NCBI RefSeq assembly: GCF_004011695.2
Contig: NC_082425.1
Coordinates: forward strand, 124,001-188,000
Direction: 5' to 3'
From: Ascochyta rabiei
Lineage: Eukaryota > Ascomycota > Dothideomycetes > Pleosporales > Didymellaceae
Length of the DNA stretch: 64,000 nt
Both the position numbers and the translations under genes were made by a program. Of the stretch, positions 1 to 64,000 are shown piece by piece. The notes under the pieces are model-generated. The model had not been told where the DNA came from, ran no database searches, and was given only the letters and a program-made list of their open reading frames with translations. Numbering within the stretch: the stretch's first letter is position 1; the number at the start of each line of letters is the position of its first letter.

Positions 1-214
1 AAGGCAGATAAAGCCTATAGAACACGTTTCTAAGCACAGAAGTGTTACAGGATGGGCCTCCTTTACAGTTATTAACTACGCTAGACTAAAAATAGCAACT
101 GTACACCCGTAGCTACGTCTCTACGCTGTAAAGTAGGCCTACGCCGTAATTTTAGGACGTAACGGCCAACAATAATTGCCGTTACTTACGGCAATCGACC
201 TTTGCCGTAGCCGT
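1..214. other. AT-rich transposon-like flank, unassigned
   Basis: This is AT-rich sequence with frequent TA dinucleotides and no sustained reading frame, resembling the RIP-altered DNA later in the window. It contains short self-complementary patches built on GTAGGCCTAC/CGTAA-like motifs. It abuts and appears to cut off the Zn2Cys6 reading frame that follows on the minus strand. I cannot assign it to an element family. Confidence 0.4.
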
Positions 215-469
215 TTACTTACGGTTGGACACGCTGACATCCTCAATTCTGCTAAGGCGCACCCCAAGCTTATCCTTGTTTGTTGGACTACTCACAACAG
301 GCTCTTCAATATACTCCTGACTGAGACAATCATCGCCTCGTGTGATGCAGTTCCTACATGCAGTGTCCTCGGGCGAAGCGAAGATGCAGCGAACCTTGCG
401 CCGCTTGCACTCCCAGCAGTTGCGCGTGCCCTTACGGACTTTTCGTCGCTTGGTGGACGGCTCTGACAT
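215..469 (-). pseudogene. Truncated Zn2Cys6 transcription factor (N-terminal fragment)
   Basis: The minus-strand frame starts at ATG 469-467 and gives 84 residues. A basic N-terminus (KRRKVRKGTR) leads into a binuclear zinc cluster with spacing C-x2-C-x6-C-x9-C-x2-C-x6-C (CWEC, KVRC, CRNC, DDC), the DNA-binding domain of fungal GAL4-type regulators. These proteins normally run to 500-900 residues with a downstream fungal_trans middle-homology region. Here the frame stops about 40 residues after the cluster, at the boundary with AT-rich sequence. A transposon insertion or deletion probably removed the rest, although an intron near the boundary leading to exons outside the window cannot be excluded. 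The last residues (SNRK) are probably read from the flanking repeat. Confidence 0.65.
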
Positions 470-680
470 TTGAGATCGGCGACAATTAGTTGGAGTAATG
501 ATAAAAACGTGAGAAAAATGGGAGATGGTAGAGATGCAAGTTAGGTGGTCCCTTCTTGTTCACTTTGTCCGAATTCGGCCGAAACGTGCTTACGTCTCTC
601 CTGATGACAGCGCCATTGAATCAACACAACGCAAAGGTCATGCTATACTTCAGTCACTACAGAACTCGCTTGTGCAAATC
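470..680. other. Short intergenic spacer
   Basis: This spacer lies between the start of the truncated regulator (minus strand) and the stop codon of the NmrA-like gene (minus strand). It should contain the 3' end of the NmrA-like transcript and any promoter of the regulator fragment. I see no coding sequence or repeat that I can support. Confidence 0.5.
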
Positions 681-1873
681 TCACGCCTTGCCATCAAAAG
701 CTGCTTTCCAAATCTTTTCCGCGGTCTCAGACTCGTGATCGGGCAGCAACTTGTTCCACTCATCGCTTGTGTCAATCGCGCCCTCCTTCGCGGCCAGCAA
801 AAGGCCAGTTATGAAGACCTTGCTTACCGCCTCAACATGATCTGGGTGGAGAGTTGGGTGGTGCAGTATGGGCACCCACGAGCTAGTCCAATCGCCAGCT
901 TCCAGACCCTCCGTGGAAATTCTGGTGACGTCGAATTCCGCACCTGCATAGCATTGATCAGCGCATGTTCTCACTACCCTTGAAAGTACTGAGGAATCGC
1001 AATCGACTTACCGCGTATGTTCTGTCCCAGCTCGATGAGCTGGTCAATTGAGAGGATTGACCCTCTTATGCCTCCAATGACAGGCCACACGCCTTCATAT
1101 TCCACGGCCTTTGTGACGACACTCGCCAGGTCTTTAACTGTGGTGAAACTCAGTACATCTCCCTCTCCACCCTCCCGGATGAGCATTCTCCTGTTCTGAA
1201 AGTCGAACGGCGTCTCGAGACTCTGAACATGCTTGGCCGTCATGTAGGGGCGGGAGAGATAGTCCGTGAACATGCCGGGCTGGAAGAGACTGTACTCGAG
1301 CACCTTATTGTCTTTGTTGATCTCCTGCAGATATTGACGAGTTTCGCCTTTCCAAGAGAACCAGGACATGTGGTCCAACTTGGTGCTGGCACCTGTTAGT
1401 CATGACGGAGGGCAGAGTAGGGTGATGGATAACAGAAGACTCACGAGAACCATTCACTAGGTGCAAAGCGCGTCACGCCGGCGCTGATCGAGGCGTCGAT
1501 CAACTTCTTCTGGGCAGCTGCTGCCTCCGCCTGGCCGAGGTGGGCAGCGAGGAAGGAGAGGACAGTGTGTGTGCCCTTGAACAGAGAGACCAGTTCGTCG
1601 GTGGAAGAGTAGTCTGTTTTGGCGTATGTGACGCCGGAAGCTGTGTCGCTGGCAGGAACATCCTGATAAAGTCAATTTGGCGGACCCTAGGCTCAGAGAC
1701 GCGTCGACCTTACCCTCCGAGTGAGTACCAAAATATTGTGCTTTTGAGTAGCTACAAGAGCATCGATGATCTCCCTTGCGACACCTAGGAATGTATGAGT
1801 ATCAAAGCAGGAGTGAATGCTGGATTTGAGGTATCGTACTACCGGCGCCACCTGCGATTGCGATCTTGACCAT
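681..1873 (-). CDS. NmrA-like / isoflavone-reductase-like NAD(P)-binding oxidoreductase, five exons
   Basis: The product is a 318-residue NAD(P)-binding Rossmann protein of the NmrA/isoflavone reductase-like (atypical SDR) group. These are cytosolic redox sensors or reductases; the substrate here is unknown. Proposed exons are 1873-1843, 1784-1714, 1662-1445, 1385-1012 and 943-681, with introns of 58, 50, 59 and 68 bp. The joined frame is open and ends at TGA 683-681. The N-terminus MVKIAIAGGAG carries the glycine-rich dinucleotide loop; TRFAPSEWFS and the YSLFQPGMFTDYLSRP segment match the family core. Intron 3 has two candidate acceptors (1393 and 1386); only the downstream one keeps the frame. 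The length is normal for the family (about 300-330). The paralogue group is not resolvable without a database. Confidence 0.82.
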
Positions 1874-2535
1874 GATCGATGATGTTACGAATACTCGCTG
1901 TATGCGAGGTTGAAGTATCGTATGATTTTGGAGAGGATACAGAGACTTGCTGTATGAAAGGAGGTAGTCGGTGACGATTGTGTTCTATATACCTGCTTCG
2001 ACCGAACCCTCGGTCAAACGACCACGTGCTCCAGCTCCACGATCAAACGGCATCTCGACCGAACCACACCGAAATGTCCAAGCCTAGCACCTTGCTTTCG
2101 ACCGAAACAGCAGGTATATTGTCGGACCGAAAAACACGCCGTCGAATTAATACGCACAGCCTGCGGTCGAGATTCTCGGCTGCTGATCTCATGGTGCCCA
2201 ACATCCAATACCACAGCAACAGCCATCAAGAAACCGGTATTTTTTGTTTGTGTGTTGATTGAGCTAGCCAAAGAAAAAGGTGAGGTTTACGGGAATGGTG
2301 ATGATTTGGTGTGTGTGTGACTAAACCTACTCGTGGCAAGAAATTGACGTATTTCGACGTGTTCTGGTGATGAGCTATTCAGTCTGCGAAGGGTGACGGG
2401 CAAAGAGCGAGGTACGTGTAATTACGGTGCCTGTAACGCTTCCATCAAGCACTATATATCCTCTACTATAGCAACTTGCTCTCGCGATGTTGCCTACTAC
2501 ATCCGACCAGCAATACACCGACACCAGAGTATCAA
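1874..2535. promoter_or_regulatory. Intergenic region with clustered ACCGA/TCGGT motifs
   Basis: This divergent intergenic region lies between the NmrA-like gene (minus) and the 583-aa gene (plus). It holds a perfect inverted repeat GACCGA-N4-TCGGTC at 2000-2015, followed within about 165 bp by further ACCGA/CGGTC motifs (near 2057, 2068, 2099, 2123 and 2162), and a CACGTG E-box at about 2022. CGG-containing inverted repeats are typical binding sites for Zn2Cys6 regulators. The binding role is inference; the clustering is visible. Confidence 0.35.
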
Positions 2536-4287
2536 ATGCACAACCCATCAACCCACGTCTGTCTGACAAACGCATCCAGACACCCTCTAGACCCACAGAA
2601 ATGGCTCCTCCTCCCTACCTACCGCCTCCGACTAACGCTCTTCTACACGTCGCGGTACCGCCGGCCCTCGCAAAACACCACCACGATCCGCAAATTCTTC
2701 GCGAGTCCAGAGGCTGCCAACGACGCGGCGCTGCAGCTCGCCAAGGACTGTCGCGGGGAGGGCGAGGCGATCATGCTGGTGGCGCGCAACGAAGGCGATG
2801 TCGATGCGCTGAATCGGTACGCCGTGGGGACGTGGGATGGTAAGACGGCAGTCGCGGGGAGGGTGCCGTGTAAGTGGAGTTTGATGTTGGATTTCGAGCG
2901 CGAGAGGCTGTATAGTCATGATAGCGGCGATGTGACTGCGTATGTGGAGGTTGTGCGGTCATGGGACACGGATGTTAGGAGGAGGGGTGAGAGGGTATCG
3001 TTGGAGGAGCTGCAGAGCTCGGGTCTGGAGGGCAAGCCGCCGCCGGGGTTGGGCGGCGCGGTGTTGTATCGGTTTGGGAAGTACGAGATGCGGGATATGC
3101 GGGCTTGGCGGCGGTTCGTGATTACGACTTCGTTGGACCGGAAGGAACGTGAGAAGCTGGAGGATCTGTCGGCTTTGTTTGCAGATGGTACGGTCGCGCA
3201 ACGCCCTATCCATGCGTGGTATGCCCAGAGTATATCTGACACGATCGCCGGACTGGAAGAGAACATGCAAATTCTCCAACTTGCCGCAGCACGACCACGA
3301 GACGCAAAAATACGCTTCGATTTCGATACAGCGCCTGTTGAGAGCCCCGCAGAGATTGGCTGGCGCCTTGCGAAGAAGTCTGTCGTCGCCAAGGACATTG
3401 CGATGTTTAACAGGAGAGTGGAAAAGTTGAAGTCAGAGGAGATGAGGCTTGATATGGAAGCTGAGAGCAGACCGATTTTGGAAAGGACTAAGACTTTTGA
3501 GGAGCCGAAATACGAGCTGGATTATGATTGTGAGTTTCTGGCAGAGAGCAGGCCGGCCCTGGCACGGTATAGAACGGATCAGCCGCCACCAACATCGGCC
3601 AGGATTGGCAAGCAGATGGATGAGGAGGCAGAAGGTGTTAACCTTCCTCTACCAGACGCTATGAGGGCAGAAGAGGATGACCTACCTCTACCAAACGCAA
3701 TGAGGGCAATCGCAGAGGAAGAGAAACTCTTACCTGGTCTCGGTGATGGTGCATCGGTATCACAGGTAGGATATCACAACGGCCTCATTCGAACAAGTCC
3801 CAACGAATGCAAGTGCAACGCTCACCGGTGGCGACGCGAGAGCTTCCCAAGTCACAAGCCCTTGCCCTCGTACGAATTCTCACCACCAGAACAGCTAGAG
3901 GCAAGGCTAGCTGCCCAGCTCGTCAACCCACCGAAATGGGCGCTGGATCCCACGCACATGCCTCGGAGCAGGCAGCCCTTCATTCCAGAGCGGGCGCTGT
4001 ATCCAGAGCCCACGACGCTGTGCGGGTACATACGGCGGCAGCTCGAGACGACAAGACCAGCGCCGCGTGAAGCGTATGTCCGGTTTGGTGTCATGGACGA
4101 AAGGGACTGCGAGACGAGATGGGGTTCGGAATGGCGGCTGCAGTGTCAGAACGATCAGATGGAGTGGGATCACGAGCGCAATGTGAGGAAGCGGTGGAAG
4201 AGGCCTAGCAAGCCGCGGCTGAATGATTATCCAGTGAGCGAGTTGGACGGGTATGAGGGGGGTTTGCTTGAACACGAGATGTCTTGA
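2536..4287 (+). CDS. Hypothetical protein, 583 aa, unrecognised
   Basis: The longest frame begins upstream at a TTG (2476), so I chose the first in-frame ATG at 2536. A start further inside (the ATG in EAIMLVARN, about residue 80) or a spliced 5' end is possible. The frame is open to TGA at 4285-4287. The protein is rich in charged residues. The N-terminal half (residues about 50-280) looks globular (RKFFASPEAANDAA, YRFGKYEMRDMRAWRRF). A middle stretch at about 310-410 is acidic with a short internal duplication (PLPDAMRAEED / PLPNAMRAIAEE). The C-terminus is basic and Trp-rich. No signal peptide or membrane segment is evident. I do not recognise a family and assign no function. GC content and codon use resemble the neighbouring genes. 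Confidence 0.7.
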   Translation: MHNPSTHVCLTNASRHPLDPQKWLLLPTYRLRLTLFYTSRYRRPSQNTTTIRKFFASPEAANDAALQLAKDCRGEGEAIMLVARNEGDVDALNRYAVGTWDGKTAVAGRVPCKWSLMLDFERERLYSHDSGDVTAYVEVVRSWDTDVRRRGERVSLEELQSSGLEGKPPPGLGGAVLYRFGKYEMRDMRAWRRFVITTSLDRKEREKLEDLSALFADGTVAQRPIHAWYAQSISDTIAGLEENMQILQLAAARPRDAKIRFDFDTAPVESPAEIGWRLAKKSVVAKDIAMFNRRVEKLKSEEMRLDMEAESRPILERTKTFEEPKYELDYDCEFLAESRPALARYRTDQPPPTSARIGKQMDEEAEGVNLPLPDAMRAEEDDLPLPNAMRAIAEEEKLLPGLGDGASVSQVGYHNGLIRTSPNECKCNAHRWRRESFPSHKPLPSYEFSPPEQLEARLAAQLVNPPKWALDPTHMPRSRQPFIPERALYPEPTTLCGYIRRQLETTRPAPREAYVRFGVMDERDCETRWGSEWRLQCQNDQMEWDHERNVRKRWKRPSKPRLNDYPVSELDGYEGGLLEHEMS

Positions 4288-4668
4288 GTGAGGCAGCTAT
4301 GTTATGTCTGCGTGGGACCACAATTGAAAATGAAGTGTAGCTGGTAGTTGTGATGTGCTGTGATGTGTTGTGATGTGTTGTAATGTGTTGTAATATGTTG
4401 TAATGTGTTGTAATATGTTGTAATGTGCTGTAATATGTTGTAATGTGTTGTAATATGTTGTTACGTGTTGTAATATATTATAATGTGTTAGGATGTGTTG
4501 GGATGTGTTGGGATGAGGTCGTCCAGGGTGGGTCCAGGAACTCTGCGCTAGAGCCCCACTCCGCTAAGCGAGGCAGATCCCTGTCGGAAAAACCAAAGTT
4601 TCGCAGCAGCGCCGCAACGCCAAAGCACAGCGCACAACATCTCCCTCCACCTCACACACGCCGCAGTC
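4288..4668. other. Intergenic region upstream of RRP8
   Basis: The stretch consists of about 60 bp of unique 3' flank of the 583-aa gene, then a ~170-bp minisatellite (annotated separately), then about 150 bp of GC-balanced sequence leading to the RRP8 ATG, which is presumably its core promoter and 5' UTR. No other reading frame is credible here. Confidence 0.6.
4349..4516 (+). repeat. 10-bp minisatellite (TGTGTTGTAA-type)
   Basis: This tandem array of about 16-17 units alternates GTGTTGTAAT, ATGTTGTAAT and GTGTTGGGAT variants. It lies about 150 bp upstream of the RRP8 start codon, so length variation could affect the promoter region of that gene. The strand carrying the units is purine- and T-rich with essentially no C. 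Confidence 0.9.
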
Positions 4669-6513
4669 ATGTTCAGCGTACCGGGCTGGAACGTCTCGGC
4701 GCCCATTGCGGCTCAGGTCGAGCAGCCGAAGCCACAGGACCCGAACAAGCTCGGCAAGAAGGCGCAGAAGCGGAAGCGGGCGCAGGACGAGCAGGTCAAC
4801 ACCGAGGACCTGGGGAAGCTGTGGGGGGAGGCCGAGACGCAGAAGGCGCAGAAGGTGCAGAAGGCGCAGGCACCCAGGGCTGAGGCGCCGAAGAGCCAAG
4901 CGCCGAAGAGCCAAGCGCCGAAGGACTCGGATCTGCCGGCGCGGGCGCTCGAGCGAGCAGCGCAGGACGAGGCAGAGGCGGCAGAGGCGGCAGCTGAGGG
5001 AGACAAGAAGAGCAAGAAGCGGAAGCGCGGGCCCCGAAAGAACGCCGCCATGAAGGAGGCTGCCGCTGCAAAGGCCGCCGAGGCTGGCGTCACAGAGGGC
5101 GATGCTGTCCCGGCAGGACCCAAGGCCGCCGACCCAGACTCCAAGCGCTCGAAGAAGAAGCAGAAGAAGGAGCACAAGGCGGACAGGGCGGACAAGGCGG
5201 ACAGGGCGGACAAGGCGGACAAGGCGGACAAGGCGGACAAGCCAGAGACAGCCACGACGTCCAGCAAGCCCGTCGAGACGCCCGCCCTCATGGACCCCGT
5301 GGCGCTGATCCCCGAGCCCGCCGGCCTCACGCCCCTCCAGAAGTCGATGCGCAGCAAGCTCGCCAGCGCCCGCTTCCGCCACCTGAACGAATCGCTCTAC
5401 ACCAAGCCCTCGGCCGACTCGCTCTCGCTCTTCGCCGAAGACCCGTCCATGTTTGAGGACTACCACCGCGGCTTCGCGCAGCAAGTCCAAGTGTGGCCGC
5501 AGAACCCCGTCGACGACTACGTCGAGTCCATCCTGAAGCGCGGCTCCATCAAGATCGCCAAAGACCCGTGGCGCGCCCAGATGCGCGAGCAGAAGAAAAA
5601 GGGCCCCGTCGTCGCCGCCCAAGACACCTCCGACGCCGACCGCCCCGTCATCCCGCGCGGCAACAACAAACCACTCCCGCGAGTCCACGGCGGCAAATGC
5701 CTCATCGCCGACCTGGGCTGCGGCGTAGCCTCGCTCTCCTACCGCCTGCAACCACACCTCTCCTCCCTCAACATCTCGATCCAATCCTTCGACCTTTCGC
5801 AGCCCTCCGGACCGAGCAAATCCCTCGTAACCGTCGCCGACATCTCTGCCCTCCCGCTGAAGGAAAACAGCACCGACATCGCCATCTTCTGCCTCGCACT
5901 CATGGGCACAAATTGGCTCGACTTCATCGACGAGGCGTACCGCATTCTACGGTGGAAGGGCGAGCTCTGGATCGCCGAGATCAAGTCCCGCTTCGGCCGC
6001 GTCTCCAACAAGAAGGCCAAGCCCATCCCCATAAACTCCATCGGCAGCCTGAACAAGGGCGCCAAACCACCCAAGAAAAGCAAGACACCCAAAGACAAGA
6101 AGAAAGACGACGTCGAAGGCATTGAAGACAGCGCCGACGAAGCTGAACTCGCACAAGCCGTCGACGGCGCCAGCGGCCCCGAAGGCACAGACGTCAGCTC
6201 CTTCATCTCGGTGCTGCAATCCCGGGGCTTCATCCTCGACGCCCTGCCCGAGCGGCCGGGCGACGCCATCGACCTCAGCAACAAGATGTTCGTCAAACTA
6301 CAGTTCGTCAAAGGCGCACAGCCCACCAAGGGCAAGAACGCCGGCACAGAGGGGACGAGCAGCGGCGCGCGAGGGAGTTTCAAAACGAGCAGTGCGCTGA
6401 GAATGGGGATCAAGGGGAAGAAATTCAATGCTGTTAGCAGTAAAGAGGAGGAGCAGGGAGGAGCAGAGAAGGACAGGGAGGTCCTAAAGCCGTGTTTGTA
6501 CAAGATTAGGTAG
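4669..6513 (+). CDS. RRP8: RRP8, nucleolar 25S rRNA methyltransferase
   Basis: The product is the ribosomal RNA-processing protein 8 family, an S-adenosylmethionine-dependent nucleolar enzyme that in yeast makes m1A645 of 25S rRNA and supports early pre-rRNA cleavage. It is a single exon of 614 residues from ATG 4669 to TAG 6513. Residues 1-215 are a low-complexity Lys/Ala/Asp-rich tail suited to nucleolar targeting. The Methyltransf_8 domain follows: LTPLQKSMRSKLASARFRHLNE at about 219-240 is the conserved entry, LIADLGCGVASLSYRL at about 345 is the SAM-binding motif I, VTVADISALPL and AIFCLALMGTNWLDFI are the next strands, and WIAEIKSRF at about 440 follows. A Lys-rich insertion (about 450-500) separates this from the last strands (FILDALPERPGDAIDLSNKMFVKL). 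The yeast protein is shorter; the tail repeats account for much of the extra length. Confidence 0.93.
   Translation: MFSVPGWNVSAPIAAQVEQPKPQDPNKLGKKAQKRKRAQDEQVNTEDLGKLWGEAETQKAQKVQKAQAPRAEAPKSQAPKSQAPKDSDLPARALERAAQDEAEAAEAAAEGDKKSKKRKRGPRKNAAMKEAAAAKAAEAGVTEGDAVPAGPKAADPDSKRSKKKQKKEHKADRADKADRADKADKADKADKPETATTSSKPVETPALMDPVALIPEPAGLTPLQKSMRSKLASARFRHLNESLYTKPSADSLSLFAEDPSMFEDYHRGFAQQVQVWPQNPVDDYVESILKRGSIKIAKDPWRAQMREQKKKGPVVAAQDTSDADRPVIPRGNNKPLPRVHGGKCLIADLGCGVASLSYRLQPHLSSLNISIQSFDLSQPSGPSKSLVTVADISALPLKENSTDIAIFCLALMGTNWLDFIDEAYRILRWKGELWIAEIKSRFGRVSNKKAKPIPINSIGSLNKGAKPPKKSKTPKDKKKDDVEGIEDSADEAELAQAVDGASGPEGTDVSSFISVLQSRGFILDALPERPGDAIDLSNKMFVKLQFVKGAQPTKGKNAGTEGTSSGARGSFKTSSALRMGIKGKKFNAVSSKEEEQGGAEKDREVLKPCLYKIR
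5179..5241 (+). repeat. 9-bp coding minisatellite in RRP8
   Basis: Seven exact-length tandem units of GCGGACAAG/GCGGACAGG are translated as repeated ADK/ADR triplets inside the disordered N-terminal tail. Copy-number change keeps the frame. Confidence 0.9.
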
Positions 6514-6788
6514 ATACATAGCCTACTGAGAGAGACTTGGTGTTGCAGCAGAGCATACACGTATACTGCGCAACGCTCTACATAAGAGCGTGCAGGAGAT
6601 ATAGAAGCACGTAACTATTAACACACGCGCTTGTAGAGCTAGATGAACTATCCTCTAGTACTCTACATGGTTTCTTTTTATCACATCTTAAAGAAATTAG
6701 AAGGATTTATTAATTACTTAAGTGTGTACTAGAAATTGAGGGTCTACTTTTAAAAAGGAAAAAGATGTTAATAAGAGAAAAAGAGGTA
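6514..6788. other. RRP8 3' flank grading into AT-rich DNA
   Basis: This is the 3' flank of RRP8. A small hairpin (ACGCTCT-5-AGAGCGT) lies near 6573-6591. From about 6600 the sequence becomes AT-rich up to the Fot1-type transposon at 6789. No gene is visible. Confidence 0.5.
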
Positions 6789-8652
6789 ACGTACCCCACG
6801 GGCGAGCCGCTCAACGGGCGAGCCGCTCACTTTTGCCAAGCCCCCACCAAACTCCACCCTATTATGGCCCAAAACAACCCAGTTTGGTGCTGCAAAGTGC
6901 AGTATGGCCTGTAATACTATTTAGAAACTACTTCTACCTCTTTCTAACACGTTTGCGCGTTGTGTCCTGTCTGATTGCACTGTCCACAGCGTCTTTAGGA
7001 GGGCTCACCTCCTTTAGCGCACACCTGCTTCTTTGCCTTCTTCCCATTACTACGCGCCCTAAACTCCTTTAGAGTTGTTAATTACAGGCTATCCTTAACT
7101 ATTAGGGTCCCTTCTACCTAAACTTACTTTCTTTTATGTAATTTTTGTTATATAGCTGCCTTATTAGTAGCTTAAAGCTAAGTAATCTCCTGTTGCGCCA
7201 ACACTAGCTTATGCGCAATTATTGCTGCCTCTTTTACTACCTTCTTAAACGCCTTAACTATAGAGGTAGGCGAACTATCTATATACCTCTAAATCCTTGT
7301 CTTTATAAGCGTTAATTGCAACCTAAGTTTAAGGGTGTTGCTTAGGGTTTGCGACTGCCAGAGCTTGTTGTTAACAGGTAGTAGTAGTAATAGAGTGCGC
7401 AACTTTATATTAAGGGCTATTATAACCTAGTCTAGGTTAAATAGAACTAATCTAGCACCTTAGAACCCTCCCTAGATATTCTTAGAAGTAATTACAGCAT
7501 TATAGGCGCGTATAAAGCATAGTAGGAACTCTATCTTTATAATATAGTTAATCTAGTTATATATAAGTATTTTAGCTTAGCGCCTATACGCCTTCTTTAA
7601 AGTAGTAAAACAACCTATATTAAGAGGCTGTATAAGGTGTAATAAGTAAAGAGGTAAACAAAGAGTAATAATCTTGTTATCCTTATAGTATTGCTAGAAT
7701 TTAAGAGAGTTGTAGCTCTTATAACTATTAATAATAAGTAAATAGTAGGTGCTAATAGTACGCTCCTTTGTATGCCTGTTAAAGTGCTTTAACCAGTTAA
7801 GACTAAGCTTGTTAGTAGTCTAGCTGTTATTAGAGACTCTAATAACCTAGTTGTAAGGCAGATCCTCTTCTTTGTACCAGGCAGAGAGGTAGTAGTAGGC
7901 TTTAAAGATAAGGAAGGCCAGAATAGCCTATCCTTTAGCATTAATACTTACTATAGCCGTAGCCTACTCTTAGTTGCCTAGCTAGATAGCCTTTGGCCGA
8001 CCCTGTCGTTCTAAAGCTGTAACAACTACTTCTAGGGAGATCTAGCCTATTATAAAGCCTGTCTTATCAAAGTTGTATATGTCTTTATCCTAGATGCTAT
8101 ACTTAGCTTTAATATTAGCTACTAGGCTAAACTAGCCCTATAGAACCTTAGAATCCTTATAGAGGGCTCTCTTGTAGTTGTACTTGTAATTAAACTTAAC
8201 TTTAAGCTCTAGGTGTTGCTTAACAAACGTACTAGGCCAGTTTACGCTAATAGAGCCTAGATTGTGCTTAGCGCGCAAAGAATTGGCTATAGTAGCTATA
8301 TCTAAGAGCTAAGGAGAAAATCCTTGCACATCTAGCTTAAGAATATGCTTAATAATTACCTCCTTCTTATTGTTGTCTAGCTTCTGTAAGTTAGCTATAG
8401 AATCTGCGCGTGAAGGTCGTCCTGTGTGTTGGTTGCTTAGTGTCTTTTAAGGGACCCTGTAGATAGCTGCAGCGCGTCGCTAAGAGAGATTCGCGTCTTG
8501 TTTAAGAGCCTGGAGCGCAAGCTGTATCTGAGCTTCCTTTAACGCGTCTAAATAGTGTTGTTAAGAAGACATTGGTGTAGGAGGAGAAGTTTGGTGGGGG
8601 CTTGGCAAAAGTGAGCGGCTCGCCCGTTGAGCGGCTCGCCCGTGGGGTACGT
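6789..8652 (-). mobile_element. Fot1/pogo-type (Tc1-mariner superfamily) DNA transposon, RIP-degraded
   Basis: The element is 1864 bp, bounded by 65-bp inverted repeats (6789-6853 and 8588-8652) that are perfectly identical, and flanked by TA at 6787-6788 and 8653-8654, the TA target duplication of the Tc1/mariner superfamily. Each inverted repeat contains a tandem direct duplication of ACGGGCGAGCCGCTCA. Total length and organisation match fungal Fot1/pogo elements (about 1.9 kb, one transposase). The interior encodes a broken transposase on the minus strand (separate entry). It is an isolated insertion within the gene-bearing part, between RRP8 and DDI1. Confidence 0.92.
6921..8572 (-). pseudogene. 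Fot1/pogo transposase, inactivated by C-to-T transitions
   Basis: From ATG 8572-8570 a protein-like frame can be followed along most of the element despite many TAG/TAA codons. The N-terminus contains an HTH psq/pogo-like segment (IQLALQALKQDANLS, then RRAAAIYRVP, then GRPSRADS). The DDE region includes the YNFDKTGFIIG segment typical of Fot1 transposases. Near the C-terminus there is a CCHC zinc knuckle, CGQCNQTGHNAQTC. The in-frame stops sit where Gln or Trp would be expected (CAG or TGG to TAG), the RIP signature. The total length is not an exact multiple of three, so at least one indel is likely. The product is not functional. Confidence 0.85.
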
Positions 8653-8654
8653 TA

Positions 8655-9459
8655 GTCTTAAAAGTAGTGATGGAGACTGAAATAAAAGGCCAAGTAGCAC
8701 TAGCATATGGTAACGTCTACCTCTAACCTAGGGTTAGTAATAGGTGCTTTTCCAGCCTACGTGCTTACTATCTAGGTAAGTACTGATACCTCTTTAGTAT
8801 GCCTAGTAGAGTAGGCAGATCTGTGTCCCAGCAAGAAAGCGAAAAAGAAGAAGAAGGGTTATAAAAAAAAAAGGGAAAAGAAAGTGGGTTTTATACATTA
8901 CCTGACAAGCCTAAACAACAAATTTCTCACCAACAAGATTATACTAAACCCGACTCAAAAAACCCGACTCAGAGATGAAGAAGCGCGGACGCTAGAAACA
9001 GAAGCTAAAATTCCCGCACCTCTAAGAATAAAAACACAAACAACAAAAAAGGAGGAGGTGATAGTAGTGAATTCAAGACTGGGGTTGTGTGATGATTGAT
9101 AGGTGTTGAGATGGGTAGTGCGCTAAGGTGGAGAGGGAGAGAGATGAAGTGGAAGAAAGGGGTTTCATACTGTTAGCAACAGAGAGGAAGAGAAGAAGGA
9201 AAAGCAGGGTTGAGAGGGTGGATCGTCGAGTTGGATTCATGCAATCAGCGAACGCTGGGACCGGCTATGTGTCATGGCTGTATTGTGTCTACCTGGTCTA
9301 GCTGGTAGCTTCGTGTCCTGCGCCACCCATTGCACATGTGTGTGTGTGTGTGTGTGTGCGTGCGTGAATAATACAGAGGCAAGGCTGCTTGTCAGCTGAG
9401 CGTAAAGGAAGGGTATCTTTGATGCTGAAAGCGTGTCATTCGTGGAGTGCCAGGCGAGC
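8655..9459. other. Intergenic region between the Fot1 element and DDI1
   Basis: The first ~200 bp after the transposon are AT-rich; the remainder is purine-rich and GC-balanced and holds the DDI1 3' flank with a (TG)n microsatellite. A 71-codon frame at 8884-9099 has low-complexity composition and no recognisable motif, so I do not call it a gene. Confidence 0.5.
9337..9366 (+). repeat. (TG)n microsatellite
   Basis: An uninterrupted TG dinucleotide run of about 11 repeats passes into TGCG, about 95 bp beyond the DDI1 stop codon, probably within its 3' UTR or just downstream. Confidence 0.9.
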
Positions 9460-10897
9460 TCAGTTGAAGCCCATGAGGATGCTGGCGGCCATGTCGAGGT
9501 TGCCGCCCGTGGCTTCCAGGGCTGCAATCACCTGCGCCCGCCCGGAGCCGGTGCTGGCAATGAGCGTCTGGACGTGGTCCTCGGGGAAGGAAGCGCTGGA
9601 CGAGGCCGCGGGAGCCTTGCCGGCGGCACCGCTGGGCGCCGACTGCGACGGCGGAGCGCCCGTGGCAGCAGAGGGCTCGGCGGCTGTCGTGGCACCCGCA
9701 GGTCGCACAGCGCCCGTCTTGGCGCCGATCTCGGTCCCGTTGGGCCCTGCGACCGTGGGCTCGTTCATCTCGGCCTCCTCAAAGGAGCGTGGGATTTCGG
9801 ATTCGTGCAGGAAGGGCACCTCGATGCCCTCGAAGCAGAGCGCGTTCTTGTCGAGGTCGATCTTGGCCTTGTAGCGCTTCAGCATGTCCAGGCCAAAGAG
9901 CAGATCGACGTCCTTGCCCTCCATGACGGTAAACGCACAGGGCATGACGGCGCCGCCAATCTTGATCTCGGCGTGGTGGACGCGACCGAGGATGCGCGCG
10001 GTGCCAACACCGCGGGCCACGCCGGCGTAACGGGTGTCCATGAGACGCATTATGCCGCAGCGTTCGGCGCACTCGGGGGACATGATGGTGGCCTGGGCGC
10101 CCGAGTCGACAAAGGCCTTGACGGGCACGCTATTGACCTCGGTGTTGACGTAGAGCATGTGGACGCGCACGAAGACTGCAGGCTGTCAGCGAGGGCAGGG
10201 TGAAGAAGAGGGACGGACAGACCCTCTGGGTTCTCGTTGTAGGCCTTTTCCAGATTCTCGACGACGCGGTCCTGGCGGATGAGCTCCTCGATCTTGCGCT
10301 GGGCGTCGATGTTGAAGGGATCCTCGTTGAGCTTCTGGATCTGCTCGCGGCGCTCGCGCTCGGCCTCGTGCTGGTGGCGCTGTCGCATGGTGAAGGCTTC
10401 TCGCCAGGTGTGGGCGTCGTGGACGGCGGCGGCGAGGTCGGGGTCCTGGTTGCGCAGGCCGGCGAGCTGGCGGGGGTCACTTAAGAGCTGCTGGCGCAGG
10501 GCCTCTGGATCCGGGCCGCCGGCGGGCCTGGGGGTGTTTCTGCTTGAGGCATGCTGGCTGGGGATGGCGGGGCGGCGCGGTTGGCGGATGACGACGGCCA
10601 GCATCTCACCATCCCTTATCCCCGCTGCTTCCAGCGTCTGTGTCTCGTCGGCCAGCGTTTGGCCGTTGAGGAAGACGCCCTGTGACGCGGCGGGCTTGCC
10701 CGTCTCGGCCTCGATGAACGCCTTGAGGTCCTGGATGGTCAGGCCGGGGGGCAAATCGAGCGTCAGCAGGTCGTTGTCCAGCTGGGTGCCCGACGAGGTC
10801 ATGGATATGGTGACGCGAGGCCTGGAGGCGTAGCAGCGCCTGGTTAGCAGGCGGCCATGGTGGGTGGCACAGGGACGCTTTGGGCGAGCACTCACAT
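9460..10897 (-). CDS. DDI1: DDI1-type UBL-RVP-UBA ubiquitin receptor / aspartic protease, three exons
   Basis: The product is DNA-damage-inducible protein 1, a shuttle that binds ubiquitinated clients and the proteasome and has a retropepsin-like fold. Proposed exons are 10897-10896, 10821-10223 and 10175-9460, giving 438 residues. Intron 1 (10895-10822; GTGAGT donor, GCTAAC branch-like site, CTCCAG acceptor) splits the start codon as AT|G, after which the protein reads MPRVTISMTSSG. Intron 2 is 47 bp (10222-10176) and joins NPE to VFVRVHMLYVN. Domains: ubiquitin-like at 1-80; helical DDI domain at about 105-200; RVP protease domain at about 201-325 with catalytic motif FVDSGAQATIM (Asp224); UBA at about 398-438 (VIAALEATGGNLDMAASIL). 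If the upstream ATG is wrong, Met at 10802-10800 would start seven residues in. The position and order of domains leave little doubt about identity. Confidence 0.93.
10822..10895 (-). other. Intron splitting the DDI1 initiation codon (AT|G)
   Basis: This 74-bp phase-2 intron has a GTGAGT donor directly after AT (10897-10896), a CTGCTAAC branch-like site and a CTCCAG acceptor directly before G (10821). Splicing creates ATG followed by CCT CGC GTC, restoring the family N-terminus that begins just before the first beta strand of the UBL domain. This is a prediction from sequence; no transcript is available. Confidence 0.75.
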
Positions 10898-11020
10898 GGC
10901 GGGCTCCTTGCGTGTATGCAGCTGTGGCTGAAGGGGGCAAGAGGGCGTGGTACTGGGTGCGGCGGTGCGGGGGAGCGGGGGAGCGGCGGTGCAGGGCAGC
11001 GAGCGGCTCTGCACAGGAAA

Positions 11021-11070
11021 GGTGGGTGGAGGGGTGGAGGGGTGGAGGGGCGGAGGGGCGGAGGGGTGAA
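11021..11070 (+). repeat. GGGTGGAGG/GGGCGGAGG minisatellite upstream of DDI1
   Basis: About five tandem 9-bp units (GGGTGGAGG and GGGCGGAGG) form a G-rich run on the plus strand about 125 bp upstream of the predicted DDI1 start, so it may lie in the promoter or 5' UTR. Confidence 0.8.
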
Positions 11071-11326
11071 GGAGGTGCTGGCGGTGCGAGTACCAATGTG
11101 CCAGTACCAACCATGTACCCAGTCTGGTCGTCGAGCAGCGAGGGCGAGTCCTCGATAGACGCCGCTTGTGCCTGCTGGAAGGCGGTGGAAGTCGGTGGGC
11201 CCCGCGCTGGAGCTCCGGCGGACGGTCAATCAGCAGAGGCAGAACGCTGGCACGGCGGCAGGCCCCAGGGTGCGTGAACCGTGAGTAATATACCTACACA
11301 GTAGCACGCCTACCCTGCCGTCTGCT

Positions 11327-11379
11327 GTCTGCCGTCTGCCGTCTGCCGTCTGCCGTCTGCCGTCTGCCGTCTGCCGTCA
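11327..11379 (+). repeat. 7-bp minisatellite TCTGCCG
   Basis: About seven tandem copies of TCTGCCG with one TCTGCTG variant at the left end lie in the DDI1/GNAT intergenic region. Confidence 0.9.
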
Positions 11380-11405
11380 GAGGTCTGCGGCCTGAGCTCT
11401 GCAGC

Positions 11406-11532
11406 CTGGGCTCTGCAGTCTGGGTTTGCAACCTGGGCTCTGCAGTCTGGGTTTGCAACCTGGGCTCTGCAGTCTGGGTTTGCAACCTGGGCTCTGCAGT
11501 CTGGGTTTGCAACCTGGGCTCTGCAGTCTGGG
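11406..11532 (+). repeat. 27-bp minisatellite (CTGCAGTCTGGG core)
   Basis: About four and a half 27-bp units, each combining CTCTGCAGTCTGGG with TTTGCAACCTGGG; the unit itself looks like a diverged doublet of GCARYCTGGG. As 27 is divisible by three, several frames stay open through the array, which explains the apparent ORFs here. Confidence 0.9.
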
Positions 11533-12231
11533 TTGCAGTCTGGTTTTGCAGCCTGGGCTCTGCGGCGACGTTGGGCGCCATCGCCTGTACGTCGACGCTG
11601 CACACCTCGAGCCTCGAGAGCACTGCCTGGGCGTACTGCTGGAGCTGGGAGCGGCCTCTCTGCACGGCTGAAGGCGCATCCTGGCTGGTCCCTGGTCGGC
11701 GTGGGTCCTCATCGCCTCATCTACACAGTACACCACCAAGGAGCACCGTGATCAGAACCTCGGCCCTTGACCAGCCAAGACCAGGATGCCGAAATGCATG
11801 CCTGGCGAGTGACATCATGGCCGTGCCGTCATCAGCGTTCGCTCACTCTGCTCCCGCCTCGAGCAGACTCCAGCGACCGGGTTGGCGTGCCCTCTCGACA
11901 GCTGCTCGACAGGGCCGGCCGGGCGCACGGCAGGAGGGTGCAACACGCAGCACGCCCTCGCCGCGCAGCCATAGGCCAGACCAGCGTGTCAGAGAGTCGT
12001 GCCACTGCCCCCTTGCTGCAGCAGCCGTCCAGTGCTTGCAGGACATGACAGCAAGCACCGGTGCACTCACAAGTAGAGGAACATGGCACATGCAGACACC
12101 AGAACCGCCGTCGCACAGACAGCTGGCTACGCGAAGATCATCAAACGGCTCGCCCTCGCTTCCCGCAACCGCCGTGTGGATCTGCAACCACGGCAAAGGC
12201 TGAGACCATCTGGTGCGCGCGGGGCTACCTA

Positions 12232-12296
12232 GCCAGTCCAGCCAGTCCAGCCAGTCCAGCCAGTCCAGCCAGTCCAGCCAATCCAGCCAGTCCAGC
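12232..12296 (+). repeat. 9-bp minisatellite GCCAGTCCA
   Basis: Seven tandem GCCAGTCCA units (one GCCAATCCA variant) end about 95 bp upstream of the GNAT start codon. Long frames through the array (WTGWTG or SSQSSQ) are artefacts of the 9-bp period. Confidence 0.9.
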
Positions 12297-12389
12297 CACG
12301 TCCACCAACGACACCGCACCACCGCTGTCTTCTGCATTCGTGCCCACTTCTCGCCATCACCACCTGCACAACCCCCACCACCACCCCAA

Positions 12390-13722
12390 ATGCCTCGCGA
12401 TCTGCTAGCCGATAAGGCCTTGGAGTCCATGCCCCGGCTGTCGAGAGCGCCAGCCGCCGCCAGCCCAGCTGATGACGAGAAGAAAGCCAACGCCTACGGC
12501 ACAAGTCTGGTCCTGGTAGAAGACCGTTTCAAGAACACGACCAAAATCCATCCGTTTTCCTCGCTACTCAGCGTCGACGACCTCGACGACTGCGATTGGC
12601 TCGAGCATGCCGCCTTCGACCCTGTCGAGGCAGCCTCACGGGAAAAGGTCAGTCAACAGCGCGCACTCGTCCCTCTCCCCTCTGTCCATGTTTGGCGCTC
12701 ATTTCCATGCGCGGTGCCACCTCGAACGAAAACACCGCGTATGCGCGCCATGCACCCTTGCCTTGCCATCGACCCATTTCTGCAGCACCATCACTGTACC
12801 CAAGTCAGCTACTGTACCCAAGTCAGCTACTGTACCCAGGTCAGCTACTGTACCCAGGTCAGCTACTGTACCCAGGTCAGCTACTGTACCCAAGCCAGCT
12901 ACTGTACCCAAGTCAGCTGACTGCGAGTCCCATCTCGCGTAACGCTCAGGAAAGCTGAATCGATACGCATCGTATTCTTGCCCGTTTGTGCAATCTCGCA
13001 CGGTTCACTGCTCTGACCTCGTTTACTGCTCTCACCTCCTTTACCTGTTCTGACCTTCTCCACTGCCCGGCGTCCTTCACTGCTCGACGTCCTTCATTGC
13101 TCGACGTCCTCCACTGCTCGACGTCCTTCATGGCTCAACGTCCTTCACTGCTCTAACTCGCCTCGCACCAACAGGCTAACGCCCCCAGATCGAGTACCGT
13201 CTCCGGACATGCGGCGAACTGTGCACAGGACTCTTCTCCTCGGCCTACCCCACCACTGCAGGACCCCTAGGCAGCATACAAAAGACACGCGCCTTCCCCT
13301 CTGTCGACTCCCGCGACTCAGACCGCAAACGCATCCTGCTAGGCCACATCATTAGCACCAAGTCGTCCTCCAGCCTCGTCACAGACGACGCAATGGACTA
13401 CCCCAAGGACTACCGCACAAACTACCAGCTCACGCCCCCCACCGGCCACAACGAAGACGGCGACACCCTCTGCCTTCACTCGCTGTGCGTGCACCCGGAC
13501 TTTGCCAGCCGGGGGCTCGGGCAGGTGCTGTTGAAGAGCTACGTCCAGCGGATCAAGGACGCAGGCGTGGCCAAGCGTGTCGCCCTGCTCTGCAGAGAGC
13601 GCCTGATTGGCTTCTACGAGAAAGCCGGCTTCACAAAGGTGGGGCCTAGCAACTGCCAGTACGGCGGCGGGAACTGGTTCGACATGGTGATTGAGTTCAA
13701 TAGCCACAATCAGGATTCCTAG
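12390..13722 (+). CDS. AANAT-like GNAT family N-acetyltransferase, two exons
   Basis: The product is a GCN5-related N-acetyltransferase of the arylalkylamine/serotonin acetyltransferase-like group (yeast relative Paa1), which acetylates amines or polyamines with acetyl-CoA in the cytosol; the real substrate is unknown. Exons are 12390-12647 and 13189-13722, giving 263 residues; donor GTCAGT and acceptor CCCCAG, with GGCTAAC as branch-like site. Acetyl-CoA-binding motif A is LHSLCVHPDFASRGLG at about 181-196 (R-G-L-G loop), followed by motif B at about 219-235 (ALLCRERLIGFYEKAGF). FDMVIEF near the C-terminus is the last strand. The acceptor at 13174 is an alternative but is less well placed relative to the branch site. 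The intron is unusually long and made of minisatellites. Confidence 0.85.
12795..12919 (+). repeat. 18-bp minisatellite TGTACCCAAGTCAGCTAC
   Basis: Seven tandem copies differ by single A/G and T/C changes (CCCAAGTC, CCCAGGTC, CCCAAGCC), inside the GNAT intron. Confidence 0.92.
13005..13158 (+). repeat. Degenerate 16-17-bp minisatellite in the GNAT intron
   Basis: Repeated CACTGCTCGACGTCCTT units become progressively diverged toward the left (TTTACTGCTCTCACCTC). The right half is the most regular. Confidence 0.8.
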
Positions 13723-14138
13723 GAACTACAACACAATCTAGAAGTATAGTAAAGAGCATGAAGACGCTAGCGCTGTAAAGCACAGCGCTCTACTGTATAG
13801 AGAGCGTCTCATCAGCTTCTATTATAAAGATAGCTTTATTACAGCAGACCTCTCTATAGTAGCTTTCGTTTGCTATTACAATTTTAATTTTATTTGAACA
13901 TTAGAAGAAACTACTAAAATTTCCTATTTAAAGCTCTCTATAGGCAGATTTTAACAGGTATAAGAATTACCATTACTAAGCCTCTAAAAAAATTCATCTT
14001 AGTATAGCTTAAAATAACCTTATTTAGCACTATAAAGTATAGCATAGTCTATAACACTATTTAGAATTTACATCTATCTCTTTTTACATATTTATAATAA
14101 TAAAGAATAATAGAAGTCTCTTATAGGCGTAGGTAATC
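13723..14138. other. Boundary between gene-bearing DNA and the AT-rich island
   Basis: Composition changes abruptly just after the GNAT stop codon. A nested hairpin (GACGCT .. AGCGCTGT-5-ACAGCGCT .. AGCGTC) lies at about 13763-13808. The remainder is AT-rich sequence without a readable frame and without an assignable repeat. Confidence 0.5.
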
Positions 14139-14308
14139 TGTATAGTAGACTTTATAAGTATAAAAGTAGTAATCTAGTAAACTAATAGACTTAAAAGTAG
14201 AGTAAACTAAATAGCAGATAGTAAGCTATAAAAGGGTAGAGAGAGAGAGCTACTTACAGTAGTAAGGCCTATACTATTGTAGTAGAGTAAAGTATAGGGT
14301 TAAGTAAA
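14139..14308 (-). repeat. Partial LTR of gypsy family B
   Basis: The stretch from TGTATAGTAGAC through the TAGTAAGGCCTATACT segment matches roughly the first 165 bp of the 255-bp family B LTRs at 23927 and 56312, in the same (minus) orientation. The remaining ~90 bp are missing. It is a truncated solo LTR, just outside the family E element at 14337. Confidence 0.75.
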
Positions 14309-14944
14309 GAGGGCTTAGAGGGCTATTAGGGTTTATTACAGTGGTAAAAGGGTAGAGGTTAGGTAGGGGTAGGGTAAATCACGTAATGTACCCCTACCCT
14401 ACTCTACCCCTACCTACGCTAATTCTATGCTAAGAGGGTAGGGGTAGGGTAGGGTCTATATAGGGTATAGGTAGGGGTAGAGTAGAGTCTATATAGGGTA
14501 GGGGTAGAGGTAGGGTAGGGTCTACATAGGGTACAGGTAGGGGTAGGGTAGGGTCCACATGGGGTAGGGGTAGGGGTTAGGTAGGGGTTAGGTAGGGGTT
14601 GGGTAGGGTAGGTGTTAGTGTCTAACTCTTTAACTATAGCAGTTGTTGCAAAACCTTGTACTACAGAATTATAGAGCAAAACAAGCGCTTTTAAAGGGTC
14701 TATATACTGTGAGATTCTAATTAAAACTAGTAGAGTTACAGCAGTTGTTGTGTAAATCCTAGGTTGTTACAATGTAGGCCTACGTAACAACTGCTCTAGC
14801 TCTACTAGTTTCCCTTGGAATCTTACATAATATAGACTGTTTAAAAGTACTTGTTTTGCTCTACATTTTACTTATACAATATTTCTTAATAGCTACTTTA
14901 CTATAAGAGTTACAGGTAGGGGTAGAAGTAGGGAAGAGGTAGGC

Positions 14945-15431
14945 TGTTGAAGTCGTACTTTAGTTAAAGACCGTAAGCACTGATTCTATTGGTTCTCAGG
15001 GATAAGTACAGTTACTGGATCGGTAAGGGTTATCAACTAAGCAAAGCTTGTGAAGATAGGGTGCAATGAATAGTACAGAGTAGACTGTCTAGTTCAAGAG
15101 CAGGTTAAGATTCTAAAGACAAACTTAATTAATAAGGTTAAACACGAACTATAAGGGTTATGTTCCTATTAACTATATACTAATAAGATACATTACTTAT
15201 TAATAAGTAACTAGAGTTAGTCTAATAAAATATATAAGGGTGCTTGTGGACAAGCATATTGTACCATGCTTGTTAACAAGCAGTTACGTGTGTTATGTTT
15301 GTTAACAAGCAGTTACGTGACATCCCTATCTGTTCTGTCCTTCTCTACTGTTCGTTCCTTTAGAGCGGAGTCAGGGGTCTTGGTTGGCTGGTACTTATGT
15401 TTGTGCCGTGCCCTAGCACAGGATTGTAACA
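14945..15431 (-). repeat. Family A 3' LTR
   Basis: This 487-bp copy, TGTTGAAGTCG .. GATTGTAACA, is the LTR downstream of pol in the element's own orientation. It lies directly upstream of the plus-strand accessory frame at 15532, so it is positioned to supply an antisense promoter. Confidence 0.93.
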
Positions 15432-15531
15432 CTATCCCCTCTTCCCCTTTAGTTTGTCCTTAAACTATATAATTGTCTTTTAGAGTTTTATATAATCTGC
15501 AATCTCTGTATCTAGTAACCTGTAAGTTAAG

Positions 15532-15966
15532 ATGTCCTTATACGCCTGCAACATCCGTCTTATATTAGAAATCTGTTAAGCTAATACACCTGCTAAAGTC
15601 CCTTACAATTGTTGTTTCTTTAGCAGCTATAAGTGCTTTATTATACCAGGTAGTCTAAAAGGTCTAAAGTGTGCTAAGTGTATAAAGGCTGGTAAGCCAT
15701 ATATAAACATGTCTTAGGCGTTGTTAGATAAGACTTGTAAGGAGTATAAGAAAAAGGTAGAAGAAGACAAGTTACTCCTTGTAACTGTTATTGTGCAATT
15801 ATTGCATAATAAGAAAATCCTAAAACAGGCAAATAAACGCGTGCGGCAAAAGGCGCTGTGTTTGGCAAATAGAATGGTTAAGGCTGGCGAGTTAGACCTG
15901 GCCGAGGAAGTCAATCCTAACTGTCCTGCAGCGTCCATTGGCATGTGTGCCTCGCCAGCTACCTAG
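15532..15966 (+). pseudogene. Accessory reading frame antisense to pol in gypsy family A
   Basis: The plus-strand frame from ATG 15532 to TAG 15964-15966 (145 codons) lies between the 3' LTR and the end of pol and is opposite to gag-pol. Two in-frame stops (TAA 15577, TAG 15714) are of the RIP type. The first half has paired cysteines (YNCC, YKC, LKCAKC) resembling a small zinc cluster; the second half is a charged, helix-prone, coiled-coil-like segment (CKEYKKKVEEDKLL .. QANKRVRQKALCLANRMVKAGELDLAEEV). The 3' end overlaps the minus-strand pol stop (15961-15959) tail-to-tail by 8 bp. Composition and charge pattern argue for a real former protein; its function is unknown. Confidence 0.6.
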
Positions 15967-18900
15967 GGCGCTCTTGGTTTAATTGAAGAGTCTGTTGCGA
16001 ATCATGGTACTTGCGTACTAATCGGCGGCAACTTGTAAGGTGCGCAGGTGGTTCCTATGTGTTTTCTAAGTCTAGGTATCCTAACTATTTAACTAGGTAC
16101 CTTTATTAATTGCCATTTCCCTTATATGTTACTATTTTTTTAACTTCCTATTTATCTTCGCCATTGGCTTAATAATGGAAGTTCTCCTGGATAGGCGTTC
16201 TAGGGTTGGCTGGTTCTAATAGAGATATGTGGAACACTAGGTAGATCTTTGCATCCTTTAGCAGATTAAGTCTATAGTTAACTAGGCTTATCTGCTTAGA
16301 AATAAAAAAGGGTCTAACTTTGACGTGGTCTAGTTTTTTTGTTAGTCTTTGTGTGCGAAGGTTTTTTGTAAGGAGATAGACTTTATCCCCCTCTTTCAGC
16401 TAAGGTGCTGTTTTTCTTTTCTGGTTAACATATGAGATTGCTCGTTCTTAAGCCTTACTAATGTTTTCTAGTGCCTTTTTATGCACTTCCTTCAGTCTTA
16501 CTACTAAGGATATTGCTGATTCGGTCTGAATTAGCGTGTCCAGACTCCTGGTAAAGAGATTTAGGTGCATCCCATAATTCAGAAAGAACAGTAATTCTCC
16601 TGTTACTTCTAACAATTTGTTGTTGTATGCAATCTGCGCCATAGGTAACAGCAAAACCTAGTTGTCTTGCTGCTGGTTGCTGTAAATCCGTAGATATGTT
16701 TCTATGGTCTGATTCGTTCTTTTAGTCTGTCTATCCGTCTGCGGATAATAGGCTGTAGAAAGCTTCTTCTTGGTACTAATAGCTGCCAAGAGCGTGGTCC
16801 AGTAATTTGACGTGAAGAGCTTGTCTTAATTACTAATAATTAATTTAGGTATGCTATAATGCCTTATGTGTTAATCTAGGAACACTTATATAAGCTGCTC
16901 TGCAGTATAACTATATTAAAACAGTATTATTTTAGCGTACTTTGTAAATCTGTTAACTATAACGAAGATCGAATCGTAGTTGTATCTAGTGACAGGGTCT
17001 CTTGAGGTAGGCAGCTGAGTGACGAAATCCATCGTGATGTTCGTCCATGGTGCCGTTGGTGGCTCCATTGCCTGCATTTCTCTGTATTTTGCGTGTGTGC
17101 TGTGTTTATTTTGCTGGCAGTTAACACAATTTTTAATGTATTTAGTGACCTTGTCCTTTATATTGCTAAACTTATAGTGTTGCTTAATAAGTTCTATTAT
17201 GCGTGTAATTCTAGGGTGTCTGTGTAGTAGGTTATTGTGGTAATCAGCTATAATTTTGTCCTGAAGTTCCTCTAGTACGTCTGATGTAATATGTTAGTTA
17301 ATTTCAATTTGCATCATGTTGTTGAGCTGTTGCGATAGTCCTAGCGATCCATCGTTGTTGATTCCTAACACTGCGAACTAGTTGATTGTTTTTTCTCCAG
17401 CGAGGTTGTGTTGTCGGCTCAGTGCGTCAGCTCTACTATTGTCCTTGCCTGGAGTGTATATTATCCTGAATTTGTATTATCTAAGCATCTCAGACTAACG
17501 TACTTGGCGTCTATTTAAGACTTTACTTATGGTAAAGTATACTAGGTTCTTGTGGTTAGTATAGATAGTGAGTTCTAAGCAACTTTCTGCGTATAGTTGC
17601 TAATGTTCCAGGGCTGATACAATTACAAGTAATTCTTTGTTGTGCACATTGTAGCGTTCTTCTGGTCCTAAGAACTTGCGTGAGTAGTATGCGATAGGGT
17701 GCTATAGTCTATCTTTTTCTTGCGTGATACATGCGCCTAATGCGAGATCTAAGGCGTTAGTCTCTATGCGTATTAGTTTGCTGCTGCAAAACGTGATTAA
17801 TGTAGGAGGTGCAATACAGGCTTGTTTAAGTGCCTTAAACGCATTGTCTTGTTCTTGTCCCCACTTAAATGGTGTATCCTTCCGCGTGAGCTTCGTCAGC
17901 AGGATTGCAATCTTAGAGTAGTCCTTAATGAAGCGTCAGTTAAAGTTAACAAATCCTAAGAATTCCTAGATCTGTTTAACCGTCTTTAGCGTCTGCCAGG
18001 TCCTAACTACTTCCACCTTTGTTGGACTGATCTTGACTCCGTGTCGTCCTACAATGTACCCTAGGAATTCAACTTCCTCTTTATGCTATTTGCACTTTTT
18101 AGGTTTAAGTTGTAGGTCTGCCTGCTTTAGGCATTCTAGCACTTCTGTAACATGTTTTATGTGCTCTTCTAGTGTCTTGGAGTACACTAGGATGTCGTCT
18201 AGGTACGCTACCACAGTTCTGTTAAGGTGTGCTCTCAGGACGTTATTAATCAACTCCTAGCACGTTGCTGGTGCGTTTGTTAGACTAAACGGCATAACTA
18301 GGTACTTATAGAGTCCGTATTGTGTCCTAAATGCTGTTTTCTATTCTTCTTCTTTCTTTATGCGTATAAGGTTGTACACGCCTTGTAGATCTAACGCTGT
18401 AAAGTACTAAGCTCCTGCTAGCCGGTCCTGCAACTCTGTGATGTTCGGGAGCGGGTAGCGGTTCTTAATAGTGATTTTATTAAGCTTCCTGAAGTTGATG
18501 CAAGGTTGTAGCTTGCTATCCTTCTTAGGAACGAACATGATTAGGTACCCTGCAGGTAATTCTAATCTTCTAATAAATCCCTTCTTAAGGTTCTCCTTAA
18601 TGTACTTATAAAGTACTTTAAGTTCCTTTTCTAATAACTGGTATAGTGGCCTAAAAGTCAGTGTCTTTCCTTCCTAGAGCTTGATCTTGTGATCCTAGGG
18701 TTTATGCTTAGGCAGGGCTTTTGCTGTAAGCTCTTCTCTGAACATCTCTGCGTACTGTTGGTAAACGTCAGGGATGACAGGAGGTGCACTCTTCTCCTCC
18801 TTAACTCTCGCTTTGTGATCCGTGGGGCTCTCAGTATCTGCAGAGTTGACCGCTCTATCTTGGCGCGTCTTATGTGTTAAAGAGATATTGTTAATCTTCT

Positions 18901-19330
18901 TCTTATCTACCAGCTGCTGCGTACGCTGCGTAGGCGTAGATGCATTAGTGCTACATTTGCATCCTTCTAACAAAAGTCTTTCTTGTGCCTAGTCTATCTT
19001 TAGGTTATACTTTTGTAACTAGGGAAGTCCTAGTATAATGTTGTGCGTGGCCTTTGCAAAGACGTCTAGGTTTATTTCCTTGTAGTGCCCCTGTATCTGT
19101 AGGGGTGCCGCTATTACTTCGAACATGATCAGCGGTTCGTCTGGCATTAATTCTCTGTTGGCTACTTAGAGCGAGTAAGCGTGTTTCTTGCGATATAATC
19201 TAAGTCCAGCTTAGAACACTATTGTCTGGGATATGTAGTTCGCTTGTGCTCCTAAGTCTAAGAGTGCTAAAAAGACTACTCTATTTAGTTTAATAGGTAG
19301 TTTAATAAGGTGATTAGTCCTAATACTATT
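15959..19330 (-). pseudogene. Gypsy family A pol (protease, RT, RNase H, integrase, chromodomain), broken
   Basis: The region reads 3' to 5' on the plus strand. The protease motif (LDLGAQANYISQ) lies at about 19225-19265; reverse transcriptase with YLDDILVYS at about 18180-18210; RNase H ending in GKDNSRADALSRQH at about 17400-17460; the integrase zinc finger (HRHPRITR .. CVNCQQNK) at about 17110-17230; the integrase core (ITMDFVTQLPTS, YNYDSIFVIVNRFTKYAKI) at about 16930-17040; and a chromodomain-like tail (RYLVK-stop-LGYLDLENT-stop-EPPAHL) at about 16030-16130. Many TAG/TAA codons interrupt the frame where Trp or Gln is expected. Some long sub-frames remain, for example 68 codons at 16448-16654. 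It is not functional. Confidence 0.9.
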
Positions 19331-20449
19331 AATAGATCGATCCCTAGGGCTTGTAGGCGCTAGCCTAAAAAAGTCCCCTCTTTACTAAACCCTTCGTATT
19401 CCTTAGTAGTGCGGTGTTTCTTGCAGTCTGCATTAAGACAGTTCTGCCAGTGTGCATTGTAGCAACTTCTGTTAACTACTAGCTGTATTTGTATTGTGGC
19501 CTGTGGGTTATCTGTACCAGGAAAGTGTGCTTTCTAGCACTTATTAATAAGATAAAGTTCACACAGGTCATTGTGACACTGGTACCATTAGTTGCGACAG
19601 AGGCCTTGTTGTGCCAGGAACCATCCTGCACTAAGCTTCTTGTTGTGGTAGATTATACATCTGTCTTTGGTGTATGCTGTCTATGTAAGGTTTCTATGTT
19701 TTAGGTTTTAGTAATCTAGGATGTACTGTAGTTGTGGGCTAATTAGTAGTAGTTCTTCTTTCTGCTTCCGCATACGTTCTAGGCTGAGCTGTGTTTCTTA
19801 CTTGCACTAAAGCTGGTCTTTAGCTTCTTCCAGGTTGTTAGCGAACTTTTCGCTGTCGTTGATTTCTTTCTTAAACTGGTAGACGAGTTCTTAAAGTTCT
19901 GGTGTTATTTCTGCTATTTCAGGTCCTTTAATAGGGCTGACGAGTTCTTAACACATTCAGCAGTAGGCTTCTTTGTCTTCTTGCTTCTGGCGTTGCTAAG
20001 TTAAGCGTTCTTATTTGCGCGTTGCTTTGGCGATCTAGCTAAGCGTCCGCCCCGAAGTGTCTAGCAGGTTGTCTATTTTTTGCTGGTAGTCCTCTGTCTC
20101 TTTATAGGCTATAATGTTGTTAAGCCTGTCGTCCTTCTTTGCGCTTTTAGTTTTTGGTTCTACAACTATTAACTCTCTACTATTAGGGGTGTAGTAACGC
20201 GTTCCTTGCTTGTAGAAGGGTCTATGGTATTTCTTGCCTATTTAGGCTCTGCTTCTGGTCCTTCTGTATTCTACCGCGTGATATTGCTGATCGTTGTTAG
20301 AGTAATACTCTATTTCTTTGCCTGTCTGGGCGTTCTGGTAGGGTGTTGCTACACAAATTGGAGGTACAATACAGTTGTCATCGTCCTCTAAACCAGACTC
20401 TGGGTCTTCCAGCAGTTGTCTAATATTATTAGTAAGAATTTCCTATTTA

Positions 20450-21432
20450 CTGGCTTCTGTGTTGTTGTAATCACAGGTAAGTACATTTAACTGGCGGTGA
20501 ACCTTATTTATCCAGCAGTCCCTGGCAAAGTGGCCTGGTTTGCCACAGTTATAGCAGTCCTTACTGCCTCCTAATTACTTACCCCCTCTAGGCTTCTCGT
20601 TCCATTGCTTAGGTGGTCCTTTGTTGAGGTTTAAGAGGTCTATTGCTTCAGGTCTGTAGTATCCACTCTGCGTGTTGCTGTGAATACAGCAACTAGTGTT
20701 TAGCTAGTTACAGCCTCCTTGTTGTCCTTAGTTTAGGTTGTTGCGCCACTGGTTCCTTAGTGGCGGTTGGTTGGGAGCAATGACGGTAGTGCGTGCTCTA
20801 GGGTTGTCTTAAAGTTCCTGCTAGAGTTTGTAGAGTCATACGTTGATGTTAATAGCAGTATTAATAAGCTTGTTAAGGGTTTCTGTGCTTGCGCTGGTGC
20901 GCATAAGTTCTTCCTTAACCTTAGGCTTTAATCCCTGTTGGAACATAGTAGTCAGAGCAGTGTTGTCCCAGTCAGTGTTAGCAGCGAGCTGCTGAAATTC
21001 TGCGGCGTAGTTGGCGGCTGACTTGTCTTGCTTAATCTTCTAAATGTTACAACAGGCAATGTGTGGTTTATTAGAGACTCTAAAGATTAGCTTAATCTTT
21101 TCTTTAAATAGGTTAAAGTCTCTTATCTATACATCTACGTTGTCTAAAGCTTTGCCAGCTTAGTACTGCTGTACAAAGGGCTTAATCTAGGTAAACGCTT
21201 TACTACGCATATAGCTAGCTGCAAGGACTACTTATTTAATCTTAGGGACCTTCTTGCCTTAGAAGGTGAAGAAGAGGTCCTATTAAATAAGCTAGTTGTT
21301 AAGCTTGCTACAGTCTCTGTAGTAAAGGTTGGGTTTGTTAACGTTCATGCCTGAAGTGTAGACTGATGGGTCTACGTCGACGTCTATGTTGGAGCTGCTA
21401 GGGGTAGCACGGGATCCTGTAGAGGTACTTAT
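20450..21432 (-). pseudogene. Gypsy family A gag, broken, start codon mutated
   Basis: The capsid-like N-terminus reads from 21432, where the expected ATG is ATA (consistent with RIP of the opposite strand), then STSTGSRATPSSSN. Downstream the capsid region (KPNLYYGDCSKLNNWL .. NYAAEFQQLAANTDWD) is clear. The nucleocapsid carries a CCHC zinc knuckle, DCYNCGKPGHFARDC, at about 20515-20560. Several TAG/TAA stops interrupt it. Confidence 0.85.
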
Positions 21433-21449
21433 CTTAGGGGTGTTCAAAA

Positions 21450-21936
21450 TGTTAAAGTTGTACTTTAGTTAAAGACTGTAAGCACTAATTCTATTAGTTC
21501 TTAGGGATAAGTACAGTTACTAGATTAGTAAGGGTTATTAACTAAGCAAAGCTTGTAAAGATAGGGTGTAATAAATAGTACAGAGTAGACTGTCTAGTTC
21601 AAGAGCAGGTTAAGATTCTAAAGACAAACTTAATTAATAAGGTTAAACATAAACTATAAGGGTTATGTTCCTATTAACTATATACTAATAAGATACATTA
21701 CTTATTAATAAGCAACTAGAGTTAGTCTAATAAAATACATAAGGGTGCTTGTAGACAAGCATATCGTACCATGCTTGTTAACAAGCAGTTACGTGTGTCA
21801 TGTTCGTTAACAAGCAGTCACGTGACAACCCTATCTGTTCTGTCCTTCTCCACTGTTTGTTCCTTTAGAGCGGAGTCAGGGGTCTTGGTTGGCTGGTACT
21901 TATGTTTGTGCCGTGCCCTAGCACAGGATCGTAACA
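21450..21936 (-). repeat. Family A 5' LTR
   Basis: This 487-bp copy is the LTR upstream of gag in the element's own orientation. Compared with the other LTR it shows extra G-to-A and C-to-T changes, as expected for RIP. I could not identify a convincing tRNA primer-binding site in the sequence next to it. Confidence 0.93.
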
Positions 21937-22551
21937 TAGGCCTAAGTAGGGCCTAAAGGTGTTAGCGTGTAACTCTTTAACTATAGCAGTTATCGCAATA
22001 CCTTGTACTACAGAAATGTAGAGCGAAACAAGCGCTTTTAAACAGTCCATATTCTGTAAGATTATAAGGGAAACTAGTAGAGCTAGAGCAGTTATTACGT
22101 AGGCCTACATTGTAACAACCTAGGACTTACACAACAACTGCTATAACTCTACCAGTTTTAATTAGAATCTTACAGTATATAGACCCTTTAAAAGCGCTTG
22201 TTTTATTCTATAATTCTGTAGTACAAAGTATTGCAATAACTGCTATAGTTAAAGAGTTACACACTAACACCTTTAGGCCCTACTTAGGCCTACCTCTTCC
22301 CTACAGACTCTACCCTAAACCCTACCCTACCCTACCTCTACCCCTAGTCCGTGCGGACTGTACCCTACCCCTACCCTATACTAGAGGTACCCCTACCCTA
22401 CCTCTACCTAACATCTATGCAGACTCTACCCTACCTCTACCCTATATAGACCCTACCCCTACCCTACCTCTACCCCTAGTCCGTGCAGACTGTACCTAAC
22501 CCCTACCTAACCCTAGGGTACCCCCTACTCTTTTGCCAGCGTAGGGTTTAA

Positions 22552-23926
22552 GTGCACGTAATTACTAGGGGAGTTAACTAGCAAGGGTTTAGAGGGCTAC
22601 TAGGGATTAAGAACAAATAATTATTAGAAGGGTATATTAGATAATCTTAGTAAGCTATTAGGGCTTAACATAGAATATAATTACCTCTTATGTTAAGTAA
22701 TACACTTACCTGTAAAATAGTAACTAATATATAACTTAGACACCTATAAACCTTAGCCTTAGGACTACTAAAGCTACTATAGCTAGTTCTTAATAGTATA
22801 TTACTAAATAGTACGTTAAAACAGTATCTCCTTTATTATGTCCCTTTACACAGTTATAACATAGTATTTATAGAACAGGTCTAGTAAGCAGTTATATACT
22901 AAGCTAGGCCTAGAAAAATAGTACAGAGTAAAAGGCGTTAAATAGATCTAACACTAACAGTTGTAGACCTAGCCCTAGGTTTAAATAATACCTAATAGCT
23001 AGGACGGTAACAACAAAATCTTATAAAGGATTCTACTTAGTAAAAAGTCTAAATAAATAATAGCTTAATAAGGTATTAAATAAGTATAAAATTACTATAA
23101 CCTGCCTAGAGGACTTTTCCTACGCTAAAATCAAAGCGTTTCTTAGTAAAGTTGCCTTCTAGGAGTTACAAATTATATTATTTAACCTAGTATTTAAAAG
23201 GAAAACAGCAGTATCTAGGACATAGGCACTTAATAAACTATTAGGACCTCTAAACACATTTAAGCTAGCCTATTTAAACAAAGAAAGCGTGCTAGGAAGG
23301 CTATCTAGAGCACGCTACCTAGGTAAACAAGAAGTCTAAATACTACTAGGGCATTAGCCTACACAAGGAGAAGTAAATAACCTTATTAAGAAATTCTCTT
23401 AGACTAAGATTAACAGTATAAACCTCTTACTTGTCCCTTAGGAACTATAGAAAGTTATTAGATAGTATAATAAATGTGTAATAAGGTAACTTAATAATAT
23501 TAATAATTGTTGTATGTTCCTGCTCCCCTATGTTTAGTAAGATTTAGGTTCTTTGCTAGTGTGCTAAGCCTATTAGTCCCTGCTTAATTGTACAGATCTA
23601 ACCTTGCTAGAGTTTATTCTTTCTAACACACCCCTTTAGCTTAGAGACTTATTAAGCTAGTAGTTATGCAAATATAAGGTCTTTAAGTTACTCTTAAATT
23701 TCCTTAAGAGGTATAGTATTTGTTATCTATACTAGCTCTATAATAGCTAGAGTAAGTTATTAAAGAAAACCCTCTAATTTGTTTGCTAGTAGGATCTTTA
23801 CTATACTGTCTGCGATTATATTTACTAACTGCACAAATTCTATCTTAATTATACCCTTAGATACATCTTATCTAATCTAATAGGTATAGATATCTACATA
23901 TTAAAGTTTAGTTTAGAGACAGGAAA
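22552..23926. pseudogene. Unassigned RIP-degraded sequence with a coding-like stretch
   Basis: This AT-rich DNA lies between E1 and the family B copy at 23927. From about 23215 to 23900 one plus-strand frame reads protein-like between TAG/TAA codons (for example ALNKLLGPLNTFKLAYLNKE, SVLGRLSRARYLGKQEV), so a former gene or transposon reading frame is likely. I recognise no domain. The right end (GGAAA at 23922-23926) is the flank of the family B LTR. Confidence 0.4.
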
Positions 23927-24181
23927 TGTAAGGTAGACTTTACAAGTATAAAAGTAGCGATCTAGTAAACTAATAGATTTAAAAGAGGAGTGAACAAAAT
24001 AGCAGACAGCGAGCTATAAGAGGGTAGAGAGAGAGGCCTACTTATAGTAGTAAGGCCTATACTCTCTATAAGTAAAAGTAAAGGTAAGTAAAGAAAGGTT
24101 CTACTAGGTTTAATAGAATCTGCTAGTAGGTTGTAACACATACTAGTAGGTTACTATCTTACCTTAGCAGAAGTCCTAACA
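23927..24181 (-). repeat. Family B 3' LTR (copy 2)
   Basis: A 255-bp LTR beginning TGTAAGGTAGAC and ending GTCCTAACA on the plus strand. It is the reverse complement of the family B LTRs at 41446 and 49419. Confidence 0.92.
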
Positions 24182-27100
24182 CGTGCCCCTCCTTATAAAT
24201 AGCGAAGTCTCTTAAGCTAAAATCTATGTACAAGTAACTGTAAGAGTCTAATACTAACAGTTTTTTAAGTAAGAGTAAAAGAAAAATAAAAGAAAAGAGG
24301 ATGTAGAAATCCTATATAAGAACCTATTAATAGTTAGAGTGTAATTAAGGTATATACCTTTAGTAGTGTTACGTAGGTCTCCCTAAATCCTTATATAAAA
24401 AAACAACCTCTAAGATTTTTTCTACTGTATAAACCCTACAATACAAAGATTATACCCCTTTCTATTTAGAGCTTATATAAGAGAGTAGTATAAAGAAATT
24501 TATTAATTTGTTAGAGCTAGATTTATCCTTAACTTTAAGGTTAACCTTATTAATAGTTAATTGCTAAACTATAGCAGCCTAAGGGCGAGCTTAAGCAGGT
24601 CTAGATTATGTTTAGTGTGTCTTTAGGCGTGTTTTTAACCTGTAAAGGAGCCTATTAAAAGTAGCCTAATATTCTGTTAAGTAATGTATCTGCTTTTGTT
24701 AGCCTATCTTATTTTAACTAGATTTATTAAGATTGCTAAACTAGCTGTTGTTAAAGGTGTCTTCTAGGCAAGGCTCCTAGTCTGTTAGTATTTAGAGTGC
24801 TAGTAGAACTAGTTTGTTAGGATTGTTGTAGTAAAACAAGAAAGCGTTGTAGTAGTTAAGATGTTACTTAGCAGGTTTCTAGGTAGGTTTAGGGTTATTA
24901 GACTATTTAATAAGGTATTCCTATATACCGCGTTGCTTTCTATAATTAAGGAATAGGTTAACGTACTATTCTTAAGAGACTAAACCCTAGTTGTTAGTAA
25001 CCTCTATAGGTGTTAGTTTAGGTAGTGCTTAATCTAGTAGGGTGTTGTAGCTTGTTTTCCTAAGCAATTTAGGGTGAAATACTAGAAATACGCCTTTTAA
25101 TATTATATCTATAGGTAGGTCTAGTTTATATACAGCTCTATTATATATAATATAAGTAACTAAGTATAGCCTAGTATACTTATAGTCTAGTTTTTTTAAA
25201 GGCTAGGTAGTATTCTAGTTGCGTGTGAAAACCTAAACTAGGTTACTAACTGCGTATTTTAGAGTCTGTTAGCAATAAGCATTAGCCTAGGCCTATTGTT
25301 CTTATTGTGCCTAGGTAAGCTAAATCTTTAGATATTCTAGAAGGTTAGCATAGGGGTAGAGTAACTTATTAGCGCGCAAGGTTTAGTCTTTAGCTTCTTT
25401 TAATAATGGTTCTATTTAGGTATAGTCTTTACTAGAGTGTATACTACTATAAGGATAATACCTAAGATCTATAAAGAAAGGTGTAGGTCTAGTAGACACA
25501 TTAACAGTATAATTAGATTAAAACTTAGCAAAGACAGCTATAAAGCCTAATTATTTTATGTATAGTTAACGTACTTTTACAAATAGATTTTAAGGCTTTA
25601 ATTAGCTTGTTTAGTTTAACTATTAGTTTATAGATAATAAGAAGTTAATAGCTTAGCTATAAGTTAAAGGCGTTTACAAACCTGTTTCCAGAATTTGTTT
25701 ATAAAGGAAGTACCTTAATTAGATATAATAGTACGCAGAAGTCTATAGAGGCAAAAAATTTCTATAAAGTAGTAAGCAAATTCCTTTAAAGAGCGGCTAA
25801 CTAACAGAAAGAAGTGTTGTTACTTAGTTAGGTAATCTACTATAACAAGCAGGTTTATATATAATTAGCTATTTAGAGATAAAGCTAGTAAATCTTAAAT
25901 ATAGTCTATAGAGATATCTAACTACCTAGCGTTAGGGATTAGTAGGGGTTTAAGGAAACTGTTATAGGCTTCCTAGGAAGGCCTTATACATTTATACACT
26001 ACGTAAGCTTAGTAATATTTTTTAATAGACTAAGGCATACTAGGCTAATAGTAGCGCCTAATTATTAGATATAAAGTAGCTTTAAGACCTTTATAGCCTG
26101 TAATCTTATAGTTATAGTATAAGTTAAATACCTAGTGTTGTAATTATGCGTTAGAGGGTATATAGAGCTAAGTCTTATCTAGAAACAGCCGTCTAGAGGA
26201 GCCTTTACTAATAGTGTTACAGTTAGCTAGGGAGATGCAGTAGCCGTTTTTGTAGAACTAGGAGCTTAGTTTATAGTTATTTTTATCTAGAGCAGAAAAG
26301 ATTTTCTATGTAGCTGTATTAATTGTATATGCATTAGTAAGCATATCTTTAGTAAATTAGGAATCTTCTAGATATAGTAGATATCTAGTAGCAATATCCT
26401 ATAAACGTTGTTTATTAGGTTAAAGTTATCTTCTAAATTATTAGGCTCTGCTAAGGGTGTCTAAGTAGCGCAGAACGTTGTTATTACCTAAACTTCTAGT
26501 AAGATAAATGTAGGTTGTCTGCTAGTAGTAAGGGAGAGAGCCTATAGAGTAGCTTATATTAAAGGCATAACTTCTAGGTCTAGGTTATATAGTCCTAGGA
26601 TAATTTAGTATGTGTCTAATAACTATATGTCTTATTTATCCTTAGGGATATTCTAAGGACGTTATCCTAACGTATTTACTTTACTATTTATAGGTCTAGG
26701 TGCGTATATTATTTTAAAATTAAACTAGAAAAGAAACAGTAACTATTAAGCTTAGTGTTAGTTAAGCTTCTTAGTCTTTATAAAGGTTGCTAGGTTCTTA
26801 TAATCTATTATTACCTATAATATATAAGAGGAGCCTATAAGCTCTAGTTTCTATTCTTTAAAGGCTTAAATAATAGCTATAAGTTCTATATTGTAGATAT
26901 TATAATTACATTCTATAGATAAGTGTTTTTTTAAGAAGAACGCAATAGGTTGCAGGTTACCTTTTTAATTCTGTTGCTTTATAATTCCTCCTATAGCCTA
27001 GCTAGAGGAATTAGTATAAATAATAACTAGCTATATAGGATTAAAGTGTTAAAGTACAATATCTAGTTAGAAGGCGCTTTTTAAGGCATAAAAGGCGTCT

Positions 27101-29085
27101 TTATAGGCTTAGGTAGGCTTAAAGTCTTAATACTAGACAGAACGTTAGATTACTAAGGGATCTTTCTTAGAAGGTCTACAAACAATAGTAGATTTAATAA
27201 CTTATATTAAGGGGAGAGCAATTAATAAGTACCTATTAATAAAATGTTAATAGAATCTAGTAAAACCTAGAAAGGAGAGAATGTTAGGTACTGTTTAAGG
27301 CATCTCTTAATCTTAGATAGCTTTAATTTTCTTAGGGTCTATTTATACGCTGTTGTTATTAATAATTATACTTAGAACCTTAACACGTTTCTTATAGAAT
27401 TTAGATTTCTTTAGATCTACGTAAAATCCTTAATCTTTAAGTCTACTAAGAAATTTCTTAACATATTCCTTGTGTTTAGCTAGGGAGTTAGAAAAGACTA
27501 AGACGTTATCTAAATATGCTGTGCAGAATTAATTAAGGTGTTTAAATAATAAGTTGTTAATTACCTGCTAAAAGGTTAATACAGTGTTATATAGTCTAAA
27601 GAGTATAACTTTGTACTAGTATATACCTTTCTATATAGAGAATACTATAAGCTATTCTAAGCTAGGCTTTATCTAAATTCTATTAAAGGCGTAGATAACA
27701 TTAAACTTTTAGAATATAGTTAACTAGTTAAGTTATGCTATAGTTTTGCAGAAAAATAGAATAGGATATTAGTCCTTAATAGTAGCGTTGTTAAGCTCCT
27801 AGTAATCCACACAGACTCGCAGGCCCCCCCTAGGTTTAGCGACAATAAGCAGGTTATTTTAAGTAGGGGAGTTGCAGCGTTTAATAAAACCTTATGCCTT
27901 CATTTCCTTAATATAGTGTTTAATAGCTTCTATTTACTGTCTAGAGAAAGGTTAAAGGCAATAATTAGGAGGGTTTGTACCTAGTTTAAGCTTTATTTTA
28001 AAGTTAAAGTTACTATAGTTAGGGAGAGTTTTAGCAGCTTCCTATATAAATATTAGAATAAAGTCAGCGTATTCCTTTAGTTCTTTAGGAGTAAGTAAGT
28101 TAGAAAGGGGCAGGTCCTAGCTTAGTTAGAAGAATTTGTTAAAATTAGCATGTGCTAAGGCGCGTCTAGTAGTTATATCTTAAAGTTTTTATAGTAAGAT
28201 AAGGAAGTAATTAGTACGTTTCCTATATAGCCTTACTGTAGAAGCTAATATAATATAGATATTATATGTCCTTTATACTATATAAGTATAAGGTAATCTA
28301 AGAAGTATAGATTTAGGTTAAGTAGATTGCTCTTTATAGTGGTTGCTAGAACTACGTTTTAATAGTAGTAGGGGCTTAGCATCCAGCAGGGAACCCTTGC
28401 AAAGTAGGGTAGAGGTTTAAGTAGTTAAGTTGCAGTGCTGTAAACAGTACTTATCTGCAAAGGTAATAGAGTAGTTTTGCTAGGAAATAGTAGGGTTATA
28501 AATAGCCCTCTACCTAATTCTAAGGATTAGGTACAAAGATCTATAATTATTTATAATATAGGCGCTAGTACACTTAAGGTATAAGTTAATTTTAAGGTAA
28601 AACTCTACTTAATATATAATAGTTTCTGCAGGTTTGCTGTTATATCCCTAACAGACAATAGGTGTTATTAGAGGAATAAGCTAAAGGGCGCCTATTTTCT
28701 TTAAGAAGGTGTTAGAGATAAAGCTAGTGTTAGCGCTATTATCTGCTAGTGTGCAGACACTATAAGGGGCGTTTTTATTACAGCCTAAGGAAGCCTAGAA
28801 AGCTAATTAGCTGCCTGTCTAAACAGGTTTCTTAGTAGTTGTCTAGGTAGTATTAACCTAATAAATAATTAAGCTAGCCTTAGTAGTGTCTAAGTAGGGT
28901 ATAAAAGGGTTAAAAGAGCGCACTTATTAGGAAACAGTCCTTAGGTAGTAACTATTATCTAAGGTACCTAGTTTTCTAAATTAGAGGCGTATTTGTCTAA
29001 GGAGTTAAATTTGTTATCTTTACTGTCTAATAGTAGGAATTAGTCTGTAGAGATATATTAGTTTATAGTAGAGTCCCTAGGTATA
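23927..29085 (-). mobile_element. Gypsy family B, copy 2: 5'-truncated Ty3/gypsy element
   Basis: The 3' LTR (23927-24181, 255 bp) is followed on rising coordinates by the complementary strand of integrase, RNase H, RT and protease, read on the minus strand. The segment matches copies 1 (41446-49673, inverted) and 3 (56312 onwards, same orientation) almost along its entire length, e.g. the GGGGGGCCTG-complement landmark near 27825 and the protease region near 28740. It ends abruptly at 29085, just downstream of the gag zinc knuckle position, where gypsy family C begins; gag and the 5' LTR are missing. Confidence 0.9.
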
Positions 29086-29287
29086 TGTTAGGCGCTAGGC
29101 CTAGGGGTACCTCTGCTAGTCTTAGCGAGCTACTATAGGGCTAGTTAGCCTAGGCTATATAAAGGTGTTAGAGGTTATTACTAATACTCTAGTAATTATT
29201 CTTGTTACTACACATTACGTACCTTAATACACCTGCTATCCTCTTTAACTCTATTCTTTCTTATAATTGCTTTATATACTCTTTATA
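29086..29287 (+). repeat. Family C 5' LTR
   Basis: A 202-bp LTR, TGTTAGGCGCTAGGCC .. CTCTTTATA. The terminal ACA of the other copy appears here as ATA, a RIP-type change. Confidence 0.9.
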
Positions 29288-30489
29288 TTCTAATTACTCT
29301 TATATTATAATTAAAGATAGACCTAAGCTAATATAAGTCTTAAACTAAATTATCTAGGCTTACTATCTTTAGAAAAGGACTAAGACAACCTATCTGTAGG
29401 AGAGCTAGTAGAGCGTAAGGTAACACGTTCCTCTGCAGATAAGGAGATACCTTAACAGGCAATAAGTGTCTATAGTGCCTTAAGAGGATCTGTAGGTCCT
29501 CTAGGTAGTACACCTTACCCTAGAATTTGTATCTGTAGGGCAGCTTTAGCTAAAGAAGGCTAGAATAGCCTAGAAGTAGGTAATTAATAACAGGAGTTAG
29601 AAAACTTGCGTAAATAGTTGTAAGAGACAAAAGACTATAAGGAACTTTTCTTTCTTTGTAAACTTAAACGTAAATACAATAAAGGAAATCTAGTAACAAT
29701 CCTATCCTTCTAAAAAGTACTAGAAGGGGTAGAGAAACTATAATCTTCCCTATCTATATATCTTCTATAGCCTAAACCCCTATAGAAGTATATAAAGCGT
29801 AACTGCGCTAAATATAACTGTTAGGAGAGAGATTATAAAAGATACTTCCTCTAATCTTTAGTTAATTTCCTTATAGAGGAATAAAAGATTAACTTTAGTG
29901 TAAGATACCTCTTAGAGAACCTAAAGACGTTGTAGTAGGCCTACTGCACAACTAACTACTGTAATTAGCTAACCTAGGAACTAATATAGTAAGAGCTAAA
30001 AAGAATTATACTAGATACTCTAGAAATACTAGCTAAACACACGTAAGTAGTGTATAAATCCTTAAAGTAATATAAGTAGTAGAAATCTTAGTCCCCTATA
30101 GATCTATTAGACTTTACACGTCTACTATAGAAGTAACTAGGTAACTTATATATACTAGAGCTTTAAGTTCTAGAATATATTACTGTACTGCTCCCTAGTA
30201 TATAAAAAGACTTATTTCTTATCCTTTATAATTAAAGGGACATAATCCTAAAGGTAGAGGAATAAGCTAATATTATTAACTAGAGACTAGGTTGGTATAG
30301 CTAACAGCTACCTAAGAAGACTCTAGCTAAGGGCAAGACAACTAATAAAGGACTACAGAAGCGCTAATTTAGTAACTCTAGGTTAGAAGGGAATATAAAA
30401 ACCCTAAAAAAGTTGTTTAAGTCTAAGAAGTTCTATAAGGAGCTAGTAAAGGGTAAAAAGGGCTAAGATAGGCTACATAAGGCCTAAAA

Positions 30490-33400
30490 CGCGTGCCTTA
30501 AGTGCAGAGAAACTAGTTACTACCGCCCTAACTGCCTAAAGTTAAAGTTAAACTAGAAAGACCCTGCTCTAGATAAGTTAGGAAAAGATAAGGGACCTAA
30601 GAGCTAATCTCCTCTCTTATAGCCTATATTAAATTGTCCAAGAAGAAGAAGGAAAATATCTCTCTTTATAAGGTAGTGTACCTAGAATATATACGCCTAC
30701 TTATAGTTAAAGCATCTATAGGCAACGCAGAGAACGTAGAAGCCTTAATAGATAGAGGGTTACAACTAAACTTAATTTTAGTTCTTCTAGTAAAGGAGCA
30801 GGATCTAGAGGTTATACTATTAAATAAAATAGTAGCTAAAGGTGTAGGCAGAGTAGAATTGCCTATCTATCGAGTAACTACAGCAGAAGTATCTATTGTT
30901 AACTTCTGTAGATAACAGAAGGTCTAACAGATACCTTTTGTAGTTACAGACCTATAAAGGTATAAGATATACCTTAGATTATCCTAGATTAACTAGATAA
31001 ACCTTAAGCTAAGCTATTTAAGCTAGTATATACTCTTCTAAGGGAAGAAGTATAGAGACTCTTCTAAACTAGAGAAAATAGTATTAGAAGATGCTAAAGA
31101 GTTTAAACGCACTATAAGAAGTCTCTTAGTAGATATTTATATATATATAGTAAACTTAGTAGGTATATATAACCTAATATCTGCTAAAAAGGGCCTAATT
31201 CTAGAAGTGTATTGCGAATATGCGTACTTAGGATTAGAGGATAATACTTAGGTCCTACTAGAGTATAGAGAGTATAACCTAGCAATTAATATTATAGAAG
31301 GAGCTACTTCCCCCTACTAACTGTTATACGGACTATCTGTAACAGAATTAGAGATACTTAGGAAGTATCTAGTAGAATATCTATAATATAGCTAGATACA
31401 ACACTTAAGGTTACTAGTAGAGGCGCCTATTCTATTTTTAAAGAAGAAAGATAGTAACCTAAGACTGTGTGTAGACTATAGAGGTCTAAACAAGATAATA
31501 GTTAAAAACTACTATCTATTACTACTAATTATAGAGTTACTAGAATAACTAGAGTAAGCTAAGTTCTATACTAAACTAGATGTATGTAAGGCATATTACT
31601 ATATCTAAATTAAGAAAGAGGATAAGTAGAAGACTACTTTTTAAACTAGGTATAGACATATTAAGTACATAGTAATGCTGTTTAGACTTATAAATGCTCC
31701 TACCTAATTTTAGGCCTATATAAATAAGGCACTAATAGGATTAGTTAATATAACTTATATTATGTATCTAGACAACATATTAGTATACTCTAAGACAGAG
31801 GAAGACTATATTAGACACGTTAAGGAGGTCTTAGAGAGGCTTTATAAAGTAAACCTCTATATATGCTTAGATAAGTGTAAATAGCACTATTAACGCATAG
31901 AGTACCTTAGGTACATAGTCTTACCTAAAGGGGTAAGTATTAACCTAGACAGGGTTAAAATAATCTAAGAATAGCTAATTCTACGTATAGTCTGTAATAT
32001 CTAAGTATTTATAGGCTTTATAAACTACTATCAGAGATTTATTATAGAGTTTTCTAAATTAGCCTTACTATTAACCTGATTAACCTAGAAAGGGCTAAAT
32101 TTAGCTAAATCTAGTTAAGTAATAAGAAAGAAGGAGAGTTAGCCTCTTAAGCTAAGTAAAGAATCCCTATAAGCTTTCTAGAATATAAAGGATTTATTTA
32201 TTAACGTACCTATCTTAGTTGATTTTGTACCTAGGAGACAGACTAGGATTAAAGTAGATGCCTCTAGAGGCGCTATCTTAGGAATCCTTAGTTAACTAGT
32301 CCCTAGGGAGGGGAAGCTAGCCTAATAGAGGCCTGTAGACTTCTATTTAAAGAAGTTAATCTAAGTAGAGTATAACTATAATATTATAACTAGGAACTTC
32401 TTGTAATTGTCTAGAGCCTACAGTATTAGCAAAGATACTTAGACAGTACCTTCTTTAAGATCTTAACAGATTACTAAAACCTAAAATAGTTTATAGAGAT
32501 AAAGGTTCTTAGCTAATAACAAGTAAGGGCATACTTAGTGTTATCTAAGTTTAACTTTGTAATTACTTATTACCTAAGGTCTATAAACCCTATAGATAGA
32601 CCTTTACAGCGTCCTAATTATATAAGAGAGGCATAAGACCCCTTATAAAAGTATAATAAGGCTTTTATACAACTAGTTTAGACGATCCTAACTAGGAGGA
32701 ACCCTAATACTCCTCTAGTAGCAGCTATAACCCTTTGTTTGTCTATAGAAGGAAGAAAGGATATAAGAGATCTTAAAAGAGAAGAATTCAGAGAGAACAG
32801 TTAGACAGAGCTAATAACAGACTTAGACAATACAGACAAACTCTCTAGTACTAAAAAAGAGTTAAGCAACGTTAAAATAGGACAAAATAACCTAGAAAAA
32901 GATAATATAGCTAAGGAGAGGCGCATCTTACTTATAAGGCTAATAGATAAAGTGTAAGTTATTAAAGAACGTTATAATAACCTAATATTAGGACACTTTA
33001 GAGCACAAAGGACCTTAGAGAAGATTTAGCACAGATACACCTAGAAGGGCATTAATAAGGATATATCTAACTACTGCTATAACTGCTTAGTATATAGGAG
33101 ATTAACTACTGCCTAATATAAACTATATAGGTTATTATAACCTTTACTAGTACTAAGCTAACTATAGGAGGACGTAATAATAGATTTTATTACAGAATTA
33201 CCCTCTAGTAAGGTAGCTAGGCTAGTGTATAACTCTATCTTAGTAGTAGTATATAAATTAACTAAAATGTTACACTATATACTAGCTAGGGCTAATTAGA
33301 ATAGAAAAGACCTAGTATACACCTAGATTAGAGAGATTATCTACTTACACAGCGCGCTAGCATAAATTATCTTAGATTAGGGGCTAATAATAAACTTAAA

Positions 33401-34286
33401 GACGTAGGAAACCTTTAACTACTATTTAAACTTAAGACAAGTCTTAACGTTAGCCTATTATCCCTAGACAGATAGCTAAATAGAAAGGCAAAATTAGACT
33501 CTTAAATAGTACTTATGTTGCTATTATACTCTATAATAAGATAATTAGGCTCTATAGATTTTAATTACAGAATTTACGTATAATAATAGTATTTACGCAT
33601 CTATAAACGTAACACCTTTCTAAGCCTGTTACAGTATAGAGATAAGAAGCACAGATTAGCCTACTTTAGTATTAAAAGGTAGAGAATCTCCCCTTGCAAA
33701 GGAATTAGCTGCTAGAGTTATTACTTTATAGGCTACCTGCAAAGCAAATATAGAAAAGTTAAATAAGTATTAAAAGAAGCACCTAGATAAGAAATAACTA
33801 CTAGCACCCTTTAAAGTAGGCAACAAAGTACTAGTCTCTAGTAAGAATATTAGGATAGTACACCTAAAAAAGAAGCTAGACTAGAAATACCTAGGACCTA
33901 GGACTATTATAGCCTAGATTAGCCCTAGTGTATACAGAGTAGACCTGCTAGAAATAAAAGTAATCTATCTAGTATTCTATGTATTACTACTAGACCTATA
34001 TATACTAAGAAGTTAACTCCTAATTATATAAGAACTAATATAAGAACCTATAGTTAAAGAGGAAGAGAAGGTATAGGATGTAGAAAAAGTCCTTAACAGG
34101 AGGTAACTAGACAATAGACAGTAGGAATACCTTATTAAGTAGGACAGATTCCCTAACTTAGAGAATTCCTAGGAAATTAGCACAAATCTTTCTAAAGAAG
34201 TGCTAAAATAATACTAGAAAATAATAAAGTAACTACTTAGACTGTGTAATAAGACGTTAAGGTTAAAGTCTAAAAACGAGGGGGAC
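30490..34286 (+). pseudogene. Gypsy family C gag C-terminus and pol, broken
   Basis: One plus-strand series of frames passes through nucleocapsid, protease, RT, RNase H, integrase and chromodomain. An uninterrupted stretch of 93 codons remains at 30634-30915, covering the protease start (VEALIDRGLQLNLIL, where retropepsins have D-S/T-G-A). Elsewhere TAG/TAA interrupts every few tens of codons. RT begins around 31400 ([21 protein letters not shown]) and integrase around 32950. It is not functional. Confidence 0.85.
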
Positions 34287-34660
34287 TAAAAAGGCTAAAT
34301 ACCTTTACTTAATTATAATTTTTCCCTATAGGGGTTTTTTAATTAATAAGTATTTAATAGTTTATGCTAAGGGAAAATATAACCCTACCTTACCCTAAGA
34401 AATATAGACTAGCTAAAGCAGATATATTTTAGCCTATTATAGCTATTTCTAATATAAGGAAATAAAGAAAGTTATATACTATATTATACAGTTATAATTA
34501 TACGTAAATATAGAAGAATTAGTATAGAAGAACACCTTTCTAGTATTATTTAGACTATCTAAGAGTGTAATGCACCTAATTGCTATATTAGCCTAAAACT
34601 ATCTACTAACTACAAACTTAGGTATTATTAATCTAAACCTTCTATTATAGAGAATATCTA

Positions 34661-35230
34661 TTAACTATAACTACTACTATAGGTATAAGTAGTAGCCTTA
34701 CAACTACTATAAGGCTTCTTAGCAGCAGCAGCAGCAGCAGCAGCAGCATTAGCAGCAGCCTGCTTAGCAGCCTCTTGCTCCTCCTACTTCTCTTAGAGTT
34801 AACTAAGTGTCTTTCTAGTACCTGTAATCTAGTACTTTAACTATAAAAGAAGTTAGATATTATTAAAACAGGTTAAAACGTGCTATAATACCTTCTTGCA
34901 GGAGGTAACAGGCGCATCTAGATTAGACTTACTACCACTCTCCTCTAACAACTTCTTTTACTTTATCTTAGCCTTAACAGCACTAGCCTTAGATTAATCT
35001 TACTTCTTAATATAGATACTAGATAAGGTTAACTTATATATATAAGTGTTGCTATTATAGAGTGTAAGTAGCTCTTTCTACAGTAAATAGTTCCTATAAA
35101 GGTTAGATTATGCTATAATAAGCTAAAAAGAGACAGAACGTACTCTTAAATTATACCTAGCAACAAGCTAGCCTAGTTAATAATAGACTTGCCTATTGTA
35201 GTCTTCTTATTAATAGACATAGGCGCAGAA
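34661..35230 (-). pseudogene. Possible accessory frame antisense to pol in gypsy family C
   Basis: On the minus strand, between pol and the 3' LTR, a frame can be followed with stops only where Gln/Trp would fit (TAA/TAG). It reads RYNLRVRSVSF, then NLYRNYLL, then KASAVKAKIK, KKLLEESGSKSNLDAP and finally EEQEAAKQAAANAAAAAAAAAKK, ending TAA at 34663-34661. The poly-alanine run is the complement of an (AGC)n repeat at 34721-34748. The C-terminal half is charged and helix-prone. The upstream limit is uncertain. It may be an accessory protein of the element or a remnant of something inserted in it. Confidence 0.45.
34721..34748 (+). repeat. (AGC)n microsatellite
   Basis: Nine tandem AGC trinucleotides lie within the 3' accessory region of gypsy family C. 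Read on the opposite strand they encode alanine in the frame described at 34661-35230. Confidence 0.9.
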
Positions 35231-36181
35231 GTAGCAGGTGTTATAGGGGTAGTCTTAACGCTAGCAGTATTAATAATAGCAGCATAAGTAGTAGTAACTA
35301 GGCAACAACTAGAGTAAAGGTGCGCTATGTTGCTAAAAAGCCTTAAATAGCTATTAGCGTACTTATTAGGGCCCTAAACGTATTAAAAGATGCTAAAACA
35401 AGCTAAAAGGAGACAAAACAAGTACTAATAGGCAATTCTTATTGCTATTATAACACTCTCTGTAGTAGTAGGCCTAGGCTTCTCTATAGCGCAGGCTACC
35501 CTATAAAGCTAGGTTAGTAGAGAAATAACAGTCCCTATAGACATTACTATTAGTAATATAGTAGAGATAGAGTATACAGCACTACTTAGTAGTCCTACTA
35601 TTCTTAGCGATGTTAATCTTGCAGTAAGCAGGCATCAACATAATAGCTATAGCAAATAGTAGTTAGTAACAGTTAGTAATAGTTAGTAGTAGGCAGTAGT
35701 AGTTAGGAATAGTCTAAAAAGGTTACTAAGGCGTATTATGCGATGCTATCTGCTAAAACATATTAGAACGTACTAGAAAGACCTAGAAAATCCCTAAGCT
35801 ATCCTTACAAAAGTGCTAGACAGAATAGGTTAGTACTTACTAAAATAAAGTAGGATATAGTAGTAACTAATAAAACTAGGGGTATAGATAGCTTATATGC
35901 TGCTAGCTACCTAGTTAGAGCTTTAGCCTGCGCAGACAGCTACCTAGACCCTAGAGGTAAAGTAAGAGGTAAGAGAGGATTTCTGTTTAACTTTTACTAG
36001 GTAAAGGCAGAATTAGTATTAAGCTCTATCTAGCCTTATAAGGCGTCTAAAATGCCTAAAACTAGTTAGAATTAGCTATAATAGGACAGACAGAGTAAAC
36101 ACGTCTAAAACTAGGCTAAAATAATACAGTATTGCTAATTATACTATTGTTTAAGCTAAAAAATCTAGAGAAGGGAGGTAT

Positions 36182-36383
36182 TATTAGGCGCTGGGCCTAG
36201 AGGTACCTCTGCTAGTCTTAGCAAGCTACTATAGGGCTAGTTAGCCTAGACTATATAAAGGTGTTGGAGGTTATTACTAATACTCTAGTAATTAGTCTTG
36301 TTACTACACACTACGTACCTTAATACACCTACTATCCTCTTTAACCCTATCCTCCCTTATAATCGCTTTGTACACTCTTTACA
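36182..36383 (+). repeat. Family C 3' LTR
   Basis: A 202-bp LTR, TATTAGGCGCTGGGCC .. CTCTTTACA. The initial TG appears as TA. Its length is the same as that of the left LTR. Confidence 0.9.
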
Positions 36384-39300
36384 CAGGCCTAGATTACAAA
36401 TGTCCACGCAGCAGTAGGAGTAGATGTTAATAATAAGATTAGAAGGGTATAAGAAAGGTACTAAAAAGCACTAAAGCCTATAAGAGTCCTGTAAAATTAG
36501 GAACTATAGCTTAGTAAATACAACTAAGCTTTAACTTACACAGAAGCCCTTAAAATAGGGGATATAATACAGAGTAAGCTAGTTATAGATAACTTTCTAA
36601 AAGTAGTCTTAAAGATTTCCCTAGTATAGATAGCAACATTTACTAGTATAGGAAGTAACTAGAGTAATATAGAAAGAAGATAGATAATAAAACTCTTCTA
36701 TAAGTATATAAGCCTAGCCTATCTAACATAAGGTAGAATAAAAAGTACCCTTATAACAGATAGTAGAGCCTTTACAGCAAGCAGTAAATCTAACTTAAAT
36801 ATATAGAGGGACGCCTTAAGTATACAAATTAGAGTGCTATCTGCAGCCCTAAACTAAAGGTAATTAAAGCGCAAAATAAATGCGTCTAGTAATAAGTCTA
36901 AGTAATTCTAAAGAAGGAATGTAGTAGATGCTATAGACATATGTCTAGCTTATAAACAGCACTATAACATTAGTAACTGTTACTATATTAATAATAATTT
37001 AGAAACCCCTAAGTAGTTTAAACTATATTAAAATATTACAAAGCTAGTATAGTATAAACTTTAACATAAGCTAGACTTATAAAGAACAGTAAACAAACTA
37101 AATACTAGTTTAAAGTAACCCTGCCTAGCAATAATAAACTCTTAATTAATTACTCTACACATTAAGACGTCTTAAACACTAGACAAGAATATTAAGTAAC
37201 TAGATAGCTAAGAAATTACTTAGGTTAATAAAGGTAGTATAAAAGCAGTATATAGCGTAAGCAATTAAGAATATCTATTAAAGAAGGTATTTCTTCTAGA
37301 TTCTAGCTTAACTACGCATATCTGTAATAACCTCTTAAGACTTAGAGACGTACGCTAGCTAGTAATAGAAGATTATATCTAGACTAGGAACTCTAAGGTC
37401 TAGATATAAGGATATAGTACTGTTAATATATTAGCAGAGAGATCTTAAGGCAGACAAGTACTACGCTTAGATAATGTTACATAGTGCCTACATTTCCTCT
37501 ACAACATAGTATTATTTAGGTTACTCTAAAGACAAGAAATATAGTAGGATAACTAAGAAGATCTAACAATGCTATGTTAAAGAAACAGCAACATTATAGC
37601 TATCCTAACAGAGAGCTTTAGATAGTAGGTTATTAAATAACTAAAAATAGCTATAGTAGCACTCTATATGCGTATAAATTACAATAGAAGATTACTATAG
37701 AGAGTAACAGCTATAATGTAGTATAAGAGACTTAGATATCTAGAACTATCTATAATTAAGCACCTTATACATTAATCTAAGGGGGTAAAGATTAAAGGTA
37801 TTATAACAGTGTAATGTAACACATACAGATAATTAAAATTAAAGTATTAAATATAAAGAACTCTACAATTAAATAATAAAGGCCTAGGTAAATAAATAGC
37901 TATAGAATTCTATAATTATAAAGCAGGAAGCTTTAATAAGGAAAGGAGTTAAACGCTTATAACCTACTAACACTCTTAGTACGTGTAGGACTTCTACTTT
38001 AAGGTAAACAGGCCTGTAAGATCTATTATCTATCTACTTAGGATCTTTATCTAGTTCTTAAAGAAACAGTTTAATATTATAGTTAAGGTAATTAAGATAC
38101 ATAACAAAATTGTTACAGTTAAACAAGATGTTAAGAGATAGTGCACGTCCCTCTTAATAAGACTTAAGCCTTCTGCTCTAGACATATAAGCTTAGAATAG
38201 AGGAGCTAAACGCTTAGGGGGTGTAATAAAAGAGAAGGTACGCGTAATTTAACCAGACGCAAATCTACTATAGGAGCTCTAGCTAGAAATTACTAGAGCA
38301 GCAGTATACCTATATAATTAGACTCTAAATTATCTAAATAAGTAGAGATTACTATATAAAATATTCTTTACGTGTATAGCTACTATAAATAGTATAGTTA
38401 CTAGACCTTAAAAACTAAACTAGGCTTACTTAAGAGTATATAGATGCAAATCATTTACTATAACTAATAACACTTATTAAAGAACATTACGGCTATAAAG
38501 ACTAGACCTAAAGGTATAGATTAGATACTTAGTAGGATAATAGTCTACTAACATATACCAAATCTAGGTCCTATTAATAGCTAAAGTAATTAGCACCTGT
38601 AATGTAGTGTTTAATAAAGAAATAATATTTAATAGTAAAATAGAAGATATTATAGATAACCTTATACATAATACATTAGAAGAAATTATAACTTAGATTA
38701 GCATAGTTAAACTTCTAGCTATATAGAGCTATATATATAAAACTAAAACATTCTATAAGAATAAGACAACGCAGGAGAATACTCTGCGTGCTAAGTAACC
38801 CTAATATTACTAAGATAGGAAGATTATAGAGGTATACCTAACGCCTCTACTAACTCCTCTGCTAGCAGTATTTCTAACTAAATAGATAAGCTATAATTAG
38901 ACAACAGACTAACTTAAATAAGACTAAGGAACGTCTGTAATAACGCTGTAGGCAGCTGTATTTATAGCAGGCACTAAGGTAGGACACCTTAGTTAACATA
39001 AAGGAAAACCTTTTAACAAAGCTTAATTAAAGAGGATTATAGCAAAGGGAATTAAGCTACATTAGAATAAACTTCTACTATTACCTATAGTATACTTAAA
39101 GCTAGAGGAGCACCCTCTCTATAAGATATTTAAATAAGTAGAAAATAAACACCTATAAAGCTATAAATTAATAGAGTCATAGACTAAAGTTCTAGTAGCT
39201 CTAGTTTAGAAGTCTAGATAATAAATACTTAACTGTATATAGGTCTATATATACAAGTTTAACAAACACTACTACCTTAATAAGTATAAAGTAAGGCTTA

Positions 39301-40906
39301 TAGATAGAGAAGACTAATAATATAATTTTATGTTATAAGACACGTATATGGCAACACTTATAGGCTAATTACTTAGAATGCTAATAGTAATTACTGTAAA
39401 ATATAATCTTAAACTAAAATAATAGAATATTATAAATGCGTTTGTTTATATAGCAATTAACTGCAAAATATACATAAGAATGCTAAAAGGATACTAGAAG
39501 ACAGGTACCTTACTAAAGGTATAGAAAGCCTTATCCAGACTCTATATCTCCTCTCTACTATAGGAGAAGGAATTTACAGTAATATTAGCTAGAATTAGAT
39601 TTAAATAAGTACTATAAGAGCTATGCTGTATAATTAAGAATAGAATAATTATCTTCTTCTATGTAGATAATATTATAATTGCGTACTACCTAAAGCACAA
39701 ATAAGAGTAAAACAATGCTATTAAACAGATATAGGAGCGATACCTATATACTAGAGAAGATAACCTTTAATAGTTCCTTAGTAGAGAAGTCTAATATAAT
39801 AGATAGTAATAGATAGTTTAATTGTTATAAGCTGCATACGTTGACAAGAGTAGTTAATTAGTAACTAGATAGGACATAAGGCATAATACGCTAATATCTA
39901 GAATTAAACTTAAGCCTAGGAATAGTCTAGCTAAACTACTAGAGATTAATTAACATTAGTAAAAGATTAGATCCTTATTATTTATAGTAGTAACTACTTA
40001 ACCTAATAAAGCGTTTGCTACGTCGCAACTTACACGCTTTCTAGTTAACCTAAGTAATAAACACTAAGACGCTGCTAACTAAGTGCTTCTATACCTACAG
40101 AAGACAAGAAATCTATTACCTAACTTTAGATAGGGTAAAGGACTTAAAGTTGTAAGTAACGTATTATTTGCTAACAACACTGTAGACTAAAAGAGTTCCT
40201 AAGGATACGCTATTGAGCTATTTAGAGGACTTATTGCCTAGAGAGCGAATAAACAAGATACTGTTACAACGTTAACTACTAAGGCTAAGCTCCTAGCCCT
40301 GTCTTAAGTAGCTAAGGAAGCAATATTTACCTCTTAACTATTAAAAGAGCTTTAGGTAACCCTAAGAAATCTAACAATAACAATTAAATGTAATAATATA
40401 TAGACAATACATCTAGTTACTATAGACGTTACTAAGATATAAACTAAACTTTAGTACATTAATATACATAACTACTAGTTATAATAAGAAGTTAACTATA
40501 AAAGAATTAAAGTAGAATATACCCTATCTAATAACATAATTACAGATAGATTTATAAATTTATTACTAATTAGCAAATAGGCTAGCTTTCTTAATTAGTT
40601 AGGACTTGTTAAGGGCTAGAAGGGTACATTAAGGGATATCCTACTTAAGAAGATGCAAGAGCAACTAGAGGACCTTACATTAAAGAGTTAATTAACTAAT
40701 TTACGCAGCTTACAATAGAAGTCTAAGCTAAGGGGGTGTGTTAAATAAAAGGTATTAGAGAAATAGGTTAGGTGATATACCTGCTAAGAAACTGTGTAGG
40801 GGCCCCTACTTAAACCTAGATAAGACGAAAATCACCCTTATATAGAACAAGAACAGATTATTAATACATTATTATTAACTTATTAATATTACTATCTAAT
40901 CTAACA
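36384..40906 (+). mobile_element. Ty1/copia retrotransposon, 5'-truncated, RIP-degraded
   Basis: The plus strand reads gag remnants (36400-37200), a GAG-pre-integrase/protease segment (LLDSSLTTHICNN at about 37290), integrase (about 37700-38550, ending AYLRVYRCKS), RT with YVDNIIIA at about 39660-39685 and an RNase H-like region (about 40200-40600). The order integrase before RT is diagnostic for copia. The 3' LTR is about 40739-40906 (TGTTAAATAAAAGG .. TCTAACA) and follows a purine tract AAGCTAAGGGGG. No matching 5' LTR exists at the left edge, where the element abuts gypsy family C. The right flank (ACTTTTATAACTAGGG) belongs to gypsy family A, so it had inserted into family A copy 2. Confidence 0.85.
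40739..40906 (+). repeat. Copia 3' LTR
   Basis: About 168 bp from TGTTAAATAAAAGG to TCTAACA. The left boundary could be 2 bp earlier (TGTG). There is no partner LTR in the window for comparison. Confidence 0.6.
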
Positions 40907-41445
40907 ACTTTTATAACTAGGGAAGTCCTAATATAATATTGTGCGTAGCCTTTGTAAAGACGTCTAGGTTTATTTCCTTATAGTGCCCCTATATCTGTAG
41001 GGGTACTACTATTACTTTAAATATAATTAGTAGTTTGTTTATCATTAATTGTCTATTAGCTACTTAAAGTAAGTAAGGGTTCTTCTTATAATATAATCTA
41101 AGTCTAGCTTACTATATTACTATTATAGATATGTAACTTACTTATGCTCCTAAGTCTAAGAGTGCTGTTAACGCTACCCTATTTAGTTTAATAGGTACCT
41201 TAATAAGGTAATTATTCCTAATGCTATTAATAGATTAATTCCTAGGGCTTATAGGCGCTGGACTAAAAAGGTTCCCTCTTTACTAAACCCTTTAAATTCC
41301 TTTATACTATAATGCTTCTTATAATCTATATTAAGGTAGTTCTACTAGTATATATTGTAGCAACTTCTATTAGCTACTAGCTATTTTTATATTGTAGCCT
41401 ATAGGTTATCTATTCTAAGAAAGTATACTTTCTAGTGTTTATTAA
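40907..41445 (-). mobile_element. Gypsy family A copy 2, segment 1 (protease region)
   Basis: This segment aligns colinearly with 19010-19547 of copy 1 and is more heavily RIP-altered. It is cut on the left by the copia element and on the right at ATTAA by family B copy 1. In copy 1 the sequence is continuous across both points, so copy 1 serves as the empty-site reference. Confidence 0.88.
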
Positions 41446-41700
41446 TGTTAGGACTTCTACTAAGGTAAGATGGTAACCTACTAGTATGTGTCACAACCTA
41501 CTAGCAGATTCCATTAAACCTAGTAGAACCTTCCTTTACTTGCCTTTACTTTTACTTATAGAGAGTATAGGCCTTACTACTATAAGTAGGCCTCTCTCTC
41601 CGCCCTCTTGTAGCTTGCTGTCTGCTATTTTGTTTACTCCTCTTTTAAATCTATTAATTTACTAGATTACTACTTTTATACTTATAAAGTCTGCCTTATA
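41446..41700 (+). repeat. Family B 5' LTR (copy 1)
   Basis: A 255-bp LTR. The terminal TTACA reads TTATA here. It is followed by TAATAGTAGACC, a region that could hold the primer-binding site but does not clearly match a tRNA end. Confidence 0.93.
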
Positions 41701-44700
41701 TAATAGTAGACCTAACAGCTAAAAGAATTTAGCTTTCTCTTAGGCTTCCGCCTTTGTTAAGCTAGTGGTTAGCTACTGCTGCTTAAGGTTGCACTGAAGT
41801 TTTAGTCTAGTAAGCTATCTCTTTACTAAGTATTAGCCCTATTTAGAGTTCTTTTCTTAGTCTCTACCCCTAACTAGCGTAGGTAGTAAGTGCCTGTTTT
41901 TAAGTACAAATCAGCCTTCTCTGCGTGTCTTCTAAGTACAGATTACCTATCTTTAACATTTAGTAGGCTAAATTATTACTTTTTTTTTAGCTCTAGAGTA
42001 CTAGCCTTTTGTTTTACCCCCTAACTAACCAGCGCCTTTTAAGTAGTCTAGCGCCTGCCTTTAGCACCTTTTAAGTAGTCTAGTGCCTATTTTTTTTTAA
42101 TCTACTAGTGCCTTCTAAGAGGTCCAGCCCCCCTAAGTATCCCCTACCTCTTTATTTTAAGAAACGCTTACTCCTTTGTCTTTTACTATCACACAGCTCT
42201 TTTACTAGAATTCGTCTTTTACTTATATATAGTACTTTTACTACTAAACATCTAGGCCCTACTACTACTTAAAAGCACTAGGTGCTCTGCTTCTCCTCTA
42301 ACTACCTACTACTACTACACTTACCTTTACAGACACAACCCTTTAACTTCTACTAATATCTTTACATATTGCGGCTATATTACTAACTAATAAGGATAAT
42401 ATTAAGCCTAACTCTATGCTACCTCTCTAGCCTTCTTCTACTTCTATAAAGAAGACTTCTTATAATAAGTCTTACCTATACCACCTAGAAACCCCTATAG
42501 ATCCTAAGTCCTTTAATTATTAGAGTAGTAGTACTATTTCTAATTGCGTATAAGACTTTAGCTATAAGACACGTAAGAAAGCTACTACCCTAGGAACCTT
42601 TGTTACACGCAGCAGCCTATCTGCTTTATCTTCTAATTAACTAAAGTCTTAGACATAGAAAGATAAGCAAGCTACTGTTAAAACAGAGGATACTGTTATA
42701 AAAATCTACTAGCCTACTCCCTACTCGCCTTAGGGACAGGCTTCTCTATAGAAACTTACTAGCGCTACTCTAGGGCTATAGGAAGAATCTACTTACGCTA
42801 GCTAGTAGGACACCTCTACCTTAGCTCTATAGTTTTACTATAAGGACTCTTTACGCGCTATGTCCTCTTAGGTCCCTTTAAATAACAGTCTTTCCTAATA
42901 GTTTTAGCACCTCCCTACTACTATAGTTAAACACTTCCTAGTTAAATACTTTAGCCTAGGTAACTAACCTTTAGAGTTCCTTATCGCACTACTTATAGAT
43001 TTTAACTTCTAGTCCCTTAATTCTCTTGTTTAAAATTTAGGGCTGCCTCTACTGTCTAACAACTATCTAGATAGGTATTTTATACACCTTACCTACAGAT
43101 AATACTCTATACTCTCTACCTTCCTCTTAGGACTTCTTAGTAAGGTTAATAGCAGTCTACACGCGCTATCCTAGCAACTAAATAATAAGTAACTTAAGCT
43201 AGATTAGGCTAAGCACTTTTACTCCTAACTAATTACCTATAATAATTAGACAGCCTCTTAACTAAACAACTTATAAGCTAAGTTTACTTAGTATTAGCAG
43301 TAATCTGCCTAACTTACTTAGTATTACTAATAGCTTAAGCTAAAAGCTAATTAAGGCTTAGCACAGGAATATCTAGGAGGCCAGGCTAATAACACCACTA
43401 ACTAATCCCCCTCCTGCTTTAGACACCTCCTTTACTTAGCTTAGCAGTCCTCTAATATTCCTAAGCCTAAAATACTAGGCTTAGTAGGCACCTATACTAG
43501 CATACTATTACAGTTATAGCTTTATAACAACGCACCTACTATAATAGACTAATTCTATACCCCCCTAATATAGGTTAAGGCGCCTTCTACATACACGCTA
43601 CTAGGGAGCACTACCCTAGTTGCCTTAACTTCTACTCTAGCTAGTGCTTATTAATTCCTCTAGCTCTTAGACTAGTACAACAACTAACTAGACAAGGCTA
43701 TAAAGAAACTATCCTATTTTGCAAGCCCTAAAGACAACTTAAATAATTAGTTGTTTAACTGCTTACACTTTATACGCGCTAATAGTTAGAACTATTAACA
43801 TCCTGTAGACTAGGCTAATTTCTTCTTAATCTACACTAAAGAACCTGCCTGCGCCCTTCTATAGGATCCTTCTAGTTTTACCTACTACTACTCTAACTCT
43901 ATAGATTACATCTATTATCTATAGGAAGTTTATAGAGATAAGGATATCTATAGTTTAGCTAAACGCGCCTTTAACCTGTTTACATTCCCACAATACCCTA
44001 GCCTAGAAATTACTAATGTTACTATAGCGTTTTTAGTCTTCTGCACTAAGATAGAATATTTTACTTAGCAACTTAACTAGACACTAGAAACATATTACTA
44101 TTAGCTGTAGACTAAACTCTCTAATTTTGCGCAGTAACAGATAGCTAACGTAGCCTGTAACAAATTACTATCTAGGCTACGTAACTACTACAACTAGCTT
44201 AATACCTTCTTCTGCACCTACGCTTATATTCCTTCTAAGGTCAACAATAAGGATATCCTAGGAGATAGGCAGAATTGTTTTAGTCCTTACAACTGTTAGG
44301 CCACTTGCAAAAACACTACTACTATCTCCTTAGAGTTGCCTGCTGTTCTTTAACCTGCACTAAGCTAAGAGAATAAGGATACCTACCAGCATTAACCTAA
44401 GGAGACTAGTTTTACAACTAATACATTTACGTGTTTTAACTATAGAACTAAGGGTTACAAAGCAAATTAATGCCCTACTCCTTCTAAGCCTAAGACCTAC
44501 GCTGCACTAGCAGCTGCACCTAAGAACTCTACTATAAACTAACATATCTCTACAGACTAATTCCTACTATTAGACAGTAAAGACAATAAATTTAACTCCT
44601 TAGACAAATACGCCTCTAATTTAGAAAACTAGGTACCTTAGATAATAGTTACTACCTAAGGACTGTTTCCTAATAAGTGCGCTCTTTTAACCCTTTTATA

Positions 44701-47700
44701 CCCTACTTAGACACTACTAAGGCTAGCTTAATTATTTGTTAGGTTAATACCACCTAGATAACTACTAAGAAACCTGTTTAGACAGGCAGCTAATTAGCTT
44801 TCTAGGCTTCCTTAGGCTGTAACAAAAACGCCCCTTATAGTGTCTGCACACTAGCAGACAATAGCGCTAACGCTAGCTTTATCTCTAACACCTTCTTAAA
44901 GAAAACAGGCGCCCTTTAGCTTATTCCTCTAATAACACCTATTGTCTGTTAGGGATATAACAGCAAACCTGCAGAAACTATTATATATTAAGTAGAGTTT
45001 TACCTTAAAATTAACTTATACCTTAAGTGTACTAGCGCCTATATTATAAATAATTATAGATCTTTTTACCTAATCCTTAGAATTAGGTAGAGGGCTATTT
45101 ATAACCCTACTATTTCCTAGCAAAACTACTCTATTACCTTTGCAGATAAGTACTGTTTACAGCACTGCAACTTAACTACTTAAACCTCTACCCTACTTTG
45201 CAAAGGTTCCCTGCTAGATGCTAAGCCCCTACTACTATTAAAATCTAATTCTAGCAACTACTATAAAGAACAATCTACTTAACCTAAATCTATACTTTCT
45301 AGATTACCTTATACTTATATAGTATAAAAGACATATAATATCTATATTATATTAGCTTCTATAGTAAGGCTATACAGAAAACATACTAATTACTCCCTTA
45401 TCTTACTATAAAGATTTTAAGTTATAACTACTAGACACGCTTTAGCAGATACTAATTTTAACAAATTCTTCTAACTAAGTTAGGACCTACCTCTTTCTAA
45501 CTTACTTACCCCTAAAGAACTAAAGGAATACGCTAACCTTATTCTAACATTTAATAGGGAAGCTGCTAAAACTCTCCCTAACTATAGTAACTTTAACTAT
45601 AAGATAAAGCTTAAACTAGGTATAAACCCTCCTAATTATTGCCTTTAACCTCTCTCTAGACAGTAAATAGAAGCTATTAAATACTATATAAAGGAAAACA
45701 AGGTATAAGGTTTTATTAAACGCTGTTACTCCCCTACTTAAAATAACTTACTTATTATTACTAAACCTAGGGGGGGCCTGCAAGTCTGTGTGGATTATTA
45801 GGAGGTTAATAACGCTACTATTAAGGACTAATATCCTATTCTATTTTTCCGCAAAACTATAGCATGACTTAACTAGGCAACTATATTCTTAAATTTTAAT
45901 GTTATCTATGCCTTTTATAGAATTTAGATAAGGCCTAGCTTAGAATAGCTTATAGTATTCTCTATATAGAAAGGTACATACTAGTATAAAGTTATACCCT
46001 TTAGACTATACAACACCCTAGTAACCTTTTAGTAGGTAATTAACAACTTATTATTTAAATACCTTAATTAATTCTGTACAGCATATTTAGATAACGTTCT
46101 AGTCTTTTCTAACTCCCTAGCGAAACACAAGGAACACGTTAAGAAAGTTCTTAGCAGACTTAAAGATTAAGGATTTTATATAAATCTAAAGAAATCTAAA
46201 TTCTATAAGGAACGCGTTAGGTTCCTAGGTATAATTATAACTAACAACAGCATACAAATAGACCTAGATAAAATTAAAGCTATCTAAGATTAGAAGATGC
46301 CTAAAACAGTACCTAATATTGTCTCCTTTCTAGGTTTTACTAGATTCTATTAACATTTTATTAAAGGGTACTTGTTAATTACTCTCCTCTTAACACAAGC
46401 TGTTAAATCTACTATTATTTCTAGACCTTCTAAGAAAGATTTCTTAGTAATCTAACGTTCTGTCTAGTACTAGGACTTTAAGCCTACCTAAGCCTACAAA
46501 GACGCCTTTTATGCCTTAAAAAGCGCATTTTTACTAGATATTATACTCTAATACTTTAATCCTACGCAGCTAGTTATTATCTATACTAATTCCTCTAGCT
46601 AGGCTACAGGAGGAACTATAAAGTAAAAGAATTAAAAAGGTAACCTGCAACCTATTATATTCTTCTTAAAAAAACACCTATCTATAGAATGTAATTATAG
46701 CATCTATAACATAGAACTTATAGCTATTATTTAAGCCTTTAAAGAATAGGAACTAGAACTTATAGGCTCCTCTTATATAATATAGGTAATAACAGATTAT
46801 AAGAACCTAGAAACCTTTATAAAGACTAAGAAGCTTAACTAACACTAAGCTTAATAGTTACTATTTCTCTTCTAGTTTAATTTTAAAATAATATACGCAC
46901 CTAGACCTACAAATAGTAAAGCAGATACGTTAAGCTAACGTCCTTAGGATATCTCTAGAGATAAAAGAGACACATAGTTATTAGATAAACACTAAATCAT
47001 TCTAGGACTATATAACCTAGACCTAGAAGTTATACCTATAATACAAGCTACTCTATAAGCTCCCTCCCTTACTACTAGCAGACAACCTAAATTTATCTTA
47101 CTAGAAGTTTAGGTAATAACAACGTTCTGCGCTACTTAGACACCCTTAGCAGAGCCTAATAACTTAGAAGATAACTTTAACCTAACAGACAATATTTATA
47201 GAATATTGCTACTAGATTCACTACTATATCTAGAAGATCCCTAATCTACTAAAGATATACTTACTAACGTATATGTAACTAATATAGCTACACAGAAAAT
47301 CTTTTCTACTCTAGACAAAAACAACTATAAACTAAGCTTCTAGTTCTGCAAAACCAGCTACTGCATCTCCCTAGCTAACTGTAACACTATTAGTAAAGGC
47401 TCCTTAAGACGCCTATTCCTAGATAAGACTTAGCTCTATATACCTCCTAACGTATAATTATAACACTAAATATTTAACTTATGCTATAACTATAAGATTA
47501 CAGGCTATAAAGGTCCTAAAGCCACTTTATATCTAATAATTAGGCGCTACTATTAGCCTAGTATGCCTTAGTCTATTAAGAAATATTACTAAGCATATGC
47601 GGTGTGTAAATATATAAGGCCTTCCTAGGAAGCCTATAACAGTTTCCTTAAACCCCTACTAATCCCTAATACTAGGTAGTTAGATATCCCTATAGACTAC

Positions 47701-49418
47701 ATTTAAGATTTACTAGCTTTATCTCTTAATAGCTAATTATACACAAACCTGCTTATTATAGTAGACTATCTTACCAAGTAGTAATATTTCTTTCTGTTAG
47801 TTAGCCGCTCTTTAAAGGAATTTACTTACTACTTTATAGAATCTTTTGCCTCTATAGACTCCTATGTACTATTATATCTAATTAAGGTACTTCCTTTATG
47901 ATTATATTCTAGAAATAGGTTTACAAACGCCTTTAAATCTTAGCTAAGCTATTAACTTCTTATTATCTAAAACTAATAGTCAGACTACACAAGCTAATTA
48001 GAGCCTTAAAATCTATTTGCAGAAGTATGTTAACTACACATAAAATAATTAGGCTTTATAGCTATATCTCGCTAAGTTTTAAGCTAACAACACTGTTAAT
48101 ATGTCTACTAGACTTATACCTTTCTTTATAGATCTTAGGTATTATCCTTATAGTAGTATACACCCTAGTAAAGACTATACCTAAATAGAACTATTATTAA
48201 AAGAAGCTAAAGACTAAATCTTACGCGCTAACAAGTTACTCTACACCTACGCTAACCTTTTAGAATATCTAAAGATTTAGCTTACCTAGGCAAAACAAGA
48301 ATAATAAGCTTAAGCTAATGCTTATTGCTAACAGACTGTAAAATACGTAGTTAGTAACCTAGTTTAGGTTTCCATACGCAACTAGAATACTATCTAGCCT
48401 TTAAAAAAATTAGACTATAAGTATCCTAGGCTATACTTAGTTACTTATGTTATATACAACAGAGCTATATATAAACTAGACCTGCCTATAGATATAATAT
48501 TAAAAGGCGTATTTCTAGTATTTTACCCTAACTTGCTCTAGGAAACAAGCTAAGACAATCTACTAGATTAAGCACTACCTAAACTAACACCTATAGAGGT
48601 TACTAACGACTAGGGTTTGGTCTCTTAAGAATAGTACGTTAACTTATTTCTTAATTACAGAAAGCAACGTGGTATATAGGAATACCTTATTAAATAGTCT
48701 AATAACCCTAAACCTACCTAGGAACCTACTAAGTAACATCTTAACTACTATAACGCTTTCTTGTTTTACTACAACCATCCTAACAAACTAGTTCTACTAG
48801 CACTCTAAATACTAACAGACTAGGAGCCTTGCCTAGAAGACACCTTTAACAACAGCTAGTTTAGCAATCTTAATAAATCTAGTTAAAATAAGATAGGCTA
48901 ACAAAAGTAGATATATTACTTAACAGAATATTAGGCTACTTTTAATAGGCTCCTTTACAGGTTAAAAACACGCCTAAAGACATGCTAAACATAATCTAGA
49001 CCTACTTAAGCTCGCCCTTAGACTGCTACAGTTTAGCAATTAACTATTAATAAGGTTAACCTTAAAGTTAAGGATAAATCTAGCTCTAACAAATTAATAA
49101 ATTGCTTTATACTACTCTCTTATATAAGCTCTAAATAGAAAGAGGTATAATTTTTACGTTATAGGGTTTATACAGTAGAAAAGATCTTAGAGGTTGTTTT
49201 TTTATATAAGGATTTAGGGAGACCTACGTAACACTACTAAAGGCATATACCTTAATTACACTCTAACTATTAATATGTTCTTATATAGGATTTCTACATC
49301 CTCTTTTCTTTTATTTTTCTTTTACTCTTACTTAAAAAACTGTTAGTATTAGACTCTTACAGTTACTTATACACAGATTTTAGCTTAAGAGACTTCGCTA
49401 TTTATAAGGAGGGGCACG

Positions 49419-49673
49419 TGTTAGGACTTCTACTAAGGTAAGATGGTAACCTACTAGTATGTGTTACAACCTACTAGCAGATTCTATTAAACCTAGTAGA
49501 ACCTTTCTTTACTTACCTTTACTTTTACTTATAGAGAGTATAGGCCTTACTACTATAAGTAGGCCTCTCTCTCTACCCTCTTATAGCTCGCTGTCTACTA
49601 TTTTGTTCACTCCTCTTTTAAATCTATTAGTTTACTAGATTGCTACTTTTATGCTTATAAAGTCTGCCTTACA
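49419..49673 (+). repeat. Family B 3' LTR (copy 1)
   Basis: A 255-bp LTR preceded by a purine-rich tract AAGGAGGGGCACG, the likely plus-strand priming site, and followed by the ATTAA duplication. Confidence 0.93.
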
Positions 49674-50280
49674 ATTAATAAGATAAAATTTACATAGGTT
49701 ATTATAACACTAGTACTATTAACTACAACAGAGGCTTTATTATACTAGAAACCATCCTATACTAAGCTTCTAATTATAGTAGATTATATATTTGTTCTTA
49801 GTATATACTATCTATATAAGGTTTCTATATTTTAGGTTTTAGTAGTCTAGGATATAATTAATTATAGGCTAATTATTAGTAGTACTTCTTTCTACTTCTA
49901 TATACGTTCTAGGCTAAGCTATATTTCTTACTTACACTAAAGCTAGTCTTTAGCTTCTTCTAGGTTATTTGTAAACTATTTACTATTATTACTTTCTTTT
50001 CTAAACTAGTAAACAAGCTGTTAGGGTTCTAGTATTATTTCTGTAATTTAGGTACTCCTATAGGACAAACAAGTTCTTAATATATTTAGTAATAGGCTTC
50101 TTTAATATTAAACTTCTAGAATTATTAAGCTATACGTTCTTGTTTGCGTATTAGTAGAGCGCTAATTTAGTTAAACCCTTACTCTAAGGTGTCTAGTAGG
50201 TTGTCTATCTTTTACTAGTTGTTATTAGAGTAGTATTCTGTTCCTTTGCCTGTCTAGGCGTCTTAGTAGGGTGTTGCTAT
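49674..50280 (-). mobile_element. Gypsy family A copy 2, segment 2
   Basis: This segment resumes the alignment with copy 1 at 19543 and follows it, with internal deletions, to 20352. It ends in GTTGCTAT, the target of family E element E2. Confidence 0.88.
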
Positions 50281-51144
50281 TAAGCTAGCAAAAGGGTAGA
50301 GGGTACTCTAGGGTTAGGTAGGGGTTGGGTACAGTCTGCACAGACTAGGGGTAGAGGTAGAGTAGAGGTAGGGTCTATATAGGGTAGGGGTAGGGTAGAG
50401 TCTATACAGATATTAGGTAGGGGTAGAGTAGAGGTACCTCTAGCGTAGGGTAGGGGTAGGGTACAGTCTGTACGGACTAGAGGTAGGGGTAGAGTAGGGT
50501 AGGGTAGGGTAGGGTAGGGTCTAAAGGGAAGAGGTAGGCCTAAGTAGGGCCTGTAGGTGTCAGCGTATAACTTTTTAACTAAAGCAGTTATTGTAAAACT
50601 TTGTACTACAGAAATATAGAGCAAAGCAAGCGCTTTTAAACAGTCCATATTTTTGTGAGATTTCGATTAAAACTAGTAGAGTTGCAGTAGTTGTTGTGTA
50701 AGTCCTAGGTTGTTATAATGTAGGCCTACGTAAGAACTGCTCTAGCTCTACTAGTGTTAATTAGAATCTTACAGTGTATAGACTGTTTAAAAGCGCTTAT
50801 TTCTCTCTACATTTCTGTAGTACAATGTTTTGCAACAACTGCTTTAGTTAAAAAGTTAGACGCTGACACCTACCCTACCTAACCCCTACCTAACCCCTAC
50901 CTAACCCCTACCTATACCCTATGTAGACCCTACTCTACCCCTACCTCTACCCTATATAGACTCTACTCTACCCCTACCCCTACCCTATATAGACTCTACT
51001 CTACCCCTACCTATACCCTATGTAGACACTACTCTACCCCTACCCTCTTAGTATAGTTTTAGCGTAGGTAGAGGTAGAGTAGGGTAGAGGTACATTACGT
51101 AATGTACCCTACTCCTACCTAACCTCTACCCCTTTACCACTATA
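50281..51144. mobile_element. Family E element, short form (E2), 864 bp
   Basis: This is a clean single copy. The left end is TAAGCTAGCAAAAGGGTAG (A-type); the right end, read on the minus strand, is TATAGTGGTAAAGGGGTAG (B-type). The 8-bp target duplication GTTGCTAT is exact (50273-50280 and 51145-51152), and the empty site GTTGCTAC is present at 20345-20352 in gypsy family A copy 1. Structure: about 265 bp of GGGTAGG-type array, a ~320-bp palindromic core (about 50550-50870), then about 270 bp of CCCTACC-type array. It has no coding capacity. The duplication size fits hAT-like, P or Merlin transposases, but the responsible enzyme is not in the window. Confidence 0.9.
50496..50520 (+). other. 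Potential G-quadruplex motif in E2 arm
   Basis: Five successive GGG runs separated by TA (GGGTA repeats) lie on the plus strand in the left arm of E2, next to the core palindrome. The pattern fits the usual G3N1-7 rule. Formation of a quadruplex is inference. Confidence 0.6.
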
Positions 51145-52488
51145 GTTGCTATACAAATTAGAGGTATAATATAGTTATTATTATCCTCTAGACTAGACTT
51201 TAGGTCTTCTAGCAGTTATTCTATGTTATTATTAAGAATTTCCTATTTACTAGTATCTATATTATTATAATTATAGGTATGTATATTTAACTAGCAGTAA
51301 ACCTTATTTATCTAGCAGTTCCTAGTAAAGTAGCCTAGTTTGCTACAATTGTAGCAGTCCCTACTGTCTCTGTGTTAGTTACCCCCCTTAGACTTCTTAT
51401 TCTATTACTTTAGTAGTCCCTTATTAAGGTTTAAGAGGTCTATTACTTTAGGTCTATAGTATCTACTCTAAGTGTTGCTGTAGGGATAACAACTAGTATT
51501 TAGCTAATTTTAACCTCCTTACTATCTGTAATTTAAGTTATTACGCTACTAGTTCCTTAGTAGCAGTCTATTAGTAGCAATAACAGTAGTATAGGCTCTA
51601 GGGTTATCTTAAAGTTATTACTAAAGTTTGTAGAGTTATATATTAATATTAATAGTAGTATTAATAAGCTTATTAAGGGTTTCTATGCTTGCGCTAGTGT
51701 GTATAAGTTCTTCCTTAACCTTAGGCTTTAATCCTTGTTATAACATAGTAATTAGAGTAGTATTATCCTAGTTAGTGTTAGCAGTAAGCTGCTAAAACTC
51801 TGCAGCGTAGTTAGCAGCTAACTTGTCCTATCTAATCTTCTAAATATTACATCAAGGAATGTGTAGTTTATTAAAGACTCTAAAGATTAGCCTAATCTTT
51901 TCTTTAAATAGGTTAAAGTCTTTTATCTATTTATCTTTATTGTCTAGAGCCTTACTAGCTTAGTACTGCTGTATAAAGGGCTTAATCTAGGTAAACACTT
52001 TACTACGCATATAGCTAGCTGCAAGAACTACTTATTTAGCCTTAGAAACCTTCTTACTATAGAAGGTAAAGAAGAGGTCCTACTGTATAAGCTAGTTATT
52101 AAGCTTACTATAATCTCTGTAGTAAAGGTTAGGCTTATTAACGTTTATAGTGCTAGTAGTAATAGTTACATCTATATTAATATTGCTAGATATAGAGTTA
52201 CTAGAGGTGGTACAGGACCTAATAGTACTTATCTTAGGAGTGTTTAAGATGTTAAAGTTATACTTTAGTTAAAGACTATAAGCAAAAATTCTATTAGTTC
52301 TTAGAGATAGGTACTAGTAGATTAGTTAGGGTTATTAACTAAGCAAAGCTTATAAAGATAGGGTGCACTATATAGTACAGAGTAGACTGTCTAGTTTAAG
52401 CACAGGTTAAGATTCTAGAGACAAACTTAATTAATAAGGTTAAACACAAACTATAAGGGTTATGTTCCTACTTAACTATATACTTTAA
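51145..52488 (-). mobile_element. Gypsy family A copy 2, segment 3 (gag and part of 5' LTR)
   Basis: This segment aligns with 20345-21680 of copy 1: zinc knuckle region near 51320-51365, the capsid region, then the LTR start at about 52249 (TGTTAAAGTTATAC). Only about 240 bp of the 487-bp LTR remain before the similarity ends. It is more strongly altered by RIP than copy 1. Confidence 0.85.
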
Positions 52489-53295
52489 TAATAGTAGTAG
52501 TAATATAGGCTAATTAGTAATAAGAATTCTCTAATTGCACTAATTACTAATTACACTAATTACTAATTACACTAATTACTAATTATACTAATTACTAATT
52601 GTACTAATTAAGCTAAGCCTAATTATATTACATAATTCTTAGCTTCTTACTAAGTATTAACGCTGTTATGTTTGCTTACGCTAAGCCTAATAACTTATTA
52701 TACTTACTATGCCCTATACACTATAACTAGCTTATATTCTTTCTATACTCTATAGATTATAACAGCTAGTAGCTCTACTTTAGTAGTTAATATAGTACCT
52801 ATGTCTTACTTATTAGCTCTCTTTGTAATAAATCTATAAAATAGTCTTATAGCGTATCCTTATAAGCTTTTGCAATCTAGGGTATTATCTATAAATAAAG
52901 TATTACTTGTAGTTTACAGTCCTTTAACGTTAGCTCCTTCTAGTTTTAGGGCTTATTATTTAGTATCTTAGAGGTATAGTAGTACTTAATCCGCAGCATT
53001 ATAGTGCTTAGGTCCTAGATTTACTAGAAAGTAAGCTAGTTATAAGGTAGTAAAAGTAGTATCTAGCCTTATAGTAACTGTAGTAAAGAGCAACAACCTA
53101 ATCTTACGTTAATATTTATTAATTTCTGCTAGCGCTGCTAGACCCTTTCTTAGCTAAAGTTCCATTACTACTATAGGAGTATTGTGTTAAATATTCTACC
53201 TATTAGCTAAGTATCTAATCTTATCTAAGTATGCAGCTTATAATAGTTAGATCTTTTAATCTACTCTTTCTTAGATAATTTCTATACTAAGGAAC
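52489..53295. pseudogene. Unassigned AT-rich sequence with a degraded reading frame; target of E3
   Basis: After the broken LTR comes a short tandem array (about 52531-52610) and then AT-rich DNA. On the minus strand between about 52800 and 53290 a frame can be followed between TAG/TAA codons (e.g. QKLININVRLGCCSLLQLL, KELTLKDCKLQVILYL), suggesting a former protein of unknown family. The sequence resumes at 55426 after the family E insertion (TAAGGAAC duplication). Confidence 0.4.
52531..52610 (+). repeat. 16-bp tandem repeat ACTAATTACTAATTAC
   Basis: About five units with C/T and A/G variants. The unit is itself made of two ACTAATT-like halves. Confidence 0.8.
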
Positions 53296-55417
53296 TACGG
53301 TAGTAAAAGGGTAGAGGTTAGGTAGGGGTAGAGTACATCACGTAATGTACCCCTACCCTACTCTACCTCTACCTACGCTAATTCTATACTAAGAGGGTAG
53401 AGGTAGAGTAGAGTCTATATAGGGTATAGGTAGGGGTAGAGTAGGGTCTATATAGGGTATAGGTAGAAGTAGGGTAAGGTCTACATAGAGTAGAGGTAGA
53501 GGTAGGGTAGGGTCTACATAGGGTATAGGTAGGGGTTAGGTAGGGGTTAGGTAGGGGTTAGGTAGGGGTTAGGTAGAGTAGGTGTTAGCGTCTAACTCTT
53601 TACCTAAAGTAGTTATTACAAAACCTTATCATACAAAATTGTAGAGTAAGATAAGTGCTTTTAAATGGTCTATATACTGTAAGATTCTAATTAGAACTAG
53701 TAGAGCTAGAGCAGTTGTTACGTAGGCCTACGTAGTAACAACCTAGGATTTACACAACAACTACTATAACTCTACTAGGTTTAATTAGAATCTTACAGTA
53801 TATAGACTGTTTAAAAGCGCTTGTTTTACTCTACATTTTTATAGTACAAAGTTTAATAATAATTGCTTTAGTTAAAGAGTTACACACTAACACCTACAGG
53901 CTCTACTTAGGCGTACCTCTTCCCTACAGACCCTACCCTAAACTCTACCCTACCCTACCTCTACCCCTAGTCCATGCAGACTGTACCCTACCTCTACCCC
54001 ACGCTAGAGGTACCCCTACCCCACACTAGAGGTACCCCTACTCTACCCCTACCTAACATCTGTGTAGAATCTACCCTACCCCTACCCTATGTAGACCCTA
54101 CCCCTACGCTAGCAAAATGGTAGAGGGTACCTTAGGGTTAGGTAGGGGTTAGGTACAGTCTGCACGGACTAGGGGTAGAGGTAGGGTAGAGGTAGGGTCT
54201 ATATAGGGTAGGGGTAGGGTAGAGTCTGTATAGATGTTAGGTAGAGGTAGGGTAGAGGTACCTCTAGCGTAGGGTAGGGGTAGGGTATAGTCTGCATGGA
54301 CTAGGGGTAGAGGTAGAGTAGGGTAGGGTTTAGGGTAGGGTCTGTAGGGAAGAGGTAGGCCTAAGTAGGGCCTGTAGGTGTTAGCGTCTAACTCTTTAAC
54401 TAAAGCAGTTATTGCAAAACTTTGTACTACAGAAATGTAGAGTAAAACAATTACTCTTAAACAGTCTATATACTATAAGATTCTAATTAAAACTAGTATA
54501 GCTAGAGTAGTTGTTATATAGGCCTACACTGTAATAACCTAGAACGTATACAATAACTACTGTAACTCTACTAGTTTTAATTAGATTCTTACAGAATATA
54601 GACTGTTTAAAGGCGCTTGCTTTGCTCTATATTTCTGTAGTACAAATTTTTATAATAACTGCTTTAGTTAAAGAGTTACACGCCAACACCTACAGGCCCT
54701 ACTTAGGCCTACCTCTTCCCTACCTCTACCCCTACCTGTAACTCTTACAGTAAAGCAGCTATTAAGAATTTTTGTACTACAAAGATATAGAACAAGGAAA
54801 GCGCTTTTAAACAGTCCACATTTTGTGAGATTCTAATTAAAACTAGTAGAGTTACAGCAGTTGTTGTGTAAGTCCTAGGTTATTACAGTATAGGCCTACG
54901 TAACAACTGCTCTAACTCTACTAGTTTCAATTAGAATCTTACAGTATATAGACTGTTTAAAAGCGCTTGTTTTGCTCTATATTTCTATTATACAAAGTTT
55001 TGTAATGACTGCTTTAGTTAAAGAGTTAGACGCTAACACCTACCCTACCTAAACCCTACCTAACCCCTACCTAACCCCTACCTAACCCCTACCTGTACCC
55101 CATGTAGACCCTACCCTACCTCTACCCCTACCCTATGTAGACCCTACTCTACCCCTACCTCTACCCTATATAGACCCTACTCTACCCCTACCTATACCCT
55201 ATATAGACCCTACTCTACCTCTACCCTCTTAGTATAGAATTAGCGTAGGTAGGGGTAGGGTAGGGTAGGGGTACATTACGTGATGTACCCTACCCCTACC
55301 TAACCCCTACCCTTTTGCCACCGTACCTACCCCTACCCTACCTCTACCCCTAGTCCGTACGGACCGTACCTAATCCCTACCTAACCCTAGGGTACTCTCT
55401 ACCCTTTTACTAGCGTA
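53296..55417. mobile_element. Family E element, short form (E3), interrupted by E4
   Basis: The left end is TACGGTAGTAAAAGGGTAG (B-type); the right end, on the minus strand, is TACGCTAGTAAAAGGGTAG (A-type). The exact 8-bp duplication TAAGGAAC is at 53288-53295 and 55418-55425. Without E4 and its duplication the element is 893 bp, close to E2 (864 bp), with one core at about 53580-53900. Orientation is inverted relative to E2 and E4. Confidence 0.88.
54105..55325. mobile_element. Family E element, long form (E4), nested in E3
   Basis: The left end is TACGCTAGCAAAATGGTAG (A-type); the right end, on the minus strand, is TACGGTGGCAAAAGGGTAG (B-type). The 8-bp duplication CCTACCCC is at 54097-54104 and 55326-55333. 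Because the target is itself a CCCTACC array, the duplication alone is weaker evidence than for E2 and E3, but the ends match exactly. The length of 1221 bp and the order A-end, standard core (about 54370-54690), junction, variant core (about 54740-55040), B-end mirror E1 (1210 bp), so the long form is a defined subfamily. Confidence 0.85.
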
Positions 55418-55425
55418 TAAGGAAC

Positions 55426-56311
55426 TACTAAAGGTTATCTCCTCTAGTAAATTTGTAATTGTTTTGTAAGTATCTAATTACTTTTTATACTTTATGCTTC
55501 TTATCTCTATAGTACGTAAGTATAATATTATTAATATAGAAGAAAATAATAACTCTTTTCCTAATTAGGTAGTACAGCTTATAGGGTATAATCTAGAACC
55601 CTAGTACCTTAAGCGTTGTAGTAAGTTCTTTCTACTAGAGAAGTAGGGAGATATAGAGACTTTATAACGCCTTTTTTATTTATAGAATTATTTTAGACTT
55701 TTAGTAGCCTTAAGGTATTTTTATATAAACCTCTTAATTTATTATTATATAGACAAACGTATTTATAATATTATATTATTTTAGCTCTATATAATAGTAA
55801 GCTGTAATTAGTATTATTATTTAAAATAATTAGCTAGTAAGTGTGGCTGCGTAAGTGTCTTATAAGGTTACATTTTGTTATTAGTTACCTCTAACTACTA
55901 GCTGCGCCTTATACTTTAGTAAGTAATAGTATTTATTAAGCTTATAGGTATATACCTATAGTTATATAGTTAAGAAACTATTATCCTATTAGTTTAATCT
56001 TCTTTAATAGTATTTCTAACTATAATTTTATATCCTAATAACTTACAAGGTGTAATTACTTAGCCTCTTAGAGTAATTTACCTATTAGGTAATCCTTAAG
56101 CTTTGTTTAGTAAGTAAGTAAAGGTAGAAGGTAACTGTAATAGGGCTTTAAGCCTATAGCAAGTATTCTTATTATCTTAGTCTTATTTATAACTTCTTCT
56201 CTATATTATCTAATAAAATAAGCTTAGGTTCCTGCTATAAAGACTGCTGCCTAGAGGACAGGTATTAAGAACACTTATTACGTTAGATCTATTTAATCTC
56301 TAGTTATTAAC
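55426..56311. other. Unassigned AT-rich sequence, continuation of the E3 target
   Basis: This continues the sequence left of E3 and runs to the family B LTR at 56312. It is RIP-like, with no recognisable motif and no open frame of interest. Confidence 0.4.
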
Positions 56312-56566
56312 TGTAAGGCAGACTTTCTAAATATAAAAGTAGCGATCTGGTAAACTAATAGATTTAAAAGAGGAGTAAATAAAATAGCAGACTGCGAGCT
56401 ACAAGAGGGTAGAGAGAAAGAGCTACTTATAGTAGTAAGGCCTGTGCTCTCTATTAGTAAAAGTAAAGGTAAGTAAAGGAAGGTTCTACTAGGTTTAATA
56501 GAATCTGCTAGTAGGTTTTAACATATACTAGTAGGTTAGTATCTTACCTTAGTAGAAGCCCTAACA
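56312..56566 (-). repeat. Family B 3' LTR (copy 3)
   Basis: A 255-bp LTR, TGTAAGGCAGAC .. GCCCTAACA on the plus strand. The left flank is TTAAC. Confidence 0.92.
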
Positions 56567-59500
56567 CGTGCCCCCTTCCTATAAATAGTAAAGTCTTTTA
56601 AACTAAAGTCTGTGTATAAGTAACTGTAAGAGTCTAATACTAACAGTTTTTAGTAAGAGTAAAAGGCAAATAAAGGAAAGGAGGATATAGAAATCCTATA
56701 TAAGAACCTATTAGTAGTTAGAGTATAATTAAGGTATATACCTTTTATATTATTATATAGGTCTCCCTAAATCCTTATATAAAAAAACAACCTCTAAGAT
56801 TTTTTCTACTATATAAACCCTACAACGTAAAAATTATACTCTTTTCTGTTTAGAGCTTTTATAAGGGAGTAGTATAAAGAGATTTATTAATTTATTAGAG
56901 CTAGATTTATCCTTAACTTTAGGGTTAACCTTTATTAATAGTTAATTGCTAAACTATAGCAGCCTAAGGGTAAGCTTAAGTAGGTCTAGATTGTGTTTAG
57001 CGTGTCTTTAGGCGTGTTTTTAACCTATAAAGAAGCCTATTAAAAGCAGCCTAATATTCTATTAAGTAATATATCTGCTTTTGTTAGCCTATCTTATTTT
57101 AACTAGATTTATTAAGATTGCTAAACTAGCTGTTCTTAAAGGTGTCTTCTAGGCAAGGCCCTAGTCTGTTAGCATTTAGAGTGCTAGTAGAACTAGTTTA
57201 TTAGGATTATTGTAGTAAAACAAGAAAGTGTTATAGTAGTTAAGATGTTACTTAGCAGGTTCCTAGGTAGGTTTAGGGTTATTAGACTTTTTAATAAGGT
57301 ATTTATATATACCGCATTACTTTCTATAATTAAGAAATAAGTTAACGTACTATTCTTAAGAGACTAAACCCTAGTTGTTAGTAACCTCTATAGGTGTTAG
57401 TTTAGGTAGTGCTTAATCTAGTAGGTTATCTTAGCTTCTTTCCCTAAGCAAGTTAGGGTAAAATACTAGAAATACGCCTTTTAATATTATATCTGTAGGT
57501 AGGTCTAGTTTATATACAGCTCTATTATATTTAATAAAAGTAACTAAGTATAGCCTAGTATATTTATAGTCTAGTTTTTTTAAAGGCTAGGTAGTATTCT
57601 AGTTGCGTGTAGAAACCTAAACTAGGTTACTAACTACGTATTTTAGAGTCTGTTAGCAATAAGCATTAGCTTAGGCTTATTATTCTTATTATGCCTAGGT
57701 AAGCTAAATCTTTAGATATTTTACAAGGTTAGCGTAGGTATAGAGTAACTTATTAGTATATAAGATTTAGTCTTTAGCTTCTTTTAATAATAGTTCTATT
57801 TAGGTATAGTCTTTACTAGGGTGTATACTACTATAAGAATAATACCTAAGATCTATAAAGAAAGGTATAAGTCTAGTAGACACATTAATAGTGTTGTTAG
57901 CTTAAAACCTAGCAAGATATAGCTATAAAGCCTAATTATTTTATGTGTAGTTAACATACTTTTACAAATAGATTTTAAGGCTTTAATTAGCTTGTTTAGT
58001 TTAACTATTAGTTTATAGATAATAAGAAGTTAATAGCTTAGCTAAGAGTTAAAGCTGTTTACAAACCTGTTTCTAGAATTTATTTATAAAGGAAGTACCT
58101 TAATTAGATATAATAGTATGTAGAAGTCTATAGAGGTAAAATGTTTCTATAAAGTAGTAAGTAAATTCCCTTAAAGAGTAGCTAACTAATAGAAAGAAAT
58201 ATTGCTGCTTAGTAAGATAGTCTACTATAACAAGCAGGTTTGTGTATAATTAGCTATTAAGAGATAAAGCTAGTAAATCTTAAATATAATCTATAGAGAT
58301 ATCTAACTACCTAGCGTTAGAGATAGGTAGGGGTTTAAGGAAACTGTTATAGGCTTCCTAGGAAGGCCTTATATATTTATACACCGCATAAGCTTAGCAA
58401 TATTTCTTAATAGACTAAGGCATACTAGGCTAATAGTAGCGCCTAATTATTAGATATAAAGTAGCTTTAGAACCTTTATTCCCTATAATCTTATAGTTAT
58501 AGTATAAGTTAAATATCTAGTATTATAATTATACGTTAGGGGGTATATAGAGCTAAGTCTTTTCTAGAAACAGGCGTCTAGAGGAGCCTTTACTAATAGT
58601 GTAGCAGTTAGCTAGAGAGATATAGTAGCTGTTTTTATAGAACTAGAAGCTTAGTTTATAGTTATTTTTATTAAGAGTAGAAAAGATTTTCTATATAGCT
58701 GTATTAGTTGTATATATGTTAGTAAGCATATCTCCAGTAGATTAGAGATCTTCTAGATATAGTAGTAAATCTAGTAGTAATATCCTATAAACGTTGTCTA
58801 TTAGGTTAAAGTTATCTTCTAAGTTATTAGGCTCTGCTAAGGGTGTCTAAGTAGTGCAGAACGTTATTATTACCTAAACTTCTAGTGAGATAAATTTAGG
58901 TTATATGCTAGTAGTAAGGAAGAGAGCCTATAGAGTAGCTTATATTATAGTCGTAAGTTCTAGGTCTAGGTTATATAGTCCTAGGATAATTTAGTATATA
59001 TCTAATAACTATATATCTTATTTATCCCTAGGGATGTTCTAAGAACGTTATCTTAACGTATTTACTTTACTATTTATAGGTCTAGGTGCGTATATTATTT
59101 TAAAATTAAACTAGAAAAGAAATAGTAACTATTACGCTTACCGTTAGATAAACTTCTTAGTCTTTATAAAGGTTTCTAGGTTCTCATAATCTATTATTAC
59201 CTATATTATAAAAAGGGAGCCTATAAGTTCTAGTTCCTATTCTTTAAAGGCTTAAATAATAGCTATAGGTTCTATGTTATAGATATTATAATTACATTTT
59301 ACAAATAAGTGTTTTTTTAAGAAGAACGTAATATGGTATAGGTTACCTTTTTAATTCTATTACTTTATAATTCCTTCTATAGCCTAGCTAGAGGAATTAG
59401 TATAAATTACAGCTAGCTGTATAGTATTAAAGTGTTAGAGTATAATAACTAGTTAGAAGGCGCTTTTTAAGGCATAAAAGGCGTCTTTATAGGCTTAGGT

Positions 59501-62500
59501 AGGCTTAAAGTCATAGTACTAGACAGAATATTAGATTACTAAGGGATCTTTCTTAGAAAATATAGAAACAACAATAGATTTAACAGCTTATATTAAGGGG
59601 AGAGCAATTAATAAGTACTCTTTAATAAAATGTTAATAGAATCTAGTAAAACCTAGAAAGGAGAGAATATTAGGTACTGTTTTAGGTATCTCCTAATCTT
59701 AGATAGCTTTAATTTTGTTAGTGTCTATTTGTACGCTGTTGTTAGTAATAATTATACCTAAGAGCTTAACGCGTTTCTTATAGAATTTAGATTTCTTTAG
59801 ATCTATTTAAAATCCTTAATCTTTAAGTCTGCTAAGAACTTTCTTAACGTGTGCCTTATGTTTGGCTAAGAAGTTAGAAAAGACTAGGATGTTATCTTAA
59901 TATACTGTGTAGAATTAATTAAGGTATTTAAATTATAAGTTGTTAATTACCTGTTAAAAAGTTCCTAGGGTGTTATATAGTCTAAAGGGTATTACCCTTT
60001 ACTAGTATATACCTTTCTATATAGAGAATACTAGAAGCTATTCTAAGCTAGGCTTTATCTAAATTCTATAAAAGGCGTAGATAATATTAAACTTTAAGAA
60101 TATAGTTACCTAGTTAAGTTATGCTATAGTTTTGTAGAAAATTAGAATAGGATATTAGTCCTTAATAGTAGTGTTATTAAGCTCCTAGTAATCCACACAG
60201 ACTTGCAGGCCCCCCCTAGGTTTAGCAACAATAAGCAGGTTATTATAAGTAGGGGAGTTATAGTATTTAATAAAACCTTATACCTTATTTTCCTTAATAT
60301 AGTGTTTAATAGCTTCTATTTCTTATCTAGAAAAAGGTTAAAAGTAATAATTAGGAAGGTTTGTACCTAGTTTAAGCTTTATTTTATAGTTAAAGTTACT
60401 GTAGTTAGGGAGCGTTTTAGTAGCTTTACTAATAAATATTAGAATAAAGTTAGTATATTCCTTTAGTTCTTTAGGGGTAAGTAAGTTAGAAATAGGCAGG
60501 TCCTAGCTTAGTTAGAAGAATTTGTTAAAATTAGTATCTACTAAAGCGCGTCTAGTAGTTATAACTTAAAGTCTTTATAGTAAGATAAGGAAGTAATTAG
60601 TACGTTTCCTATATAGCCTTACTGTAGAAGCTAATATAATATAGATATTATATGTCCTTTATACTATATAAGTATAAGGTAATCTAAAAAGTATAGATTT
60701 AGTTTAAGTAGATTGCTCTTTATAGTGGTTGCTAGAACTAGGTTTTAATAGTAGAAGGGGCTTAGTATCTAGCAGGGAACCTTTATAAAGTAGGGTAGAG
60801 GTTTAAGTAGTTAAGTTGCAGTGCTGTAAACAGTACTTATCTGCAAAGGTAATAGAGTAGTTTTGCTAGGAAATAGTAGGGTTATAAATAGCCCTCTACC
60901 TAATTCTAAGGATTAGGTACAAAGATCTATAATTATTTATAATATAGGCGCTAGTACACTTAAGGTATAAGTTAATTTTAAGGTAAAACTCTACTTAATA
61001 TATAATAGTTTCTGCAGGTTTGCTGTTATATCCCTAACAGACAATAGGTGTTATTAGAGAGATAAGCTAAAGAGTGCCTGTTTTCTTTAATAGGTTGTTA
61101 GAGATAAAGCTAGTGTTAGCGCTATTGTCTACTAGTGTGTAGACACTATAAGGGGCGTTTTTGTTACAGCCTAAGAAAGCCTAAAAAGCTAATTAGCTGC
61201 CTGTCTAAACAGGTTTCTTAGTAGTTATCTAGGTGGTATTAACCTAACAAATAATTAAGCTAGCCTTAGTAGTGTCTAAGTAGGGTATAAAAGGGTTAAA
61301 AGAGCGCACTTATTAGGAAACAGTCCTTAGGTAGTAACTATTATCTAAGGTACCTAGTTTTCTAAATTAGAGGCGTATTTGTCTAAGGAGTTAAATTTAT
61401 TGTCTTTACTGTCTAATAGTAGGAATTAGTCTGTAGAGATATGTTAGTTTATAGTAGAGTTCTTAGGTGCAGCTGCTAGTGCAGCGTAGGTCTTAGGCTT
61501 AGAAGGAGTAGGGCATTAATTTGCTTTGTAACCCTTAGTTCTATAGTTAAAACACGTAAATGTATTAGTTGTAAAACTAGTCTCCTTAGGTTAATGCTGG
61601 TAGGTATCCTTATTCTCTTAGCTTAGTGCAGGTTAAAGAACAGCAGGCAACTCTAAGGAGATAGTAGTAGTGTTTTTGCAAGTGGCCTAACAGTTGTAAG
61701 GACTAAAACAATTCTGCCTATCTTCTAGGATATCCTTATTATTAACCTTAGAAGGAATATAAGCGTAGTTGCAGAAGAAGGTATTAAGCTAGCCGTAGTA
61801 GTTACGTAGCCTAGATAGTAATTTATTACAGGCTATATTAGCTATCTATTACTATGTAAAATTAGAGAGTTTAGTCTATAGCTAATAGTAATGTGTTTCT
61901 AGTATCTAGTTAAGCTGCTAAGTAAAATATTCTATGTTAGTGTAGAAGACTAAAAACGCTGTAGCAACATTAATAATTTTAAGGCTAGGGTATTTTAGGA
62001 ATATAAACAGGTTAAAGGCACTTTTAGCTAAACTATAGGTATTCTTATCTCTATAAACTTCCTATAGATAATAAATATAATCTATAGAGTTAGAGTAGTA
62101 GCAGGTAAAACTAGAGGGATCCTATAGAAGAGCGTAGGTAGGTTCTTTAGTGTAGATTAAGAAGAAATTAGCCTAGTCTAAAGAATATTAATAGTTCTAA
62201 CTATTAGCGCGTATAAAGTATAAGCAGTTAAACAACTAATTATTAATATTATCTTTAGGGCTTATAGGTTAGAACAGTTTCTTTATAGCCTTGTCTAGTT
62301 AGTTATTATACTAGTCTAAGAACTAAAGAAATTAATAAGTACTAGCTAGAGTAGAAGTTAGGGTAACTAGAGTAGTGCTTTCTAGTAGTGTGTATATAGA
62401 AGGCGCCTTAACCTATATTAAGAGAGTATAGAATTAGTCTATTATAGTAGGTATATTATTATAAAGCTATTACTATAATAGTATACTAGTATAGGTGCCT

Positions 62501-64000
62501 ACTAAGCCTAGTATTTTAGGCTTAGGGATATTAGAGGACTGCTAAGCTAAGTAAAGGAGGTGTCTAAAGTAGAAGAGGGGTTAATTAGTAGTGTTATCAG
62601 CCTAGCCTCATAGATATTCCTGTACTAAGCCTTAATTAGCTTTTAGCTTAAGCTGTTTAGTAATACTAAGTAAGTTAAGTAGATTACTACTAATACTAAG
62701 TAAACTTAGCTTATAAGTTGTTTAGTTAAAAGGCTGTCTAATTACTATAGTTAATTAGTTAGGAGTAAAAGTAGTTAGCCTAATCTAGCTTAAGTTACTT
62801 ATTATTTAGTTACTAGGATAGCACGTGTAGACTACTATTACCCTTACTAAGAAGTTCTAGAAGGAAGGTAGAGAGTATAGAGTATTATCTGTAGGTAAGA
62901 TATATAAAATACCTATCTAGATAGTTATTAGATAGCAGAGGCAGCCCTAGATTCTAAACAAGAGGATTAAGGGACTAGAAGTTAAAATCTGTAAGTAGTG
63001 TAATAAGGAACTCTAAAGGTTAGTTACCTAGGCTAAAGTATTTAACTAGGAAGTGTTTAACTATAGTAGTAGAAAGGTACTAAAACTATTAGGAGAGACT
63101 GTTATTTAAAGGAATTTAGAAGGATATAGTAGGTAAAGAGTCTTTATAGTAAAACTATAGAGCTAGAGTAGAGGTATTCTACTAGCTAGCGTAAGTAGAT
63201 TCTTTCTATAGCTCTAGAGTAGCGCTAGTAAGTTTCTATAGGGAACCCTGTCCCTAAGAGAAGTAGAAAGTAAGCTAGTAGATTTCTGTAATAGTATTCT
63301 CTGTTTTAATAGTAGCTTACTTGTCTTTCTATGTCTAAGACTTTAGTTAATTAGTAGATAAAGTAGATAGGCTGCTATATGTAATAAAGGTTTCTAGAGT
63401 AGTAGCTTTCTTATATATCTTATAGCTAAAGTTATATATATAATTAGAAATAGTACTACTACTCTAATAATTAAAGGACTTAGAATCTATATAGGTTTCT
63501 AGGTAGTATAGATAAAAATTATTATAAGAAGTCTTCTTTATAGAAGTAGAAGAAAATCAGAGAGGTAGTATATAGTTAGGCTTAATATTATTCTTATTAG
63601 TTAGTAATACAGCTATAATATATAAAGATGTTAGTAGAAGTTAGAAGATTATGTCTGTAAAGGTATGTATAGTAGTAGTAGGTAGTTAGAGAAGAAGTAG
63701 AGTACCTAGTAACTTTAAGTAGTAGTAGGGCCTAGATATTTAGTAGTAAAAGTACTATATATAAGTAAAAGACAAATTCTAGTAAAAGAGCTATATATTA
63801 GTAAAAGATAAAGAAGTAAGTATTTCTTAAAATAAAGGCGTAGGAGATACTTAAAGGCGCTAGACCTCTTAGAAGGCGCTAGTAGATTAAAAAAATAGGC
63901 ACTAGACCGCTTAAAAGGTGCTAAAGAGAGGCGCTAGACTACTTAAAAGGCGCTAGTTAGTTAGGGGGTAAAACAAAAGGCTAGTATTCTAGAGCCTAAA
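56312..64000 (-). mobile_element. Gypsy family B, copy 3, running off the window
   Basis: The 3' LTR (56312-56566, 255 bp) is followed by the complementary strand of integrase, RNase H, RT, protease and gag, matching copy 1 inverted. The zinc knuckle position is about 61540-61570, and the gag region extends to the window edge. By comparison with copy 1, roughly 540 bp including the 5' LTR lie beyond 64000. Against copy 2 it shows many extra transitions in both directions, indicating independent RIP. Confidence 0.92.

Follow-up and report, generated by a model that had tools for sequence, protein, structure and literature searches.

Four insertions in a 64-kb stretch of the Ascochyta rabiei genome, here called the window, combine G-rich foldback arms with ends of two types and 8-bp target duplications (E1 to E4, Table 1), and the question they raise is which system moved them. 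The preliminary description had proposed that they form a family of non-autonomous DNA transposons in which each copy has two unlike ends and is flanked by an 8-bp duplication. This proposal is supported by comparisons across the genome, which also allow an assignment to the hAT superfamily: elements of 6.6 kb that share these ends and arms code for a hAT transposase. E1 to E4 carry no genes and are very probably non-autonomous hAT copies that spread by cut-and-paste in trans, through the transposase of the 6.6-kb hAT element.

The insertions themselves are sharply bounded. A Hamming scan of the window with the two 19-bp ends as queries (≤4 mismatches) gave a total of eight ends, a single A and a single B end per insertion, in agreement with the four bounded insertions first described, and the 8-bp duplications, exact at E2, E3 and E4 and matching in seven of eight bases at E1, were found again. 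The A-type end is TACGCTGGCAAAAGGGTAG and the B-type end is TACGGTGGCAAAAGGGTAG; these are short imperfect terminal inverted repeats, unlike each other. An LTR retrotransposon with a 5-bp duplication of its own (TAGGC at 14940-14944 and 21937-21941) splits E1. By subtraction of the retrotransposon and this duplication, E1 measures 1,210 bp, a length that also occurs in two other genomic pairs and, after a nested copy and one duplication are likewise subtracted, in one element of locus L005. E1 starts near a border at about window position 14000, where the G+C content drops sharply from gene-like sequence to AT-rich, RIP-like repeats. An Rrp8-like protein encoded at window 4669-6513 matches proteins of Didymella, Epicoccum and Boeremia (Didymellaceae) at 74-80% among the matches listed; a Curvularia kusanoi protein matches at 79%, and the top match among those listed reaches 81%.

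Table 1. Features of the window (positions in the 64-kb stretch; L032 is a 6.6-kb element of the same genome)
Feature	Position	Strand	Remarks
E1 foldback element	14337..22543	-	B end left, A end right
E1 duplication	14329-14336 and 22544-22551		GGGTTTAT and GGGTTTAA; 7/8 bases
LTR retrotransposon inside E1	14945..21936		direct repeats at both ends
Paralogous empty site of E2	20293..20652	+	target 20345-20352 (GTTGCTAC), in the retrotransposon interrupting E1
E2 single-core foldback element	50281..51144	+	A end left
E2 duplication	50273-50280 and 51145-51152		GTTGCTAT; exact
E2 A arm	50281..50519	+	G-rich subterminal repeats; 84% to first 240 bp of L032
E2 palindromic core	50559..50867		without match to L032
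E2 B arm	50937..51144	+	86% to last 208 bp of L032; alignment ends at 51140
E3 foldback element	53296..55417	-	B end left, A end right; A arm split by E4
E3 duplication	53288-53295 and 55418-55425		TAAGGAAC; exact
E4 double-core foldback element	54105..55325	+	inserted in the array of E3
E4 duplication	54097-54104 and 55326-55333		CCTACCCC; exact

A paralogous empty site of E2 had been placed at 20345, and it was recovered there: when the E2 flanks were fused with a single copy of the duplication between them, a junction-spanning match to the window site of Table 1 ran without gaps over 360 nt at 79.7% identity. A second empty site lies elsewhere in the genome (L041), where the joined flanks match over 601 nt at 88.5% with one gap. 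Because the LTR retrotransposon of E1 carries the first of these sites, E2 evidently sits in a related repeat.

The same ends recur throughout the genome (40.9 Mb, 23 contigs). The A-type pattern, at ≤3 mismatches and with B-type ends included, gave 239 matches against 6 for the reversed pattern, and a degenerate B-type pattern gave 84 against 0; the search with the 19-bp ends yielded the further copies, with the same ends and 8-bp duplications, that a transposon family predicts. Among 80 exact A ends listed, 52 face one of the 84 listed B ends within 15 kb (33 within 3 kb), and the other 28 have no listed B end facing them over that distance. Of the 33 short pairs, 25 are flanked by an 8-bp duplication with at most one mismatch (exact in 22), as are 13 of the 14 long pairs tested (exact in 12), so that eight short pairs and one long pair are without a matching duplication; mismatched left and right flanks, taken as a control, gave such a duplication in 10 of 2,550 combinations, which include one void E2 row (wrong right end 51136, true end 51144). 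The long pairs comprise 10 whole loci, of which L046 and L049 are not among the 52, and four flank pairs, so that the duplication test covers 12 of the 19 pairings longer than 3 kb. In sum, 38 of the 47 tested pairs outside the window and four of four inside it carry a duplication at this threshold, in rows that are partly non-independent: the pairs L035/L036 and C8:1884553 / C8:1949921 are mirrored duplicates, GGTCTAGG is common to two pairs, and one B end is paired with two A ends.

The two types of end also appear to act together. In sequences longer than 400 bases, a duplication accompanies 23 of 26 A-B pairs and none of five A-A or B-B pairs, and all 23 pairs with a duplication have one A and one B end. 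This suggests that one end of each type is needed per element, in a test made weak by the five A-A or B-B pairs all being cross-pairings of neighbouring or nested elements and by the choice of loci through A ends or A-B pairs. Read with the A end at the left, 41 duplications have a weak consensus (T at position 2 in 16, T at position 3 in 24, A at position 7 in 14); the target preference given for the Hermes transposon is nTnnnnAn (PMC10368747).

These duplications also bear on the view that recombination or hairpin-driven events, in place of transposition, were the main route by which the foldback elements increased in number. Large palindromes do recombine, and both L035/L036 and the pair at C8:1884553 / C8:1949921 lie in apparent inverted segmental duplications with mirrored target duplications. 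Nonetheless, such a history is highly improbable for the bulk of the copies, given that the 8-bp duplications differ among most of those tested, that the empty site of E2 is precise, and that nested insertions have duplications of their own. The L035/L036 locus itself (C2:1909122-1927022) holds two hAT copies of equal length with identical, mirrored duplications and is probably an inverted segmental duplication.

The probable source of a transposase lies in the same genome, in elements mostly of 6.6 kb that have the ends, arms and 8-bp duplications of E1 to E4. Ten of the 20 long loci fetched gave an A-B pair with a duplication (eight of 6.6-6.7 kb, two longer) and the remaining 10 gave none. 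Nine non-redundant long copies were used for further analysis, and one of them, L032, aligns with each of the remaining eight in long pieces at about 91-94% identity. In the 6.6-kb copies the transposase gene points to the A end and occupies about 410-3,060 counted from it. The transposase is matched in nine of nine long copies by a Boeremia exigua protein (P0121, OPT61_g2929; tblastn, 42-59% identity) and by a hAT protein of Pyrenophora tritici-repentis that stands for 28 member sequences (P0122; 37-51%), and P0121 in turn matches Hermes at 3.8e-9. P0121 also carries a pogo-type DDE_1 domain, and on that account its gene model is probably a fusion of hAT and pogo-type transposases.

Might E1 to E4 have been moved by a different superfamily that also makes 8-bp duplications (P, Merlin, Zisupton), with ends shared with hAT genes by accident? 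Duplications of this length are not decisive by themselves, and their consensus is weak. The common arms and ends nevertheless largely refute such a reading and make it most improbable: each of the nine long copies has the hAT transposase matched by P0121 enclosed by these two ends, and a six-frame Pfam scan of one of them, L032, at E ≤ 0.05 picked up no transposase domain besides this one.

The preliminary description had called for a search for an autonomous element with the same ends, and the expectation holds in part: 6.6-kb hAT relatives with these ends, arms and duplications exist, but all nine copies are broken, with longest stop-free stretches of at most 114 codons. The hAT dimerisation domain (PF05699) has 44 matches in the genome, 20 of them about 0.5-0.7 kb inside an A-type end, and each of these 20 carries at least three stops, so that no intact transposase of this family was found among them. 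The TpA/ApT ratio is 1.93-2.01 in the long copies against 1.07 in the first 14 kb of the window, and by this measure the long copies look RIP-damaged; RIP indices (2.30/0.72 in short cores, 1.88/0.67 in long bodies) do not separate the two classes. A second hAT, of a different family (L011, at C1:1389237-1389476, with an uninterrupted 655-aa frame), was considered as a source and rejected, as such ends are absent in 3.2 kb there and its identity to P0121 is 20%.

Besides the transposase, the long copies carry a histone-H3-like gene (PF00125 at 4.7e-8; PDB H3 at 5e-13), which was found by tblastn in all nine, near the B end, on the strand opposite the transposase and reading towards the B end. 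Over its main ~60 residues it is 40-47% identical to the intact H3 of the host in nine of nine copies, and its reading is broken by intron-like gaps where the host H3 exon has none. L032 further contains a 238-bp tandem repeat of 2.4 copies (5028-5609) between the transposase and the histone-like gene, and at 3870-4211, opposite in strand to the transposase, a stop-free frame of 101-114 aa that is seen in all nine long copies. Apart from the intact host H3 gene at C1:1630952 (L051), a histone gene lies at C4:959085-959584 (L052, L057), which we take, from its motifs, to be a CENP-A-like host gene.

The short elements are tied to the long ones through their arms. When E1 to E4 and eight short elements from elsewhere in the genome were aligned to L032, 150-255 bp proved common at the A end (92 bp in E3, where the E4 insertion cuts the arm) and 40-214 bp at the B end, with identities of 70-95%; the lower bound at the B end comes from L063, with only 40 bp common as a long alignment. 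E1 to E4 keep roughly 240 and 208 bp of the ends of the long element around an unrelated core, and the arms of the short elements and of the hAT element have subterminal repeats with a 33-bp period in common. The fetched short members span 0.5 to about 1.25 kb.

At the core of the short elements stands a palindrome, about 300 bp long, in one or two copies. The palindromic nature of the core, already pointed out in the preliminary description, is borne out by self-complementarity: the 10 sequences scored, whole elements or parts of them, reached 299-455, and 30 shuffled versions of each did not exceed 40. Core and ends occur together: among the matches listed, for which 40 of 156 candidates were scored and the rows grouped by eye into 39 loci, all 39 core loci have at least one end, with both ends listed in 24 and one side in 13. 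At the two core loci without a listed end, both ends are present once the sequence is examined, and of these the locus on C11 has an exact 8-bp duplication and that on C6 is comparable over four flanking bases only. Two origins for the core were ruled out, namely a separate element inserted into an arm, as the two flanks of the core are inverted and not direct, and derivation from the 6.6-kb element, as the core is without a match in L032.

The G-rich arrays had also been likened to degenerate telomere repeat, and they might on that basis be telomere-derived or satellite DNA without defined borders. The arms are indeed TAGGG-rich and hold a few TTAGGG units (on both strands, 4 against 100 GGGTAG in E1 to E4; 2 against 211 in eight other short elements), and exact A-type ends are more frequent than expected near contig ends, with 28 of 79 within 150 kb where 12.3 are expected on the 19 contigs of known length. 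However, 25 of these 79 ends fall at a distance of 50-150 kb from the end of the contig and the last 50 kb are not enriched (3 seen, 4.1 expected), TTAGGG is absent from the outermost 300 bp on either side of the nine long copies, and the arrays, far from occurring only as unbounded satellite DNA, are bounded by defined ends plus duplications, which refutes this account and renders it extremely unlikely. A telomere origin of the arms was ruled out by their 33-bp subterminal repeats, the rarity of TTAGGG and the lack of enrichment in the last 50 kb; the likeness is superficial.

If E1 to E4 are non-autonomous hAT copies, as we consider very probable, the transposase would bind the 33-bp G-rich repeats of the arms, pair one A end with one B end, cut, and then insert with an 8-bp stagger. 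The palindromic core would be filler that was acquired once and sometimes doubled, and the copies may now be mostly immobile, in view of the RIP-like damage in the transposase genes. The difference between A and B ends and the arrays would together form the recognition system of the transposase. Such a transposase probably requires in cis what the short and long elements have in common, arms of about 240 and 208 bp, and through them the asymmetry of the ends and the role of the G-rich repeats become testable. Of the 13 canonical G4 motifs of the window, 12 fall in the arms of E1 to E4, four elements that occupy 4.2 of its 64 kb. It is very unlikely that the G-rich arms also act as quadruplex-forming or chromatin-positioning DNA and that the element's H3-like protein packages or marks its ends; if this were true, a transposon would bring a variant nucleosome component together with the DNA that it acts on, and the foldback elements would parasitize that chromatin system.

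An unnamed foldback family is hereby tied to its probable source, a hAT lineage with a histone H3-like gene, and the range of this H3-carrying lineage now includes a Didymellaceae-like genome, where non-autonomous copies form a large family. The architecture had been thought to be without a described parallel, a claim that has to be given up: H3-carrying hAT elements have been published in related fungi of the Dothideomycetes, and maize Ds2 follows the same design. The E1 to E4 family is new, but the kind of element is familiar. Long inverted tandem-repeat arms around a variable middle, as found here, also characterize the Galileo/FB foldback elements of Drosophila, which, unlike E1 to E4, belong to the P superfamily and not to hAT.

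The published elements nearest to the long copies carry a like cargo. A 5.6-kb hAT of Pyrenophora tritici-repentis is described with a dimerisation domain, a histone H3-like gene (H3L) and a central ORF, and it resembles the present element in having a hAT transposase with dimerisation domain and an H3-like gene between its ends (PMC3538342). P0122 is presumably the H3L element's own transposase. Set against that published description, the element here is longer (6.6 kb), RIP-broken in nine of nine copies, and accompanied by a foldback derivative family, whereas the 2.3-kb derivative described in P. tritici-repentis retains H3L and a chimeric ORF (PMC3538342). The 9.5-kb hAT of Pseudocercospora fijiensis likewise has an 8-bp duplication, 20-bp inverted ends, an H3-like cargo and RIP-inactivated copies, and histone-H3-carrying hAT elements are given for Pseudocercospora, Cercospora and Sphaerulina (PMC6710886). 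The P. fijiensis cargo is described as intron-less, in contrast to the intron-like gaps seen here, and DUF659 but not the dimerisation domain is reported for that element, whereas PF05699 is found here; the terms 'MITE' and 'non-autonomous' occur 0 times in the available text (PMC6710886). Repeat R25 of Stagonospora nodorum is similar to the long copies as a RIP-degraded repeat with histone H3 similarity, and differs in that the available account gives only weak similarity to DNA transposons (PMC3017866). Among the matches listed from the open-licence literature, a foldback derivative of an H3-carrying hAT was not found.

For the short elements, the nearest design is that of maize Ds2, a hAT element of the Ac/Ds system in which about 200 bp of each Ac end surround filler DNA (PMC3260210). 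The likeness extends to the length of autonomous end retained, the unrelated filler, the 8-bp duplications and the subterminal repeats, and the Ac transposase binds repeats of this kind (PMC3260210). In Hermes, whose ends are unlike each other, the BED domains bind subterminal repeats at the left end alone (PMC10368747). E1 to E4 depart from Ds2 in their arms, which are G-rich with a 33-bp period where Ds2 has AAACGG hexamers (PMC3260210), and in their filler, which is one conserved palindrome, single or double.
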